Below are positions 1 to 64,000 of a stretch of DNA of 64,000 nt, in pieces. The notes beneath the pieces are model-generated. The model did not search any database and had not been told where the DNA came from. It worked only from the letters and a program-made list of their open reading frames with translations. This DNA comes from Tildeniella nuda ZEHNDER 1965/U140. Its GTDB lineage: Bacteria; Cyanobacteriota; Cyanobacteriia; Leptolyngbyales; Leptolyngbyaceae. The position numbers and the translations under genes were made by a program. The stretch lies in assembly GCA_019358895.1 (NCBI GenBank), contig JAHHIG010000003.1, positions 310,001 to 374,000 on the forward strand. Reading direction: 5' to 3'. Numbering within the stretch: the stretch's first letter is position 1; every line of letters starts with the position of its first letter.

Positions 1-635
1 ACGTTCTGCATCAACCAACGGGCGCTGGTAAAGGTTTTCCCTGACCCCGTAGGCATGACCAAAAGACCCTGAAAAACTTTGGTCACTTCAGACTCTGCGA
101 AATGAACCGATAGTTTGTCCCAAGCTTCGATTTGATAATCGTAGGGCTGACGGCAATCTACAGGCTGTTTCGTCGGATCGAGAATGGCAAACCGAGGCAC
201 AGAGCCATCGGTAGGAAACAGAAGCGGATCATCCGGTTGGCGATCCTGGTCACCGTAGCGCAGCATGGCTTCCAACAGTCGCAGCCGCACTGTTTTGGAG
301 TTACGACATTTTCTAACGTAAGCAACACAATCCATTGGAGTTTTGGGATTGCCAAGTGGACCGATGCCTGCGTCAATTAACTGCTCCACAAGCTGAGGAG
401 TTCCCTCATAGTCGGGTAGCCAGCATTGTTCTAACGTTGACTTCATGCGCTCAACGAAGTATTCATCCGGGCGGCTATATTTATTGGTCAGCCAGGTTCG
501 TGGATCGGACTCCAGATGAGAGGAGTAGCCATTTGCATGGGCGATCGCTTTTACCGTCCCTTCACCAAACGCGTCCCAAGAGAAACGGTATTTTCGAGCC
601 ATTAACCATACCTGTTGAGTGCCACCTTCTAGCAT
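1..635 (-). CDS. SF2 (DEAD/DEAH, type III Res-like) helicase, N-terminal part, cut by window edge
   Basis: Reading the minus strand gives an open frame running off the left edge, about 211 codons. It ends in a Walker A motif (MPTGSGKT) after a Q-motif-like stretch (QPYDYQIEAWDKL), as in the ResIII/DEAD-like superfamily 2 ATPase domain. About 150 unassigned residues precede the ATPase domain. I chose the ATG at 635; an internal ATG at 602 is possible. The frame stays open upstream to the end of the RNase III-like gene 63 bases away, so the two are probably one transcript. The helicase motifs after Walker A lie outside the window, so nuclease or other C-terminal domains cannot be judged. Confidence 0.75.
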   Translation of the reverse strand, partial: MLEGGTQQVWLMARKYRFSWDAFGEGTVKAIAHANGYSSHLESDPRTWLTNKYSRPDEYFVERMKSTLEQCWLPDYEGTPQLVEQLIDAGIGPLGNPKTPMDCVAYVRKCRNSKTVRLRLLEAMLRYGDQDRQPDDPLLFPTDGSVPRFAILDPTKQPVDCRQPYDYQIEAWDKLSVHFAESEVTKVFQGLLVMPTGSGKTFTSARWLMQN

Positions 636-697
636 GCCCACTTCTGGCTGGCGCAAACTTAACCATTCAGTGAAGAGGCAATGCCGTCTGGCTAGTC

Positions 698-1315
698 TTA
701 ATAGTCGTCATCACCGGGTGCCCACATGTCGGGAAAATCATACAGGCCAATCATATCCAGATACTGACGGGTCGTTACCTGATGGCTAAACGCTGCTTCG
801 TCGTACTCATCATCTTCCTCATCCTCAAGTAAGTCCGCAGCAATTTCTCTAATCCGTTCAACTAGCCAATGGCGCGATCGCGCGAAGTCACGATCGAACT
901 CTAAATAAAGTGCGCCAAAGACTGCCTCAAACATTTCAGCAAATAGCCTTACCTGCGTTTCTGGTGTTTGCCCTTGTTGGCTTTTGCCAAGTTTGCAAAG
1001 CTGATGGAGGTTCAGTTCATCAGCAAGTTCGGCAAGTTGAGTTTTATCGACAAGACACTGTTTTACCTCTGTGAGCTCGCCCTGGTTAAGGTCAGGGTAC
1101 GAACTATAAAGGTGATCGGTCACGATCGCACCAATGACAGCATCGCCAAGATGCGCCAAGCGTCTGTATTCTTTCTCTTTAAGGTCCTGCACTTGCCTTG
1201 GCAAGTTTGTTTCGTAGATATATGACGGGTGCAATAAAGCATTTTCAAAGATTGCACATTGTTCGATCTTTGGAAGACCCATTGCTCGTTTAACTGCTTC
1301 TATGTCAATGCTCAT
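698..1315 (-). CDS. RNase III-like domain protein with altered metal-site residues
   Basis: A 205-residue protein with the RNase III fold signature: a block around RRLAHLGDAVIGAIV (about residues 50-64) matches the family ERLEFLGDAV helix, and AEMFEAVFGALYL (about 125-137) matches the second catalytic helix. The canonical ELEFLGD glutamate is alanine here and the first acid of the second helix is Glu rather than Asp, so the two-metal site is incomplete or rearranged. There is no C-terminal double-stranded RNA-binding domain, only an acidic tail. It lies directly upstream of the helicase on the same strand, giving a split Dicer-like arrangement. The role is inferred; it may bind rather than cut RNA. 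Confidence 0.7.
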   Translation of the reverse strand: MSIDIEAVKRAMGLPKIEQCAIFENALLHPSYIYETNLPRQVQDLKEKEYRRLAHLGDAVIGAIVTDHLYSSYPDLNQGELTEVKQCLVDKTQLAELADELNLHQLCKLGKSQQGQTPETQVRLFAEMFEAVFGALYLEFDRDFARSRHWLVERIREIAADLLEDEEDDEYDEAAFSHQVTTRQYLDMIGLYDFPDMWAPGDDDY

Positions 1316-1754
1316 CGTTATACTGCGAGGCTAAGCCTGATCTACTGGGTAGCTTTAGATACACAGAGCTACAATCAGCAGTGCAGCAATTACCAAAAAA
1401 AAGAGTTTGGTTAACCGTACAGCAGTTTTTTCTTCAGACTACTGTGGGGTTTTGAGTCATTTTGCAAAATCTTGGTTTTCTCCAAAATCTGGATGGCTTG
1501 CTCCTTGAAGATGGCAACGGGTTGATTGCCGAAGGTAGGTTGATGGATGACTTCAAAGGGTATCCGTACTAGCATCAAAGACTTAGCACGTTAATTTATT
1601 GGCCAGCTATTAGGATGTCCAGCAAATAGTTGACAATGTTCATGGGTATGCTGCTGAAGGAGAGATCGCTGCCTTGGTAGATAGTACAATTGAACTATAA
1701 ATAAAAGCTATTTATTTGCTGCTTGTATAAGGTGTGTGCTAATTATCGTAGGTC
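1316..1754. other. Divergent intergenic region
   Basis: No coding frame is convincing here. It separates the minus-strand RNase III/helicase pair from the plus-strand IetAS pair, so both promoters should lie in it. The last 80 bases are AT-rich (around 1690-1720) and are the likelier promoter of the ATPase gene; I see no clear operator. Confidence 0.5.
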
Positions 1755-2780
1755 ATGACTAGAGCCGATGTCCTCAAAAAATTGATTCTGAGTCACAAGA
1801 AGGGCGACGATCTCGCCTTTCGAGAAACTGTGGCTCAAATTATTGAGGAGGAGCGGAAGAAGCACCACCCTGTACTGGCTAATGAGCTAGAGCAACTTCT
1901 GAATAATGGTTCGGCTGTAAACGGTTCAAATGGTCTTCATGCTCTTGAGCGCCCTCCCCAAGATTCCGATAAAGGAATTCCCCTGCTTGAGGTAAGGAAT
2001 CCAGAGCGTTACTTGGAAGAGCTAGTTTTAGAATTGCCGATTCGCAAAGCAATTGACCACTTGGTAGAGGAATTTCGCTCTTGGGAGATTTTGGAGGCAA
2101 ATGGCTTAAAGCCCACACAGCGTATTCTATTCTGTGGACCATCGGGGTGTGGTAAAACAGCAACCGCCGAGGCGATCGCTTCAGAGCTTGGGTTACCAAT
2201 GCTATATGTGCGCTTTGATTCAGTCGTATCGTCTCTACTGGGTGAAACGGCTACAAATCTGAGAAAAGTGTTTGACTATGCCCAACGTGGACAGTGGGTC
2301 ATGTTCTTTGACGAATTTGATGCCATTGGGCGATCTCGTGATGATCCGACCGAGCATGGTGAGATTAAACGAGTCGTTAACTCCTTTCTGCAAATCCTAG
2401 ACAACTTTGGAGGGAGGTCTCTCGTCATAGCGGCAACGAATTTTGAGCAGGCTATTGACCCGGCTGTATGGCGGCGATTTGATGACATCATTCGCTTTGA
2501 AAAACCGTCTTCAGAGCAGCTTAAGCTTCTGATCAAAAAGCGGTTACAACCTTTACAGTTTGATAATACTCATATCAATGAGTTAACTGATGGTCTCAGT
2601 GGGGCAACCTACGCAGACGCGGAGCGAACGTGTCTCGATATTCGTAAATCTTGCGCCATGCAGGGAATACGCAAAGTCCACAACCAGGATGTCGCAGATG
2701 CGCTCTCCCGTTATGCCTATCGACGGAACATTCTCGACCACTCAATGACAGGGGCTATGCCAACGATTGATAAGGAGTAA
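1755..2780 (+). CDS. ietA: AAA+ ATPase of an IetAS-type defence/plasmid-stability pair
   Basis: A 341-residue single-domain classic AAA protein. Walker A is GPSGCGKT at residues 128-135, Walker B is MFFDEFDA at 183-190, sensor 1 is in the block ending AATN (about 221-224), and the arginine finger region AVWRRFDD follows. The N-terminal 80 residues are helical and charged, probably a substrate adaptor. The subtilase gene starts 9 bases downstream, so they are co-transcribed. AAA ATPase followed by subtilisin-like protease is the arrangement described as IetAS, first as a plasmid incompatibility/stability pair in Agrobacterium and later catalogued as anti-phage defence. Function here is inferred from that pairing. 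Confidence 0.8.
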   Translation: MTRADVLKKLILSHKKGDDLAFRETVAQIIEEERKKHHPVLANELEQLLNNGSAVNGSNGLHALERPPQDSDKGIPLLEVRNPERYLEELVLELPIRKAIDHLVEEFRSWEILEANGLKPTQRILFCGPSGCGKTATAEAIASELGLPMLYVRFDSVVSSLLGETATNLRKVFDYAQRGQWVMFFDEFDAIGRSRDDPTEHGEIKRVVNSFLQILDNFGGRSLVIAATNFEQAIDPAVWRRFDDIIRFEKPSSEQLKLLIKKRLQPLQFDNTHINELTDGLSGATYADAERTCLDIRKSCAMQGIRKVHNQDVADALSRYAYRRNILDHSMTGAMPTIDKE

Positions 2781-2789
2781 TTAGTCGCA

Positions 2790-5279
2790 ATGCCTATTGA
2801 GCCGGGCCAGGGCGAATTCTCTCATATACGGTTTGAACGAGTACCCGATCTACAACCCAATCGCAGAACTCGTGGCTTTACCCCTCGTAGACCTCCAACT
2901 CCAAGCGATCGCGTAACCCATGCTCAGGAGGTTAATGTCGGGTTTGTTGAGGCAAATGAGCAAGTTGCTGCTACTCGAATGCGGGTTGGTATTGATCCCA
3001 GTCGTCTCTTCGTGCTGGAGTTTAATAGCGTCAACCTTGATCTACGGGAAATTATTGAGCGTTATCAAGCTTGGATAGTTGAGGAGTATTCTGCGAAAGA
3101 TGGAGAGGATGAGAACTACCGTTTTCTCATTCAGTTTCCAACAGAAACATCGCGTCAACTCTTTCTTGATGATCTGCGACTTTACTCAACCGAATCAGAA
3201 AAGAGTGTAACGTTACCGCCAGGGATGAGGCGGAATTTTTTTGATGCACTGCAACTGCCGGCCCGCCAGCCCTCTCGTGATGAGCGCACTGGTATTCGCT
3301 TACGGCAAGAAGGATTTCCTGAACAAGAGCCGTTTTATCTTGACGTTGATTTTTGGCATCCTCCCAGTAACGAGGAAACTCAGGAGTTAAGAAATCAGGT
3401 TCGGACGCTTTGCCGTAACTTAAACGGTAGCGTGCTTGAGGAGGTGCGTACCTCAAGTCTGTTGTTGGCGAAGATTCGAGCGAATCGAGAGCTAGCTGAG
3501 GCATTGCTCGATCTAGATCTTGTCGCACGGGTAGACTTGCCTCCGCGCCTGTCACCTGCTTATACGGAGATTCTAAATACAGTTTCTCCACCAAATCTGC
3601 CTCTGCCCACTGAAGATGATCCAATGGTTTGTGTGGTTGATAGTGGTGTCCTGTCTGGGCATCCGTTTCTAATTAATTGGGTCATTGAAGAGCATGATTT
3701 TGGTACAGGTGAAGAAACCCCAACAGACCTAAATGGTCATGGTACAGCGGTTGCTGGATTGGTAGTCTATGGCAGTATTGCGGAGTGTTTGGAAACGCAA
3801 ATCTGGGAGCCAAGGGTCAGGATTTGTAGTGCCAAGGTCTTGCGGAACGATGAGTTCAATTGTCCAGTTTTTCCCGATGAGCGGCGTGTTGAAGCAATTA
3901 CTGAAGAAGCGATTCGCTATTTCGTTCAAGAGCGACAGTGCAAGATATTTAACCTTTCATTGGGCACGGAATACGAGGTCTATGCAGATGGACGACAGTT
4001 TGCGTGGGCAGAGAAATTAGATGAGTTAGCAAGAGAACTCGATATTGTGATTGTTGTCTCTTCTGGAAATCGCCGCAATCCTCCTATTCCAGAAGATGCG
4101 CTGACTCGTGAGCAATTTCAGGAAGCGGTGCGCGATCGCCTTCTAAATGATGTAGAACAACGGCTTTGCAACCCTGCAACGGCAGCATTAGCTCTGACAG
4201 TAGGAGCGATCGCAAGTTCAGATGCACTTGGGCGGGATGATTCGGAAGGTGGAGTCAGGTTGCGCGATGCTTTTGCAGCTGCACCACTGGCTGCCCCGCC
4301 TCCGTTTACTCGTGTTGGACCTGGCTATGCGTCTAATTCCAGTTCTCCGCCAGTCAAACCAGATTTAGTAGATTACGGAGGCAACTATGCACTGCAAACG
4401 ATTGCTGGAGGCGATCCAAGATGGACAAGAGTTCACCTGAACTTGGGGGAACCAACGCTTTGTTTAGGACAAAATGGACGCTTTATTGGGACAAGTGTCG
4501 GTACTTCGTTTGCGGCCCCTCATGGTGCTCATGCAGCCGCGATCGCAATGGCAAGCCTTCAATCTTCTCTGGGACGAACGCCCTCAGCTAATTTAATCCG
4601 TGCCTTAGTCGCTAGTGCAGCAACCTTACCGTCTTGCCCAGAGGGATGGCTAGGTGACGAGAACGATATTTTGCGTCTGGTTGGCTATGGTGTTTGTTCA
4701 ACTGAAGACTTAATTTGGTCTCGCAAAAATCGGGTAAGGCTCATTGCTGAGGATGCGATCGAAGACAATAAACTGCACGTTTACCGAATTGAAGTTCCTG
4801 AGATTTTTCTGGCTACGCGGGGTAAACGAGGAATCAGTGTTGCTCTAGCGTATGATCCGCCAGTACGTGCTAGTCGTCGAGAGTATTTGGCACGCACGAT
4901 GTTGGTCGAAGTGCTTCAGGGTTTGACTACTGAGGAGGTAGAGCTTTACCGAGCAAGGCAGGAAGAACAGGATGAATCTTCGTTACCCACTGGTGCAGAA
5001 ATAGACATGCGCCCAACAAAGAGTAAGCTCCAGTGGTCAACGCTTCAGGTTCGCAGCAAGACTTGGCAAAGGAGACCATCATTATCGGTTCCTAACGGCG
5101 AATCTGAATCTGTTCTTCATTTTGTAGTGCGGTGCCAGCAACGTTTTCCAGCGGATGACTCCTTGCAAAGGTATGGCTTGGTGATTGTGCTTTGGCATGA
5201 GTCAGAGCAGATTGAGCTTTACCAAGCATTGCAAAATCGAGTCATTTTGAAGGCTACTCGTATTCGCCTCAAGGCATAG
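2790..5279 (+). CDS. ietS: Subtilisin-like serine protease, partner of the AAA ATPase
   Basis: An 829-residue S8-family protease. The catalytic triad is visible: Asp284 in CVVDSGVLSG, His317 in NGHGTAVAG and Ser573 in GTSVGTSFAAP; the oxyanion Asn is in VVSSGN (about 427). About 270 residues precede the protease domain and about 230 follow it, both unassigned. There is no signal peptide, so it should act in the cytoplasm. It follows the AAA ATPase by 9 bases. In known IetAS pairs the protease is the likely effector and the ATPase its control or feeding partner; that assignment here is inference. Confidence 0.82.
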   Translation: MPIEPGQGEFSHIRFERVPDLQPNRRTRGFTPRRPPTPSDRVTHAQEVNVGFVEANEQVAATRMRVGIDPSRLFVLEFNSVNLDLREIIERYQAWIVEEYSAKDGEDENYRFLIQFPTETSRQLFLDDLRLYSTESEKSVTLPPGMRRNFFDALQLPARQPSRDERTGIRLRQEGFPEQEPFYLDVDFWHPPSNEETQELRNQVRTLCRNLNGSVLEEVRTSSLLLAKIRANRELAEALLDLDLVARVDLPPRLSPAYTEILNTVSPPNLPLPTEDDPMVCVVDSGVLSGHPFLINWVIEEHDFGTGEETPTDLNGHGTAVAGLVVYGSIAECLETQIWEPRVRICSAKVLRNDEFNCPVFPDERRVEAITEEAIRYFVQERQCKIFNLSLGTEYEVYADGRQFAWAEKLDELARELDIVIVVSSGNRRNPPIPEDALTREQFQEAVRDRLLNDVEQRLCNPATAALALTVGAIASSDALGRDDSEGGVRLRDAFAAAPLAAPPPFTRVGPGYASNSSSPPVKPDLVDYGGNYALQTIAGGDPRWTRVHLNLGEPTLCLGQNGRFIGTSVGTSFAAPHGAHAAAIAMASLQSSLGRTPSANLIRALVASAATLPSCPEGWLGDENDILRLVGYGVCSTEDLIWSRKNRVRLIAEDAIEDNKLHVYRIEVPEIFLATRGKRGISVALAYDPPVRASRREYLARTMLVEVLQGLTTEEVELYRARQEEQDESSLPTGAEIDMRPTKSKLQWSTLQVRSKTWQRRPSLSVPNGESESVLHFVVRCQQRFPADDSLQRYGLVIVLWHESEQIELYQALQNRVILKATRIRLKA

Positions 5280-5591
5280 GGATCGCCCCAAATTGGCTTT
5301 ATTGTGAGGTTTGACGTTTTAAGTGAAAATTTTTGAAGCCATTATTCAGTACTCAGAACGGAGTGTATAAGAATATCAGCAGGGCAAAGCATGATACCTA
5401 GGCAGCTTTAAACTCCTCTGCATGCCTACTGACTGTAACAATCTTGGAAGAGGAGACAAAGTACTGTCCTTAGGGCTAAGCTTGTGCAAAATGTGTATCT
5501 AGTTAGCTTTTCGAGTAGCTGGTATTGATACTGTGTGCTCAGGGTGTTCTTAGCTTAACTTATGTAAAGAGAATAGATTAGGGTAGAAAGC
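5280..5591. other. Intergenic, nothing recognised
   Basis: About 310 bases without a plausible gene, repeat or strong hairpin. It must contain the end of the ietAS transcript and the promoter of the next plus-strand gene. Confidence 0.4.
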
Positions 5592-6188
5592 ATGACCACT
5601 GAACCACTGGAAAATAACAAGCCATCTGAAACTAGTGCAAGTTACCTCAATGGTTTAGGGAACTTCATTAAAGAATTAGGCCCCGGAGAAAAGTTAATTG
5701 GCGCTTTACTGGTTGGAATACTTGCGCTCTTAATTGTAGTGATTCCGCTAGTACCACAAGAAGCACGAGTACTTGTATGGTTCGCAACGATTCTTATAGT
5801 ATTGCTAATATATTTAGTGTTCAGCTATTGGACGAAATCAAGTATATCGCGGCTCGGGAAGATTAAACGAGAGAGAAACGAGTGGCAGCTAAAAGCAGAG
5901 GATTTGAGAAAGGATTACACAAGGTTAGTTTCTAATACCAACAGCTACTTGTTTGACGTTGATCACAGAATTGAGGAAATAAAAGAACGCATTAATCACT
6001 ATTCTAGTGGTGGTCAAATGAGTAGTGATAAAGCGAGTGTTGTCATCCATCAACTGACAACACTCGCCGAGGATATACGTCACAAGATCGATTCTACATC
6101 TGACGTTGCAAGTCGAATTGATGCCGGCATTAAAACTGTTGAAAATGCTGCCGACATAGCCGAAAAACTTATGGAGACAGACGCTTAA
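5592..6188 (+). CDS. Hypothetical two-TM membrane protein with coiled coil
   Basis: A 198-residue protein I cannot assign to a family. Two adjacent hydrophobic segments (about residues 36-57 and 64-84) form a membrane hairpin. The rest is a charged helical cytoplasmic domain rich in Lys, Glu and Arg, likely coiled coil. There are no catalytic motifs. It follows the IetAS pair on the same strand after about 310 bases, so it is probably a separate unit. Small membrane proteins with coiled coils occur in defence islands as pore-type effectors, but nothing in the sequence proves this. Confidence 0.6.
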   Translation: MTTEPLENNKPSETSASYLNGLGNFIKELGPGEKLIGALLVGILALLIVVIPLVPQEARVLVWFATILIVLLIYLVFSYWTKSSISRLGKIKRERNEWQLKAEDLRKDYTRLVSNTNSYLFDVDHRIEEIKERINHYSSGGQMSSDKASVVIHQLTTLAEDIRHKIDSTSDVASRIDAGIKTVENAADIAEKLMETDA

Positions 6189-6234
6189 GCTGATGCTAGG
6201 ACGTTAACAGGGTGAGTTAGAATAAACTGTCGTT

Positions 6235-6666
6235 TTAAGCGACTGAAACTAGCGACTTAAGACGCTTAGCAAGGTGCTCTGCGTAAGGCTTAGCTCCAGC
6301 TTCTAACTTAAAGTCAGTAGGACTCTTCGCCAATTGTTCTATCTTTGACGCATAGTAAGCCAATGGTTTTGCTAGATTACTCACTTGCAAATTGTGAATG
6401 CACCATTTTTCTAGCAAGTAGTAACTGCCAGTAATTGTAGAAAATCCAACCAGTTCGATAAAACTGGTGAGATCTTTAGCTGGATCTTTACTGGTGAAGG
6501 GCTTATTCATTTCGTAATACTTGTCTACTGCATCGGTATACAAGCGCAAAACTTCTGCAACATCAGCAACATGTGGTTGCATCTGTCTCTCGATATCTTG
6601 AAGGGATGGCAAGGTTGGATGGTGCATATATTTCAATTTGCTTCTGATACTAGACAAGTCGTGCAT
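6235..6666 (-). CDS. Hypothetical helical protein
   Basis: A 143-residue protein of unknown family, convergent with the membrane protein gene. It is all-helical in composition, with no membrane segment or signal peptide. The start is supported by a good ribosome site (GAGGAAAG about 6 bases before the ATG). It stands alone, with about 370 gene-free bases upstream. Confidence 0.6.
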   Translation of the reverse strand: MHDLSSIRSKLKYMHHPTLPSLQDIERQMQPHVADVAEVLRLYTDAVDKYYEMNKPFTSKDPAKDLTSFIELVGFSTITGSYYLLEKWCIHNLQVSNLAKPLAYYASKIEQLAKSPTDFKLEAGAKPYAEHLAKRLKSLVSVA

Positions 6667-7037
6667 AAAACTTTCCTCAAAGCCTTTTCTTTTCTATACG
6701 AAAAGCTCACCTTGAGTCCGGACAATCTGTTGGTCTAACTCAAGATTTGACTGTGTAGAAAGAAGAAGAACTGTTAGAAAGTTTGAATTGGAAAGAATTA
6801 CAGTTCAGCAAAGCACAGTTAGCAGTCCTTGCTGAACACTATAGAGCAACCTGCTTTTTGAATATAGTACATAAGAACTACAGTGTCTACTTTTTTAGCT
6901 CATAATTCTTTAGATAAAATTGCGGTAGATATGAGTTGTAGAGTTGTAGAGGGATGCAGTGCATTGAGAAGTTCTTAGAGTATCTACGTGTGAGTGACCG
7001 AATCTACGAGCGCTGAAATCACTGTCACAGACCGAAT
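6667..7037. other. Intergenic, short direct repeat
   Basis: About 370 bases with no gene. The sequence accgaatctac occurs twice close together (near 6998 and 7031), just past the end of the methyltransferase gene. I see no terminator hairpin with a T run. Confidence 0.35.
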
Positions 7038-10000
7038 CTACAACAAAGACATCTGCCCATCGTCAGCTTGAGCATCTTCTTGCTTGCTACTGGTTTTACC
7101 CTTTGCCTTCTGCCCTTTCCCTTTTGCCTTCTTCTTATCGTGCATACCCTGGGCGACTTCTTCGGCGTAGCGTTGATGGTTTAACTCCAAGAGCCGATCG
7201 AGCACTTCCCGTCTTGCCACTTCGCTGATGGTGAAGCGATCGCCCTGTTTGGTCTGATGAAAACCGTGCTCTAAGGCGAGGTCTTGCCAACCGTAGGCAG
7301 CGGCTACTGCCTGATCCATCTCAACATGCAACTCTCGCAATGTCTGAATATCACTTGCCGTCTCGTTGGCATCATGGAAGCGGTTGTAAGTTTTGGTCAG
7401 CCCTTCCTGCCGATCGCGCATGACTGCCTGACGATGGGTGTAGTAGGTTTCGCCGATCGTGTTGAGAGTTGGGAATTGGATGCTGAGATCTGAAGGATCG
7501 GGTGTGGGGAAGGGAAAATTTTCAAAGCCATCAGTCGGAGAAAAGCGAATTCCGGCATCTCTCATTGTTGAGCAATATTCCCAAGCCCAGAAAACATAAA
7601 TCGATGATTGAGCAAGAGCAAAACTAGCATTATTTGCAATTGCCAACACAACTAACTGTTCACTGTAAACCTGCAATTTTGGTACAAGTGCAAACATAAG
7701 CAACTTACTCACTCTAGCTGCTACCAAAACCAGATCGCATTCTGAAATCGCCTCATAAAGTGCTGGTCTTTTATCTGCATAAATCCACCATTTTTGGGGG
7801 AGTGGAGTTCTAAGGGCAAAGTCTCCATCATCTTTCTTTCGTGTACGCTCAGGTTTAACCTTCGCTTCGACAATCATCAAACAATCGGGATAATCAGCGG
7901 CATAGGGCGCACCTTTAGGCTTTTTGGGATCATCATGCTCAGCATCCAGAGGCCAATCGAAAAAGTTAATTACCCAACGGCTTGGTGATTGTTCAGCATT
8001 GCTGTTCAAATCCTGTCCATTGAGATAAGGAAACAGAACATCTTTGTTTTTGAGGTCTTTAGCTATCAAAGCTTGAGCCTCCTCCGGTTCCAGCACAAAG
8101 CCCATTCCTAAAATATAAGAACCGATAAAAGACTTATTTTCATTGCTTAATAAGCAATGGGGACTACCTAACGCTTTCCCCGGAGCAGTCAAAAATGCTG
8201 TTATTCCGTCTACAGGGTTTTCATTCAACACAAAGTTCTGTTGCCAGTCCCCCTTATGCAACCATACATAGGCTACTTCTAGCGCTGCGGTTCCCGGCCA
8301 TGGGCGGCTGGGCACAGCACGGGGGATCGTGTAGCCCTGGGCAACCAATTGATCCAATCCCACCTCGCGGGTGTCGCCTTGGGCGATGGTATTGGTAGCG
8401 ACGAGTCCGAGATTGCCGCCGGATGCAATCAGGTTCCCGGCATTCAAAAAGAAGTAAGCGCAGAGATCGGCATTTCCTCGCGCACCTTTTGCTAAATATT
8501 CCACTAAGAGTGTTCGGTAGTCAGTGCCCACAGCTCCAGTTATTTTCTTTCCGCCTTGAAATGGTGGATTCCCCACAATGGCGGAAAAACCCCTCGGTGC
8601 ATCGTCCTGCAAAAACACTTCAGGAAACTCCAACAGCCAATGAAACGGTTTGCGAAGCGGTTGATTGGCTGGATTGCCCAGATTCATCATGCGTTCAGTC
8701 TTTGCCAGAATCGCAGCAATCTCCCGGTTCTGCTTCTCCGCATCGGGTTCATCCAACGCCTCAATCACCACCTCCGCCAACACCTGAATTTCCTCATCCG
8801 TCAGGTCAGAGGTTTTGCCCGCCTGCGCCAATGCCTCCGCCACCAAAAAATCGCCCACATGCCGCACATGGGCGATCGCTGCTTCTGCCTCACGGTTGAG
8901 CTGTTCCTTCTTCTGAATATCGGCAATATCGGACACGCTAAAGTTTTCTAGCTCTTGCCGTTTGGCGATCGCTCGTTGCACAAAGGGTTTCCAGCGATCG
9001 GACACCGTTCTCAGTTGTACCGCTTCTTTTTCAGGATTCAGTTTCAGAAACTCGATTTGCTCTGGTCTGGTAATCCCCAGCAGCGAATCGCCCCACTTCA
9101 GCGCATGATCCACAAACGTAAACGGTCGCCCCTTCGCCAGCGTCACCAACCACAGCGACAGTTTCGCCATCTCTACCGCCAACGGGTTTTTATCGACTCC
9201 GTAGAGACAGCGATCCGCCACAATCCGCCGTGCCACCGCCAACCGCTCATCCGCATCCTTCGGAATCGGGCACTCCTCTGGACGTGCCCCCGACAGCGTG
9301 CCCTCTGGCGCAATTACCACCTGCCCCGGATGCTCTGCCTCCGCCTGCTGCCACGCCTCCACCAGCTTTCCAGCCAGATAGCGACAGGTCTGCACCAAAA
9401 ACGCCCCACTGCCCATTGCCATATCGCAAATCTTCAGTTGCAGCAATGCCGCCGCCGATCGCAACCGCCACTCTTCCTTCGGCTTGCCCTCTGCCACGCC
9501 CTCATACACCAACGGCTCCAGCGTATACTGCACAATCTCCTCCGTCAGATTGCGCGGCGTGTAGTGCGTCCCAGATTGACGGCGATCGACCCCCTCCGTC
9601 ATATACACCGCCCCTGCCGGAATCACCACCGGGTAGCCCAGCGTATCCTGCCGAATTAACCCAGCGAAGGGAAGGACGCGATCGAGCAGTGCCGAGTCAT
9701 TGTTGCAAGCCGATCGCAAACGCTGCTGGTCGCGTGGCTCAAGCTCCGCACCCAAGGCTTTCTTCAACGCAGAGAGCGATCGTCCCGTCTGCTCCTTCAA
9801 CCACGCCAGCAACGCCGCTTCACCTTGCGCCTGGAACCGCTCTAATTCTGCCAGTGCCACCTCTGGTTCCTCATAGCGCGTGCCCACCAGCCCCAACACC
9901 GTCGAGGTTGCCCGCACCGCCGTATGATCCAGCAAGCCCTCATAGACGTGCCCGATCTGCTCAATATCCAACGCCCGAAACGACAGCCGACGCGGTTCCA

Positions 10001-11276
10001 CGCCACCGCCCGGTACTCGAATTTGCAGGATTTGCAGCGCCTCTAGCAAGTGCAACACAATCCGGTTATTGATCCGCAGCGGATCAGCCCCTGTTTCCTG
10101 CCAATGCGTCCCCTGCCCCCGCCCCTCCAGAAACGGAAAGCGATCGGGGTCAAACAAACTGCCGCCATAGGCTGGAAGCTGCAATGTATCGTGAAAAATG
10201 CCGCCATACACTGCCCGAAAGGTTGCCAACAAGCGACACCAGGCATCCGATCGCCGCTCCAACACTTCTTCCCCATGCAAATCGGCGTGCGAGCGCAACT
10301 GTTCCCGCAACGTAGACACCGCATAATGCTGGTCATAAATCGGGTCGCCCAACAGCAACAACCCCCGCTCCTCCGCACAAAAGAGAAACACCAGCCGCAT
10401 CATCACTGTCAGAGCCGCCTCATAAAGCTGAGACTCGGCAATGTCTTTCAGCAAAGCTCCATTTTGATCCTGGTCGAGACGAGCGATCGCCTGCACTAGT
10501 ACCTCTACAGCCCGCCGCACCTGATAGCCCAACTGGTCGGTCACTTCCTGCTGATCCGCCACGCTCTGGGTCAGCAACGCCTCCAGCGTCTGGGAGTCCT
10601 CGACCCCAAAGAACCGTCGCGCCACCAACAAACTCCGAAACGCCCGCAGCGTCAGATGCTCCTCTACCCACAGGATGCTGTACCAGGAAATAAACCCCGT
10701 TGTCTCTCCCTTCGGCGCATTCACCAGCATCCAGTGTTCGCCATTCGTCACCAGTCCCAACCGCGCATTACAGGCGTGCAGCAACTCCATCATTCGAGTC
10801 GCCGGACTCGCCGCCCACCGCGATCCCTTTAACGGCTTCTCTAAAGCCTGCCCTGATGGCACAAGTTGCACCAGTAACCGAGGCTTCCCCGCCTCCGCTG
10901 TCCCTGCCGGATTCACGATCACCCAATCCGGACGTAGGGTTTCGTTTTGTTCGGCAATGGCCACGCTCAACCCCGGTGGCATCTGCTGCCCACTCAGCAA
11001 CACGTCCTCCGGCAATTCCAGCGTTTGCTTCAGCACAAACTCCACCCACGCCCGATGGATCGCTGGCTCCGGCTTCAACCCAAACTGGCTGTCCTGCCAT
11101 TCTTCGTAAGCCGATCGCAACAGCTTCAAAGGCTCCGGCTCATGGGCATCCAACCCTGCTGGAAACGCCTTGAGCAGCACCGGCAAGCTCAGAAATGGAC
11201 CCGATGCTTCAACCAGCGACAACCATTCAGCGTGATGACGTGCAGTAGACATGAATATTAAGGGAGGTGAGGACAA
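7038..11276 (-). CDS. Large Eco57I-type N6-adenine DNA methyltransferase (DrmMI/type IIL-like)
   Basis: A 1,412-residue protein. Motif I is DMAMGSGAFLVQTC (about 600-615) and the catalytic motif IV is VGNPPFQGG (NPPF), the class that methylates adenine N6. A long N-terminal region contains a conserved helical block (around LVFLFCAEERGLLLL) seen in Eco57I-like and type IIL enzymes; the C-terminal third should hold target recognition. The lysine-rich tail is low complexity. It is last in a four-gene minus operon and overlaps the HNH gene by 19 bases, so translation is coupled. It could be a class 1 DISARM methylase, but drmA, drmB and drmC are not in the window. It may also be the modification arm of an unnamed restriction system. 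Confidence 0.82.
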   Translation of the reverse strand: MSSPPLIFMSTARHHAEWLSLVEASGPFLSLPVLLKAFPAGLDAHEPEPLKLLRSAYEEWQDSQFGLKPEPAIHRAWVEFVLKQTLELPEDVLLSGQQMPPGLSVAIAEQNETLRPDWVIVNPAGTAEAGKPRLLVQLVPSGQALEKPLKGSRWAASPATRMMELLHACNARLGLVTNGEHWMLVNAPKGETTGFISWYSILWVEEHLTLRAFRSLLVARRFFGVEDSQTLEALLTQSVADQQEVTDQLGYQVRRAVEVLVQAIARLDQDQNGALLKDIAESQLYEAALTVMMRLVFLFCAEERGLLLLGDPIYDQHYAVSTLREQLRSHADLHGEEVLERRSDAWCRLLATFRAVYGGIFHDTLQLPAYGGSLFDPDRFPFLEGRGQGTHWQETGADPLRINNRIVLHLLEALQILQIRVPGGGVEPRRLSFRALDIEQIGHVYEGLLDHTAVRATSTVLGLVGTRYEEPEVALAELERFQAQGEAALLAWLKEQTGRSLSALKKALGAELEPRDQQRLRSACNNDSALLDRVLPFAGLIRQDTLGYPVVIPAGAVYMTEGVDRRQSGTHYTPRNLTEEIVQYTLEPLVYEGVAEGKPKEEWRLRSAAALLQLKICDMAMGSGAFLVQTCRYLAGKLVEAWQQAEAEHPGQVVIAPEGTLSGARPEECPIPKDADERLAVARRIVADRCLYGVDKNPLAVEMAKLSLWLVTLAKGRPFTFVDHALKWGDSLLGITRPEQIEFLKLNPEKEAVQLRTVSDRWKPFVQRAIAKRQELENFSVSDIADIQKKEQLNREAEAAIAHVRHVGDFLVAEALAQAGKTSDLTDEEIQVLAEVVIEALDEPDAEKQNREIAAILAKTERMMNLGNPANQPLRKPFHWLLEFPEVFLQDDAPRGFSAIVGNPPFQGGKKITGAVGTDYRTLLVEYLAKGARGNADLCAYFFLNAGNLIASGGNLGLVATNTIAQGDTREVGLDQLVAQGYTIPRAVPSRPWPGTAALEVAYVWLHKGDWQQNFVLNENPVDGITAFLTAPGKALGSPHCLLSNENKSFIGSYILGMGFVLEPEEAQALIAKDLKNKDVLFPYLNGQDLNSNAEQSPSRWVINFFDWPLDAEHDDPKKPKGAPYAADYPDCLMIVEAKVKPERTRKKDDGDFALRTPLPQKWWIYADKRPALYEAISECDLVLVAARVSKLLMFALVPKLQVYSEQLVVLAIANNASFALAQSSIYVFWAWEYCSTMRDAGIRFSPTDGFENFPFPTPDPSDLSIQFPTLNTIGETYYTHRQAVMRDRQEGLTKTYNRFHDANETASDIQTLRELHVEMDQAVAAAYGWQDLALEHGFHQTKQGDRFTISEVARREVLDRLLELNHQRYAEEVAQGMHDKKKAKGKGQKAKGKTSSKQEDAQADDGQMSLL

Positions 11277-11974
11277 ATATGAATAAGAGCAAAAGCACTA
11301 TACTCAGCACCCGGTTCACACGACTCTTTCAAAAGTGCTATTGCTCCTGGATGACCAGTTTTAGCAAGTTCGAGTAGGACAATTAATAATTTGATGTGTT
11401 GACTGCGAATTTTTAGTAGCTCTTTACGGTTTAACTCGAAAACCCGTTCAACCTCTTGTCCTTTAGCATCACGACCATAAATACTTGCAAGTTCAGCAAC
11501 TTCATCCCAGGAAAAGTCAAGATGGGTATTAGGATTTATCACTCCATCTGTTGGATCAATGAATAAGGGGTTACCACTAGAATCAACAGGAAACTTTGTT
11601 CCTTTATGTCCAGCATCGTTGCAGATATCACAAGAGAGAAGAAGATTCGTCCATTCAAAAGCTAGATGTTCGAAAGCTGGATCACTTTTGGGTCGAAAGT
11701 GTTCAATTGCACCGTAGGTGATGTGGGGGATTCTACTCTCGCAGTAAGCACACTTACCCAAAAACATTTTTACAAGGGCTTTTTTTATATCATCATGTCT
11801 GTACTTTTCTATAGCCTGTTTAAGCTTGTTCCGAGCTTTATTGATCTCATTCTTCTTGGAAGGATCAGCAAGTGCGTTGTTTAAGCTATCTCTTGTCTCT
11901 TTCACCTTCCTCAGCCATCTAACACCATTTCTTGTGATTGCTTTAGGCTCAGGTATTCGCGTTACAGGAATCAT
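11258..11974 (-). CDS. ptuB: HNH endonuclease, Septu PtuB-like
   Basis: A 238-residue protein with a zinc-supported HNH domain in its central part: CAYC (about 101-104), then EHFRPKSD carrying the catalytic His, and CDIC (about 135-138), followed by Asn-rich residues. This is the TIGR02646-type HNH family paired with AAA ATPases in Septu and in some retrons. The start overlaps the stop of the ATPase gene by 4 bases (ATGA), and its 3' end overlaps the methyltransferase start by 19 bases. It is inferred to be the DNA-cutting effector of the ATPase. Confidence 0.75.
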   Translation of the reverse strand: MIPVTRIPEPKAITRNGVRWLRKVKETRDSLNNALADPSKKNEINKARNKLKQAIEKYRHDDIKKALVKMFLGKCAYCESRIPHITYGAIEHFRPKSDPAFEHLAFEWTNLLLSCDICNDAGHKGTKFPVDSSGNPLFIDPTDGVINPNTHLDFSWDEVAELASIYGRDAKGQEVERVFELNRKELLKIRSQHIKLLIVLLELAKTGHPGAIALLKESCEPGAEYSAFALIHICPHLP

Positions 11975-13311
11975 TGAGGTAAAGTCTCCTCAAGAAAAGC
12001 ATTGATCCGTGCTTCTAAACTATTTGGTTCAGGAGGCCCACCTATTGGCTGTGCTTCTTTCATGAATTCCCTAAGCTCTTTAAGCTCTTCTTTCTCATGT
12101 TCGTTCAATCTATCTTTTCTTCTAGAGAGTTCGTGATATTGCTCGATTTTCTTTTGTGTTTCTGGAGAATGTGTAGATTCCAAACCAAAAGCAGGGCTTC
12201 TCAGAAGATGATCAGCATCAAGGGCAGAAAGTTCCATGTTTGTGATTGGAGTCACCTTTGATTCACCATCGATTACCTCTAGTAGTAAAGTTAAAGCATC
12301 ATCTCCTGAACCTGCGACAATCAGTGGGCTGTGAGTAGCAACTATGAATTGAATTTTTGGAAATACATCTCTTAACCAATCAGCTATTTTCCTTTGCCAA
12401 GCTGGATGCAAATGGCTTTCCAATTCATCAATCAAAACCACTCCTCTTGCCTCCTTTAAGTTCTCTAACCCAGGAAATGCTTGTAATACTCGCCAAATCA
12501 AGTCGCTAGCAAATGCAATCATGCTTCTGTAACCATCTGCCAGTCCTAAAGCTGAAACCCTCTTACCATCGACATCAAACTGAATAAGTCCATCAGGTGT
12601 AACTTCAGCAATTTTTATATTGCCAGGTAAAACTCGTTCTATTGCTGCCTCTCCCAGATCGCGCATACGCTTCGCCTCATTATCATCTGGGGCTTTTGCA
12701 AGTCGAAAATCTAAATAGACCATCCACTGTTCAAAAGAACTGAACGTATAGTCGTCATTGAAGAGAGAAATAAAATTGCCAGCACGGTTTGGTTTCTCGA
12801 GTTTTCCAGGAATTACCACTTCTGAACTACGAGACATGCGGCGAAAAATACCATATCCTGCTGAGAACCATCCATGTTCATAAAAACTAAATGCATTTTT
12901 CCTAAGCCAATTCAAACCTTTTTCCTTCCCAGGTATGATTGTTGGTTGCGAATACCACTCTTTAGATACCTCAAGTTGTTGACTCCCAGTAATGAGATAA
13001 GAATATGAAAACTGTTTTTCTTTTGAATTTTCACCAGAATTAGCTTTGTCAACAGGATCTCTGTGTAAAGTAATTTTTATTTTTCCTGGAATTGTTGGCT
13101 CACGAACCCAGAATTTTGGTTGCGGTAAAAGCTTTCTGGTAGCTTCTGGTCCTGCAAGAAGTAAAGCTAGAGCCTGAAGCAGCGTACTTTTTCCTACTCC
13201 ATTTGTACCAATCAAATTTATCCACAAAGATGGTTTTGATTTTGAGCCGAAGCAAATTTCCTGCTTCTTAAAAAGCTTAATATTTTCAAGCGCAATTCTC
13301 TCAACCCACAT
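11971..13311 (-). CDS. ptuA: AAA/ABC-type ATPase, Septu PtuA-like
   Basis: A 446-residue SMC/RecF-like ATPase. Walker A is GTNGVGKST (about 34-42), a signature-like LADGYRSMIAF lies in the middle, and Walker B is VVLIDELESHLHP with the H-loop in FIVATHSPLIV. The C-terminal region is a charged coiled coil. The nuclease gene follows with a 4-base overlap, the arrangement of Septu PtuA-PtuB. The helicase gene ends 37 bases upstream on the same strand, so the pair is transcribed inside the helicase-methylase operon. OLD-family nuclease is ruled out because no Toprim domain is present. Confidence 0.78.
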   Translation of the reverse strand: MWVERIALENIKLFKKQEICFGSKSKPSLWINLIGTNGVGKSTLLQALALLLAGPEATRKLLPQPKFWVREPTIPGKIKITLHRDPVDKANSGENSKEKQFSYSYLITGSQQLEVSKEWYSQPTIIPGKEKGLNWLRKNAFSFYEHGWFSAGYGIFRRMSRSSEVVIPGKLEKPNRAGNFISLFNDDYTFSSFEQWMVYLDFRLAKAPDDNEAKRMRDLGEAAIERVLPGNIKIAEVTPDGLIQFDVDGKRVSALGLADGYRSMIAFASDLIWRVLQAFPGLENLKEARGVVLIDELESHLHPAWQRKIADWLRDVFPKIQFIVATHSPLIVAGSGDDALTLLLEVIDGESKVTPITNMELSALDADHLLRSPAFGLESTHSPETQKKIEQYHELSRRKDRLNEHEKEELKELREFMKEAQPIGGPPEPNSLEARINAFLEETLPQ

Positions 13312-13348
13312 ATCTCAACCTGCTTGGTAAACAATCCATGATATGCAT

Positions 13349-16300
13349 TTATCTTGCCAGTTTCTGTGGGACTAGGAACATAACTGCCAAAGGGAACAGC
13401 CGTGCTGTCGGGTTTTCAAACCGCTTCTGGATCAGACTCGTTTCCTGTTCAATCTCCTGTGGAATTTGGGCTGCTCTGGCTTTGAGGCTGTTCATATTTC
13501 GCTCAAACTGCTCTCGTTCTGGGTTGCTAAAGAGCGTCAATTGCTCCACCTGCGGTTCGTCCAACTCCCTGAGAATGCTGGTTCGCAATTCAGTGAGGAT
13601 GGCAGCAATGTCAGCCATCTCCTTCTCTGCCCGGTTCTGCAAATCCCGTTGCAGGCTGACGGTTCGCTCGCCCTGCCGCACTGTGAGTGCCTGCATCAGC
13701 GGCTCGGCGCATTTGTCCCACCGCGCCGCCAACTGCTGCTGCATTGCTGCGGGCACTTCACCAGCAGCCACTGCTCCTAACGCCGCCTGTAGCGGCATCA
13801 CACCCAGACGGCTAAAGCGCCCTTCCTTCAACACCCCACCTGCCGTAATCACCTCTTCATGCAGCCGTTGCTGGTCACTTCCTAGCAGCACCAGTCGCCC
13901 ATACGCCACCACTGCTGGCGTTTCTAACCCTGCCTTCGAGGACACCACTCTGGCAGCCACTCGATGCAGTTGCTTTCTGCCCTCTGTAGACCAGACCTCT
14001 GCCCGCAGCAACCGTAAACACATCTGCACCAAACGGTGATTCAGGTGTGCCAGCACCACATCATCGCGTCCATGTGCCGCATCAGCATCAAACACGATCG
14101 GACGCATTACTTTGGTGTGAGGATGCTCTAACCCCTCCGCGCAGACAGCCCAGCTACTCTTCAGGGGTGGCAAATGAAACACTGGACCCTTCACCCCTTC
14201 AACTGTTGTCTCGATTAAGGGGGGCTGATCGGCCAACTCCAAGCCAATCCGCACCACTGCTTCCACGTTTTCTGGTGTCAGCCGCAGATTTTGCCGCGTC
14301 TCCTGTAACTGCTCGCGCAGCTTCTCAATTTGCTCTCGCACCTTGCGTTCAAACTTGAGCATCCGCCGCACCGGTGCCGATTCTTGCTCTGCCCTAGCAG
14401 TGTCGAGTGTCACCCGTCGCCCCAACATCGCCTCTTCCACCTGGGCTGCAATGACCGGACCGACTTTGCCCAGGTCTTCCCGAATATTGTTTACCTTGAG
14501 CGCCGCCCGCATCAGGAACTCTAGATCCCCATCTAAATCACCAGGACGAATCCCGCTCGTGGCTTGCTCCTGGTAGCCCTTGCCCACAAAATGGTAAATC
14601 CGTACTTCAGGCGCTCGCTGTCCATGACGGTCAATCCGCCCATTCCGCTGCTCCATCCGGTTAGGGTTCCAGGGAATTTCGTAGTGGATCAGCCGCGAAC
14701 AGAAGTTTTGTAAGTCCAGACCTTCGGAAGCCGCATCAGTCGCCAGCAGAATCCGCACGGGAGACACATCGGGATGCGTTTGAAAGGCTGCTTTCACCGC
14801 TTCGCGATCGTCCGATTGCATCCCACCATAAAGCGTCAGCAGGCGATCGCCTTGCGCCAACCCTTCGGCTGCTAGCAGGTTATGGAGCCATTTCTGCGTG
14901 GCTCGATACTCGGTGAAGATAATCACGCGCTCGTTTGACCACTGCCCTTGGGGACGAATGGTGGCGTTGATCCAGTCGAGCAGTTGGGTTGCCTTAGCGT
15001 CGGGCTGTTGGGCTGCCCCTTCCGCCCACTGAAGCATCTCTCGCAGCAAGCCTTGTTCTTCTGCTGTCAACGTCCGAAATAAACGGCTAGTATGGCTGAT
15101 CGACTCATCTGTCACCGCTTCATACACGGCATCGTCAGCAAATTCTTCTTCCACCTGCTCTAGTTGTCGCCGCAATAGCCCTTCCGTTGGTTTCGATAGG
15201 CTACTGGTTTGCCGCCGCCGTGCGGTCGTTAAGGACTCTTGGTGCTGCGTCAGGGTTGTGAGGAATGCCTGTGGACAGGAAAACAGCCGTTTCTTGAGCA
15301 GCTTTAAGACAAACTCCGTGGCGTACTTTTCCAGGTTGTCGTGAGCGCCCTTTGTTCGCAGTTCGGTATACCGCTTCAGGGACGCATGCGCCTGACGCTC
15401 TGCCTGCGGATAGTCGACCGCGATCGCCACCAACTTCCGTTCGGGAAACATCGGGGAATCATCCCAATTTTTCATCTCCTGCTTCAAGCGCCGCACCATC
15501 ACCACTTGCAGTTGGTTGCGATCCGGTTCGACCCCTCTCGCAAACCGCTGAGCATCCAACAGTTCGAGCAAGGCTGTAAAGCTTTCGGGATAACCATTAT
15601 GAGGGGTGGCAGTGAGAAAGAGCTTGTGCTCAAAGTGCGGCACCAGCAAGCGAATAGTCGCCGTTCGCTGTGAGTCGATCGCATATTGCCCACTGCCTGA
15701 AGGAGCCACGTTATGGGCTTCATCCACAATCAGCAGATCAAAGCGACGTGGATAAAGCGATTCCCCTTCGGCTGGCAGCACTTCTCGAAACAGTCGCAGG
15801 GGGCGATCGCGCTTGAGGAAGTCGATCGAGGTAATGAGTCGCGGGAAATGCACCCAGGGATTCACATGAATGCCCCGTTGCCGTCGTAGTGACTTCATCA
15901 ACGTACTATCGACAAGCCGAAACTCTAGCCCAAACTTGTCCCGCATCTGATCGCGCCACTGCACTTGCAGCGATGACGGACACACAATCAGCATCCGGCG
16001 ACAGCGATGACGAATGATCAGTTCTTGGGCGACCAATCCCGCTTCGATCGTTTTCCCCAGTCCCACATCATCTGCAATCAGCAAGTTGACCCGGGGCATT
16101 TGAATGGCCCGTACCACTGGGTCAAGTTGATAATCCTCAATATCAATCCCACTGCGAAAGGGAGCTTGCAGTGTGCGAATATCTGCCGAAGATGCCGCAC
16201 CCCAGCGCACAGCATCAAGGAAGGCATCCAAGCGAGCCGGATCATCAAAACCAGTCGGTTGCGGTAACTCTACCCGCTCATACACCTGCGTCCCAGGCTC

Positions 16301-16501
16301 TAATTCCCAAATCACCTGCAGTTCTTCCCCCAGTCCATCATCCTCAATCGAGGAGAGCAGGACTAGGCTTTGGGGTGGTGTTGCTGTTGGCAGGAGGGGA
16401 CTGGCGGGCAGCGTGGTTTGACGGACAGCCGTCACGACATACTGTCGCTGCCGGACTCTCACCAGTTGTCCCTGCTCTGGCGTTGCTTGCGTGGCACTCA
16501 T
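13349..16501 (-). CDS. SNF2-family helicase/translocase, DrmD-like
   Basis: A 1,050-residue SF2 ATPase. Walker A lies in DDVGLGKTIEAGL, motif II is VDEAH, motif III is FLTATPHNG, and the C-terminal helicase domain contains FTEYRAT, LATDAASEGLDLQ and the arginine-finger motif QRNGRIDRHGQ. The spacing matches RapA/SNF2-like translocases and the DrmD helicase of class 1 DISARM. It is the first gene of the minus operon helicase-ptuA-ptuB-methyltransferase. The promoter should lie in the 180 bases before 16501. DISARM membership is suggested by helicase plus methylase, but the other DISARM genes are missing here. Confidence 0.82.
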   Translation of the reverse strand: MSATQATPEQGQLVRVRQRQYVVTAVRQTTLPASPLLPTATPPQSLVLLSSIEDDGLGEELQVIWELEPGTQVYERVELPQPTGFDDPARLDAFLDAVRWGAASSADIRTLQAPFRSGIDIEDYQLDPVVRAIQMPRVNLLIADDVGLGKTIEAGLVAQELIIRHRCRRMLIVCPSSLQVQWRDQMRDKFGLEFRLVDSTLMKSLRRQRGIHVNPWVHFPRLITSIDFLKRDRPLRLFREVLPAEGESLYPRRFDLLIVDEAHNVAPSGSGQYAIDSQRTATIRLLVPHFEHKLFLTATPHNGYPESFTALLELLDAQRFARGVEPDRNQLQVVMVRRLKQEMKNWDDSPMFPERKLVAIAVDYPQAERQAHASLKRYTELRTKGAHDNLEKYATEFVLKLLKKRLFSCPQAFLTTLTQHQESLTTARRRQTSSLSKPTEGLLRRQLEQVEEEFADDAVYEAVTDESISHTSRLFRTLTAEEQGLLREMLQWAEGAAQQPDAKATQLLDWINATIRPQGQWSNERVIIFTEYRATQKWLHNLLAAEGLAQGDRLLTLYGGMQSDDREAVKAAFQTHPDVSPVRILLATDAASEGLDLQNFCSRLIHYEIPWNPNRMEQRNGRIDRHGQRAPEVRIYHFVGKGYQEQATSGIRPGDLDGDLEFLMRAALKVNNIREDLGKVGPVIAAQVEEAMLGRRVTLDTARAEQESAPVRRMLKFERKVREQIEKLREQLQETRQNLRLTPENVEAVVRIGLELADQPPLIETTVEGVKGPVFHLPPLKSSWAVCAEGLEHPHTKVMRPIVFDADAAHGRDDVVLAHLNHRLVQMCLRLLRAEVWSTEGRKQLHRVAARVVSSKAGLETPAVVAYGRLVLLGSDQQRLHEEVITAGGVLKEGRFSRLGVMPLQAALGAVAAGEVPAAMQQQLAARWDKCAEPLMQALTVRQGERTVSLQRDLQNRAEKEMADIAAILTELRTSILRELDEPQVEQLTLFSNPEREQFERNMNSLKARAAQIPQEIEQETSLIQKRFENPTARLFPLAVMFLVPQKLAR

Positions 16502-16682
16502 AAGAAAATTTAGTCGCTTGCCTCATCGAGTCTGGCACAAGCATCCCCCTTGGTCATCATGCCCATCTGCAGCAATAAAGGCGTACTGCTGCCATCGAGA
16601 TTGCCAACGACTGAAAGCGGTTGTTCAGCCAAGAGTGTTTTTTGCACTGGCAGAGGGGCACTTGATACCGACGATCGCGCCC

Positions 16683-17999
16683 CTAGAGTAAGCCTGCCGA
16701 CCCATACAAGCGTCTGAGCAACGCGAGAATCTTGGCACCATAGTCAGCCTCGGCTGACCAGCGCCGACTGAGTTGCTCGACTCTGGGAGCGACGCCTCGG
16801 GTCACAAAGGAAAAACGTGGATCAACCACTGCCTGCACCAACGGTGCCTCATTGGCGTAGGCTTTTAGGTGCTGAATATGAGCGCGCACTCCAATCTGGG
16901 CATTCGGAAAGCTAGCCGATTCGCGACTCCCACCAATTGCGCCGAGACCACCAAAATTGTTTTGAGTCGGTGGCAACAAACTGCTAAAGGCAAAGCAATT
17001 AGTTTCTAACAAAGCTTGCGCAAAGGCGACATCAGGATTGACACCTTCGATCGACGCCTCTGCTTGATAAAGTTGGGCGATGTCAGGCAACTTCTGCAAC
17101 CCTTCGGGGTTTACCTGCTTGAGAAACACCTCATAGTCTGAGGGCAGGAGATAGCCAGGACCAATAATGTCGCCCAACGCTTCTGGCTGAAAGGACAGGA
17201 GCGTCTGTAGCAGTGCTGTACTTGTTTCGGACTCCCAACCAACCAGCACGCCAGCTTCACGCAGTTCAATGGCGCGGATGTAAGTGACACCGCCATAGTG
17301 ACGCCATCCCGCTGTTGTCGCACGGGGTATGGCAATGGCATATTGATCAATCAGCTCAGCAGGCACATAGGCATTGCCTTCGACCAGGATGCCCTGCTCG
17401 CTGTACATTTGTCCGTTGATACTGACTGGAATGGGCGGCAAGGGCAAACCGGTGCGCGGCTCGGCTAAACGGCGACTCCACTGCAACAAACCTTTGAAAA
17501 GACCGTGCGCTAATTCGTTGAAGCGCTCAAACATGAGATCCCGGTCTTTCAAATTGGTGACAAAGCCGAGACTTAAAACTAGTGAAGGAATGCTGATCTG
17601 GCGAGTGAAAGCCAAGCTGCCGCTTGCCGTGGCTGTATCGGGTTGCACCCCACGACTGACCAGCGCTGGCACTTGCTGCGCCAGCGCTTGCAAAAGGTGT
17701 TCGGCTTGAGTCCGCCGTTCCGTGTTGTTAGCGAGATAAAAAACGCTGGTGCCTCGCACATTCGCACTGGGGAAGGTCGCGGTTTCAAGCGCTAAAGCCA
17801 CATCGCCGGGTTGTGCTCGCACATTAATCCAGGCGATCGCCTTTGGCAAACTCAGTCCCACCGGCACTTCTAAAACCGAAAAGCCTTGACCTTTTAGCTC
17901 TCCAGCGCTCTGGTGATGCAGCCGCGCCAAGAAGGCTGTATCAATGTCGCCATCAATGGGGCTTCCTTGTTCAGCCCAGAGAAAAATTCGTCCCATCAC
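16683..17999 (-). CDS. Amidase_3-like/glucosaminidase-like cell-wall protein
   Basis: A 438-residue protein in three parts: an N-terminal domain (about 1-190) resembling N-acetylmuramoyl-L-alanine amidases of the Amidase_3 type, a middle segment (about 200-270) like a substrate-binding stalk, and a C-terminal domain (about 290-430) with the glucosaminidase-like NNFGGLGAIGGS region. The zinc ligands expected in the amidase domain are not visible (the usual GHGG and SIHAN motifs are absent, and the GF-block glutamate is Ser), so that domain may be inactive. No clear signal peptide is seen. It is monocistronic, upstream of and parallel to the helicase operon. Confidence 0.6.
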   Translation of the reverse strand: MMGRIFLWAEQGSPIDGDIDTAFLARLHHQSAGELKGQGFSVLEVPVGLSLPKAIAWINVRAQPGDVALALETATFPSANVRGTSVFYLANNTERRTQAEHLLQALAQQVPALVSRGVQPDTATASGSLAFTRQISIPSLVLSLGFVTNLKDRDLMFERFNELAHGLFKGLLQWSRRLAEPRTGLPLPPIPVSINGQMYSEQGILVEGNAYVPAELIDQYAIAIPRATTAGWRHYGGVTYIRAIELREAGVLVGWESETSTALLQTLLSFQPEALGDIIGPGYLLPSDYEVFLKQVNPEGLQKLPDIAQLYQAEASIEGVNPDVAFAQALLETNCFAFSSLLPPTQNNFGGLGAIGGSRESASFPNAQIGVRAHIQHLKAYANEAPLVQAVVDPRFSFVTRGVAPRVEQLSRRWSAEADYGAKILALLRRLYGSAGLL

Positions 18000-18020
18000 T
18001 TCACCCCTTCACTTGGAAAA

Positions 18021-18296
18021 CTCTGTACGCGACCGGCTGCTGTTTGACGATCAAATGGTGTTTGACAAAAGGCTTTCGCGAGATACCTGGCAGTATGGGG
18101 CTACCACGACAGCATCACCTTCCTGAAAACCAAATTGAGCCCTAACACCAGCATCCAGTGGATGGCCATTGCACCTATCTACCAACAACTAAACCGCCGC
18201 TCCCGCAACCGCTTACGGGTACGTGATGCTCAAGACCAGCTTCAACACTGCATGCTTTATGCAGCTCAGCTTTGCGACATCCATGATGCAAATTGA
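18021..18296 (+). pseudogene. Decayed ORF fragment of unknown family
   Basis: Two plus-strand frames read as a protein only if joined by a frameshift near 18,098: an upstream part with DRLLFDDQMVFDKRLSRD and a downstream part with KTKLSPNTSIQWMAIAP ending in a stop at 18294-18296. No start codon or family is recognised. The rest of the stretch to 18,623 holds nothing I can support. Confidence 0.3.
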
Positions 18297-18623
18297 CCTA
18301 AGTGTCGCTTGCTTAGCAGCAAACTTCCGACCCAGTGGTAGCAGCAAGCTAAAATTGGCTAGACCTCACGAAAAGCTTCTCTAAAGCGCAACACTGATCG
18401 GCAAAGATGCAAGAAAGCCGGTCTGTGTCTTGCTGTTGGTTCTCGGTGAACATTGTTCTGAGGGTCTTCACTCTACTGACACGCTAGGGGGAATATACGA
18501 TGACCAGTTCATGGGTACTTATTATAACGTGGAAAAATCCAAGCTGAACGCCAACACTCTGTCTTTAGAGCTGATTGATCAAGAAAGCTGCAAGGCTGCT
18601 AGATAAGTCTTAAACAGTTCTTA

Positions 18624-18632
18624 GCCCCCACG
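18624..18632. repeat. Target-site duplication A, left copy
   Basis: gcccccacg directly abuts the left end of IS copy 1. Its partner is not at the other end of this IS but at the far end of IS copy 2 (47143-47151), the signature of a cointegrate. Confidence 0.85.
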
Positions 18633-19934
18633 CTTAGTGATGTAGAAAAGTCTTGAAAGTACTGATATGCCGTTGTCTCAATGAGACAAGAAGAGCTTGG
18701 GTAGGGCAGATTATGAGATGCTCAAGTTCCTACACCAAAGACATCTGATGCAACTGCCCCATCTGTATCGTCAGCTAATCAACCAATTGCGTCAATGGGT
18801 TACGCCGCAGGATCAACGCCACCTGCAAAGTGTCAGCGAAGCCGTCGCTGCAATTCTCCAATCTGGCAATGCCAGCCTGAATCGCTGGTTGCCGTTCTTG
18901 AGCCATCGCCCTTGCACGGCTCGGAGTCATCTCGCTCGCCTCGGCTATCTCGTGAGGAATCCGCATATCAATGCGAAAACGTTTTATGCTCCGTTGCTGC
19001 GCCAATTTCTGCAAGCCTTCGTTGGTGCGGACTTATTGCTAACGCTCGATACCAGTGTGCTGTGGGATCAATACTGCCTGATTCAGGTTTGCCTGGTGTG
19101 GGGTGGACGCTCTATCACCTTGGCACAGGTGGTTCTAGAGCATGGCAGTGCGACCGTTGCCTTTGAGGACTATTGTCCGGTCTTGGAACAAGCCTTGAGC
19201 GTGCTGCCTGAACAAAGTCGAGTAACGTTACTTGCAGATCGCGGCTTTGCACACGGCGAGTTGATGCGCTGGTGTGACCGCCAACACTGGAGTTGGTTGA
19301 TTCGGGCAAAACGCGACTTGCAAATCACCTTGCCAACGGGTATCACACAGCCCGTCCATGCCCTGCTGCCGCCCGTCGAGCAAGCCTATCTGTTCCCCAA
19401 CGTCACCGTTCTGGGCGATATTACGGCGCATCTTGCCACTGCCACCTTGTCCAACGCCCACGAGCCTTGGGCGGTTCTGAGCAGTCGTTCGCCTTCGGTA
19501 CAAACCTTTGCCTGCTATGGCAAGCGCTTCGGCGGTATTGAACCCCACTTCAAGGATTACAAGTCCGCTGCCTTTGACATCATTGACTCCCACCTGCGCG
19601 ATGCCACTGCTCTCACCGGACTGTTCTTGTTGTTAGATCTTGCGACCTTCATTGCATTGCTTTTGGGAATCCTACTCGTCCAATCTGGACAACGCCACAC
19701 CCTGGATGCTCACCTAGAGCGCGGGTTGAGTTTTCTGCAACTCGGTTTGCGCTATCTCCAACAGTGCTGCTATCTCGCCAACCCCTTACCCCCTTTGGAG
19801 CCGCTTCCACCTCAAAATCCACCGCCTGCTTGTGCTTCTAGGAGTAAACGAAAGCGCTTAGAGGTTCAGATTCAGTTCTCTCGCATCACTACATTCTCAG
19901 CTTGAGTCTCAAAAAAGTTTTCTACACCACTAAG
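18633..19934 (+). mobile_element. IS4-family insertion sequence, copy 1 (1,302 bp)
   Basis: The boundaries are fixed by comparison with the second copy at 45841-47142, which appears identical throughout. Imperfect terminal inverted repeats begin CTTAGTGATGTAGAAAA at the left and CTTAGTGGTGTAGAAAA (read inward) at the right. One transposase gene fills the element. The left flank is gcccccacg and the right flank gcttttctc, so this copy is not bordered by a matching duplication on its own. Confidence 0.92.
18697..19905 (+). CDS. IS4-family DDE transposase (copy 1)
   Basis: A 402-residue transposase. Probable DDE residues are Asp in LTLDTSVLWD, Asp in LLADRGFAHGEL, and Glu in the YREK-like block YGKRFGGIEPHFKDYK, which places it in the IS4 family. 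The start is TTG at 18697 or, more conventionally, ATG at 18718; nothing decides between them. The gene is intact. The same protein is encoded at 45905-47113. Confidence 0.9.
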   Translation: MGRADYEMLKFLHQRHLMQLPHLYRQLINQLRQWVTPQDQRHLQSVSEAVAAILQSGNASLNRWLPFLSHRPCTARSHLARLGYLVRNPHINAKTFYAPLLRQFLQAFVGADLLLTLDTSVLWDQYCLIQVCLVWGGRSITLAQVVLEHGSATVAFEDYCPVLEQALSVLPEQSRVTLLADRGFAHGELMRWCDRQHWSWLIRAKRDLQITLPTGITQPVHALLPPVEQAYLFPNVTVLGDITAHLATATLSNAHEPWAVLSSRSPSVQTFACYGKRFGGIEPHFKDYKSAAFDIIDSHLRDATALTGLFLLLDLATFIALLLGILLVQSGQRHTLDAHLERGLSFLQLGLRYLQQCCYLANPLPPLEPLPPQNPPPACASRSKRKRLEVQIQFSRITTFSA

Positions 19935-20638
19935 GCTTTTCTCTTTCTGGCTCGTTCACGCATTTGACGGTGGTAGTCCAGCTTGTCCAGCGAAAACCAA
20001 CCAATCAGACCCCTAAGATACTTAAGTAACTCTGTCTGAGAAGAGACATCAATGGTGCTAATAGGACGCAGACCCTCATAATCCGGATCCGTCCAAAACG
20101 CTGTAAATTTTTCGAGGCTCAGTTTTGTCTGGTCTGAAAATAGCGCCGCCTTGGCACGATACTCGACTGGAAGTTGCCGATTCAGGACCAACTGCCGTTC
20201 TCTCCCACCCCGTCGATGATAAGCCGTTGAGGTGCCAGGAAGGGATTGGGGGATTTCCCAGGTCTCCTGCGGTTTTGGCTTGAGATAACCCTGCTCTTTG
20301 CACCACACTAAGAAATGACTGAGGTAATGCTTGTTCGGGCGACACGTCGTCCTAGGTGCGTTGAGCGACTCAAACACCTCTGCTTGCCATGTCAAGACGC
20401 GGTCAATTTCCCAGAGGTCATCTAACTTTACTTGTCTGGCAAAACCCCAGGCCATTTCAGTTTTTTGAGCACTCAACAGTTCGCCTCGCTTCACCTCAAA
20501 GTCAAACCCGAAACCTTTGTAGGGAAGCAGGTAATGAAAGATAGCAGTCCTGAGCTGGACGGCTTTTTTAGGAAAGTCTTTGATGTATTCGAAGTAGGCA
20601 GCATCCAGTGTACTAACTTCATTCAAAGTGGTAGACAT
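19922..20638 (-). pseudogene. N-terminal half of an IS-split tyrosine-recombinase-like gene
   Basis: This 238-codon frame runs from 20638 into the IS end; only the last few residues and the stop at 19922 come from IS sequence. Removing the IS and one 9-bp duplication joins it in frame to the minus-strand frame at 45831-44151 (2,385 bases in all, 795 codons with stop). The N-terminal region is helical and resembles a recombinase core-binding domain (HYLSHFLVWCKEQGYL). The separated fragment has no catalytic residues and is probably inactive. The protein likely served plasmid integration or multimer resolution. Confidence 0.8.
19935..19943. repeat. Target-site duplication B, right of IS copy 1
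   Basis: gcttttctc abuts the right end of IS copy 1 and lies inside the recombinase reading frame. The same nine bases sit at 45832-45840, left of IS copy 2. Confidence 0.85.
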
Positions 20639-20764
20639 AGCAGTTCTGATGTACTACCAACACTATACAACAAAACCTGGGCTTGTTTTTGTTGGAACAG
20701 ATGGGTAGCCAGGAACAAGGAACTCGCTACAACCCCTTTCTGGAGGCATTTGAGGCTTTCGTTG

Positions 20765-20793
20765 ATATAACGCTGTATAACATCGCGTTATAT
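20765..20793. promoter_or_regulatory. Inverted repeat between recombinase and parD
   Basis: ATATAACGC and GCGTTATAT, nine-base perfect arms 11 bases apart, lie in the divergent region upstream of the recombinase start (20638) and of the parD-like gene. It could be an operator or part of the recombination site of the tyrosine recombinase. Confidence 0.45.
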
Positions 20794-20844
20794 GGTCTTA
20801 TATCAAGCATATGCAGCTAATTTTGCCTGTTTTAGTTACTTTTA

Positions 20845-20868
20845 AGCGTAGAAACAGCGTTCTACGCT
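20845..20868. promoter_or_regulatory. Second inverted repeat upstream of parD
   Basis: AGCGTAGAA and TTCTACGCT, nine-base perfect arms with a 6-base loop, are followed by cttttactg. It could be a weak terminator or an antitoxin operator; it sits about 100 bases before the parD-like start. Confidence 0.4.
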
Positions 20869-20969
20869 CTTTTACTGCTGTTTCCTCCCTACTTGAGGAA
20901 CAAAGCTTGAAATTGCCATTCATTGGTGGTGATAGTTAATAACAATAGTTGTTACTTGCTGTTATTGAG

Positions 20970-21209
20970 GTGACATTGGAACATTACATTCAGGAGAAGG
21001 TTTCTAGCGGACTCTATTACTCCGCTAGCGAGGTCGTGCGCGAGAGACTACGGTTAATGAAGGAGCGGGAGCAACTGCAGCAGATTCGGTTACAGGAACT
21101 GCGGCAAGATATCCAGGCAGGTCTGGACAGTGGTGAGCCAACACCCTTGCATATGCAAGCAGTGAAAGAGAAAGCGCGGCAGCGCCGTCGGCAGAGGCAA
21201 CCGCAGTAA
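20970..21209 (+). CDS. parD: ParD-type antitoxin (module 1)
   Basis: About 79 residues from a GTG at 20970; a TTG at 20949 is also in frame but would add an unusual hydrophobic leader. The N-terminal ribbon-helix-helix region (VTLEHYIQEKVSSGLYYSASEVVRERLRL) is the ParD DNA-binding domain and the C-terminal tail is the toxin-binding part. It closely resembles the second antitoxin at 27586-27855. The toxin frame overlaps its stop. In such modules the antitoxin represses its own promoter. Confidence 0.8.
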   Translation: MTLEHYIQEKVSSGLYYSASEVVRERLRLMKEREQLQQIRLQELRQDIQAGLDSGEPTPLHMQAVKEKARQRRRQRQPQ

Positions 21210-21454
21210 TGGCGATCTTCGTTAAGCGCCCTCGTGCTGAGTTAGACTTACTGGATCTTTGGGATTACATCGCAGACGACAGCTTTGATCGTGCCGATGA
21301 GTTCCTAGACCGGATTGAGGGCAAACTGCAAACATTGGACCCGCGTGCGCATTTGAACAGAAAGTTACGGTTTCGCTTGAAACCTCTGCTGTGTAGGAAT
21401 TTGGAACCTGGAACGATTCATGAAAAAAGGGCTATTTGCTTGAGACCTTTATAG
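21209..21454 (+). pseudogene. parE: ParE-type toxin, C-terminally truncated
   Basis: The first 45 residues match ParE toxins (RAELDLLDLWDYIADDSFDRADEFLDRI in pieces), aligning with the intact toxin at 27861-28163. After KLQTL the sequence diverges completely and lacks the conserved GLRSFPYGNYLIFY core and terminal strand that carry toxicity. So the toxin is broken by a deletion or rearrangement, and the antitoxin is probably orphaned. Confidence 0.75.
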
Positions 21455-21472
21455 TACAGAGGTCTCAAGCAA
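21434..21472. terminator. Strong hairpin at the end of broken parE
   Basis: Perfect 14-base arms (TTTGCTTGAGACCT and its complement) enclose an 11-base loop. Read on the minus strand it is followed by cccttttttc, like a rho-independent terminator; on the plus strand it ends the toxin remnant. Confidence 0.55.
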
Positions 21473-21751
21473 AGCAATTGATGAGTTTCTTTTATGACAC
21501 CAAAACTACTGCTCACGACGGTTGGCCCACTTTTGGACTAAATGACACGCAAAAAGCTGCTTTTCATGGGATTTGAGCCCTTTGAGTCGAGCGAAACCCC
21601 TATTTTTGCGTTGGTCTTCTGCGTGCCGGGCAACTAAATACAAAGAAAGTGAGCATTAGTAGAAGTTATCGAATTGACTTCATTTTGATGAAATAGCTCA
21701 CTTTTACATGAATCGTTGCCAGACCCCACTTAGTTTGACCCGACCCGAAAA

Positions 21752-21772
21752 AAGCCTCCCGTCGGGAGGCTT
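21752..21772 (-). terminator. Rho-independent terminator
   Basis: AAGCCTCCC and GGGAGGCTT with a 3-base loop, followed on the minus strand by a T run. It lies about 65 bases past the stop of the minus-strand gene at 21838-22110 and probably ends its transcript. The 280 bases to its left hold no supported gene. Confidence 0.75.
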
Positions 21773-21837
21773 ATGAGATTAGCTGACCTGGGCGTGTGAG
21801 GCACAAGAGAAAGTCCTTCAAGAAACAAGACCGCACC

Positions 21838-22110
21838 TTATCTCGCTGCCATTTCCCTTTGATGCCGATCAAGCACTGCTACAAGCGCTTCTCGATGCTC
21901 TGGAGCAACGTCCTTAAGAAAGCGAGGATCATGCCTAAAGAGATCGATGAAGTACCCGCGAAATTCAGAACCACCTTGTCCATTAATTAGCTGAACTGCA
22001 ATATCGGTCATAGAATGATCGAGACTGTCACCCTTATACTCAGTGGAAGCGGTAGATGTAGATGCATGAAGTCTGGGACTAGGATTTCGGCGAAAAAACT
22101 TGAACATCAC
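21838..22110 (-). CDS. Small hypothetical protein
   Basis: A 90-residue protein of unknown family, basic at the N-terminus (MFKFFRRNPSPR) with a helical C-terminal half. It is monocistronic, with the terminator at 21752-21772 after it, which supports a real gene. No membrane segment or motif is visible. Confidence 0.5.
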   Translation of the reverse strand: MMFKFFRRNPSPRLHASTSTASTEYKGDSLDHSMTDIAVQLINGQGGSEFRGYFIDLFRHDPRFLKDVAPEHREALVAVLDRHQREMAAR

Positions 22111-22233
22111 GAGTCACCTATTTAGTACAAAAGAACTACTCTAGTTTTACAGAAAATCGCGTCCTTTCCCGGAATCGCCTTAGGATGTCGTAACATTGGG
22201 TAGATTTCATAAGCTCTATCAGGCATAGCCCTT

Positions 22234-22923
22234 ATGGTTCAGAGTTCTCCTAGCTGGTCCACGATTGTTGTAGGTGGCGGTGGAATACTTGGTGCGCTAC
22301 TTACCGTAGTAACACTGGTAACAAAAGGGATCGTTGACAAAAAAGAGGTGCAAATTGGCTACCTCACTCAACGCAACTCCAAGCTGGAAACAGAGATTCA
22401 AGAAGAAAGGCAGAAATCTCAACGCTTAGTTACTGACTTTTCTGAACGGCTTCGGAATATAGATGCAGGTCGGTTGAGTCCAGAGGATGCAGTCCACCTC
22501 AGAGAAATATTCAATCTTATTAAAGGATTTGAAAATCTACAGCAAGGTTTTAGCGACTGTAAGCGAGCCGCGGAGTGGCTGGATATTCGCAGCAAAGCTT
22601 GGGTTCAACAAGCCTGTGAATATGCAACCCAAAAATATTCTGGCTTGCTTCCTCGTGGCAAGGTAAAGCCTTTTAAGGATGACCTAACTCTGTACCTAAC
22701 TTGGGTGCATACGTGTCTGAGTAAGCATGGTCACACAGACAACACACCACTTTCTGACTTCGTAAAAGCGCCTGTTATTGCATCCCCACATCCTTATATG
22801 GCAGCAATAAGCCATCTCCTTGACAAGGAAGATTGGGGAGAACTTACTCCAGACCAGATAGCATACTTACGAGAAGTGCTAATTCGGTTGAGAGAGCGGA
22901 TTGGGGAATCCTTTGGAAACTAG
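22234..22923 (+). CDS. Hypothetical membrane-anchored coiled-coil protein
   Basis: A 229-residue protein with one N-terminal glycine-rich transmembrane segment (about residues 10-30), then a coiled coil (about 40-75, KLETEIQEERQKSQRLV), then a helical domain with no known motif. I do not recognise the family. Its stop overlaps the stop region of the small minus-strand gene at 22920-23069 by 4 bases. Confidence 0.6.
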   Translation: MVQSSPSWSTIVVGGGGILGALLTVVTLVTKGIVDKKEVQIGYLTQRNSKLETEIQEERQKSQRLVTDFSERLRNIDAGRLSPEDAVHLREIFNLIKGFENLQQGFSDCKRAAEWLDIRSKAWVQQACEYATQKYSGLLPRGKVKPFKDDLTLYLTWVHTCLSKHGHTDNTPLSDFVKAPVIASPHPYMAAISHLLDKEDWGELTPDQIAYLREVLIRLRERIGESFGN

Positions 22924-23069
22924 CAGTTGAAATGCTTTGAGAGTATCGCTACCGCATCAAGTAAAGCTTTCTTCTCCTGTTGAGAAATAGAAAGGGATTG
23001 CACATGTCCTTTTATCGCTGTTATGTACTGGCAGGCTTTTTCTCCGGGAAGAGTTACTCTTTGTGCCAT
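22920..23069 (-). CDS. Small hypothetical protein (49 aa)
   Basis: A short minus-strand frame starting ATG at 23069 with a good ribosome site (AGGAGAAAG, about 3-9 bases upstream) and ending at 22920. The protein is a compact helical peptide (EKACQYITAIKGHVQSLSIS). It is convergent with the 229-residue gene. The ribosome site and codon composition are the support; no family is recognised. Confidence 0.55.
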   Translation of the reverse strand: MAQRVTLPGEKACQYITAIKGHVQSLSISQQEKKALLDAVAILSKHFNC

Positions 23070-23250
23070 TGCTTTCTCCTAATTATGAACAAGCTTTCTA
23101 GATCGTTCTTTCAGAGAAAATTCTTACGATCAGCACAATCAGAAGAAAGTTTTTATTCAGTAAAAGGTGTGAGACTACACCATTACTCCTCACCCGTCCC
23201 CAACACCAGCAGTTTGATCCGCGCCATCTGAGATCGCAACCTGGGATATG

Positions 23251-23292
23251 GATGCAGTCGAGTAGGGCAGTGATGTCCTACTCGACTGCATC
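23251..23292. terminator. Long perfect hairpin
   Basis: GATGCAGTCGAGTAGG and its exact complement, 16-base arms, enclose a 10-base loop. No T run follows on either side, so it may be a terminator, an RNA processing element or the fold of a small RNA. It is the only structured element in the gap between 23,070 and 23,382. Confidence 0.5.
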
Positions 23293-23382
23293 ACGATGCT
23301 TACTAGGAGTTTTATCCGGGTAAAACTGTTCTAGGCTGTATAGAGAATAATCCTTTCCGCCCAAGTTCCCAGGTATCCTTAG

Positions 23383-24204
23383 ATGACTCAGCAAAGCCCT
23401 CTAGAACTTGCAAAGCAGGGCAACCCAAAGGCTATCGCTTTTTTAATTAACCGATCTCTCCAGCCTAAAGGGATCACCGCAAAGGTATCTCTAAAAGATC
23501 ATTGCTTACAGGTCATGCTTGAATCGACCCACATACCAGCTCAGCAAGCCTTAGTTTCCTACGTTCGTAAAGGTGTAGTAAGTCTAGGGATTACTGACCT
23601 TGAGAGGCTAAAAGTTTATGGACGGCAGACAGGAGAGGATTTTCCAGCTTGGACTCAAGAGCTTGAGCTAATTGCAAAGCCTGTTTTGGAACTGCCTCAA
23701 ACGAATTCTTATAGTTCCTCAAGCTCCTCTAATGCCCAGCAACCTATTCCAAAAACAGAAGCTAAGAACACTGGTCTGAAGACTGATCCCATTGGTGACA
23801 CAGGAAAGAAGCCAACGATGAAAGCCTTTAGGCTAGATATGGGAGTAGGAACACCCCAAACAAAAGAGCAGCAGAGAATTGCAAAATCGAAAGCATATGA
23901 ATTTGGTATTTCAGGAGCAATAATTGGGCTACTTATCTCGCTTCCCTCTGTCTGGGCAGCATTTCAAATGCTTCAAATAAGTGGGGGAGGGGATTTTGTA
24001 CTGATATACGTTATCGGTATTGGTGTTGCAGTTCTGATTGGCTATCTCTCAGGATTTGGACAAGGCTTCAAGCAGTTTAGTGTCAACTGCCCCAAATGTA
24101 ATCATAAATTTTCTCTTCAAGATCCGGGCGGTGATTGTCCTGCTTGCGGAACAGGTCTTTATATTGATGAGCATGGGGATTGCAATCAGAAACTTCAGCA
24201 TTAA
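23383..24204 (+). CDS. Membrane protein with cyanobacterial N-terminal domain and C-terminal zinc ribbon
   Basis: A 273-residue protein. The N-terminal region (about 1-95, ELAKQGNPKAIAFLINRSLQ) is a domain I know from many cyanobacterial kinases and membrane proteins. A Ser/Pro-rich linker, two transmembrane segments (about 175-200 and 205-228) and a zinc ribbon (CPKC then CPAC, about 240-262) follow. The topology suggests a sensor or scaffold; the specific role is unknown. No operon partner is seen. Confidence 0.6.
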   Translation: MTQQSPLELAKQGNPKAIAFLINRSLQPKGITAKVSLKDHCLQVMLESTHIPAQQALVSYVRKGVVSLGITDLERLKVYGRQTGEDFPAWTQELELIAKPVLELPQTNSYSSSSSSNAQQPIPKTEAKNTGLKTDPIGDTGKKPTMKAFRLDMGVGTPQTKEQQRIAKSKAYEFGISGAIIGLLISLPSVWAAFQMLQISGGGDFVLIYVIGIGVAVLIGYLSGFGQGFKQFSVNCPKCNHKFSLQDPGGDCPACGTGLYIDEHGDCNQKLQH

Positions 24205-24329
24205 AGTTTGCTAAGTTCACAATCTTACATAATGGATCTTTAGTTGAATAGCACTAACATAAGGTCAAAACTGGCACAACAGAATACGAGTTTTCAGGAA
24301 CTTCATTAAGCTTATAAGAATTTGTTGTA

Positions 24330-25022
24330 TTAGAATCGACGCTTGCTAAAAGACCGAATAAGTTTTCTGACAATTCCATAAACATGAAATACAGCATCAT
24401 CTGTGATCTCAGTCCGTTCTAGTTTTTCGTTGTGAGGAACTAGAAAAGATTGATCACCGACACTATGAAACTCTTTAATTGTGACTTTCCCATCAATTGA
24501 AGCCACAATCAGATCACCATAATTTGGTATTCTCATCGGGTAGTTTATGACTTCAACCACCAATTCATCTCCAGGGTAAATACCAGCTTCAATCATCGAC
24601 TCTCCCATAACTGAGAGAAAAATAGTTACATCTGGATCTCCAAACTCTTGCAATAGGTCTACTTCCTCATAGGTACTCTCATCAAAGTCACTAGACAAAG
24701 GAACAAGATCAAGTGTTGCAGCAACCGGAATCATATGCTTTCGGTACATAGAAGAAATCTGCTTTGCTTTTTTCTTAGGCTTTGAGAAACGCATAATCTC
24801 TAATTCTTGTGCTCGTAAAAGCTTAAGTAGCGAAGGTAAACTCTTCGCTAGCCAAGGAAAGTCTTGTTCAATTCCTTGGAGATGTAAATCGACATCTACA
24901 ATGCCTTGACGCTGCTCATCACTAACTAAGTGTTCTGGCAAACGAAGAACATCAGTTTTAACTTGAAATAAACCCGAACCCAGTTTACGTCCGGAACCAT
25001 TGCGCTTTCCCCCACGAGGCAT
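24330..25022 (-). CDS. LexA/UmuD-like S24 peptidase
   Basis: A 230-residue protein. The C-terminal half carries the S24 serine-lysine dyad: Ser in VMGESMIEAGIYPGDELVV and Lys in DGKVTIKEFH. The N-terminal part is basic (MPRGGKRNGSGRK), like an AT-hook rather than a LexA winged helix. UmuD-type proteins and phage/plasmid repressors self-cleave in response to RecA filaments; no umuC follows here. On this element it most likely acts as a damage-responsive regulator. The target is unknown. Confidence 0.72.
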   Translation of the reverse strand: MPRGGKRNGSGRKLGSGLFQVKTDVLRLPEHLVSDEQRQGIVDVDLHLQGIEQDFPWLAKSLPSLLKLLRAQELEIMRFSKPKKKAKQISSMYRKHMIPVAATLDLVPLSSDFDESTYEEVDLLQEFGDPDVTIFLSVMGESMIEAGIYPGDELVVEVINYPMRIPNYGDLIVASIDGKVTIKEFHSVGDQSFLVPHNEKLERTEITDDAVFHVYGIVRKLIRSFSKRRF

Positions 25023-25122
25023 TGATTCGCTGCTCCTTGAATGTTGATCCGACTATAGCTGCAAGCAAAACCGAATGGTGCTGCTAGGCTTCTGAAACCA
25101 TTACGCATAGCAGCACCACTAT

Positions 25123-25275
25123 TTAGCTAATCGACTGAACTTTCACTGGCTTACAGTTCACATCACTCTGCGTGGGAAGAGAAGGATGCGCTTGTTTAGG
25201 TACTAGCCCCGAACCAAATAGCAGGGTCAAGTACAACGTTACTAAGAGCGATCGCTCACTAAGATTCTTAAGCAT
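25123..25275 (-). CDS. Small secreted-type peptide (50 aa)
   Basis: A short frame with ATG at 25275 and a strong ribosome site (GGAGG, 8 bases upstream). Its N-terminus is signal-peptide-like: MLKNLSER, then a hydrophobic core SLLVTLYLTLLFGSGL. It lies upstream of the S24 gene on the same strand, about 100 bases apart, so they may share a transcript. No family is recognised. Confidence 0.5.
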   Translation of the reverse strand: MLKNLSERSLLVTLYLTLLFGSGLVPKQAHPSLPTQSDVNCKPVKVQSIS

Positions 25276-26139
25276 TTGATTTGCCTCCTTTGTTACTAAT
25301 AGCGTGGTGATGACAAATACCCCAAGAATTGGCAGGTTATGAGGTATTCATCATCCAGATAGTAGTACAAATGAACCATTGCGTCAATATATACGTACCA
25401 TAAGAACGCAAGTTGATTGTTTTTTATCTGGCTGATTTTCGTACATTTTTCAAACATTTTCAAAGCATTATTGTGAAGATGGTTTTTGATTTTTGTACGT
25501 ATATCAAAACACTTCTGTCATAACGATTGAAAACCGTACAAAAATCATATACTATGTGGCAGTAGCGTTTATGTTTTGCCTCCAAGTAACAAAGCGTTGT
25601 GTTTGTGGGATTGTGTAACCTGATGTGCCCTTGGCAGGTGATCACACAGGTTTTCCCCTTGTTTAAAGCCTCGGTAGTAAATTACTACCGAGGCTTTAAA
25701 CTTATTCAAGCCGCGATGAGGGTTGTAAGTGTCAAGCCTCTATCGCCTTCTCACTGAGATCCGAGTAGCATGAGACCCAAAACGTACGCTAAGCATTACT
25801 GTTTTTCTGTACCAATTAGACCTGTCTGGCAAGAAGAGGCTGAAACCCTTGATCTACCGTTCTAATTGCCTGTACCAATGAGCCCTTAGTCTGATTGGTA
25901 ATGTCTGAGCGTTGCTAGAGTCGCTTGGCTACGTACGATCGCTGCTACACCCGTCACCACTGGAGCACTCTCTACTGCGGGTCTGACGTGAAACAGTGTG
26001 GCTGAAAGCACCCACGGCTGTGGTTGTGTCTTCTACTGTAATTTGTGTTGAGCGGTCACGCTCCGATTGCGGCGGCTCCAGTATTCTGTGGTTACTGACC
26101 GCTTACAATGAGACCGCCGTGCCAATATCCTAGCGACCT
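25276..26139. other. Long intergenic region, AT-rich at its left
   Basis: No gene is supported. From about 25,360 to 25,560 it is AT-rich with several GTAC-centred words (for example near 25396, 25439, 25495 and 25532), possible binding sites for the S24 regulator. A 19-base perfect palindrome lies at 25661-25701. The rest to 26,139 holds nothing recognised. Confidence 0.4.
25661..25701. repeat. Perfect 19-base inverted repeat
   Basis: GTTTAAAGCCTCGGTAGTA and its exact complement are separated by three bases (aat). It could form a cruciform or act as a bidirectional terminator; it is far from any gene, which is unusual for a terminator. Confidence 0.6.
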
Positions 26140-26958
26140 GTGAAGACGGATACGTTGTTTTATCGCTTGTTTAAGGACCGCCCTGACTTAGTGTTTCAAC
26201 TCCTTGGCGAGACCACTCCCCCTGCAGGCACTTATGCGTTTGGTTCTCAGGAGGTGAAGCAGCTTGCCTTCCGGATTGATGGCGTCCTCAACCCCTCACC
26301 TGATGCTTCCGGCTTACCTATTGTTTTTGTCGAGGTGCAGGGCTATCGTGATCAGAAAAAGATTCTCTATCACAGCTTCTTTGCTGAAATCTTCCTGTAC
26401 TTGCGTGATTACCAGCCGGTGCAGGACTGGCTCGGCATCCTGATCTTCACTCAGCGTAACCTTGACCCACAGTTACCCCTTCACTTTCAAGACTATGCCA
26501 GTAGTGCCCGCTTCCAGCGCGTTTATTTGGATGAGTTACCAGCCGACCTGACTGAGCAATCGTTGGAGCTGAGTGTACTGCAACTCATTGGTTTGGATGA
26601 TGCTGTAGCTCCAGAGCGGGCAAGACAGCTAGTTGAACGAGCGCGAGGCGAGGTTACGGATGGCGCAGAGCGTGAGCGAGTCGTAGAATTAGTGTTAACG
26701 ACACTAGTGTATAAGTTTCCAACCCTTGAGCGGGAGGTAATCAGACAAATGCTGGGATTAGATGAACTGAAGCAGACCCGCTTCTATCAAGAGATTGCAG
26801 AGGAAGAACGGTTAGAAGGACGTGAAGAAGTCTTTGCGCTTGTCATTCCTGGCTTTCTTGAACAAGGGCTAACGGTTGAGCAGATTGCTGAGAAGCTGAG
26901 GACGAATGTGGCGACGGTTGAACGCATTGTCCAGTGGCAGCAAAAAGCACAGGATTGA
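26140..26958 (+). CDS. Rpn-family/DUF2887 PD-(D/E)XK nuclease
   Basis: A 272-residue protein from a GTG start (KTDTLFYRLFKDRPDLVFQLL). The nuclease core is visible: Asp47 in FRIDGVL and Glu65-x-Gln67 in IVFVEVQGYRD. This is the family of recombination-promoting nucleases/putative transposases abundant in cyanobacteria. The C-terminal tail (TRFYQEIAEEERLEGREEV then GLTVEQIAEKL) is a helical segment of a kind common in this family, and it is duplicated downstream. Confidence 0.78.
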   Translation: MKTDTLFYRLFKDRPDLVFQLLGETTPPAGTYAFGSQEVKQLAFRIDGVLNPSPDASGLPIVFVEVQGYRDQKKILYHSFFAEIFLYLRDYQPVQDWLGILIFTQRNLDPQLPLHFQDYASSARFQRVYLDELPADLTEQSLELSVLQLIGLDDAVAPERARQLVERARGEVTDGAERERVVELVLTTLVYKFPTLEREVIRQMLGLDELKQTRFYQEIAEEERLEGREEVFALVIPGFLEQGLTVEQIAEKLRTNVATVERIVQWQQKAQD

Positions 26959-26962
26959 GCTT

Positions 26963-27199
26963 ATGTTTGGTCTCTTTGAACCAGGCGACCTGAAGCACAC
27001 CCGCTTCTACCAGGAGATCAAGGAAGAAGTGATGGCAGAGGAACGCGAGCGTTTGCTGCTGCTGATTGTCTCTGTTTTCCTCAAACACGGGGTAACGGTT
27101 GAGCAGATTGCGGTGAAATTAGAGACTGACGTGGCAACGATCAAGCGGATTAAGCTGCAACAAGAGCAGAGCGCCCTACTGAACGAGCTAAAAGCTTAA
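26963..27199 (+). pseudogene. Tandem duplicate of the Rpn C-terminal tail
   Basis: A 78-residue frame from the ATG at 26963 repeats the tail of the preceding Rpn protein (DLKHTRFYQEIKEEVMAEER, then VTVEQIAVKLETDVATIKRI). It lacks the nuclease domain. It starts 5 bases after the Rpn stop. It is probably left over from a second Rpn gene deleted down to its tail, or an intragenic duplication. Confidence 0.65.
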
Positions 27200-27243
27200 T
27201 CGCACGCGGCAATAACGCAATTAATAACGAAATCAACAAAGGT

Positions 27244-27441
27244 GTGAGCAGCATGGAGCAGGATGTTGAGGAGCTTTTACGCCACAACCAGGATCAGCAA
27301 GCAACTGCTGATAGCTTCATTGCCAACAGTGGCGCAACCAAACCCACAGGCGCTGCTTTAGCTCTACGGGAGCTGAATTGGGCGACGGACTGGGAGATAC
27401 TGGTTGTGCCAGATAGTGCAGCAACAAGACACCCACTGTGA
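27244..27441 (+). CDS. Doubtful small ORF or gene remnant
   Basis: A 65-residue frame (GTG at 27244, or ATG at 27253) reading EQDVEELLRHNQDQQATADS. It has no recognised family, no good ribosome site, and the frame is open upstream, so it looks like the end of a decayed gene. Low support. Confidence 0.2.
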   Translation: MSSMEQDVEELLRHNQDQQATADSFIANSGATKPTGAALALRELNWATDWEILVVPDSAATRHPL

Positions 27442-27585
27442 GTTCGCCGTCTGTATAGTAGCGATCACCACTACCATTAGACCCCACTAACGTGGCACCT
27501 ACGTCAGTGGACTGATAACAAAAATTGCTATTTTTGGTTGTTGTGAGTACAACGGTAGTAGATGCGTTGCGTAGAGGGATGACCT

Positions 27586-27855
27586 GTGAACGTTTCACTT
27601 ACGTCAGAGCTTGAGAAGTATGTCAGTGAGAAGGTCGCTAGTGGTTTGTACCACTCTGCCAGCGAGGTGATCCGCGAAGGGTTACGCCTGCTTAAGGATC
27701 AGGATGCCTTGCGGGAAATCAGGCTCAATGAGCTGCGGCAGCAAATCCAGGCAGGCCTTGATAGTGGGGAATCGCAGCCCCTCGATATCGAGGCTGTCAT
27801 TGATCGGGGCAGAAAACGCCGTGCGGAGCGCAGCCAAGCCAGCCACCAAGTTTAA
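27586..27855 (+). CDS. parD: ParD-type antitoxin (module 2)
   Basis: An 89-residue antitoxin from a GTG start. Residues 1-45 form the ribbon-helix-helix DNA-binding domain (VSLTSELEKYVSEKVASGL), and the tail is the toxin-binding segment. It is paralogous to the antitoxin at 20970-21209, with about half of the residues shared by eye. The toxin gene follows by 5 bases. Expected to autorepress the pair. Confidence 0.88.
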   Translation: MNVSLTSELEKYVSEKVASGLYHSASEVIREGLRLLKDQDALREIRLNELRQQIQAGLDSGESQPLDIEAVIDRGRKRRAERSQASHQV

Positions 27856-27860
27856 TCAAT

Positions 27861-28163
27861 ATGGGTAGATTGGTCGTCAGGCCGCAGGCGCTTACAGACC
27901 TGGACGATATTTTTGACTACATCGCCGAGGACAGCCTTGACCGTGCGATCGCGTTTATTAGGAAGCTCTATGGGCAAATGGAGACGTTAGCTGCCAGCCT
28001 GGGTATCGGGCGTCGTCGTGATGTCTTGTTGCCTGGACTGCGGAGCTTTCCTTATGGCAACTACCTGATTTTCTATCTTCCTCTTGATGATGGAGTTGAT
28101 GTCGTGCGTTTGCTCAACGGTGCCAGGGATCTAGAGGCGCTGTTTCAGAATGAGGCGCTTTAA
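27861..28163 (+). CDS. parE: ParE-type toxin (module 2)
   Basis: A 100-residue RelE/ParE-fold toxin. It has the N-terminal helical hairpin (DLDDIFDYIAEDSLDRA) and the conserved core GLRSFPYGNYLIFYLP, followed by the terminal strand VVRLLNGARDLEALF. It appears intact, unlike the toxin of module 1. ParE toxins of this type act on DNA gyrase. Its role here is probably post-segregational maintenance of the integrated plasmid. Confidence 0.88.
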   Translation: MGRLVVRPQALTDLDDIFDYIAEDSLDRAIAFIRKLYGQMETLAASLGIGRRRDVLLPGLRSFPYGNYLIFYLPLDDGVDVVRLLNGARDLEALFQNEAL

Positions 28164-28234
28164 TTTTCAGGATGCTGCCTTTCTTGAGAGTAAGCGCACC
28201 AAAAACGCGGGCTAGCGACCCAGACAGCCCGACG

Positions 28235-28347
28235 TTTAGATGTTTAGATGTTTAGCCACTTTGAGTTTAATCGTTGCTCCAATGTCCGAAAGCTTGCACT
28301 CTAAAGCAGCTAAACACGCAGATGCTTAGCTGCTTGGATGCTCAAGC
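28235..28347. repeat. 8-bp repeat clusters downstream of the par operon
   Basis: Two clusters: 28235-28257 (TTTAGATG twice, then a partial) and 28320-28347 (AGATGCTT, AGCTGCTT, GGATGCTC). The octamer frame is the same as in the other clusters around parA. They are probably part of the partition centromere; the second overlaps the 3' end of the ribbon-helix-helix gene. Confidence 0.6.
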
Positions 28348-28632
28348 GTCTTGCCTTGAGTCTAACCACTGCTCTAGCAACTCTTCGACGATCGCACTCA
28401 TTTCCTTTTCTTCGTGTGCCGCTGCTGCTTTCAAGCGCCGATGCATAGCTTTCGGCAGGTAAATCGTCGTCCGCTGATAGTTAGGGTCTTTACTTTTAGA
28501 TGTTTGAATGTCCAGATGTTCAGTTGTACTAGATGTCTGAGTGTCTGAGTGTCCAGGTGTTTCTGCTGCCTTACCTGAGCGGGCAGCACCAAAGAGGTTG
28601 TCAAAGCGGCTCCCTTCTTTCTTGGTGCTCAT
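28342..28632 (-). CDS. Ribbon-helix-helix partition partner of ParA (ParB-like)
   Basis: A 96-residue protein from the ATG at 28632, which overlaps the parA stop by 4 bases (ATGA); an upstream in-frame start would lengthen it by 13 residues but ignores this coupling. A flexible N-terminal arm rich in Ser/Thr precedes a ribbon-helix-helix domain (RTTIYLPKAMHRRLKAAA then MSAIVEELLEQWL). Small RHH proteins are the centromere-binding partners of small ParA ATPases in type Ib partition systems. The arm contains repeated QTS motifs because the gene itself contains the 8-bp repeats. Confidence 0.8.
   Translation of the reverse strand: MSTKKEGSRFDNLFGAARSGKAAETPGHSDTQTSSTTEHLDIQTSKSKDPNYQRTTIYLPKAMHRRLKAAAAHEEKEMSAIVEELLEQWLDSRQDA
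28494..28562. repeat. 8-bp repeats inside the RHH gene
   Basis: About eight octamers in register (TTTAGATG, TTTGAATG, TCCAGATG, TTCAGTTG, then TAGATGTC, TGAGTGTC twice and CAGGTGTT, with a 3-base slip). They encode the variable arm of the RHH protein, so the sequence serves as coding and as putative binding DNA at once. Confidence 0.65.
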
Positions 28633-29222
28633 GGCATGATCTCCCTGCCTACTTCGAGGTAGCAGCGCCATGCAATGCCAGCATAGGAATCACCCTTCAC
28701 CTCGTTCACAGGCACCCCCTCAAGCGCTGCCTTCTGGAACACTGCCAGCCGTCGAATGCCCGTTTTGAAGAGAGGTAACCCGGCTCTCTCCAGGGACGAT
28801 CGTGCTTCCTCCCCCACCTTGCTAGGCGCTGGCGGAATTAGAGTCAGCAAGATGCGATAGTCAGCCTCTAGTCCTTGTAATGCGTCTACCATCTGCAACA
28901 TTGCCCCCATTGCCAGCGCGTCAGGAGACGTGGGGAGAATCAGCAAATCTGTCCCCGATGCCAGCGTTTTCAGATCGTCCGGCGCAGGTCTCGCAGGGGT
29001 ATCAACCACAATATGCTCGTAATTGCGGGCAAACTTAACAGCAGCCTTCTCGTCCACTACTTTAAACGGCAGGTTCCCAGCACTTGCCCATTGCAAGGCA
29101 GAACGGTTTAAGTCGCCGTCAACCAACAGTGTGGGTGCTCTCATCTGGCAAAACGCCGCTAGATGCAAAGCAGTTGTACTTTTACCAACACCACCCTTAA
29201 AGGATGCGATCGTGATAATCAT
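28629..29222 (-). CDS. parA: ParA-type partition ATPase
   Basis: A 197-residue Walker-type ATPase with the deviant Walker A motif KGGVGKST (about 9-16), the DGD motif (LLVDGDLNRSA), and Walker B VVDTPAR. It is the short form without an N-terminal DNA-binding domain, typical of plasmid type Ib partition. The RHH partner overlaps its stop. Expected to move or anchor the plasmid on the nucleoid and so segregate it. It supports the view that this block is a former replicon. Confidence 0.9.
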   Translation of the reverse strand: MIITIASFKGGVGKSTTALHLAAFCQMRAPTLLVDGDLNRSALQWASAGNLPFKVVDEKAAVKFARNYEHIVVDTPARPAPDDLKTLASGTDLLILPTSPDALAMGAMLQMVDALQGLEADYRILLTLIPPAPSKVGEEARSSLERAGLPLFKTGIRRLAVFQKAALEGVPVNEVKGDSYAGIAWRCYLEVGREIMP

Positions 29223-29261
29223 TGATCTGTTTCATGATGCTTGACGGTAGTTTACTGCCTA

Positions 29262-29307
29262 AAGCATTTAGAAGCTTAAGCATCTGAACATCTAGATGTC
29301 TGAATAC
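29262..29307. repeat. 8-bp repeats upstream of parA, cluster 1
   Basis: Octamers in reverse orientation (AGCATTTA, GAAGCTTA, AGCATCTG, AACATCTA), then one forward unit (GATGTCTG). The cluster starts 40 bases upstream of the parA start, in the promoter region, so RHH binding here could also repress the operon. Confidence 0.6.
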
Positions 29308-29395
29308 CGCCTATGCATGACAGAATGCCTGTTCCCGTCTCTTTTATCAGCTAGCAGAGGCAGTGCTTAGGAGTAAGCTGTCTCGCTTCGTTTTC

Positions 29396-29437
29396 AATCT
29401 AAATGTCTAGATGTTCAGATGTCTAAATGCTTAGAGG
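29396..29437. repeat. 8-bp repeats upstream of parA, cluster 2
   Basis: Five octamers in perfect register: TCAATCTA, AATGTCTA, GATGTTCA, GATGTCTA, AATGCTTA. This is the cleanest array and gives the consensus RATGTYYA. Confidence 0.7.
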
Positions 29438-29507
29438 GGCGAGTCAAGTCTCCAGGTCGTTCAAGTTAAGGAGATAAGAGGCACCACATGACCCCAAATC
29501 TAAAAGC

Positions 29508-29541
29508 TAGATGCTTGAATGTCCAGATGTTTAGATGTCTT
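29508..29541. repeat. 8-bp repeats upstream of parA, cluster 3
   Basis: Octamers TAGATGCT, TGAATGTC, CAGATGTT, TAGATGTC in register, about 290 bases upstream of parA. Confidence 0.6.
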
Positions 29542-30014
29542 GTTGCTGACTCATAAGCAAACTTGAACAACTCATATGCTCACTACGCCTGCTTAACTGG
29601 CACAAGCGCCTCATTGATTAACTGTCACATTGAAGGCATTTAGTCCAAACGTAGTCCAGTATCTCAAAAGGTAGACTTATCTAAAACTGAGAACCTAGTA
29701 TTCACAGTGCTTTTAACCTTATACTTTGCCCTCTCGGTTAGTTGCTCAAACAGCAGAAGTGCAGGGAGAAGAAGAAGGGTAAAGGCGGCTGGACAAGGGT
29801 TTTGGGGATTGTGCCAGTTTGCGGTTAGTCTAGGGGTAGCTATGAGATTGGATGGTAAGCCTCTCTTATGAATGAACATTCCATGTGCACGGCACCAGAG
29901 GGCTGAGCCGACAACTCGGTCGAAGCCTACGAAGAAATAGGGATTGTGCAGAAAAAACCGTTGAACGATTGCTTTAGGAAACAAAATAATCAAATGTCTA
30001 AGTCAATAAGTTGT
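29542..30014. other. Intergenic, no supported gene
   Basis: A 109-codon minus-strand frame exists at 29664-29993, but it has no ribosome site, no family I recognise and an odd Phe/Cys/His-rich composition, so I do not call it. Otherwise nothing is seen. Confidence 0.35.
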
Positions 30015-33000
30015 TCATCTAAAGTTTGTAAATTCGTTAATATCATTGCAGAGAAGCCGATCTTGTTGATTTACATCAGAATTGTTCTTTAAGTAATCAT
30101 TAACAAAGCTACAACCTATTGATAACAACTGGTCAAAATTTGAAATTTCAGTACTCCAAGTTTTTATAGTTCCGTCATCACTTGCTGAGGCAAGAACTTT
30201 GCCGTTAGGACTAAAACTAAGACTTCTAACTTGATCGGTGTGCCCTCTAAGTGTACTTAGCTCTCGCCCATCTAAATCCCAAAATTTGACAGTTCCATCT
30301 CTACTTGCGGAGGCAATTAGTTTGCCATCAGGACTAAACTTGACATCTAGGACACCGCCATTATGTCCTCTGAATGTCTTAGGCTCTTGCTCACCTAGTT
30401 TTTCATCCAATCGCCACAGTTTGACTGTCCCATCCCCGCTAGCAGAAGCAATAGACCTACCATCCGGACTAAAACTAACACTATAAACTCCGTATCCATG
30501 TCCTGTAAAAGTATGAATTAGCCGTCCATTAAGGCTCCACAGTTTGATTGTGCTGTCATCACTAGCAGAAGTAAGAGTTTGCCCATCAGGGCTAAATTTA
30601 ACGCTAAAAACCCAATCTTGGTGCCCTACTAATGTGTAAAATTCTTGTTTATTTAAGCTCCACAATTTAAGTGTTTTATCTAAAGAAGCAGAAGCAATAG
30701 TTTCACCACTAGGGCTAAAATCAACATCAATAACATTATTTTTGTGTCCATTAAATACTTTAATTTCTTGCCCACTTAAAGTCCACACTGTAACAGTGCC
30801 GTCTGCATTAGCAGTAGCAATTAGTTCATCATTAGGAGAAAAACTAGCATTTCGTACCCAATCACTTTCTTTCTGAATAAAGTTTAGGTCTTTTCCCGCT
30901 ACATCCCAAAGTTTGACCAATCCATCCGCACCCGTAGAAACAAGAGTCTCTCCACTTGAATTAAAATTAATGCTGCGTACCCAGCCTTTATGTCCTCTAA
31001 AAGTTTGAAGGGATTGATCTGCTAAACTCCAAAGCCTCACCATTCCGTCTGCACCAGCAGAGGCAAGCACCTTGCCATCAGGACTAAAACTGGCACCAGT
31101 AACATTTATCTCATGTCCCTTTAATGTGTTCAGCAATTGTCCATCTATACTCCAAATTTTAATAGTGCCATCTCTACTCGCAGATGCTAGTCTCTTGCCA
31201 TCAGGACTAAAATTAACACTGTAAACACGATCTCTGTGCCCCTTGAGTGTATCTAATAGTTGCCCATCTATACTCCAAATTTTAATAGTGCCATCTCTAC
31301 TCGCAGATGCTAGTCTCTTGCCATCAGGACTAAATTTAATGCTATAGACCCAGTTGCTGTGAGCTTCTAATTTATTGGTCTTTGCTCCACTCGTACTCCA
31401 AATTCTGATGGTGCCATCTTTGCTAGCAGAAGCAATAGTTTGACCGTCAGGGCTAAAATCAACACTAGTAACAGTGTCTTTGTGCCCTTTAAAGGTACTA
31501 AGCTCCTCACCATTTTTATTCCAAAGCTTAACAGTGTCATCTGCACTGGCAGAAGCAATAGTTTGACCGTCAGGGCTAAAACTAACACTTAGAACTGAAC
31601 CATTATGCCCTTTTAAGACATGAAGCTTTTGCCCATTGCTGCTCCAGAGTATAATTGTTTTATCTGTGCTAGCAGAAGCAATAGTTTGACCATCAGAACC
31701 AAAGTCGACATCCAGTACCCAACCAGTATGACCTTCCAAGGTATGAAGCTCGCGACCATTTTTATTCCACAACTTAACAGTGCCATCTGCGCTAGTAGAG
31801 GCAATAGTTTGACCGCCAGGGCTGAAACTAACGCTAGTAACGCCTTTTTGATGTCCAGTTAAACGGTTACACTCACTTACCCCAAAAACTGATTGTCTCA
31901 AAGAATTTTCAAGCTGAGCTTTTGTGCCTTCCCCATGTAAGTATACGGATTTTAAGTTTTTTGCAGCTCTCAAAGCTACTAAAAGAGCATCAAATTTTTT
32001 GTCTAAATTAAAATAAGAATTTGAAGATTCAGTAAGAATACTAATTTGTCTTACTTCTGACTCTTGCCATTTGAAAACAGCTACTCCAGCTAGCATGGAA
32101 ACTATTAATAAGACGGTAATTAAACCGCGAACGAACCAAGCCTTTCGTTGTTTATTTTCAAATTCTTGTCGATTGTGTAATTTTAAGCTTGTCTGGATGT
32201 ACTCGCTTGCTATTTCAGAAATTTCATTACTATATTCATCAAGCCATTGATTAGCTTGTCCTAATTTTTGTGCAGGTAGTAAATAGCTTGAGTCTTTTTG
32301 TTCAGCTATCCAGTAATACATCCGAGGTGCTAGTTCACGAACATACCACTCAAGAAAGGGTTGGCATTCTTTAATCCACCGCTGCAAGCGAGGCCACGCT
32401 CGGATAAGAGCTTCATGAGCAACTTCTATTGTTGGTTGGGCATTAATGAAGTTTTGTCCCTTCGTTAATAAGCGAGCAGCAATCAATTTTTCTACAACCT
32501 TTTGGCTAGTAGGTTTATCCCACTCAAACTTCCAAGCTTGACGGCTAATATCTTTGGTCAATTGTTTTCCTTGTTCGTCTACTACCCCTGGAGTAACCAA
32601 TTGTAAAAATATAAATCGAGTTGCCTTCTGCTCTGACTCACTTAACTCTTTCCAAATTAATTCTGCATACTGGGCAACAGCCCCTTGAACACCATCAAAA
32701 TTTTTATCGTCAGGGGTGGAGTAGCCAAGAGCTTTATAAGTACTAATTGTTAAGACCCCCTTCATAGAATCTTTTTTCCATAGTTCAGCTAGAGCAAATT
32801 CAAGAAGAGGTAAATCACCTGGACGATCCTGTACATCAAAGACTAATCGCTCTACTAGCCCTGGCTGAAAATTTCGACGTAGCAATTGAGCTGGCTTCGT
32901 AATAACTTGTACCAAGTCTTCGTCACTCATTGACACAAGGGTTAATTGGCCAGATTTGATAGCGGTTGCAAGCTTGTAGTTCTCCAAGGCTATCCCATAA

Positions 33001-34223
33001 AAATCAGTCCGAAGCGTAATGAGACATTTTATATTTTCGTCAACTAAAGCTAACAGGACTTCAATGAACTTCAAACGGACATTTTCATCTTGACATTCAG
33101 AATACAGATGCTCAAATTGGTCTACAACTATAAGTACCCCCATATGTTGAAATATCTGATGTATCTTGTTCGCAAGATCAATTGAAGATATGGCACTAAG
33201 CTTTTCGTCTAAAGATAGAACTACGTTATCTTTTTCAAGTGACAAATCTAAATCTGAAAAAATTTCAAAACCGTGAGCTATTTTTTCTAAAGACTGTCCA
33301 GGTAGATGCGAGAAAGATTGAACCAAATTTAATAGAGGATTGTTTCCAGGACGGAAGAGGCAACGAGGTAAATTAGCCAAACCTGGAATAGATGACTTCT
33401 GCAATCCTTTTATTAGCCCTGCTTGAACTAGTGATGACTTACCAGAGCCCGATATACCTACTACAGCAACAAAATGATGTCGCACAAGCTTTTCTATCAA
33501 TTCTTGAATTGCAGCATCTCGACCAAAATAAAATTCTGCATGTTTATCTTCAAAGACATTCAAGCCTCGGTAAGGGCAAGTATCAGTCAGATAAAGCTCC
33601 GAGCAAACACTCCGCACAGTTTCTACTAGAATGCCAAATGCTGTCTCAGTCTGCCGCCCACCAGAATCAAAAGGACGGATGTTATCATCTTGCAAAGAAA
33701 TAGAAGGTACAATACTCGCTACTATTCCAACAACTGTTTGTGAGTTGTTATCCCATAATGGAGCACCACTAAATCCGTAGCTGATTTCATTGCTTTTTAG
33801 TACTAAAACTTTGATTCCTTCATTTGTAGTGTTGCCAATAACTTCGCATAAGCCTGGCAACCCTTCGTCTGGTTTGGCTTCTGGAAAACCAAAGGTAGAG
33901 AGAATAAATCTTCCTAAGCCTAAAGATGTTCCTAAGGCCAAAGGATTTACTCCAGCAGGAGGAACACCCTTTAAACGTAAAATAGCTACATCTTCAGCCT
34001 CCGGATCACTCCAATAACTAGGCTCAACTGTAGCCTCTCGCTTTTCACCAATTGCCTGAAAAACGAGACAAATAGTTTCACCCGGTACAACACCGGCAGC
34101 ACAGATGACATGTGAACACGTAGCGATCAATCCATCGTCTGTAGTAAGGAAGCCTGTGCCGACCGTCTGGTCATCGACCCCAAGAATACGCACAATTCCT
34201 GGAAGTAGATCATCAACACTCAT
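30015..34223 (-). CDS. Trypsin-STAND-WD40 conflict-system protein
   Basis: A 1,402-residue protein in four parts. A trypsin-like protease domain (about 1-205) has an intact triad: His38 in ATCSHV, Asp78 in EDVAILRL and Ser152 in GFSGAP. A STAND NTPase (about 218-650) follows, with PYRGLNVFEDKHAEFYFGR, Walker A GISGSGKS (256-263) and Walker B-like VLIVVDQFEHLY. A transmembrane segment (about 690-715) precedes fourteen WD40 repeats, enough for two seven-bladed propellers. This architecture is known from cyanobacterial NTP-dependent conflict systems: WD40 repeats sense, STAND oligomerises, the protease acts. The Trypco1 gene ends one base upstream, so the two form an operon. The trigger and substrate are unknown. 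Confidence 0.88.
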   Translation of the reverse strand: MSVDDLLPGIVRILGVDDQTVGTGFLTTDDGLIATCSHVICAAGVVPGETICLVFQAIGEKREATVEPSYWSDPEAEDVAILRLKGVPPAGVNPLALGTSLGLGRFILSTFGFPEAKPDEGLPGLCEVIGNTTNEGIKVLVLKSNEISYGFSGAPLWDNNSQTVVGIVASIVPSISLQDDNIRPFDSGGRQTETAFGILVETVRSVCSELYLTDTCPYRGLNVFEDKHAEFYFGRDAAIQELIEKLVRHHFVAVVGISGSGKSSLVQAGLIKGLQKSSIPGLANLPRCLFRPGNNPLLNLVQSFSHLPGQSLEKIAHGFEIFSDLDLSLEKDNVVLSLDEKLSAISSIDLANKIHQIFQHMGVLIVVDQFEHLYSECQDENVRLKFIEVLLALVDENIKCLITLRTDFYGIALENYKLATAIKSGQLTLVSMSDEDLVQVITKPAQLLRRNFQPGLVERLVFDVQDRPGDLPLLEFALAELWKKDSMKGVLTISTYKALGYSTPDDKNFDGVQGAVAQYAELIWKELSESEQKATRFIFLQLVTPGVVDEQGKQLTKDISRQAWKFEWDKPTSQKVVEKLIAARLLTKGQNFINAQPTIEVAHEALIRAWPRLQRWIKECQPFLEWYVRELAPRMYYWIAEQKDSSYLLPAQKLGQANQWLDEYSNEISEIASEYIQTSLKLHNRQEFENKQRKAWFVRGLITVLLIVSMLAGVAVFKWQESEVRQISILTESSNSYFNLDKKFDALLVALRAAKNLKSVYLHGEGTKAQLENSLRQSVFGVSECNRLTGHQKGVTSVSFSPGGQTIASTSADGTVKLWNKNGRELHTLEGHTGWVLDVDFGSDGQTIASASTDKTIILWSSNGQKLHVLKGHNGSVLSVSFSPDGQTIASASADDTVKLWNKNGEELSTFKGHKDTVTSVDFSPDGQTIASASKDGTIRIWSTSGAKTNKLEAHSNWVYSIKFSPDGKRLASASRDGTIKIWSIDGQLLDTLKGHRDRVYSVNFSPDGKRLASASRDGTIKIWSIDGQLLNTLKGHEINVTGASFSPDGKVLASAGADGMVRLWSLADQSLQTFRGHKGWVRSINFNSSGETLVSTGADGLVKLWDVAGKDLNFIQKESDWVRNASFSPNDELIATANADGTVTVWTLSGQEIKVFNGHKNNVIDVDFSPSGETIASASLDKTLKLWSLNKQEFYTLVGHQDWVFSVKFSPDGQTLTSASDDSTIKLWSLNGRLIHTFTGHGYGVYSVSFSPDGRSIASASGDGTVKLWRLDEKLGEQEPKTFRGHNGGVLDVKFSPDGKLIASASRDGTVKFWDLDGRELSTLRGHTDQVRSLSFSPNGKVLASASDDGTIKTWSTEISNFDQLLSIGCSFVNDYLKNNSDVNQQDRLLCNDINEFTNFR
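31141..31334. repeat. Near-identical adjacent WD40 repeat units
   Basis: A 71-base stretch at 31141-31211 recurs exactly at 31264-31334, a period of 123 bases (41 codons), within WD40 repeats 5 and 6. It indicates a recent unit duplication or gene conversion in the sensor domain. Confidence 0.85.
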
Positions 34224-34224
34224 T

Positions 34225-34584
34225 TTATTGCTGAGATTTGTGTTCAGGTTTCCAAGCTAGTTTCACAGAGTAGTTCATCTCGCTTCCGAGTTTGCCAATA
34301 GCGATGTTTCCTGCTTCTCCGGTAGCTTTTAATCCAAATGAAATTTCTACCTCGGTAGGCGGATCTGACAAACTGCGCATCGAATTAATAAATGCCTGAA
34401 CATTATGTTTTACAACTTCCTCCACAGCCTTCTCAAAAGTTGTTTGGGCTGTGGCTACAGCGCTTTGAACTTTTTCTTTTAAACCAGCTTTAGCAACTCC
34501 TTTCGAAGGAAGTGTCTCTGCTGTATCCACCTCTATTAGAAAAGTGCTGTTATCAGCAGTTTTAAATTCAATATATTGAGTCAT
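34225..34584 (-). CDS. Trypsin-co-occurring domain 1 (Trypco1/CU044_2847-like) protein
   Basis: A 119-residue small beta-rich protein (YIEFKTADNSTFLIEVD at the start, EISFGLKATGEAGNIAIGKL near the end). It matches the pattern of the Trypco1 family, which is encoded next to trypsin-STAND genes. Its stop lies one base before the start of the protease-STAND gene, so translation is probably coupled. Its role in known systems is unproven; it may be the protease substrate or a regulator. Confidence 0.75.
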   Translation of the reverse strand: MTQYIEFKTADNSTFLIEVDTAETLPSKGVAKAGLKEKVQSAVATAQTTFEKAVEEVVKHNVQAFINSMRSLSDPPTEVEISFGLKATGEAGNIAIGKLGSEMNYSVKLAWKPEHKSQQ

Positions 34585-34612
34585 TAATTTTCGTTATCTA
34601 CATATAAACAAC

Positions 34613-34655
34613 AGCCTAGTCACCTCTAACAGAATCAGGAAGAGGTAACTAGGCT
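34613..34655. terminator. Hairpin between paralogue pair and Trypco1
   Basis: Fifteen-base arms with one mismatch (AGCCTAGT-ACCTCT and complement) enclose a 13-base loop. There is no strong T run. It could terminate the 34698-35536 transcript or modulate read-through into the STAND operon. Confidence 0.45.
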
Positions 34656-34697
34656 AGCAAATAAATACCGACAGAAGCATTAAGAAGCTGTACAGGA

Positions 34698-35117
34698 CTA
34701 GGGGTGATCCTCTGAGTGGTCCTTCGAGTGATCCAAGAGGGGCTGTATATCCCTGCGACCTACTAAACGTGGAAGAGCACGCCCAGCAGCATCTAGGTGT
34801 TCCAAGAAAAGTCTTGGTCGGCTATGAATTTCGTCATCGGTTTGCCGGGAAGTCGACTCATAAGAATGTTTAAACTCTCTCATTTGAAGCCTTCTTTCAG
34901 GCGGATGCTCTTTCTCTTGGTAGAAGACGCTTTCAGCAGACTTTGCAGCAAGATCAGCTTTCTTCAGATCGACTCTCAATTCGTCTTGAGTCTTTTTATG
35001 CCAGAAGGGAATACCAGCAAGTTTATGTTGCTCAGGAATTTCTCTTTTCACTTTTTCAACTCGATCAAAAGCTTCTCTATAGAGCTTTTTAGGATCATTT
35101 ACTGGAGAATCTGCCAT
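34698..35117 (-). CDS. Small charged helical protein, paralogue A
   Basis: A 139-residue protein with no membrane segment or known family. Its core (ADLAAKSAESVFYQEKEHPP then FKHSYESTSRQ) follows the same spacing as the neighbouring upstream gene (ADCAAEKAKSDFDAEVDREE then FRQAYWAYSEESR), so the two are tandem paralogues. The C-terminal tail has a repeated DHSKDHSED element. It lies upstream of the Trypco1-STAND operon on the same strand and may belong to it. Confidence 0.55.
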   Translation of the reverse strand: MADSPVNDPKKLYREAFDRVEKVKREIPEQHKLAGIPFWHKKTQDELRVDLKKADLAAKSAESVFYQEKEHPPERRLQMREFKHSYESTSRQTDDEIHSRPRLFLEHLDAAGRALPRLVGRRDIQPLLDHSKDHSEDHP

Positions 35118-35152
35118 AGCTGAGTTGTCCTCACTGAGTATTTAGCTGAAAA

Positions 35153-35482
35153 TTATTTGGACACAAAGGGAGAAAGAAAATCTGCAACAGCACCTTCACG
35201 ATCAGAAACTAAATCCCTCACCTTTCTTGATTCTTCAGAATACGCCCAATAAGCTTGCCTAAACGCTAGTAAAAGTTCTGGCGATACCTCCTCTCGATCA
35301 ACTTCTGCGTCAAAATCCGATTTAGCCTTTTCAGCAGCGCAATCAGCTTGATCTACACCTTCAAAAAGAGACTCTTTTGTGAATTCATAGATAAAACCAA
35401 ACTTCCTCTTATCAAGAGCTTGTTTGACAAGATTTAGACGTTTGTACGGAACCCGAAACAGCCTTTCAATTTTTGCATTCAT
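35153..35482 (-). CDS. Small charged helical protein, paralogue B
   Basis: About 109 residues from the ATG at 35482, chosen because GAGGAAG lies 6-12 bases upstream; an in-frame start at 35536 has no such site. It is paralogous to the downstream gene, 35 bases away. No catalytic motif is visible. Its association with the STAND system is inferred from position only. Confidence 0.5.
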   Translation of the reverse strand: MNAKIERLFRVPYKRLNLVKQALDKRKFGFIYEFTKESLFEGVDQADCAAEKAKSDFDAEVDREEVSPELLLAFRQAYWAYSEESRKVRDLVSDREGAVADFLSPFVSK

Positions 35483-35675
35483 GAAGCTGACTTCCTCTTC
35501 TACGAAAGTCTGATGAACGTAATATATACCCAACAAGATTTTAGCTTAATCTTAAACAAGCTTTCTATGTAATACATCTTACTGTAAAGAAAATTCACAG
35601 TTCTCAACTTTTCTCTGAGAATGAGAATTAAGTCTCAATGTTTTAAGCAAGGTTGATGATTCCACCAGGCGAGGC

Positions 35676-35954
35676 TCACTGCCAAGGCAACCGAAAGGTT
35701 TGAGGCGGTGAGATCGACACATCCACCGACTGGATGTCGGGCACGATCGACTGCGACAGCAACTGCTGCAGCGCCGGACTCAAGCTTACTCCCAGTTTGA
35801 GCTTCAGGAAGTCATTCGTGGCCAGCTCGTCCAGCGTTTGATACGTCAATTGATACTCCAAAATTGAGATGACTTCCTCCAGCCACTCATCCGGTAATTG
35901 ACCTCTCAAATCGCGTCGAATCTGAACAATGGCAGGGTTAGTGTTGGCGAACAT
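35676..35954 (-). CDS. Small hypothetical plasmid protein
   Basis: About 92 residues from the ATG at 35954; an upstream in-frame start exists, but its leader would be encoded by the repeat-rich sequence and is unlikely to be protein. The product is helical (IVQIRRDLRGQLPDEWLEEVISIL). It is the last gene of a minus-strand run that begins at 40317. The family is not recognised. Confidence 0.5.
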   Translation of the reverse strand: MFANTNPAIVQIRRDLRGQLPDEWLEEVISILEYQLTYQTLDELATNDFLKLKLGVSLSPALQQLLSQSIVPDIQSVDVSISPPQTFRLPWQ

Positions 35955-36027
35955 AGGGCTCCTTAAACAGTGATGTGTCGCAGCGCGAAGCGGTGATGTA
36001 TGAGCGATGTGAATGCTGCTGTCTGGG

Positions 36028-36060
36028 GTGATGTGTGACCGCTGTGACATCACACATCAC
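36028..36060. promoter_or_regulatory. Inverted repeat with flanking GTGATGT words
   Basis: GTGATGTGTGA and its exact complement, 11-base arms 11 bases apart. Further GTGATGT-like words lie at about 35969, 35992 and 36005. It sits between the ATPase gene and the small gene at 35676-35954, so it could be an operator, a nicking/transfer site or a partition-like element. Confidence 0.5.
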
Positions 36061-36081
36061 CCGATGTAGACCCTGCTGCGT

Positions 36082-37620
36082 CTAGGTTTCAGACCAGCGC
36101 ACCCATTCCGCCTTAGAGTTGAGGGGTGAGAAGGTTTCGATCAGGTGCAACGCCATTAATTCCAGCAGCAACGCCTGCACCTGCTCCCCGTTTAAGCCTT
36201 GATTGCGACCCCAATTTTGCCGCACGTCCCGCACGGCGATCGACCCTTTCTTGCGGAGATACAGTGCGAGGCTTTTGAGCTGACCAGCAGGCAGCGCCTC
36301 CACTTGACTGGGCGTTTCCTGGGGTTCTAGTTGTGGTGCGTCTGCCTGCCAGCAGTCCTGTAGCCAACTGTTTACCTGAGCGCGAAAATCAAACGGTGTC
36401 GCTTGTGGCGGTGGGGGCATGGGTGGCTGATGGGTCTGACTGGGCGGTGATGACCAGAGGGTAAAGTCGGTAATCTTGCGCTCAATCTGCGGTAGTTCCA
36501 CTGGCAGCCATTCCGCGTGTCCAGGCAGCTTCAATTTGCCTTTGCCACTGGAGACTGGTTTACGAGTGGTGGGGTGAATGGTGGGAATGAGTTCCAGTTC
36601 CAGTAACGCCGCATCTCGTAAGCGGGCAATCCCTTTCGCATCCCCCAGCGCTGACAACGTTCGATCGTGCGCGACAAACAACGGTGGCATCAGCACTTTG
36701 CGGCTATCACTCATCGCGGACTTGAAGAACTTACTGCCGATGTCACCGGGCAGTCGGTCTGCCCAGTTCGTCATTTCTTCCGACACCACGCTGGTAATAC
36801 GCTGCTGCTGTCGTAACGACTGCTGCCAGTCTTCCTCGGTTAAACCCGAGCGGTTGAACTCCTGGTAGCGACGCTCGATTTCGTCGAGGTACCACTGGAG
36901 GAACGCCGCGATCGCGCCGTAATCCATCCCAGCACCGATATGGCGAATGCCCTTCCACTCGTGGTTGGCGGCGTGCGGGTCCAGCAAAATCACCTGATGC
37001 CCCGCCCGCACTTTCTGCATGACCAGATAACGTGCCGTCCAGCTCTTCCCGGCACCCATGCCACCAAACAACAGCCCTGGATATTCCAGAAAGTTTTGCA
37101 GATAGGCCGTCGGGTCAGCCGTTGCTTCAGACGCGGGAGTGACAGACACGCTTGGCTGTCTAGGCGCGGTGGTTTCTGCTACGGGCTGCGGGGTAGCCTG
37201 CGGCTGTGGCGATGCCGACACGTCCTGATAGTCCGCCTCTTGGACATCTGACAGATAGGGTGCCATCTGGGGGTAGAGTCGTTCGGCAGCCTGCAACTGA
37301 GCCACCTGTTGATAGCCTTCTAACTCAGCCTGATGAGCGATCGCCTGCATCTGACTCTGCTGCCGTAATGTTTGGCGCTCCCACTCTTGGTACTGGCGAC
37401 GATAATCGCGTCGGGTTTGCGTGAGCAGCCAGGCGGACACGCATAGCCCCGTGCCCACCAAGGACAGCGGAATTTTGCGATAGGCCGCTTGATAGGTGAG
37501 CTGTGTGCCCAGGAAGCGCACCGTCTCGGGTTGATGCAGGTAGCCACTGACCGCGAGTGCTGTGCTGGTCATGCCAGCGGCTAAGAGGCCAACAATCTGA
37601 GGCGGATAGGGGTCTTTCAC
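36082..37620 (-). CDS. Membrane-anchored FtsK/TraD-like ATPase
   Basis: A 512-residue protein with two N-terminal hydrophobic segments (about 8-28 and 50-66), a Gln-rich linker, and an ATPase domain with Walker A GGMGAGKS (about 190) and Walker B-like VILLDPH. After it come a proline-rich region and a possible C-terminal winged helix. The architecture resembles plasmid coupling or pumping ATPases. The start overlaps the preceding membrane gene by 4 bases. No relaxase is visible, so conjugation is unproven; a role in plasmid maintenance is equally likely. Confidence 0.7.
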   Translation of the reverse strand: MKDPYPPQIVGLLAAGMTSTALAVSGYLHQPETVRFLGTQLTYQAAYRKIPLSLVGTGLCVSAWLLTQTRRDYRRQYQEWERQTLRQQSQMQAIAHQAELEGYQQVAQLQAAERLYPQMAPYLSDVQEADYQDVSASPQPQATPQPVAETTAPRQPSVSVTPASEATADPTAYLQNFLEYPGLLFGGMGAGKSWTARYLVMQKVRAGHQVILLDPHAANHEWKGIRHIGAGMDYGAIAAFLQWYLDEIERRYQEFNRSGLTEEDWQQSLRQQQRITSVVSEEMTNWADRLPGDIGSKFFKSAMSDSRKVLMPPLFVAHDRTLSALGDAKGIARLRDAALLELELIPTIHPTTRKPVSSGKGKLKLPGHAEWLPVELPQIERKITDFTLWSSPPSQTHQPPMPPPPQATPFDFRAQVNSWLQDCWQADAPQLEPQETPSQVEALPAGQLKSLALYLRKKGSIAVRDVRQNWGRNQGLNGEQVQALLLELMALHLIETFSPLNSKAEWVRWSET

Positions 37621-37994
37621 CGTAAAACCTCCTGCACCTGTTGCTGCACTTGCTGTTGCACCTGTTGGCTAGTGTGGGCAAGCTGGTCAAACCAACCCGT
37701 GAAGATGGCGACGACCAGGGCGATCGCCAGGGAGAGTAACCAGGCACTGCGAGACAGATAGGCAGGCAGCGCCAGGGAGAGGAGGCAGGCGATCGCGCCA
37801 ATCCAGTAGAACGGCAGCAGTGCCGTCAGCCACCGGGCAAGCAAGGTGACGGTAATGCCCAGTGCAAACAGCCCCATGAAGCGGCTGATGCCTTCCAGGG
37901 CGTAATCGACGCGATCCGGTTCGGGCGTTGCCTCTGGCTCGTAGTAGCCATCGGACGGTGGCAACATCAGGGGTGAATCGTAGGGGTCAAACAT
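37617..37994 (-). CDS. Small polytopic membrane protein
   Basis: A 125-residue protein with an acidic Pro-rich N-terminus and about three transmembrane segments (roughly 38-60, 64-80, 85-100), ending in a Gln/Val repeat (QQVQQQVQQQVQ). It overlaps the ATPase start by 4 bases, so translation is coupled and the two may form a membrane complex. Confidence 0.65.
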   Translation of the reverse strand: MFDPYDSPLMLPPSDGYYEPEATPEPDRVDYALEGISRFMGLFALGITVTLLARWLTALLPFYWIGAIACLLSLALPAYLSRSAWLLSLAIALVVAIFTGWFDQLAHTSQQVQQQVQQQVQEVLR

Positions 37995-38002
37995 GGCTTA
38001 CC

Positions 38003-38656
38003 TCACACTCGAAAGAAGTCTTTGACACCGTGCCAGAAGCCTTTTCCCGGCTTGCCAGCGGTGCCATAGGTCAGCAGTTCTTTACGAGTCTCGGCCTGTC
38101 GCCGCAACGCCTCCTGCACTTGGAGCTGTCGCTGCGCTTGAGGGACTTTCTCACCGATCGCTTTGGCACGGTTTTGATGCCGCAGGTGAATCAGTTTGAT
38201 GGCGCTCTGGAAGTCCAGGCGGTTCAGGTCATACTCCGAGCGATATTCCGCTTCCAGCTTCTGCATCCCGTGTCCGGCTTTCTGATTCAGCAGTTGCAAA
38301 TGTTTGTCGTAGCCTTTGGAGAGCAGCCATGCATCTAAGAGGCTCTTATCGATTTGCTTGGAGCCTTTTTCGACTTGCTTCAAGACACGCTGGACAAACT
38401 GTTCGTACTCAACCTGCCCTTCGATCAGCGTGGTGAAGTGCTTTTCCAGAATCGGCAGGATTTCCTTGAGTCGGGTCATGGCGGTGGCGCGATCCGCAAA
38501 CAGGGCGAGTTCGTTATCGCTCATCTGCGGCAGTCGCGCCAGATCGATACCAAAATAGCGGGTGGCGCGTTCAGTGAGTGCGCCTGCATGAGGCAGGAGA
38601 TGGGACTGGATGCCCTTGGGGCTGCTGCTGTAGCCCTTAGCTTTGGGCGCTGACAT
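38003..38656 (-). CDS. Helical hypothetical protein of the membrane/ATPase module
   Basis: A 217-residue protein from the ATG at 38656, whose first base overlaps the stop of the preceding gene (TAATG). It is helical and coiled-coil-rich (EILPILEKHFTTLIEGQVEY and later blocks), with no membrane segment. The membrane protein gene follows by 8 bases. Conserved operon position is the only hint of function. Confidence 0.6.
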   Translation of the reverse strand: MSAPKAKGYSSSPKGIQSHLLPHAGALTERATRYFGIDLARLPQMSDNELALFADRATAMTRLKEILPILEKHFTTLIEGQVEYEQFVQRVLKQVEKGSKQIDKSLLDAWLLSKGYDKHLQLLNQKAGHGMQKLEAEYRSEYDLNRLDFQSAIKLIHLRHQNRAKAIGEKVPQAQRQLQVQEALRRQAETRKELLTYGTAGKPGKGFWHGVKDFFRV

Positions 38657-39033
38657 TAGTTGCACTCCTTGGTTTCAGAGGACCAGAACAGGAAACTGCT
38701 GCGCTGGGTGTCGCAGAGGGGCGAACGGGGGACGAGGACGACGCGCTGACCAGCCGCACCAGCGAAAAAGCCGAGCAAGTAGCCGCCTAAGACAAACCCC
38801 AGCACCACTGCCACACCGAGCAGCAGGGTGTTGAGGGGTTCACGGTACGTGGTCACACGCTCAGAAGTAGTGGGCGTTTGTGCTTGAGCGAGAGCAGTTT
38901 CCAAGGGGGTAAAGGTGGTGCTGCCGTCCGGCTGCTGTTGCACTAGATAGGGCGTGCCTGCCTGGTCTGCCCAGACAGCCAGCTTTGCAGGTGTAGCTTG
39001 AGCGGCTGTCGGTAGCGCTTTAGGGTTGGGCAT
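38656..39033 (-). CDS. Small single-TM protein of the same module
   Basis: A 125-residue protein from the ATG at 39033; the longer in-frame extension upstream would overlap the SH3-like gene fully and has a Cys/Trp-rich sequence typical of a wrong frame. A hydrophobic segment (about 70-92, LLLGVAVVLGFVLGGYLLGFF) is followed by a short tail. Its start overlaps the upstream gene by 14 bases. Confidence 0.6.
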   Translation of the reverse strand: MPNPKALPTAAQATPAKLAVWADQAGTPYLVQQQPDGSTTFTPLETALAQAQTPTTSERVTTYREPLNTLLLGVAVVLGFVLGGYLLGFFAGAAGQRVVLVPRSPLCDTQRSSFLFWSSETKECN

Positions 39034-39580
39034 GGTTTGAGACTCCAAGGAAAGTGCTCGCCAGCCAGCCCGTCTGACCCCGCCACCGCACAGGCACCCA
39101 CACCACGCCGTCTTGCTGCACATGGCGTTCGGACGGCAGTTCCACCAGGTCACCGTGCATGAGTACGCCTAAGACGGGACTCTGCAAGCTGGGTGCGGCG
39201 CGGAAGTTGGCGGCCATGCCAGGGCTCTGGATATGGGCGATCGGGAAGGTGGCAAAGTCAGGCGGGGTGCCTGGTGGGGCATTGGTTACAGCCGCTGTGG
39301 GCGGTGTAGCAGAGATTTCTGGCTGTGGTGTGGTAGCATCTGGCGATGCTAGTGACGGGGTCGGCAGCGGCGAGACAGAGGGTGTAGCGGTGGAACTGGT
39401 TGCTGCGGTTATGGCTGGTTGCTGCTGCTGCTGCGAGAAACCGAAGCCGAACATAAGCAGCGGAACGGCCAGCAAGCCCAACGCGATCGGTAAACCCCAG
39501 CTCCGAGAAGCTGGCGGCTGAGGTGGTGGCACTGGATTGAGGGTGAAAAACTGCCCGTCACCGGGCACAGGTTTTGTCAT
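39020..39580 (-). CDS. Membrane-anchored SH3b-domain protein
   Basis: A 186-residue protein: a short cytoplasmic N-terminus, one transmembrane segment (about 28-46), a long Pro/Thr/Ser/Ala linker, and a C-terminal bacterial SH3 domain (NFRAAPSLQSPVLGVLMHGD then VPVRWRGQTGWL). SH3b domains often bind cell wall, suggesting the module spans the envelope. Confidence 0.72.
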   Translation of the reverse strand: MTKPVPGDGQFFTLNPVPPPQPPASRSWGLPIALGLLAVPLLMFGFGFSQQQQQPAITAATSSTATPSVSPLPTPSLASPDATTPQPEISATPPTAAVTNAPPGTPPDFATFPIAHIQSPGMAANFRAAPSLQSPVLGVLMHGDLVELPSERHVQQDGVVWVPVRWRGQTGWLASTFLGVSNHAQP

Positions 39581-39628
39581 GATGGGAGTTACTCCTAATT
39601 GGAAGGTTGGGAGTCCAGAGCCAGCGGT

Positions 39629-39727
39629 TTACTTTGGACGGTGAGCGCTGGCTTCTGTTGGTAATGGCACCGGGTCAGCTGTCGGCGTGTCGGCTCGCAA
39701 GAGCGCCCAGGCGAGCACCATGAGCAT
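39629..39727 (-). CDS. Possible 32-residue membrane peptide
   Basis: A short frame from the ATG at 39727 (or 39721) to a stop at 39629 sits in the 167-base gap between two genes of the operon. The frame is open upstream and reads LTRLLLSIMLMVLAWALL, a transmembrane-like stretch, before a Pro/Thr-rich end. No strong ribosome site. Confidence 0.35.
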   Translation of the reverse strand: MLMVLAWALLRADTPTADPVPLPTEASAHRPK

Positions 39728-39747
39728 GATTGATAGCAGCAGGCGCG

Positions 39748-40317
39748 TCAGGCGTCCGCTGGAGGCTTTCCCAGATTTTGCAGGGTGGTGAGTGATTGCT
39801 GTAAGCCTTGCGTCTCCTGGCTTTGCGCTGTCGCCAACATCGCGGTCCGTTCGCGGTAAAGACGCGCTTCCAGCTTGAATTCGGTAGCTTTCTCGGCGAT
39901 CGCGGCTTTCGCCTGCTGGGTTTGTTGCAACTTCTGCTCGCGCACTCGAATATCGCGTTGCATCTCTGCGGTCAGCACATCAGCAGTTTGCAAGAATTGA
40001 GCCGCGATCGCTAAAGGGTCATCAAAGGCAATGACTTCGCTTTGTCGAAGTGATTCCAGACTGTAGGTCTGCGGCATCTCTGGCTGAGAGAGGATAATTT
40101 GGTGATTGCCAACCTCGATGGTGACTGCCTGTTGTTCTGCCGACTCTAGCTCTACGGCTGGTGGTTCAGTCACCACATCAAACTCATGCAGCAGCCGATC
40201 ACAGGCTTCAGGTGTCAGCCCATCGCCAGTATCGATACTCAACTCTTGGCAGCGACGATAAACGCTGGACTTAGGCAAGTCGTGGTCACGGCAAAACTTG
40301 GTCAGTGATGTCTTCAT
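39748..40317 (-). CDS. HTH-like and coiled-coil protein, first gene of the minus-strand module
   Basis: A 189-residue protein from the ATG at 40317, chosen for its ribosome site (GAGGGAAAG). The N-terminal 45 residues resemble a small helix-turn-helix (TKFCRDHDLPKSSVYRRCQ), and the rest is helical with a long coiled coil (about 125-180). It opens the run of minus-strand genes to 35676 and lies opposite a divergent RHH gene. It may regulate the module. Confidence 0.55.
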   Translation of the reverse strand: MKTSLTKFCRDHDLPKSSVYRRCQELSIDTGDGLTPEACDRLLHEFDVVTEPPAVELESAEQQAVTIEVGNHQIILSQPEMPQTYSLESLRQSEVIAFDDPLAIAAQFLQTADVLTAEMQRDIRVREQKLQQTQQAKAAIAEKATEFKLEARLYRERTAMLATAQSQETQGLQQSLTTLQNLGKPPADA

Positions 40318-40445
40318 GCTTTCCCTCAAAGGCTTATTAGAACGGGGTGGAACAACTAGGAACAGCTAGGAACACGATTGCTTCGTTTCGTGCGTGTTTC
40401 AGTCCAGTTCCCATCACGTTCCACTTACTTCTCATTCAAAAGTAG

Positions 40446-40473
40446 CATATGGTTGCAAATATACAACCATATG
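40446..40473. promoter_or_regulatory. Operator-like inverted repeat
   Basis: CATATGGTTG and CAACCATATG, perfect ten-base arms 8 bases apart, lie in the divergent promoter region between the HTH gene (minus) and the RHH gene (plus). It is the obvious binding site for the RHH protein encoded 56 bases downstream. Confidence 0.65.
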
Positions 40474-40528
40474 GTAAAGTTTGCTTGATCTAGGCAGAAT
40501 GGGACTACCATCTAGGGGAAAATAGGGT

Positions 40529-40702
40529 ATGAACAGCAGAGTGGCTAAGAAAGTCTTTGCAAGCGTGAGTGACCAGCTCGCTGAAAAGCTAGAGAAACGG
40601 TCAGAGATCGAAGGGCGATCGCTGTCGAATCTGATTAGCTATCTCCTTGAAAGGGAGATGGAAGACTGGCAGGTACCGCAAACGAAACAACAGGCTAAGT
40701 AA
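40529..40702 (+). CDS. CopG-like ribbon-helix-helix regulator (57 aa)
   Basis: A 57-residue protein with the RHH fold: a basic strand (RVAKKVFASVSDQLAEKLE) and the second helix (RSLSNLISYLLEREMEDW). The start has an AGGGG ribosome site. It lies downstream of the 40446 palindrome and 11 bases before the Uma2 gene. Small RHH proteins control plasmid copy number or autoregulate toxin-type operons; with a palindrome directly upstream, autoregulation is likely. Confidence 0.75.
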   Translation: MNSRVAKKVFASVSDQLAEKLEKRSEIEGRSLSNLISYLLEREMEDWQVPQTKQQAK

Positions 40703-40713
40703 GGGCGATTTCC

Positions 40714-41295
40714 ATGACACAGGTACTCTCAAAAACCAGTGCCCCGCGCCTCGTGCAGCACGATCGCTCATGGGAACAGTTCAAGCACATTCAAAAGGGC
40801 TTTGAAGGTTCCCCAGGTGTCAGGCTGTTCTACTACGAAGGGACGATCGAAATTCTCATGCCAGGTCTCGACCACGAATTTTTCAAGTCAGTGATTGGGA
40901 TGCTACTGGAGCTGTTTTTTTTAGCCAAGGAGATTGAGTTTGCCCCCACTGGCTCTGTGACCCAGGAGCGCGAAAATGTCGTCTCAGCGCAGGCGGACGA
41001 GTCGTATTGCATCGGACAGCCGAAAACGCCGCCCGACCTCTCGATCGAAGTCATCTTTACCAGTGGCAGCGCCACGAAGCTGCAACGGTATCAAGCACTA
41101 GGAGTACCTGAAGTCTGGTTTTGGGAAGATGGAGTGTTTAGCCTTTATCACCTGCGAGAGCACGGCTACGAGCGCCTTGAGCGCAGTGCTATACCAGCAC
41201 TGGCTACCCTCGACTTGGCTCACCTCTCACGTTGCGTCTTGCTGGCTGAGACCTCCAGGCTGGAAGCGGCTAGAGCGTTTCGCCAAGGCCTTTAG
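40714..41295 (+). CDS. Uma2-family PD-(D/E)XK endonuclease
   Basis: A 193-residue protein. The Uma2 core is present: an N-terminal helical part with FYYEGTIEILMPG, the PPDLSIEVIF catalytic strand with Asp and Glu, and a Lys in the helix TKLQRYQALGVPEVWFWEDG. The family is very numerous in cyanobacteria and of largely unknown role. It follows the RHH gene by 11 bases, so that regulator may control it. Confidence 0.8.
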   Translation: MTQVLSKTSAPRLVQHDRSWEQFKHIQKGFEGSPGVRLFYYEGTIEILMPGLDHEFFKSVIGMLLELFFLAKEIEFAPTGSVTQERENVVSAQADESYCIGQPKTPPDLSIEVIFTSGSATKLQRYQALGVPEVWFWEDGVFSLYHLREHGYERLERSAIPALATLDLAHLSRCVLLAETSRLEAARAFRQGL

Positions 41296-41827
41296 GAGCG
41301 AGCGCTGTTCACCAATGGCAAGCAGCGGTCACGGAGTCGAGACGAGTAGCGTCCGACCAGCAACTGGTGCTAGAAGGCATACCGACGGAGCCGCACCAGC
41401 AGTTTTGGGAAAACTGTGCCAGTGAACAGGATTTGCGGTTAGATCATTGATACTCACCCCAGCAAAGCTCCCACAACAGCGCGAGCCGCAGGTGAATAAC
41501 AAGTTTCCACGTTTGAAGTGAGAGGAGTGTCCAGCATGTTCTAAGCAGAGCTAGAAGCCAAAAACCCCCACTGCCGCGAAACAGAAGGGGTTAGAAGGCT
41601 TGTTATTCAATTGAAGGATAGGAGCAGGGACGCTAACTGATGCTTTAGAGGGGCAGGTTGTTAGGTCACCCAGCTTTGCTATGCCAATTTTAGTGGCAAT
41701 TTGTCAAAAGGTGCAACCGCATTGACAAATTGCTCTAGTTTTTGCATGGCTTCCTATCCGCTGTTGTTCCAGCCATAGGGAGTTGCATTGTGCATCGAAT
41801 TTTTTATGTTTCTAGGGAGGGCAGCCC
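41296..41827. other. Region upstream of the replication gene
   Basis: About 530 bases with no gene. It contains the dyad at 41696-41733 just before the replication gene. It is the best candidate in this block for an origin, though I see no iteron array or DnaA box cluster. Confidence 0.4.
41696..41733. promoter_or_regulatory. 12-base inverted repeat upstream of the replication gene
   Basis: GCAATTTGTCAA and TTGACAAATTGC, perfect arms 14 bases apart, about 95 bases before the replication protein start. Likely a binding site for that protein (autoregulation or initiation). Confidence 0.6.
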
Positions 41828-44026
41828 ATGCAGTTAGCCCCCTCCCGTGCCTTTCAAGCTGTGCTGGAAGCCGACGATCCCTTCCTCGCGCTCTGGCCAC
41901 ACCGCTTTGATTTCCTTTACGCCGAGCATCCAGACCCTGAGGATCGCCCGGATTGGAAGACCGAAAGCCGTCATCCCTTGAGCGATCGCCTGCTGCAAGA
42001 AGGCGCTTACTTATATGGCGTCCGGTTCGGCAAACAGACCCACTACCTGATGCTCGACATCGATCACGGTAGTCTCTACCATCCCCACCGTGATCGCTTC
42101 GCCATCCCCCGTCTGCTGGCCGCACTAGAGCCGTTAGGTTTGGTCGAAACCGTTGCTGTCACCAGCAGCTACCGGGGCGGTCTCCACCTGTACCTGCCCT
42201 TCCAGACGGCGCAAGAGACATGGGCTATCGCCCAGACAGTCGCGACCTTGCTAGCAAACGCTGGTTTCAAACTGAAACCGGGACAGCTCGAACTGTTCCC
42301 TAACCCCAAACCCTTTAGCGAAGCGCCCAGCCTCTACGCCGCTCACCGGCTCCCCCTGCAAGCAGGCTCCTACCTACTCAACAGCGACTGGCAGCCCATT
42401 TATGGCGAACAAACCACCTTCGTGCAGCGCTGGCAGTTTGCCCAGCAGCGCAACACCATCGACCCACGCACCCTCAAACGGGTCTTGCAACAGGCCAAGC
42501 GCCAACGGTACAAACTCTCTGGCAAAGCCGAGAAATTCCTCCACGACCTGACTACCGAAGTCTTAACCGGGTGGACCGACGCCGGACAGACCAACTACCT
42601 GCTGGGACGGATCGCCATGCGGGAATACATTTTCGGTCACGTCCAGCGCGGCTCCGAGCCCCTCACCGGCGAAGCCTTAGTCGATGCCATCTGTGAAGTG
42701 GCGCGAGCGCTCCCTGGCTTTGAGACGTATTGCAGCCATCAGGCAGACCTGGAACAGCGCGCTATCCTTTATGCTCGCTCCATCCAAACCAGCCGCTACT
42801 ACCCCTTCGGCTCCAAGCACCGGGCCAAGACAGCACCTACACCAGAAGCTGTCAGCGCACCCACTCCACCGAACCAGAATCAACAGAAGTCGCAGGCTGC
42901 CCGCGATCGCATCTGTCAGGCAGTCACCGACCTACTAACCAAGCACGCCTTACCGACAGCAGTCACAGCCCGCAAACAGGCCATCCGAGCCTATGGCATC
43001 GGGAACCCTACCCTCGATAAATACAAAGCACTCTGGCACCCCAACCATCTCAAAGCCTTACCAGTCGGGCAAGACCACACCCTGGAGCAAACACTGACCG
43101 TTCCAGATGACCTCAAAGCCTTACCAGTCGGGCAAGACCACACCCTGGAGAACAATAAGCTTGTGCCCATTCCCGCCGCCCTTTCTGGGCAGGCGGATGG
43201 GTCTTCAGTTGTTGGGGGGTCTGGGGGGTTTTCCACAGTGCCTGTAACTGAGCTGACACCCGTACAGGCTATGAGGGCTGAACAGCACCTGGCGAAGATG
43301 CAAGTATGGTTAGAGAGTGGTGACCCGATTCTGGTGGTAGAAGCGCAGCAGTACTTTGCTGCTCAGGTTCCGAACGAGCAGGGTTGTCTGAGTCGGGGGG
43401 AGGCAGTGGAGCCGGAGCAGCTTGTGAGTGGTCCGATGTCAGGAGTAACAATGCCAGGTGGGTTTGGACGATCGCAACCGCAGTCGTACCGAGGAGTGAA
43501 GACCGCGTTGCAAGCGGTGCCGCAACCGTATGTGGTGCCGCAACAGCCAGTTCAGGAGCCTGAAGCAAACCTGACGATGCAAGCGGAAGTCGAAGCGTTC
43601 TTTGCTCAGTACCATCAAGAGCAGCCAGAGTCGCTCGCCCTGGCGTGGTCGGCTGGAGTGTACAACCCGTTGGCAGGCATGGAGTCTACCCATGCGCGTG
43701 CTCTCACTGTGGCAGAGACAGACTGGCTGGGTTTAGCGAGGCTGGTGGGCTGGTTGTTGTTGGAGGACGAACTGGATGCTATCTACTTCACGGCACCACC
43801 ACGGGACTTTGCGCTGGAGCAGGCAGACTGGTATGTGCGAGCGGACGTGACGACGTTTCTGGAGGAGCCGGAGCGGTTGAGTCAGGTGGTGCAACAGTAC
43901 CCAATTTCTGAAGCGAGCCTGCGAGCAGCGATCGCCGAAAAGGTAGCAGCGTTGGAGTGGACACCGGAGCAACTGGAGCAGCTCATTCAGGCGTTGTTTG
44001 CACAGCCAGGCAGTGCTTTGGAGTGA
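41828..44026 (+). CDS. Plasmid replication protein with AEP (primase-like) domain
   Basis: A 732-residue protein. The N-terminal third carries primase-superfamily motifs: LMLDID with Asp77 and Asp79, and RGGLHLYLPF with His120, as in the hhhDhD and sxH motifs of archaeo-eukaryotic primases. A helical region (about 215-330) and Pro/Gln-rich linkers follow, then a C-terminal helical domain (about 590-732). The start has a GGGAGGG site. AEP-type replication proteins initiate some plasmids. A 39-base direct repeat lies in the linker. Sure of the AEP-like domain, less of the initiator role. Confidence 0.72.
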   Translation: MQLAPSRAFQAVLEADDPFLALWPHRFDFLYAEHPDPEDRPDWKTESRHPLSDRLLQEGAYLYGVRFGKQTHYLMLDIDHGSLYHPHRDRFAIPRLLAALEPLGLVETVAVTSSYRGGLHLYLPFQTAQETWAIAQTVATLLANAGFKLKPGQLELFPNPKPFSEAPSLYAAHRLPLQAGSYLLNSDWQPIYGEQTTFVQRWQFAQQRNTIDPRTLKRVLQQAKRQRYKLSGKAEKFLHDLTTEVLTGWTDAGQTNYLLGRIAMREYIFGHVQRGSEPLTGEALVDAICEVARALPGFETYCSHQADLEQRAILYARSIQTSRYYPFGSKHRAKTAPTPEAVSAPTPPNQNQQKSQAARDRICQAVTDLLTKHALPTAVTARKQAIRAYGIGNPTLDKYKALWHPNHLKALPVGQDHTLEQTLTVPDDLKALPVGQDHTLENNKLVPIPAALSGQADGSSVVGGSGGFSTVPVTELTPVQAMRAEQHLAKMQVWLESGDPILVVEAQQYFAAQVPNEQGCLSRGEAVEPEQLVSGPMSGVTMPGGFGRSQPQSYRGVKTALQAVPQPYVVPQQPVQEPEANLTMQAEVEAFFAQYHQEQPESLALAWSAGVYNPLAGMESTHARALTVAETDWLGLARLVGWLLLEDELDAIYFTAPPRDFALEQADWYVRADVTTFLEEPERLSQVVQQYPISEASLRAAIAEKVAALEWTPEQLEQLIQALFAQPGSALE
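43049..43150. repeat. Direct repeat inside the replication gene
   Basis: A 39-base sequence at 43049-43087 recurs exactly at 43112-43150, spacing 63 bases (21 codons, in frame), giving the peptide LKALPVGQDHTLE twice. It lies in a flexible linker. Confidence 0.85.
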
Positions 44027-44150
44027 GGCGGTTGGGCACTCTTGCTGTTTGAGTTGCAGTGCCAGGAAAGCTGAGCCTGACGTTAGTTTCGGGTTGGGTC
44101 AAACTAAGCCGGACGGTCGCCCGCCTGCCTCGTCTGCATCTCAACCCCGT

Positions 44151-45840
44151 CTATTGGTAGGGTCTTCCCCCGACAAGGCCATACTGTTCTGGGTCTAAAC
44201 CCCGCTCTTGCAAAAATTCACCGACAATCATCTCTGACGCTCGAGCCGTCTTCTCAAGTGCCGCCAACTTATTGTAGTGAGGGCTGCTTTGGGTCTTCAC
44301 ACTGTGGCTCTTCAGCTGTGCCAGAGAGGACTCCTCTGGCGTATCCATGCCCTGGAGCAAAAAGTGACTCGTCACAGCGCTCCTGGCGGCATGGGGATTA
44401 CTGCGGACACCTAAATGTCTCCAAATAATCGCGTCATAGAGACGACACATATTACTACATGAGTAAGGCTTGCCATTTCTTTGTGTAAAAACAAAATCGT
44501 GGGTAGGCTTGAACGTAGCTCGAAATCCTGCCTTCATACCAGTTTCAGGGTCTATATAGCCACACCAATGAAACTGCTGCTTCGTCCATTTGTTTGTCGT
44601 GATTCCTTTCCGTTGGCCCATCTTCAGCTTGGGCCAGTTAAACCACTTCCCGGAGTAGTCTTCTTGTCCATAAAGCCAAGAATGCAGCTCAGGATTGTAA
44701 ATCTTGGGGACGCGATAAGCATTGTCTTTGTCGATCTTGGTTTGACTCGCGTCTAAGAAAACGACCCACGCAAACTCTTTTCCCAATGGCCGATCGACGA
44801 TATTCCCTTTTTGGTCTTTGACATCCTCTACAGCCAGGTAGTACAACCTCGTATTTGGGTTATAGAAAGCCTTGTAGCGCTTCTGCTCTTGATCCCAGGG
44901 TGCTTCCTCGTATGTTCTCGTTTCCCAATTCACCCAGCAAAGTTTGAGGGTGTCGTGTGTTCGCAAGTCCCGGACAACATGCTGCCGATCCGGAGCAATG
45001 ACCCGGAAGAACATCATGACGAGATACTTCTCAAAGTCAGCAGCCACCGCTGTCTGTTCCCTCATCGGTCCCATGGAGCGATACTCTGGAGCGGCATCAA
45101 TCGTCCGTCTGGGCGCACAAGCGATCAGCAGGTCCTTCAGTAAGTTCCCGAGCTCTCGCCAGGTGGGATCACGTTTCACCGGATTAATCGAATTTGGTTT
45201 GAATTCGGCGTCCCTTGCCTCAGAGCGCACCCGTTGTATCTCCAGGACGACTTCGATATCTTGGTAATCTGGGTGCGTGCGCGGATTGGTTATTTCCCCG
45301 TAGAGAAACTTAGCTAAATTCATCTCTGCATTGCAGAATTTTTCTCGATAGCTAGGCGCAATCCGATAACCCTCTGGACTGGTAGTGGGATTGTGCTGAT
45401 ATTGCAGCCATTTAAAAAAGTTTTTTAAGAGAGCCCGAACCAGGGCGCAGGCCTGAAGCATGGCAGCCTTTGCCTGGTCCTGAGCGGCTTCTCTTGCATT
45501 GCGCTGGTTAAACCTTTCTACCTCTTCTGCAAAAGCCTGGTTCTGCTGGATAAATTGTCCCAGCTGAATGGTCGTCTCGAAGCTCAGTGTCGCCTTTTGA
45601 GCCGTCAGCTCATTCTGAAGCTTTTGGAGAAAGAGGCTGGAGTCAGGACGCTTAACGCCGCTCTTCTCCTCCAGCAGTAACTTGTCAGGACGCATTTCCA
45701 CCACTGGAACCAGGTCTTCTAGCTGGATTGTCTCTAAAGCACGAGGCGGATATGCTGCGTGCATCTCTTGCAGCCAGCCAGGTGGTTCCGGTTCCACCAG
45801 TAGCCAGCCTGATTCATAGCTGGCATCCTTTGCTTTTCTC
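44151..45840 (-). pseudogene. C-terminal (catalytic) half of the IS-split tyrosine-recombinase-like gene
   Basis: From the IS edge the minus frame is open to a stop at 44151; a start is possible only at the GTG at 45797 (548 residues). The C-terminal region has recombinase features: HAAR (HxxR box), a downstream KSHS, and a Tyr in SPHYNKL as candidate nucleophile. It joins in frame to 20638-19935 once IS and duplicate are removed. If translated from 45797, it lacks the core-binding domain and is probably inactive. Family assignment rests on the catalytic box only. Confidence 0.72.
45832..45840. repeat. Target-site duplication B, left of IS copy 2
   Basis: gcttttctc abuts IS copy 2, matching 19935-19943. 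Confidence 0.85.
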
Positions 45841-47142
45841 CTTAGTGATGTAGAAAAGTCTTGAAAGTACTGATATGCCGTTGTCTCAATGAGACAAGAA
45901 GAGCTTGGGTAGGGCAGATTATGAGATGCTCAAGTTCCTACACCAAAGACATCTGATGCAACTGCCCCATCTGTATCGTCAGCTAATCAACCAATTGCGT
46001 CAATGGGTTACGCCGCAGGATCAACGCCACCTGCAAAGTGTCAGCGAAGCCGTCGCTGCAATTCTCCAATCTGGCAATGCCAGCCTGAATCGCTGGTTGC
46101 CGTTCTTGAGCCATCGCCCTTGCACGGCTCGGAGTCATCTCGCTCGCCTCGGCTATCTCGTGAGGAATCCGCATATCAATGCGAAAACGTTTTATGCTCC
46201 GTTGCTGCGCCAATTTCTGCAAGCCTTCGTTGGTGCGGACTTATTGCTAACGCTCGATACCAGTGTGCTGTGGGATCAATACTGCCTGATTCAGGTTTGC
46301 CTGGTGTGGGGTGGACGCTCTATCACCTTGGCACAGGTGGTTCTAGAGCATGGCAGTGCGACCGTTGCCTTTGAGGACTATTGTCCGGTCTTGGAACAAG
46401 CCTTGAGCGTGCTGCCTGAACAAAGTCGAGTAACGTTACTTGCAGATCGCGGCTTTGCACACGGCGAGTTGATGCGCTGGTGTGACCGCCAACACTGGAG
46501 TTGGTTGATTCGGGCAAAACGCGACTTGCAAATCACCTTGCCAACGGGTATCACACAGCCCGTCCATGCCCTGCTGCCGCCCGTCGAGCAAGCCTATCTG
46601 TTCCCCAACGTCACCGTTCTGGGCGATATTACGGCGCATCTTGCCACTGCCACCTTGTCCAACGCCCACGAGCCTTGGGCGGTTCTGAGCAGTCGTTCGC
46701 CTTCGGTACAAACCTTTGCCTGCTATGGCAAGCGCTTCGGCGGTATTGAACCCCACTTCAAGGATTACAAGTCCGCTGCCTTTGACATCATTGACTCCCA
46801 CCTGCGCGATGCCACTGCTCTCACCGGACTGTTCTTGTTGTTAGATCTTGCGACCTTCATTGCATTGCTTTTGGGAATCCTACTCGTCCAATCTGGACAA
46901 CGCCACACCCTGGATGCTCACCTAGAGCGCGGGTTGAGTTTTCTGCAACTCGGTTTGCGCTATCTCCAACAGTGCTGCTATCTCGCCAACCCCTTACCCC
47001 CTTTGGAGCCGCTTCCACCTCAAAATCCACCGCCTGCTTGTGCTTCTAGGAGTAAACGAAAGCGCTTAGAGGTTCAGATTCAGTTCTCTCGCATCACTAC
47101 ATTCTCAGCTTGAGTCTCAAAAAAGTTTTCTACACCACTAAG
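45841..47142 (+). mobile_element. IS4-family insertion sequence, copy 2 (1,302 bp)
   Basis: Identical by eye to copy 1 (18633-19934), same orientation and ends. The left flank is gcttttctc, the right flank gcccccacg. Confidence 0.92.
45905..47113 (+). CDS. IS4-family DDE transposase (copy 2)
   Basis: The same 402-residue protein as at 18697-19905, with no differences. The two copies give long direct homology, so the interior can still be excised as a circle by recombination. Confidence 0.9.
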   Translation: MGRADYEMLKFLHQRHLMQLPHLYRQLINQLRQWVTPQDQRHLQSVSEAVAAILQSGNASLNRWLPFLSHRPCTARSHLARLGYLVRNPHINAKTFYAPLLRQFLQAFVGADLLLTLDTSVLWDQYCLIQVCLVWGGRSITLAQVVLEHGSATVAFEDYCPVLEQALSVLPEQSRVTLLADRGFAHGELMRWCDRQHWSWLIRAKRDLQITLPTGITQPVHALLPPVEQAYLFPNVTVLGDITAHLATATLSNAHEPWAVLSSRSPSVQTFACYGKRFGGIEPHFKDYKSAAFDIIDSHLRDATALTGLFLLLDLATFIALLLGILLVQSGQRHTLDAHLERGLSFLQLGLRYLQQCCYLANPLPPLEPLPPQNPPPACASRSKRKRLEVQIQFSRITTFSA

Positions 47143-47151
47143 GCCCCCACG
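47143..47151. repeat. Target-site duplication A, right copy
   Basis: gcccccacg abuts the right end of IS copy 2, matching 18624-18632. Confidence 0.85.
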
Positions 47152-47337
47152 TTCATTTTGGGCTAGGGAAATGGCTCTATGAGACGACAATGAGCAGCTT
47201 CCCAACTTTTGGCGCAGTCTTGGATGACTGACCAAAGCGACCATGTTTGGGAGCAGATCATTGAGCAGACGTTTCGTCTGCTAAGTAATGCCTATTCGCT
47301 CCATCCGTATGTTGCTTGCGCAGCTTCAAGCGGTTAT

Positions 47338-47703
47338 TCAATTGACTGCATCATTGCTCGCGCTTGACAGCGAAGGTGCCCATATATTTTCAATTTTGAG
47401 CTCTTCAAGTGATTGAATCTTCATCGGTTGAATCCTTACCATCTGTATCCAATCGTCACATACCTGAGTTTGGTTAATGAGTCTCAGCAATGCTTGTGGT
47501 GTCAAGGCATCGGTTTGAAGCCGCTGCCACAGGCTGCGAATATCAGTCTCATCTGGGTAGAGAGTTTCCAATAAAATTTTCCAGCGCTCAGGATTTTCAA
47601 GCATATCCTGAGCGATCGCTATGAGTGAATCGGCCTCAATCAAGATGCAACTGCCGGGATGAAGATGATCAGCATCAACACGAAGAATCGCAAAGAGTGG
47701 CAT
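47338..47703 (-). CDS. Hypothetical protein, last gene of a four-gene micro-operon
   Basis: A 121-residue protein of unknown family, with GAGG about 10 bases before the ATG. It is helical and acidic (IAIAQDMLENPERWKILLETL). It lies 48 bases past the stop of the preceding small gene on the same strand. Confidence 0.5.
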   Translation of the reverse strand: MPLFAILRVDADHLHPGSCILIEADSLIAIAQDMLENPERWKILLETLYPDETDIRSLWQRLQTDALTPQALLRLINQTQVCDDWIQMVRIQPMKIQSLEELKIENIWAPSLSSASNDAVN

Positions 47704-47751
47704 AAAGGAAACACCTCAGAAATATGCTTAAGCGTCAGTGATGATGAGCGA

Positions 47752-47883
47752 CTAGCTGAGTTTTACAGGCGCTATGGCACCAAGTTGCTGCCTCAGGGCT
47801 TCAATGTCCCGGCTGAGCACAAGCGCCTGTTCCACGGCAGAACTGCATGCCAGTATGCCAGAACCGTACAAAACGGTACTCAC
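47752..47883 (-). CDS. Small protein (43 aa) of the micro-operon
   Basis: From a GTG at 47883 that overlaps the stop of the preceding gene (GTGA). It is helical (SAVEQALVLSRDIEALRQQL). The support is the stop-start overlap and the shared strand; no family. Confidence 0.4.
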   Translation of the reverse strand: MSTVLYGSGILACSSAVEQALVLSRDIEALRQQLGAIAPVKLS

Positions 47884-48059
47884 AACGGTAAAACATCAGC
47901 CGCAAAGTCTTCTAGAGCGGGTGCTTCTTGACCAGCATGGCGACAAAGCTGTTGCATGGCCTCAAGGCGGTTGAGCTTTGTGGTACCAGTCATTGATAGA
48001 AGGTCATGTTGTTGGGCCGTCTCAAGTAGAACCAGTAATTTATGAACGGAACGAATCAT
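47880..48059 (-). CDS. Small protein (59 aa) of the micro-operon
   Basis: ATG at 48059, stop at 47880. It begins inside the preceding gene (20-base overlap) and its stop overlaps the next start. Helical, reading VHKLLVLLETAQQHDLLSMT. No family recognised. Confidence 0.45.
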   Translation of the reverse strand: MIRSVHKLLVLLETAQQHDLLSMTGTTKLNRLEAMQQLCRHAGQEAPALEDFAADVLPL

Positions 48060-48246
48060 ATTGCAAGCGTGCTTCCAAGCGGCGCTTCAGCGATGCTAGA
48101 CAACCAAGCTGCAAAGTGTAGTAAGCCGCTCGCGGTGCAGTGTCTTTAGCGGCTCGGGCAGCTTCGGCAAACAGTTTCCTGTCTTCGTTGTTGGACACCT
48201 TTTGCTCATCGGCAGCCCAAAGACCATAGAGCTGTACTTCAATCAT
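48040..48246 (-). CDS. Small protein (68 aa), first gene of the micro-operon
   Basis: ATG at 48246 with GAGG about 8 bases upstream. Helical and charged (KLFAEAARAAKDTAPRAAYY). The three genes after it overlap or closely follow. No family recognised. Confidence 0.5.
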   Translation of the reverse strand: MIEVQLYGLWAADEQKVSNNEDRKLFAEAARAAKDTAPRAAYYTLQLGCLASLKRRLEARLQYDSFRS

Positions 48247-48507
48247 TGGTTGACCTCTGCTGCATCACGAGCTAGATAGTTTTTCCTCAAGGCTGACCCT
48301 TTAGTACTTTCTTACGAGGCATCAAACCCTTATTGAACACTAATCCCGTGAAAATGCAGCCGCAATCAGGTTGCTGTGTTGCAATCATTTGCTCTGCTTA
48401 ATGCCTTCAATTTGTTTGTAGCAGATTCTCCTTATCACTATTAAATCTATTTCCCAATGAACTTAACATTATTGAGTCATTAAAAGGGTGAAACATTCTT
48501 GATAAAT

Positions 48508-48524
48508 ACTGGATAGTATCCAGT
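48508..48524. promoter_or_regulatory. Palindrome, probable operator
   Basis: ACTGGATA and TATCCAGT around a single central base, a perfect 17-base palindrome in the promoter region of the gene downstream. It overlaps an in-frame GTG at 48523, arguing that the real start lies further in. Confidence 0.55.
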
Positions 48525-48582
48525 GTATAGAGGTAAAAACAGTGCTAAGTTAACCCCACAGTTTCCCCCCGACATCGCTTCA

Positions 48583-48918
48583 ATGTTTCACACGCGGAGT
48601 AAAGGTAGATCATTTACCACGAATGATTTGCCAAGAAGCATGAAGCCCAGAGAATTTTGTCGTGCCTGGTTCCACGCCACGCCGGCAGCAGAAGAAACGC
48701 GAGGTTACCGCAGACAGTGCGTTAAGCTCCTTGCTGAAGTGATTGGCTTAGAGGAAGACACCGTTGAACGCTGGGGTTCAGGGCTTGATTTCCCTGGCAT
48801 GCCTGCTCAATACGAAAACACACTTGGCTATGCTCTTACCATTAAGCAGATGTTGGAAGCGGCTGGTAGTCAACGGAGCATTTTTGAGGCGGTTCTGGAA
48901 CAGAGGAAAAAGTTATAA
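48583..48918 (+). CDS. Putative HTH regulator
   Basis: About 111 residues from the ATG at 48583 (a GTG at 48523 is in frame but lies in the operator-like palindrome). A helical segment (CVKLLAEVIGLEEDTVERWG) has the pattern of a helix-turn-helix, as in Xre-like proteins. With the palindrome about 60 bases upstream, autoregulation is plausible. Alone on its strand. Confidence 0.5.
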   Translation: MFHTRSKGRSFTTNDLPRSMKPREFCRAWFHATPAAEETRGYRRQCVKLLAEVIGLEEDTVERWGSGLDFPGMPAQYENTLGYALTIKQMLEAAGSQRSIFEAVLEQRKKL

Positions 48919-49158
48919 ATCTTTACATCAAATTTCTTACTGGAAGTCATACACTCTTTGTCTTGACCTTCAGACGTAGCTTTTCTATTGTGGAAGTTGC
49001 TTTGAAAATGCATTGAGTGCCGTCGGTAGAAAACCAATAATCAGCTAAAGCTTCTAGGGGTTAGCTGAAATTTTGCCATGGCACTATGAGAGCGATCAGC
49101 GCATCGCTTGCCATCAAATGAGTCATGTCGATCACTCAACCATGTGTGCTTAGAGCCT

Positions 49159-49710
49159 ATGAACCCGATTATTTACGCTTGTTGCCAGACGGAAGATCGC
49201 CTCAAACGTTCTGAAGCACCCTACCGTTTGGAGTGGTCCACTGTCGCTCCTCAGCTAGGCACAGTCATCTCAATGGGAGCTCAAGCGCGTTGGAGTGTTG
49301 TAAAAATAACGGTTTATCGCCCCGAGACGGCTCAAACAGTGGCTAGTATCTACTTAGTTTATGTCCATCCAGAAGGGCTTTCCGTTCCACCAGATTCAGA
49401 ATGGGATAACGACTTCATCATGGACTCAGAGCATGGTCTTTATCTTGAAGTTGTGGCCATCGGCGAAGAAGAATTAGCACTCGGCGCACTTGGAAGTTCG
49501 CGTATACCCAAGGTCGGCGATCAGGTGGAAAGCGATGTTGATCCAATGGACGCAGACATCATTATTTATGATCCACCCAAATTTTGGACTATGCGTCAAG
49601 TCGTGTCTTACTCACCAGTGATGGAAATGCGCCTCGTAACCTCAGAGGAAATTAATGCAAGGGCTTTTTTGTGTTGGTGTGAACCTACAGAAGTAACTTC
49701 AGCCTCTTAA
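49159..49710 (+). CDS. Hypothetical protein
   Basis: About 183 residues from the ATG at 49159; a GTG-type start at 49108 is in frame but adds a Cys/Ser-rich leader. Mixed alpha/beta, no membrane segment, acidic (VGDQVESDVDPMDADIII). No family recognised and no close neighbour. Confidence 0.5.
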   Translation: MNPIIYACCQTEDRLKRSEAPYRLEWSTVAPQLGTVISMGAQARWSVVKITVYRPETAQTVASIYLVYVHPEGLSVPPDSEWDNDFIMDSEHGLYLEVVAIGEEELALGALGSSRIPKVGDQVESDVDPMDADIIIYDPPKFWTMRQVVSYSPVMEMRLVTSEEINARAFLCWCEPTEVTSAS

Positions 49711-49868
49711 ACCAAGAAGTGGTTAGGCGAAGTTTTGCTCTGCGTGCAAATTTTCATCAACTTCGGGCTCTTGTCCACTTTTAATACTGCTGGTGAAATA
49801 TTGCTTAACCTGTGCTGTATTTCCACAACTTCGTGAAAATTTGCAACTTGCCAACGGAGTCACGAGCC

Positions 49869-50440
49869 TTACGTACTGAGAAACCCGAGTCTTTGCTTGT
49901 GGATTTCAACTAGCCAATTGAAAATCCGCTTCAAGTTGATCGCTGTGGCGGTCATCAAAGGCTGTAGATGGATTTTGGCTAGACCCACATAGCGAGCATG
50001 ACCGAGCCCATCAACACAAACCCCTTCCGAGAGGGTGCCTTCGATCCCTGCACAACAGGCATACTCTTTTTTATAGTCAATTATTGTTTCTCGTTGTCGA
50101 ACGGTCTGTAATGCTTTGTACTGTTGTTCTAGACGGATAGTGATTGTCCGTCTTTATCGCTTGCTCTGAGTATAGAAGGATAAACTGGGACAAACCGAGC
50201 AGTCAGCACGCAAGAACTCAACTTTGATCACCTCGTTATGTCGACCAGCGATCGCGGGTATCCAAGAGGGGCTGGTCTTTCCTCCAGGGCTGGTCACGAC
50301 TTGCTGTTGCCAGTCGACCGTAAAGTCATTGGCTGCAAATCTTTTTGCTTGCTTCGATTGTCACCAATGGTTGAGGCGAGTCGGTCCGAGTAAATCTACT
50401 TGATAATCGGCTTAAGCGGTGACTAACAACTCAGCGTCGA
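49869..50440 (-). pseudogene. Decayed IS1182-like transposase, C-terminal part
   Basis: The minus strand reads the C-terminal part of an IS1182-type transposase (IEGTLSEGVCVDGLGHARYV then GLAKIHLQPLMTATAINLKR), with the upstream ADCSVCP cysteine motif. An in-frame TAA at about 50155 splits it, and further upstream VDLLGPTRL is in another frame. No terminal repeats found. The flanking bases 49,711-49,868 hold nothing else. Confidence 0.75.
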
Positions 50441-50585
50441 GACAGCCAGTAAGAAGCGGTATGGTAACGGAACGTAGTCACTTCTTTACGATCTCCTGCA
50501 CGTCTCACGGAATGTAAACGCCTGTAGCAACAGCCCCTGACGTATCAGTCATGACCATATCTTGCCCTTATAAAGAGGTACCCGC

Positions 50586-51092
50586 ATGACAGACCTACAG
50601 TTTGATCTCCTTGGCGCTGACTATCGACGCATCCACCACTTTCTGATCGAGCAGCGCACAGAGGGCAATATCGTCATTATCACGAGCAACATTACCCGTG
50701 ATGTCCACGGTAATCCCATTAACACGCCTAATCCACAAGCTGGACAGGACATCTGTCACCACACTAGCGACCTGCTGTTACCCAGTCGAGCCTACTGGTC
50801 ACCGCGTCAGTTTAGTGGCTACAACTACCGCCTCAGCTGGCGCAAAAGCCGAGACGATTACGACACACTCAACCCCGAATACGAGCGGCTGAAAGACTTA
50901 CTGGCAAGGGACGGTCAGATCCCAGACTACGAATACACGCTCTATCGCACAGACGGTGCCTTGTGTCGCTATCAAACCAGCTATTTCCTGTGTCAGGACT
51001 ACTTGGGTGATGCCGTCAGGATTGGTGTCAGTCGTCCGCAAGACTGGCAACTGCTGGAAGCAGCACCCACCGCACCCACACCTGAAGCTTAA
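50586..51092 (+). CDS. Hypothetical cyanobacterial protein
   Basis: A 168-residue protein, mixed alpha/beta, with repeated Tyr/Arg-rich segments (RAYWSPRQFSGYNYRLSWRK). It resembles PAS-like folds only weakly. It stands between two dead transposase genes, so it may be a passenger. Confidence 0.5.
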   Translation: MTDLQFDLLGADYRRIHHFLIEQRTEGNIVIITSNITRDVHGNPINTPNPQAGQDICHHTSDLLLPSRAYWSPRQFSGYNYRLSWRKSRDDYDTLNPEYERLKDLLARDGQIPDYEYTLYRTDGALCRYQTSYFLCQDYLGDAVRIGVSRPQDWQLLEAAPTAPTPEA

Positions 51093-51221
51093 GTCGCACT
51101 ATCAGAGGTGTCAGGCGAGCCTTAACAGATGAGCAACGTGGAACCTTAATGCTTCTGAACCAGTGGGGGTGTCACTTTAGCCATAACGGGCTTACTACTC
51201 GTGTGGTCATAGCTATTATCC

Positions 51222-52208
51222 TCATTCACAGCACCTGAACTGTTTGCCGCCAACGAAGCCGTCACGATCTTCCTTGCCAATGTCACTGTCATTTCTGTCA
51301 ATCGGTAGCGTCGTCAGCAAGAGCCAGCGAATGGGCTTACCCTCGGTTGGTGGAGTGACTTCTTCGACCAACAGCACATTTAAGGTCACTGGTTGACACT
51401 GCTTGGGCTGTTTGTGATGACGTGGCACTTCAATCGTTACCTGCAGCCCACGCACCGTTAAGGTCGCACTTCGAGCCGGTCGTTCAGGGTTGCGCTCCAG
51501 TGTCAGCGTCTGTTGTCCCAGCACGGGCGCTTGCTCAATCGCTGGGATGAGATAGCCCAACTCGTGCTGGACTTTGCGGTTAGACTCAGCGCGAATGAGC
51601 AAGGCACTGTTGGCACGCCTGGGTTGGACAAAGAGGTCGTAAATGTCGGCTTCGCGGTCCCCTACATGCACTAGGCACACCGTCTCATCAATCCCTTGTT
51701 CGGCGGCTGTTAACGTGTCGAGCCAACGCTGACTCTCCTTCTCACGGGTGGCTTTTTTGCGCCGTTCTCCCCGCTTGCCCGCTCGTGCCGCTCGGGTCCA
51801 GGTGTGCTGCGGCAAGAGTCCCAGCGGTGCGCCACTGCCATTGACGGCAAAGCAACTATGTACTTTAAGCCCTTGCTGCTGGCTCTGGTTGATAAAGCCC
51901 AAGCCGCTGGTCTGCTTCAAACCACTGAAGTCTAAGTCCGTCGTGTCTTGAATCGCCAGCACGACCCCTGCCGCCTTAGCCCGCTCCACTACACTGCCAC
52001 GATGACTCGCCAAAATTTGTTCCGGCTGCACCCGCTCATTCGCCCAAAACCGATCGATACTCTGACTCTCAGCATTGCTCCCACTTGCTTGTGGCACACT
52101 CGCTTCCGGCTGCTCAGCGAACAGGCGCACTGTTTCCCGTAAGCGTTGCCCATGCCGAAAATCACCGAAGGGATGACTTTTGCTTGCTTAGCGTGCCCAA
52201 TCTCGCAT
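51222..52208 (-). pseudogene. Decayed IS4/Tn5-like transposase
   Basis: The start at 52208 (MRDWAR) is followed by an in-frame TAA at 52190-52188, then ASKSHPFGDFRHGQRLR and a long open frame with IS4 features (IQDTTDLDFSG, LVHVGDREADIYDLF). It ends soon after WLLLTTLPI and lacks the final catalytic region. It is a different element from the two intact IS copies. Confidence 0.8.
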
Positions 52209-53711
52209 GATGCCCTCTTGCTAGATTATCCAACAACTTCAATTAAAGCTCTCACACCCGATGCTCCTAAGCCATGCCCTGTAATGCTTCTATGCACTTG
52301 TGCTTAATGGATAGCTCTAAGAAGCCCTGTGATCTTTAGTAGAACACTCAGTTCCTTAGATTTCGTCTTTTTCAGCAAGCACTAACGAAACTGGTCAGCC
52401 TCCACTTGCGATCGCACTCAAGTATCGCAATGTTTGTTCTCATCGACACTGCTCACCACAGGTTTATGTCACTGAATGATCAATTTAACCGTGTTTTCCT
52501 CATCGCTTAAGTAAAAAATATTGCTCGTCGGCTACATAGAATCAATTTAATTTAATTATTGCGCTAGAAAAACAATTCTTCAAAGCCATAAGGCTTCATA
52601 GTTTAATCCTTTTAAAGCAATTTTTTCTCGTAAATCAAGAGAGGTTCCCTCGTTAGACGAGGAGCATTACCAAAGCATTGCCAAGCACTTATTTGAGGTC
52701 TCTCAACTATAGTCACCTCTTCAGACTCCTACTGGAAGCCAGATACAAGTTTTTGCGAAAACAAAGAAATTTCATTATTTTCTTGACAACTTCTAGAAGA
52801 ATCTCTATGTTTATGGAATGATTCAATTAACAAAGCGCGTTTCAGCTATGCATTAATTAAGGCATCTAGAATGAGTTCTACTTACATGTTTGAGTCCTAC
52901 CGACTTGTAAGCAGGCAGTTTACCTCCCAAGACATGGCTCCTTCCTTTGAAGAGAAAGGTTAGAGACTGAACTGAATTGAACTTTATTTATTCATGCCTC
53001 TAAACTTTCTGAAGAGCTAGTCTTTTCTTTGATAAGAGTTCTCTCTGGCTCATCTTAGAAGCCTGGAATGTTAACCCATCCAAGCAGCTAAATTTGAGGT
53101 TTTTAAGTCTTCTACTGTCCTAAAAACTTATTGAGCTATAGATGATGATTAGTAGTTGATCTAAAGTTTGTCTCTGTTGCTCAGTAGATGCTTTTCTACT
53201 AGAAGAATCGGAGCTTATCAAACTTGCATATGAAGTTTTAGGTTAACTCGTAGAACTTTCTTACGCTTGATCTAAAACTACGCTTGGCTAGCTCTAGCTG
53301 AAGTTTTTAAAGCTGGTTTTTTTCCCTTGACAACGACTTTAGCTAGAAGGAGAGACGAGGGATTGTGAGGCGAAAAGCCTTCTGTAATCACTGTTCTGCT
53401 ACTAAAAGCAAACATCCAGTGGCATCAGTCTGGTTCTAGTTTAACTACCTTCCATCGCTACTTGGCAGAAAGGTTTTTAGAAGCTAAACGCTTTTACTAT
53501 GCACAATCAGATCCCTAGAGAGCGGTTATAAAAACGTCAAAAAAATTAGAAATCTAGCTAGTTAAAAAAAGACGCCAGCCTGCATTCCATTTTTGGTTAA
53601 TTTAAACCTATTCGCCTAATGTCCTTAAAGTTGCCAGGAGTATTGATAACAGGAAGCCATAAGGGGCAGAGCCTTGTCCAATAAAAATAGCTCTACTAAA
53701 GGTAACTAAGT
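52209..53711. other. 1.5-kb gene-free AT-rich region upstream of cas6
   Basis: I see no coding frame, array or strong terminator. It is AT-richer than its surroundings and borders a dead transposase on the left and the CAST cas operon on the right. It must hold the cas promoter. Confidence 0.45.
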
Positions 53712-54374
53712 ATGACCTCAAGTGTTTGGAAAACGACGTTGTCAAATCATTTGTCTTCCAATAATAAATATCAGCTATTAAATCAAACTTATGCAGATTT
53801 GGTTTTTGAGCTAATAGGACAAGAAATAAGCCGCGACTACGGTTACAAGTTATATGCTGCACTTTCACATTGTAAGCCTTTATTGCATTCCCTTGAGAGC
53901 ATCAGTATTCAGCTAATCAACGGTTCCCCTACTCAAAAGTCACGTTTACGAATGCGATTACCTGCTGATCACATTCCGAATTTTTACTCTTTAGCAGGCA
54001 AGACACTTTCAATCGGCGATCGAAAAATTCGTTTGGGTGTTCCTCAAATCCATCCTCTAGAAGCGGCACAGAATCTTTACTCACCCATTGTGGTAATTAG
54101 AGGTTACCAAGAACCATCATCATTTCTAGAGGCGGCATATCGACAATTTCAAAAACTTGGTATCGAGGCAGAAATGAACCTCCTAGTAAATCGTAATAGT
54201 GAACCCAGCCGGAGAGTAATGCGAGTCAAGCAGTTCACACTTGTAGGGTTTGGTCTTGAAGTAACTAATCTTTGTGAGCAGGATTCTTTACTTTTACAAG
54301 TTCATGGCATAGGCGGAAAACAAAAAATGGGCTGTGGTTTCTTCACTCCTCAGCTAAAAATTGGCAATCGCTAA
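53712..54374 (+). CDS. cas6: Cas6 CRISPR RNA-processing endonuclease
   Basis: A 220-residue RAMP protein of the type I-B (I-MYXAN/Cmx6-like) Cas6 type. The C-terminal glycine-rich loop (VHGIGGKQKMGCGFF) is diagnostic. It cuts the repeat transcript and may stay bound to the crRNA. It is first in the cas operon; cas8 starts 14 bases downstream. Confidence 0.85.
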   Translation: MTSSVWKTTLSNHLSSNNKYQLLNQTYADLVFELIGQEISRDYGYKLYAALSHCKPLLHSLESISIQLINGSPTQKSRLRMRLPADHIPNFYSLAGKTLSIGDRKIRLGVPQIHPLEAAQNLYSPIVVIRGYQEPSSFLEAAYRQFQKLGIEAEMNLLVNRNSEPSRRVMRVKQFTLVGFGLEVTNLCEQDSLLLQVHGIGGKQKMGCGFFTPQLKIGNR

Positions 54375-54388
54375 ACCAGAACAATTCT

Positions 54389-55897
54389 ATGAGTATCAGA
54401 TTGAGGATTGACTGCCCTGCAATGACACTTTTACACCTTGCTGGGTTTGTGGGGCTTTGGATGACACTCAGAAAGCTACAAGAAAATTACCCTACGGAAA
54501 ACTTAAGGCCAGGTAGGTTAAATTGGTCTCTCGCTCCCAGTGAGATCTGCATCACCTGGAATGGGGAAGACTTTGAAGTTTTAGATTGGTTGCTTAATCG
54601 AGCTTTTCAAGTAGACAATAAAGGGCTCATAGTTTTAACGGGTCTGTACTCAGATCAGATGAGTATTGAAGCCCAATTAGCACGCCATCAATGTCTAACG
54701 AGAACCTTCTTGCAGCACAATAAGTCTATAAGTTCAGACGGACAGGGAAGTGAGTTTATTCGATTAAGTGGTCGCGATGTTGAAGTTAAATATAAAAAAG
54801 TGAAAAGGTATGGACATCAGGACTTTGCAAAGAAGCTTTGTGATGAGAAAGGAATGCTGAGAACGGAACCAATAGGCATTGTGAGTTGGCTATATCCAGG
54901 ATTAACAGTACGTCATTATGCCTTTAAAGAGCATACTAAATTTGAAGAGCCTGTGGAATTGATTTTTGTTTTACTCTTTGCTATTGTTGCTTGCAAGTAT
55001 TTCATACTTCTAAATAGCGCCGAAGGAAGCAAGAGGCAATACGCTTTAGTCATTCCTGAATTTACTGATTTGGAAGGCTACCTTGGAAATCAAAAACAAG
55101 CTGAAAAACTTAGTTATGGAGACTTTTTTGCTTTTGGTTTAGGTGATGCTGGATTGAAATCTATTACTTGTCAGCCCGGAAAAGAGTTTTCGGAAGAACT
55201 TCAACCTTATCGAGGTCAAGTTATCTTATTTAATCAAGCTCCTTGGTCACTGCAGCAGAATACTCGCAGCATTATTTTACATTTATGTATCAGAGAAGAG
55301 ACTTTAAGCCCTTACAGCGTTTTTCGCGAGTTTGATTTGCAAACAATGGTCTGGAACTGCACTAGCCAAAGAAGCAAATTGGCTTATAGTTTTGCTGGCA
55401 AAATAATTACAGAAAATTTAGCAAATAATCAGCCTTGGTGGTCTAGTTTCTCTGAATATTCTCAGAATGAAGAATTTTTCCAGCTTATTTTAGATGCAAG
55501 GAAAGTGTTGCTCTATATGTTGAGAAAGACAAAGCATGATAGTAGAGCAGAAGAATTATTTATCCAGGCTTGCCATGAAACGTTTAGAAGAATCTACGCC
55601 AAAATTTACGATCGCACTCAAGACGGAGAGTTTGCTCAGATTGAACGGAAAAATCAGCAACTTCGCTATCGACTAAGGCTTTGTAAAAATGAAGATGCTT
55701 TTCGAGGGTTTCTCACGGGCTTTCTTGCCGAAGCCGTTCCGAACTCAGTTGTTGTAAATAATCAGACTGAATTGATGCCAATTCTTACAGGTCAAATTGA
55801 TTGGAAGCTCACAAGAGATCTCTTTCTACTTTCAATGGTTAGCTACAAAAAGGTTGGAAATTTAGCAGAAGAAAGCGTATCTCAGAAAGGTGAGTAG
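54389..55897 (+). CDS. cas8: Cas8 large subunit (type I-B, Cmx8/Cas8a-like)
   Basis: A 502-residue protein following cas6. N-terminal blocks (LHLAGFVGLWMTLRKL, SWLYPGLTVRHYAF) match Cmx8-type Cas8 proteins of I-B/MYXAN systems. The helical C-terminal 125 residues look like a small-subunit (Cas11) segment with an internal start at 55517. Expected to recognise the PAM within a Cascade that lacks Cas3. No nuclease domain seen. Confidence 0.78.
   Translation: MSIRLRIDCPAMTLLHLAGFVGLWMTLRKLQENYPTENLRPGRLNWSLAPSEICITWNGEDFEVLDWLLNRAFQVDNKGLIVLTGLYSDQMSIEAQLARHQCLTRTFLQHNKSISSDGQGSEFIRLSGRDVEVKYKKVKRYGHQDFAKKLCDEKGMLRTEPIGIVSWLYPGLTVRHYAFKEHTKFEEPVELIFVLLFAIVACKYFILLNSAEGSKRQYALVIPEFTDLEGYLGNQKQAEKLSYGDFFAFGLGDAGLKSITCQPGKEFSEELQPYRGQVILFNQAPWSLQQNTRSIILHLCIREETLSPYSVFREFDLQTMVWNCTSQRSKLAYSFAGKIITENLANNQPWWSSFSEYSQNEEFFQLILDARKVLLYMLRKTKHDSRAEELFIQACHETFRRIYAKIYDRTQDGEFAQIERKNQQLRYRLRLCKNEDAFRGFLTGFLAEAVPNSVVVNNQTELMPILTGQIDWKLTRDLFLLSMVSYKKVGNLAEESVSQKGE
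55517..55897 (+). CDS. Possible internal cas11 (small subunit) translated from within cas8
   Basis: An in-frame ATG (codon 377 of cas8) with an AGGAAAG site about 10 bases upstream would give a 126-residue helical protein (MLRKTKHDSRAEELFIQ). Independent translation of a small subunit from the end of cas8 is known in types I-B, I-C and I-D. Here it is inference. Confidence 0.4.
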   Translation: MLRKTKHDSRAEELFIQACHETFRRIYAKIYDRTQDGEFAQIERKNQQLRYRLRLCKNEDAFRGFLTGFLAEAVPNSVVVNNQTELMPILTGQIDWKLTRDLFLLSMVSYKKVGNLAEESVSQKGE

Positions 55898-55940
55898 ATG
55901 TTTGAAATTTCAAAAGTGGTTAAATATTTTGGAGACAAAG

Positions 55941-56852
55941 ATGAGACATCTGTTTGGAAACTTTTTAACTCATTATGGGATTGCCGCTAATAATCGTGGA
56001 GAGAACGAAGGTAATCTAGCTACCCTGCAGAAGATTTTATGGAAGGGTGAAGTCCATTCGACAGTCTCAGGGGAATCAACTCGATGGTCACTTAGGTACA
56101 GTTTGCAAAAAAGAGGCTATGACGTCAACCGTGAGTGGAATGATGACACTTGCAGCTTTACTCTAAAAAACCCTGATTATGATAGTGAAGCTTATGCAGA
56201 TGATGACATTTTCGGCTTCCTGCGCTTAGAGGCAGCAAAGGTTGATGGCTCTGATCAAATTCAGCAGGAATCAAAGTCCAAAGCTAGTAAATCAAAGCTC
56301 ACTCAAGAGCCCAAAGGCACAAATATTTCTAGAAGAGGTGCATTAGAAGTAGCTCGCGCCGTTTCCATAAATTCTTTTATGGGAGATACCATTTTCAACG
56401 CTAAGTCTGGCGAGAAGGGGCGGAATTCTCTTTACAGCACTGAGGTTCACGCGACCAAGTACCAATATGGTTTCGCCTTAACTCCTGATCATCTAAAGGA
56501 CAAATCTCGTGCCTTTGCCGTACTTGACTGTCTCATCTCACTCAGCCAGGTTGGGGGAAATCACGCTCGGTTTCTCTATGATTTCTCTCCTAGTAGCCTG
56601 GTTTTGCGCTGGACACATGATTTTGCACCTCGTCTTTTGTATTGCTTTGAAGAGGATGAGGATGGGAATATTTCTTCTCAGAACTTAATTCGACAAATCT
56701 CCTCTGGAGATATAGATCCAGAGGAGTTATGGGTCGGTGGGCTTTGCTCTGAGGCTTTAGCTGAATGTGGCGCTCACGTTTTCCCAGGTGTAAAGGCTGC
56801 TGTCGAAGCAATTAAAAACGTCATCGCCAGAGATTTACAGGTATCACTATGA
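55941..56852 (+). CDS. cas7: Cas7 backbone subunit (DevR/Cst2-like)
   Basis: A 303-residue protein from the ATG at 55941, chosen for the GGAG site upstream and the conserved N-terminus (HLFGNFLTHYGIAANNRGEN); a GTG frame start at 55890 would overlap cas8. Other family blocks are EVHATKYQYGFALTPDHL and GGNHARFLYDFSP. It forms the helical backbone on the crRNA. cas5 overlaps by 4 bases. Confidence 0.88.
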   Translation: MRHLFGNFLTHYGIAANNRGENEGNLATLQKILWKGEVHSTVSGESTRWSLRYSLQKRGYDVNREWNDDTCSFTLKNPDYDSEAYADDDIFGFLRLEAAKVDGSDQIQQESKSKASKSKLTQEPKGTNISRRGALEVARAVSINSFMGDTIFNAKSGEKGRNSLYSTEVHATKYQYGFALTPDHLKDKSRAFAVLDCLISLSQVGGNHARFLYDFSPSSLVLRWTHDFAPRLLYCFEEDEDGNISSQNLIRQISSGDIDPEELWVGGLCSEALAECGAHVFPGVKAAVEAIKNVIARDLQVSL

Positions 56853-57487
56853 TTGCACTCAGAGTCGAAGTACCGATCGCTTGCTTCCGTCAATCACGCG
56901 CTAGGGAATATATTGAAACTTATCTTGTACCACCGCCTGCTACAGTCTACGGGATGCTGCTTTCGATAACCGGGGAAACCAACCGTTATTTGCACTGCGG
57001 TACTCAATTAGCGATCGCTCTTACTAAAGAACTAGAAAAATCTACTGTGGTTCGGACAGTGCATCGCTTTAAGACAAGAGATGTTGCTGATTCCAGTAAT
57101 ATTCGGCTGGACTATCAGGAGTTAGTCACTGGTGTTGAGTTAATTGTTTGGGTTGCGGCTGGTTCTGACAAATCTCGCCCGACTCTACCAGAACGCATAC
57201 AAGAAGCCTTTGCTAATCCCGCTTTAATCACTCGGTTTGGTGGCTTATGCTTGGGTGAAAGCCATGACTTAGTAAATGCTATCAATATTGTAGGAGAAGA
57301 ACAGCAAGAGGCATTATATTGGCTGGTTCAAAGTAAAACTGGCTATCTAACCTTACCGTATTGGGTCAACCATCTTGGCTTGAAGGGCACATACTGGAAG
57401 CGTTATGAGTTGCAGAAGCTTATGCAGCCATATCCTTCAGCTAACGCTTGGACAGAGATTCAGTCCTATCAATATGACAGCTCGTAA
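56849..57487 (+). CDS. cas5: Cas5 (DevS/Cmx5-like)
   Basis: A 212-residue RAMP protein; the family N-terminus FRQSRAREYIETYLVPPPAT and GMLLSITGE are clear. It caps the 5' end of the crRNA. Its ATG overlaps the cas7 stop. It is the last cas gene; no cas3, cas1 or cas2 follows, as in CRISPR-associated transposons. Confidence 0.88.
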   Translation: MIALRVEVPIACFRQSRAREYIETYLVPPPATVYGMLLSITGETNRYLHCGTQLAIALTKELEKSTVVRTVHRFKTRDVADSSNIRLDYQELVTGVELIVWVAAGSDKSRPTLPERIQEAFANPALITRFGGLCLGESHDLVNAINIVGEEQQEALYWLVQSKTGYLTLPYWVNHLGLKGTYWKRYELQKLMQPYPSANAWTEIQSYQYDSS

Positions 57488-57735
57488 ATTTTTGCAAGCA
57501 CCTTCGGCAGTTGACATTCCTGAGTAGCTTTGAGATTAGAAAGGTTCTCTGACAAAGCTTTACAGCTTTTGATCCATTTCAGATGCTTGCAAAGTATCAA
57601 AAGCTTCTACAGTACGGACTGCACAAGAAAATGACTCCTAGGAAACCTGAAACATCGAATACTTTTATCTTCTTCTAGCAGGTGCTTGCAAATCAGAGTC
57701 AGAACTCAGTAGCGGTAGGAGTTTCAATCACTGCT
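57488..57735 (+). promoter_or_regulatory. Probable array leader
   Basis: About 250 AT-rich non-coding bases between cas5 and the first CRISPR repeat. Position suggests a leader; no promoter boxes assigned. Confidence 0.45.
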
Positions 57736-57915
57736 GCGCAATGAGCTGAGATGTCGTAAGGCGTTAAGAACAGCCAGCTAGCGCTGAACGACTTTTTCGT
57801 CGGCACGCGCAATGAGCTGAGATGTCGTAAGGCGTTAAGAACGCGAGTGTTGGCTTGAATAAATGGATTGTGAGTGGCAACTTGATGAACTGAGATGTCG
57901 TTAGGCGTTGAGAAA
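57736..57915 (+). CRISPR. CRISPR mini-array: two perfect repeats plus one degenerate repeat
   Basis: Repeats of about 36 bases at 57736-57771 and 57807-57842 are identical (beginning GCGCAATGAGCTGAGATGTC). The third at 57880-57915 keeps the core CTGAGATGTCGT-AGGCGTT but differs in its 5' bases and at several others. Spacers are 57772-57806 (35 bases) and 57843-57879 (37 bases). Array polarity is assumed to follow the operon. No spacer matches anything I noticed in this window. Confidence 0.9.
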
Positions 57916-57958
57916 TGGAAGGTTGTAGTGGGAGCATCCCAATTTTGTAAAAACATCC

Positions 57959-57996
57959 TTGTCTAATGGCGAAATAATTATGCTGCCGTTAGACAA
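57959..57996. terminator. Hairpin after the array
   Basis: TTGTCTAATGGC pairs with GCCGTTAGACAA except for one mismatch, 14-base loop, followed by aaaaa on the plus strand. It may stop or process the array transcript, or be a binding site. Confidence 0.45.
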
Positions 57997-58055
57997 AAAG
58001 GCATATTGGCAAAAGTGAGATGATCCCGATTGTAGTTAATCTGACTCCAACAGAT

Positions 58056-58092
58056 TTACGCCTTATTGATAATATCGTAAGGCGTTTATTCC
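58056..58092 (+). repeat. Repeat-like sequence before tnsA
   Basis: ATCGTAAGGCGTT here matches the CRISPR repeat core with one difference, out of register with the array (about 140 bases past repeat 3). The bases ACGCCTTA at 58058 and TAAGGCGT at 58078 also form a hairpin, 59 bases before the tnsA start. Confidence 0.45.
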
Positions 58093-58143
58093 TTTCAAGT
58101 CCTCATAGCAGACCTTCTTTAGCCTTTAACATGGTGAAATACA

Positions 58144-58998
58144 ATGAGACCCGATCGTGATTGGAGTGAGAAAAAATACGAGAAATACCTTAAGGAAGGA
58201 CGAGGGGATGGTTGTGGTAAACAATATATACCTTGGATACAGGTGTATAAGTTCCATCCTAAAACTGGAAGGACGCGGATACCTGGTTGGACAACAGGTA
58301 GAGAACATCACTTGCTATCATTCCTAGAGCAGAAATTTTTCTTGCTATTGGATTGGTCGGATATTGTTTTTGATATTCAGGAACAGTTTCCCATGCTCGA
58401 TTATGAGCTAGCCCAGAAGATTGCGAAGGAGTTGAATTGGAAATACCCTATCAATTCTAGAAGTAACTTCCCCTATATCCTTACGACTGATTTCCTAGTT
58501 AGTTATAAGGAAAACGGGAGGGAGAAAAAGATTGCTATAGCTATCAAGCCTTCATCCGCCCTTAAGAAATGGGATAAATCCTGCCAACCTGATGAGAAAA
58601 ATGTTCTTTCAAGACTTGAACTTGAATATCGTTACTGGGAGCTAAAGAAGATTGAATGGAAACTCGTCACTGAAAGACAACTGCCAGAAGTTTTGACATA
58701 CAACCTTAACTTTATACATGGTGACCTTCATTTAGAAGCGACCACTCAAAATAGTATTGAAGAATTGCAGATTGCTGTCCCGACAGTTAAAGAACATTTT
58801 GCTAAATTTCAAGGTTGTGAAAAGTCTATTTATTCTATTACAGATTATTTAGATAGAACCCTCAAATTACAGGAAGGCACGGCTTTTCGTATCTTCAAGC
58901 ACTTGATTGCCTGCAAGAAAATTATAGTTAATCTGGAGACATTTCAACTTGATGAGAATCCTTCAATGACTTTAGTTAAACAAGTGGTTTTTAGTTAA
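58144..58998 (+). CDS. tnsA: TnsA, Tn7-like transposase endonuclease subunit
   Basis: A 284-residue protein with the TnsA nuclease core: Glu in GREHHLLSFLEQKF (about 54-62), Asp116 in ILTTDFLVSY and Lys135 in IAIKPSSAL, then a C-terminal winged-helix-like part. TnsA cuts the non-transferred 5' strands, giving cut-and-paste rather than cointegrate transposition. It is separate from tnsB, which begins at the next base. Confidence 0.85.
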   Translation: MRPDRDWSEKKYEKYLKEGRGDGCGKQYIPWIQVYKFHPKTGRTRIPGWTTGREHHLLSFLEQKFFLLLDWSDIVFDIQEQFPMLDYELAQKIAKELNWKYPINSRSNFPYILTTDFLVSYKENGREKKIAIAIKPSSALKKWDKSCQPDEKNVLSRLELEYRYWELKKIEWKLVTERQLPEVLTYNLNFIHGDLHLEATTQNSIEELQIAVPTVKEHFAKFQGCEKSIYSITDYLDRTLKLQEGTAFRIFKHLIACKKIIVNLETFQLDENPSMTLVKQVVFS

Positions 58999-61365
58999 TT
59001 GCCAACATACGAAATGAGCATCTACTTGACAGTCAACCGACTAATTGAATGGAATAATGAAGCTGGGGAACCAATCATAGAAAGAATTTTGTGGGTTGCG
59101 CCAGATTACACAATACTCTTTGCTATTGAAATTTTTGGTACATCGGCTCTTCCAACGAAGCGGCGAACTTATGATGTTGAAGCGGCTCTATCTGAAGGAC
59201 ATGCTCAGCTTCTAGATGATGATCCGTTTGCAAAGTATATTTCTGAGGAGAGCTTAGCTACTCAACAGAAGAAAGGAAAGAAGAAGGGAACGGAAGAATT
59301 AAGTCGTGATAAAGCTATTCGTGACAAGAACTTTGAATTAATCTCCTCTCTTGTCGGCTCTGAAATGGAGCCCGATATTTTTCTTGCTGATAAACGAGGA
59401 CCTCTAATTGAAGCGATCGTTGAGATGCATAATGCTGGTAAAGAGAAGGGCACGAGGAGGAGCAAGAACAAAAGCAGAGTAAGTGCAAAAACTATTTATG
59501 TAAATCTTAAAAAGTACTGGCAAAGAGGTAAGAATAAGAATGCTCTTCTACCTGATTATCCTAATTCTGGAGGCTTTGGTGTTCCAAAAGCAGCAGGTGA
59601 AAAAAAGAGAGGACGTCCTAGAAATCCTGAATTAGTTAGTAAGTTTGGAGAAGGGATCAACGTTTGTGAATCTATTAGAAAGATTATCAGAGTTGGTTTT
59701 GAGGAATTTTTCAATAGCACGCGTAAGAATCCACTAAGAACGGCGTTTAAGCTGACCAAAAGAAAATATTTCATTGGAAGAGAAATACTTGATGAAAAAG
59801 GTAAAAAAAGGAAAGAAGAAATCCCACCCAGTGAGCGGATAACATTTGAGCAGTTTGAGTATTGGTCCCAGAAGGATATTGATATTGAGAAGACTGAAAA
59901 ATCCCGAAGAGGTTCGATTGCCTATGCTCGCGATGTCGCTCCACATTTAGGGTCAGTTAAGGCACCTGGTCCAGGCTACCAGTATCTCATTGATGCTGTC
60001 ATTCTTGATGTCTACGTAATCTCACAATTTAATTCAAACTGGATTGTGGGAAGACCTGTTGCTTATATTGTCATGGACGTTTACAGCCGACTAATTGTTG
60101 GCATTTATGTTGGCTTAGAGGGTCCATCATGGATGGGTGCAATGATGGCATTAGCTAACGTGGCAGAAGATAAAGTTTCATTCTGTAAAAAATATGGCTT
60201 CTCCATTACTGAGGAGGAGTGGCCATGTAGAGAAATGCCGTACGAAATTCTTGCCGACAATGGTGAGATGGCAGGCAAAAAGCCAGACACTTTAATCAAT
60301 AATCTCGACATTAGAGTTGTCAATGCTCCACCTTATCGTCCTGACTGGAAAGGGGTTTTAGAGCGTTATTTCAGAACGATACAGAAGTATGTAGAGCCTT
60401 TCTTGCCAGGTTATGTAGTACCCCGTAGAGAGGGTCCGGACTATCGTTTAGATGCAAAGCTAACGCTTAAAAGTGTTACAAAGATAATGCTTAAAATCAT
60501 TGTCTGGCATAACAACTTCCACCGAATAAAAAGCTATTCTCGAACTGAGGAGATGATCGCAAATGATGTACCCCCAGTTCCAATTAAATTATGGAATTTT
60601 GGACGTAGATATACCGGAAACCCTAGATATTTCCCTGAGGATATAGTCAAGCTAAATCTTTTGCCAACCGCTCAAGCAAGGGTTACACCTAGAGGCATCG
60701 TATTCAAGGGTAGGAGGTATTATTCTGAAAGCCCTCAAATCAAAAAGCTGATCCAACTAGCCAATGTAGGTTACCTGACAGAAGGGGAGAAGAATTTAGA
60801 CATCTCATTTGATCTAAGGAGACCTGACGTTATCTATGTTAGGGAAGAGCGGGGAAGAACGTATGAGAAATTGTTTCTCCATCCATCTGAGAAGAAATAC
60901 TTTGGAAAATCTATCGAGGAAATCGAGTATTTGATCAAACGAGAAAACCTTGATCACAAATTGGGCGAAGAAGATGAGTTTCAAGGTGAAGCTCAATTAA
61001 TGGATCAGATTGAGGCAGAAGTTGCCGAGACAAAATCTGAGGCAAAAGCTCAATATGATCCAAGTTTAAGTAAGACAAAGAAGCTCTCTGGTATAAGCAA
61101 CAACCGAGGGCGCGACAAAGATGCTAATCGAGCCGTTGAAGGTGAGGAATATGAGTTTGGTGATCCAGAGCCTTTAGGCTTGCTTGAAGTTGAACAATCA
61201 CTAGAATCTTTAGGTGCAGTTGGATCTGAGCAAGAAACTAAAATTGGTCATTCAGATTCTACCGAAGCTCTTGATGAATCAAAAGTTCAGCCCGAACCTT
61301 TATCAGCTCGTGCAAGGCGTAGGAATTCCATCAAACAGGCTAAGGAGAAAGCAAATGGATCCTGA
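58999..61365 (+). CDS. tnsB: TnsB, DDE transposase of the Tn7-like element
   Basis: A 788-residue protein from a TTG at 58999 adjoining the tnsA stop, or an ATG at 59014. The retroviral-integrase-like core carries Asp332 (YLIDAVILDVYV), Asp420 (EILADNGEM) and Glu455 (KGVLERYF). N-terminal DNA-binding helices precede it and a charged tail (about 700-788) that should contact TnsC follows. It binds the transposon ends and joins 3' ends to the target. tnsC overlaps by 11 bases. Confidence 0.9.
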   Translation: MPTYEMSIYLTVNRLIEWNNEAGEPIIERILWVAPDYTILFAIEIFGTSALPTKRRTYDVEAALSEGHAQLLDDDPFAKYISEESLATQQKKGKKKGTEELSRDKAIRDKNFELISSLVGSEMEPDIFLADKRGPLIEAIVEMHNAGKEKGTRRSKNKSRVSAKTIYVNLKKYWQRGKNKNALLPDYPNSGGFGVPKAAGEKKRGRPRNPELVSKFGEGINVCESIRKIIRVGFEEFFNSTRKNPLRTAFKLTKRKYFIGREILDEKGKKRKEEIPPSERITFEQFEYWSQKDIDIEKTEKSRRGSIAYARDVAPHLGSVKAPGPGYQYLIDAVILDVYVISQFNSNWIVGRPVAYIVMDVYSRLIVGIYVGLEGPSWMGAMMALANVAEDKVSFCKKYGFSITEEEWPCREMPYEILADNGEMAGKKPDTLINNLDIRVVNAPPYRPDWKGVLERYFRTIQKYVEPFLPGYVVPRREGPDYRLDAKLTLKSVTKIMLKIIVWHNNFHRIKSYSRTEEMIANDVPPVPIKLWNFGRRYTGNPRYFPEDIVKLNLLPTAQARVTPRGIVFKGRRYYSESPQIKKLIQLANVGYLTEGEKNLDISFDLRRPDVIYVREERGRTYEKLFLHPSEKKYFGKSIEEIEYLIKRENLDHKLGEEDEFQGEAQLMDQIEAEVAETKSEAKAQYDPSLSKTKKLSGISNNRGRDKDANRAVEGEEYEFGDPEPLGLLEVEQSLESLGAVGSEQETKIGHSDSTEALDESKVQPEPLSARARRRNSIKQAKEKANGS

Positions 61366-63103
61366 AAATCAATGGATTTTACTTCCTAGTGGAATTTATG
61401 CTCATGTAGCAGACTATAAATTGCATGGGGTACCAGAGTACGATTGCAATCCCTTGCTCCAAGCACTTCCTGCAGTTCTAGAGGAGCATGAGTTTTTTGA
61501 GAGGGTACAAAGCTATCCCAGTTCTACTAGCGAGGAACGGAATCAATCACCTAGGACAAGGCACCAATTTGTGCATCGATTGACTGGACCCATACCAAAC
61601 CTTCACTTCTACCATCTCACTCCAAATCTTAAGCCTGTAGTGAATGGATATTTCCATCCACTTCCTGAGCACATTGGCATATATGATGCCATCAATGGAG
61701 CTATTATGCAGGGCTATATAGCGAGAGGGATTTACTCTCCTAAGGATGCAGAGCGTGCACAACAGATTCATGGAGCAGCTGTCCAGAAAGCTGGGCATAA
61801 TCTCGCTCAATTTATTTCAGCTTCTTCTTCTGCACATGGAAATATTTTGATTGGGCTCTCCGGATGCGGTAAAACAACGGCTGTTCTCCGCGCTCTTAGT
61901 GTTTATCCTCAGGTTATCTATCATCCTGAATATGATTTTTTGCAGCTTGTCTACCTCGTAGTTAACTGTCCCCATGCAGGCTCTATTAAAGAATTGTGTC
62001 TGTTTGTTTTTCGGGAAGTTGATAGAACATTTGGATTAGCTGGCAAGAAAAGTTACGCCAATAAATATAGTATAAGCACTACTTCTGAAGGAACTCTCCT
62101 TGCTGAAGTTGCAGCCATTGCAGACAAGTATCGGTTAGGTCTTTTGTTTATCGATGAATTGCAAAACCTTACTGCCGCTAAGAAAGAACTCCCAGAACGA
62201 ATGCTGAATTATTTCGTTAATCTTGTAAATATCGGCATTCCAGTCTTTCAAGCTGGTACTAGAAGAGCTGCGAAACTGCTTCGAGGAAGCCTTAGCAAGG
62301 CGCGGCGAGCAGGAGGAGTTCAGTGGGGACGAATTTTAGATAAGGAGGATTGGTCTAATTTTATTCAGAGTCTATTTGAATCACAATGGACAAGAACACC
62401 AACGCCTTATACAGCAGAAATAGGTGAGGCTTTCGTTAAAGAATGTAAATTTATTCCTGACCTTGCTATTAAACTGCATAAGGCATGTCAATGGAGAGCA
62501 ATTGCTGATGGAGGAGATGAAATTATTACTGCAAAGTTGCTCGGTGAAGTTGCACAAGAAATCTTTATTAACCTTCGACCCTTACTTGATTCCATTCAAG
62601 ATAATAATTCAGAGAATATAGATTTGTACGAGGATTTATTAGATAACTTCGACATTGAAGAATTTCGAGAAACTTGCTCACAGAAGACTAAGAAGAGGGA
62701 AAGCGATGAGCTTCATAGGAGATCAAAGGAGCGGCGAAAAAAAGAGGAAGAGATTGTTCTCAAACAGCAATTCCTCACTAAAGCCCTCTACGAACTTGAT
62801 GAAACTCTCGATTCCTTCTTAGTCAAAGCTTGTGTGGAAAAGGCATTAGAGTCGAATCCTAAGGAAGAGGACTTACAGTCTCTTATTACAGCAGCTCATA
62901 AACTAGCGCTAGATAGTTTGGTCTCAAAATTCAGCAATGTGGCGAACAAGAAGCAGAGTAAAGCAGTCTTAGAATATCGGGAGAATGACCTTAGATTAAT
63001 TACTAAGAAAGCCCAGGAAAGCAATATATCTGAGTTTGAAGTTTTGCAATCTTATGGAATTTTTATGGATCCTGTAGAGAAATTTCTTGTTCAAAATGGT
63101 TGA
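61355..63103 (+). CDS. tnsC: TnsC, AAA+ regulator of the Tn7-like element
   Basis: A 582-residue AAA+ protein from the ATG at 61355, chosen for its TAAGGAG site; a longer frame open to 61214 lies within tnsB. Walker A is GLSGCGKT (167-174) and Walker B LLFIDEL (about 263-269). It links target selection by TniQ/TnsD to the TnsAB transposase. The C-terminal charged helical region is the likely TnsA/B contact. Confidence 0.9.
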   Translation: MDPENQWILLPSGIYAHVADYKLHGVPEYDCNPLLQALPAVLEEHEFFERVQSYPSSTSEERNQSPRTRHQFVHRLTGPIPNLHFYHLTPNLKPVVNGYFHPLPEHIGIYDAINGAIMQGYIARGIYSPKDAERAQQIHGAAVQKAGHNLAQFISASSSAHGNILIGLSGCGKTTAVLRALSVYPQVIYHPEYDFLQLVYLVVNCPHAGSIKELCLFVFREVDRTFGLAGKKSYANKYSISTTSEGTLLAEVAAIADKYRLGLLFIDELQNLTAAKKELPERMLNYFVNLVNIGIPVFQAGTRRAAKLLRGSLSKARRAGGVQWGRILDKEDWSNFIQSLFESQWTRTPTPYTAEIGEAFVKECKFIPDLAIKLHKACQWRAIADGGDEIITAKLLGEVAQEIFINLRPLLDSIQDNNSENIDLYEDLLDNFDIEEFRETCSQKTKKRESDELHRRSKERRKKEEEIVLKQQFLTKALYELDETLDSFLVKACVEKALESNPKEEDLQSLITAAHKLALDSLVSKFSNVANKKQSKAVLEYRENDLRLITKKAQESNISEFEVLQSYGIFMDPVEKFLVQNG

Positions 63104-63180
63104 AATTCGACTATACTTTGTCTTTTTTCATAAGTGCCCTTCTCAAGATATGTTCTGTTTTAGTGGACAACCTATTTTCA

Positions 63181-64000
63181 ATGGGATACCTTATTCTCAA
63201 TATTAAGCCTTATCCAGACGAACTGCTGTGTAGCATCATTGCCCGCTATCATATAAGAACTGGAAACGAAAGCTTTTCACGAACTCATAAAGAGTTCTTT
63301 GGGAAATCATCTCAACAAACAAGAGACTTTTTTTTACCTTGTGACATAGGTGATTTCGTCTCAAACTTGTACTTAAAAAAATATACTGTAGACGGAATTA
63401 TCCAAAATCATACTTTGTACCCCTTCTACAAAGCGTTTTTGACAGATGCAGAGGCTTGGCAAGTTAGACGATCAATGGGTGGAGTGCAAAATCGCTCTAT
63501 CTCGGAACTAGCACGAATTTCTCTCATCGAAGAAGCATATTTTCGAAAATTCTTGCGATTCTGTCCAAATTGTCTACAAAATCACTTAGAGCAATATGGC
63601 GAGTCCTATTGGAATAGACTTCACAACATTCCTGGGATTTCTGTCTGTCTAGTTCATGGCTCCCATTTGCTAGATAGCAAAATTAAAATTCAAACACAGA
63701 AAATAGAGTATCAAGCAGCAAGCTTAGAAAACTGTGTTTTTAGCGATCGAGTAAGCAGCTATAGAGAAGAAACTTTGCAGGCTTTGTTGAGCTTTGCAAA
63801 GGATACTCAATTCATCATGAACCAAAGTTTTGTCTTTAAGGGCTTTTCGTGGCTTCGTAAAAAGTACAAAGCGTATTTGGTTGAGAAAGGTTATTTGAGG
63901 TTCTCCAGAATGGGAGAGGCTAATTTTGATGCCCAGAAGTTTGCGGAGGATTTTACAAGCTATTACGGGCATGATTTCTTAGAAAGCACTCATCTTAGTT
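63181..64000 (+). CDS. tniQ: TniQ/TnsD target-selection protein, cut by window edge
   Basis: An open frame from the ATG at 63181 (77 bases after tnsC) to the window end, 273 codons. The TniQ N-terminus is clear (PYPDELLCSIIARYHIRTGN) and the zinc motif begins with CPNC, followed by GISVCLVHG. Whether it is a short TniQ (Cascade partner) or a long TnsD (protein-guided attachment site) cannot be told, because the C-terminus is missing. Confidence 0.82.
   Translation, partial: MGYLILNIKPYPDELLCSIIARYHIRTGNESFSRTHKEFFGKSSQQTRDFFLPCDIGDFVSNLYLKKYTVDGIIQNHTLYPFYKAFLTDAEAWQVRRSMGGVQNRSISELARISLIEEAYFRKFLRFCPNCLQNHLEQYGESYWNRLHNIPGISVCLVHGSHLLDSKIKIQTQKIEYQAASLENCVFSDRVSSYREETLQALLSFAKDTQFIMNQSFVFKGFSWLRKKYKAYLVEKGYLRFSRMGEANFDAQKFAEDFTSYYGHDFLESTHLS

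Follow-up and report, generated by a model that had tools for sequence, protein, structure and literature searches.

The window, a 64,000-nucleotide stretch of the Tildeniella nuda genome, carries a two-gene operon on its minus strand, in which parA (29222-28629) is followed by a ribbon-helix-helix (RHH) gene (28632-28342). The start codon ATG of the RHH gene overlaps the parA stop (ATGA), and this 4-bp overlap is common to many homologues. Around and inside the operon, a matrix built from relatives finds 27 octamer units in seven clusters (C1 to C7) between 28228 and 29542, every cluster keeping a single strict 8-bp register. From left to right the features are:

28228-28255, plus strand: C1, three units downstream of the operon
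28302-28345, plus strand: C2, five degenerate units that run up to the stop codon of the RHH gene
28342-28632, minus strand: RHH gene, encoding a predicted centromere-binding protein of 96 aa
28496-28523, plus strand: C3, three units inside the RHH gene, arm-coding
28529-28556, plus strand: C4, three units inside the RHH gene, in a register 1 bp off that of C3
28629-29222, minus strand: parA, encoding a small type Ib ParA/ParF-like Walker ATPase of 197 aa
29260-29303, no single strand: C5, five units among which the orientation flips, at 38-81 bp upstream of parA
29399-29434, plus strand: C6, four contiguous units
29507-29542, plus strand: C7, four contiguous units

The parA product matches CbiA and AAA_31 from Pfam, and in PDB it matches 3cwq (E 1.7e-69) and ParF itself (4dzz, E 6e-8). 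Its 197 residues include no N-terminal DNA-binding extension, and the Walker motif KGGVGK occupies residues 9-14. It scores below the curated cut-off of the NCBIfam ParA family partition ATPase NF041546 (88.7 versus 180 bits).

The RHH protein has a conserved N-terminal SRFDxLF motif, a variable linker and a C-terminal RHH domain; in its structural model pLDDT is below 50 at residues 21-41 and about 90 or more across the RHH part. It matches Pfam RHH_1 above cut-off and falls just under the gathering cut-off of Pfam ParG (PF09274; 18.5 versus 21.4 bits), a family matched at E<=0.01 by 14 of 32 of its relatives. Searching PDB with the single RHH sequence gave weak matches only, and profile searching performed better: the RHH part is homologous to ParG with an hhalign probability of 95 over 42 columns and an hmmsearch profile E of 5.2e-5. 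ParG (1p94) is also the top Foldseek match (E 0.07), and is the closest solved relative with a partition function.

Octamer clusters downstream of the operon, inside the RHH gene and at three places upstream had been described in a sequence-only reading of this DNA, and all of these proved real; that reading missed only the degenerate C2, immediately beyond the end of the RHH gene, and the 1-bp shift of phase within it. C2 matches the downstream arrays of relatives. Only three places in the 64 kb show strong lag-8 self-similarity (28214-28263, 28529-28560 and 29398-29437), and TRF recovers the same arrays. When a three-unit pattern was searched through the 6.08-Mb genome with up to 2 mismatches allowed, it gave 10 matches, nine of them at the par locus, while the reversed control pattern gave one. 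Scans for promoters and terminators did no better than chance.

Each unit consists of a tetramer core, ATGT or ACAT, and a YYRR spacer that is mostly YTAR, so the consensus first proposed, TRRATGYY, is right and is better written YYRR-ATGT. Since YYRR is its own reverse complement in that alphabet, units may point either way and stay in the 8-bp register. The orientation flip noted earlier is genuine and is an instance of this, with units at 29262-29300 pointing both ways within register. We counted pairs of cores in 63 par loci (the window included) with an RTTxYL-type strand in the RHH protein. Upstream of parA, 393 of the 644 pairs are spaced by a multiple of 8 bp, as are 148 of 181 downstream of the RHH gene, compared with 26 of 142 in the far-flank control, and all four orientation combinations occur in register.

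Absence of the repeats from homologous par loci had been named as the refuting observation; the octamers are present there, and conserved despite drift of the proteins. We collected 100 loci, each a ParA relative with its following ORF, and scored period 8 against dinucleotide shuffles (P<=0.02). It is significant upstream of parA in 72 of 100 loci, downstream of the RHH ORF in 38 of 98 and inside the RHH ORF in 12 of 100, counts that are conservative because some of the following ORFs are miscalled. Control segments gave far less (0/100 and 2/99 for two segments of parA, 1/95 and 5/91 for the far flanks). Upstream, period 7 is near background (5/100), and an excess at period 12 (16/100) is probably a harmonic, because 2x12 = 3x8.

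The letters of the unit are common to loci with the RTTxYL strand and differ in several loci with other strands. Three or more in-register ATGT/ACAT cores are found in 45 of 63 RTTxYL loci versus 5 of 34 others (Fisher P 1e-7, uncorrected for relatedness of the loci). Units from other strand types, still at period 8, include GTTAATC-like (L029), TAACCAGA (L040) and TTAGTCTC (L057). Period 8 also appears in plasmids of Thermus, Deinococcus, Abditibacteriota, Paludibaculum and Paludisphaera, and in ParG-type loci of Enterobacterales. Two contigs filed as a Woesearchaeota archaeon (L064) and a Tatlockia MAG (L066) carry cyanobacterial-type parA-RHH loci with ATGT arrays (ParA identity 84% and 79%), and are probably misbinned cyanobacterial plasmids.

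The sister locus, from Stenomitos rutilans (L063), has a ParA 99% identical to that of the window, with 49 third-position changes in 198 codons and 2 amino-acid changes. The upstream arrays of the two differ by a 32-bp block at C5, that is, by four whole units more in the sister, and single cores read ACAT in one locus and ATGT at the same place in the other. The sister par module lies on a 78.9-kb contig, and the alignment covers only this module, the neighbouring nuclease-like gene and one distant stretch.

Known partition systems offer several points of comparison. As in ParF-ParG-parH of TP228, a small ParA and a small RHH protein with a flexible N-terminal arm are encoded in one operon. 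The parH site of TP228 consists of degenerate tetramer boxes separated by spacers (PMC7308502). The sequence-only reading had set the 8-bp unit apart from ParG, a contrast that does not hold: significant period 8 is present in four of five ParG-type loci, either upstream of parF or in the stretch from the parF-parG gap through parG, and in the remaining one downstream of parG. Upstream P is 0.005 in L143, L144 and L147, 0.035 in L146 and 0.22 in L145; the stretch spanning the gap and parG is significant in L143, L146 and L147, and the region downstream of parG in L145 and L146. The 8-bp unit length is therefore not new: it is the spacing known from ParG, here with another tetramer. ParG is moreover the top structural match. 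Unlike TP228, the present locus has an ATGT/ACAT core where ParG loci show an ACTC-like box, a YYRR spacer, a 4-bp gene overlap, and arrays inside the RHH gene and downstream as well.

In the delta-omega-parS system of pSM19035, an RHH protein acts on contiguous short repeats, direct and inverted, of which at least four contiguous copies are needed (PMC9499535). An RHH protein and contiguous repeats in both orientations are found here too, but the pSM19035 repeats are 7-bp WATCACW heptads at promoters and those here are 8-bp units; omega is a weak profile match to our RHH protein (E 0.5). C5, C6 and C7 reach the four-repeat minimum, and C1, C3 and C4 have three units each. In the portion of the pMET1 report drawn on here, the plasmid has ParF/ParG homologues and a putative parH with eight imperfect direct repeats whose sequence bears no relation to the TP228 repeats (PMC2262945), and thus appears to combine the same kind of protein with drifting repeat letters; pMET1 is not cyanobacterial, and arrays within the gene go unreported in that portion. 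The ParA family extends to pSYSX of Synechocystis PCC 6803, whose copies are 58% identical; there the first RHH protein (EQVSAYI strand) differs in having no ATGT arrays, and the second has a degenerate upstream array.

The small ParA, the RHH protein with its unstructured arm and the direct and inverted repeats upstream are the features of type Ib ParA partition loci. Proteins of this kind in TP228 and pSM19035 coat short repeats, act as repressors of their own operon and activate ParA (PMC7308502, PMC9499535, PMC5016525), and by analogy the same roles are taken as the best reading here. What we observed is the anatomy of the locus, the 8-bp register, the conservation of the octamers and their near-confinement to this place in the genome, their link to RHH type, and more octamer signal in arm DNA than its peptide requires. 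On these grounds we are confident that the locus holds a ParFGH-like (type Ib) cassette for DNA partition, in which the octamers are the predicted centromere and operator and would be coated by RHH dimers. Conservation, the association with RHH type and the coding of the arm support the sequence-only interpretation in part; its ParG contrast is not supported, and its assumption of a plasmid is doubtful.

We infer RHH binding, cooperativity, ATPase stimulation, repression and segregation, as follows. The RHH protein would form dimers whose beta-ribbon enters the major groove at every ATGT/ACAT core. Cores 8 bp apart with a strand-neutral YYRR spacer would let dimers bind in either direction with the array unbroken, and runs of units would nucleate a protein-coated stretch of DNA, the centromere. 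The N-terminal SRFDxLF segment would stimulate the ParA ATPase, and the upstream clusters would let the RHH protein repress its own operon; C5 is likely an operator as well as a centromere. In the window and about four other lineages the array reaches into arm-coding DNA, with linker codons chosen to keep the units.

It is unlikely that the octamers are operator sites for autorepression only, with no centromere. The clusters nearest to parA do lie upstream of it, at 38-81 bp and beyond, and in a 31-row clade of Nostocales, several of whose members are on long chromosomal records (7-11 Mb), the upstream array persists and there is next to nothing of one downstream. Arrays within the RHH gene, across its stop codon or downstream are, however, not required for repression; Oscillatoria plasmid pOSC7112.03 (L054, NC_019731.1) has a further octamer array (150321-150356) 26 kb from its par operon; and in type Ib systems both functions belong to a single protein (PMC5016525). 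The downstream loss in Nostocales may reflect an operator-only role in chromosomes. Downstream of two of these chromosomal copies (L104 and L122) lies a convergent lipoprotein-like gene; a tyrosine-recombinase-like gene is also present at L104, and a topoisomerase-I-like gene upstream at L122, all named by eye.

The intragenic octamers fall in the DNA for the RHH linker, which is largely unstructured in the model. They do encode the flexible arm, as first proposed, and with more octamer signal than the peptide requires: the octamer score of the window arm is reached by only 20 of 20000 synonymous recodings (P = 0.001). HLDIQTS-like linker peptides occur in the window and in L063, L079, L087, L113 and L138/L139, with at least five changes of state on a ParA tree that does not separate gain from loss. 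Among these, the arm score is reached by 56 of 20000 recodings for L087 and 152 for L063, and by none of 20000 for L079, L113 or L138. Because 8 is 2 modulo 3, a YTAR spacer would give an in-frame stop once per three units; at these would-be stop places the window arm has CAG and CAA (Gln), and the T-to-C change behind them is one that the spacer tolerates elsewhere. In 17 loci an array runs over the RHH stop, which lies at the same spacer position in 14 and one base off in three.

We lean slightly towards an explanation in which the centromere has spread, one unit at a time, into the gene that encodes its binder. Some five lineages would then have functional sites in linker DNA, where the recognition sequence dictates the linker peptide, and elsewhere the stop codon would come from the array. 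With YYRR spacers that are neutral to strand and a constant 8-bp pitch, units could be gained, lost or flipped freely. That the intragenic octamers are instead arm peptide repeats selected at the protein level, resembling the flanking arrays as a by-product, seems quite improbable. The recurrence of the motif HLDIQTS/SDTQTS in five lineages speaks for such selection, but the codons chosen yield more octamer score than the same peptide needs, arm substitutions between the sisters inside the array are spacer transitions with none in a core, and the peptide is absent from most homologues.

Short tandem repeats are well known in cyanobacteria, which counts for the octamers being generic repeats located here by chance, but almost nothing is left of that reading, refuted by the confinement to the par locus of nine of the ten genome-wide three-unit matches and by the association of arrays with parA-RHH across genera.

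In the literature searched we found no cyanobacterial centromere of the octamer/RHH kind. The predicted cyanobacterial centromere, its strand-neutral spacers and the repeated entry into the coding sequence of the binder are new in that they are undescribed in that literature; also new are the arrays carrying the RHH stop codon and the 31-member Nostocales clade with an upstream array only. If the partition reading is right, many cyanobacterial plasmids would have a testable parS-like site, useful for stable vectors, and the loci would show, as a natural series, how repeat letters, orientation and protein contacts drift while the 8-bp pitch stays fixed. The same bases would moreover serve as a DNA recognition site and as code for a protein linker.

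The assumption that the window lies on a plasmid is doubtful. Its contig is 422.8 kb long and carries the gene for ribosomal protein S12 (rpsL), so the par copy is probably chromosomal; rpsL was used for this placement because a 16S rRNA search found no match in the genome. Against chromosomal placement, the contig may be misassembled. The seemingly chromosomal copy may function for an integrated element, or it may be a relict. Neither the window nor its flanks hold a tRNA gene as an integration landmark.

Directly beside the par operon is a ParD/ParE toxin-antitoxin pair (27586-28163); nothing corresponding to it lies in the part of the sister locus that aligned. At 53712-57484 lie type I-MYXAN/I-B CRISPR effector genes (cas6, cas8, cas7 and cas5, by NCBIfam), after which ORFs at 58144-63100 resemble tnsA, tnsB and tnsC; together these are probably a CRISPR-associated transposon. 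Just right of the window (about 64567-64625) are three 20-bp-spaced repeats, TGTTTTACTTTTTTATCC, that are like transposon-end sites and may be one end of it. Arrival of the par locus as cargo of this transposon would call for a matching left end, but none was found in the window or in the 20 kb left of it. Identical 1304-bp copies at 18633-19936 and 45841-47144 encode a transposase-like protein of 402 aa.
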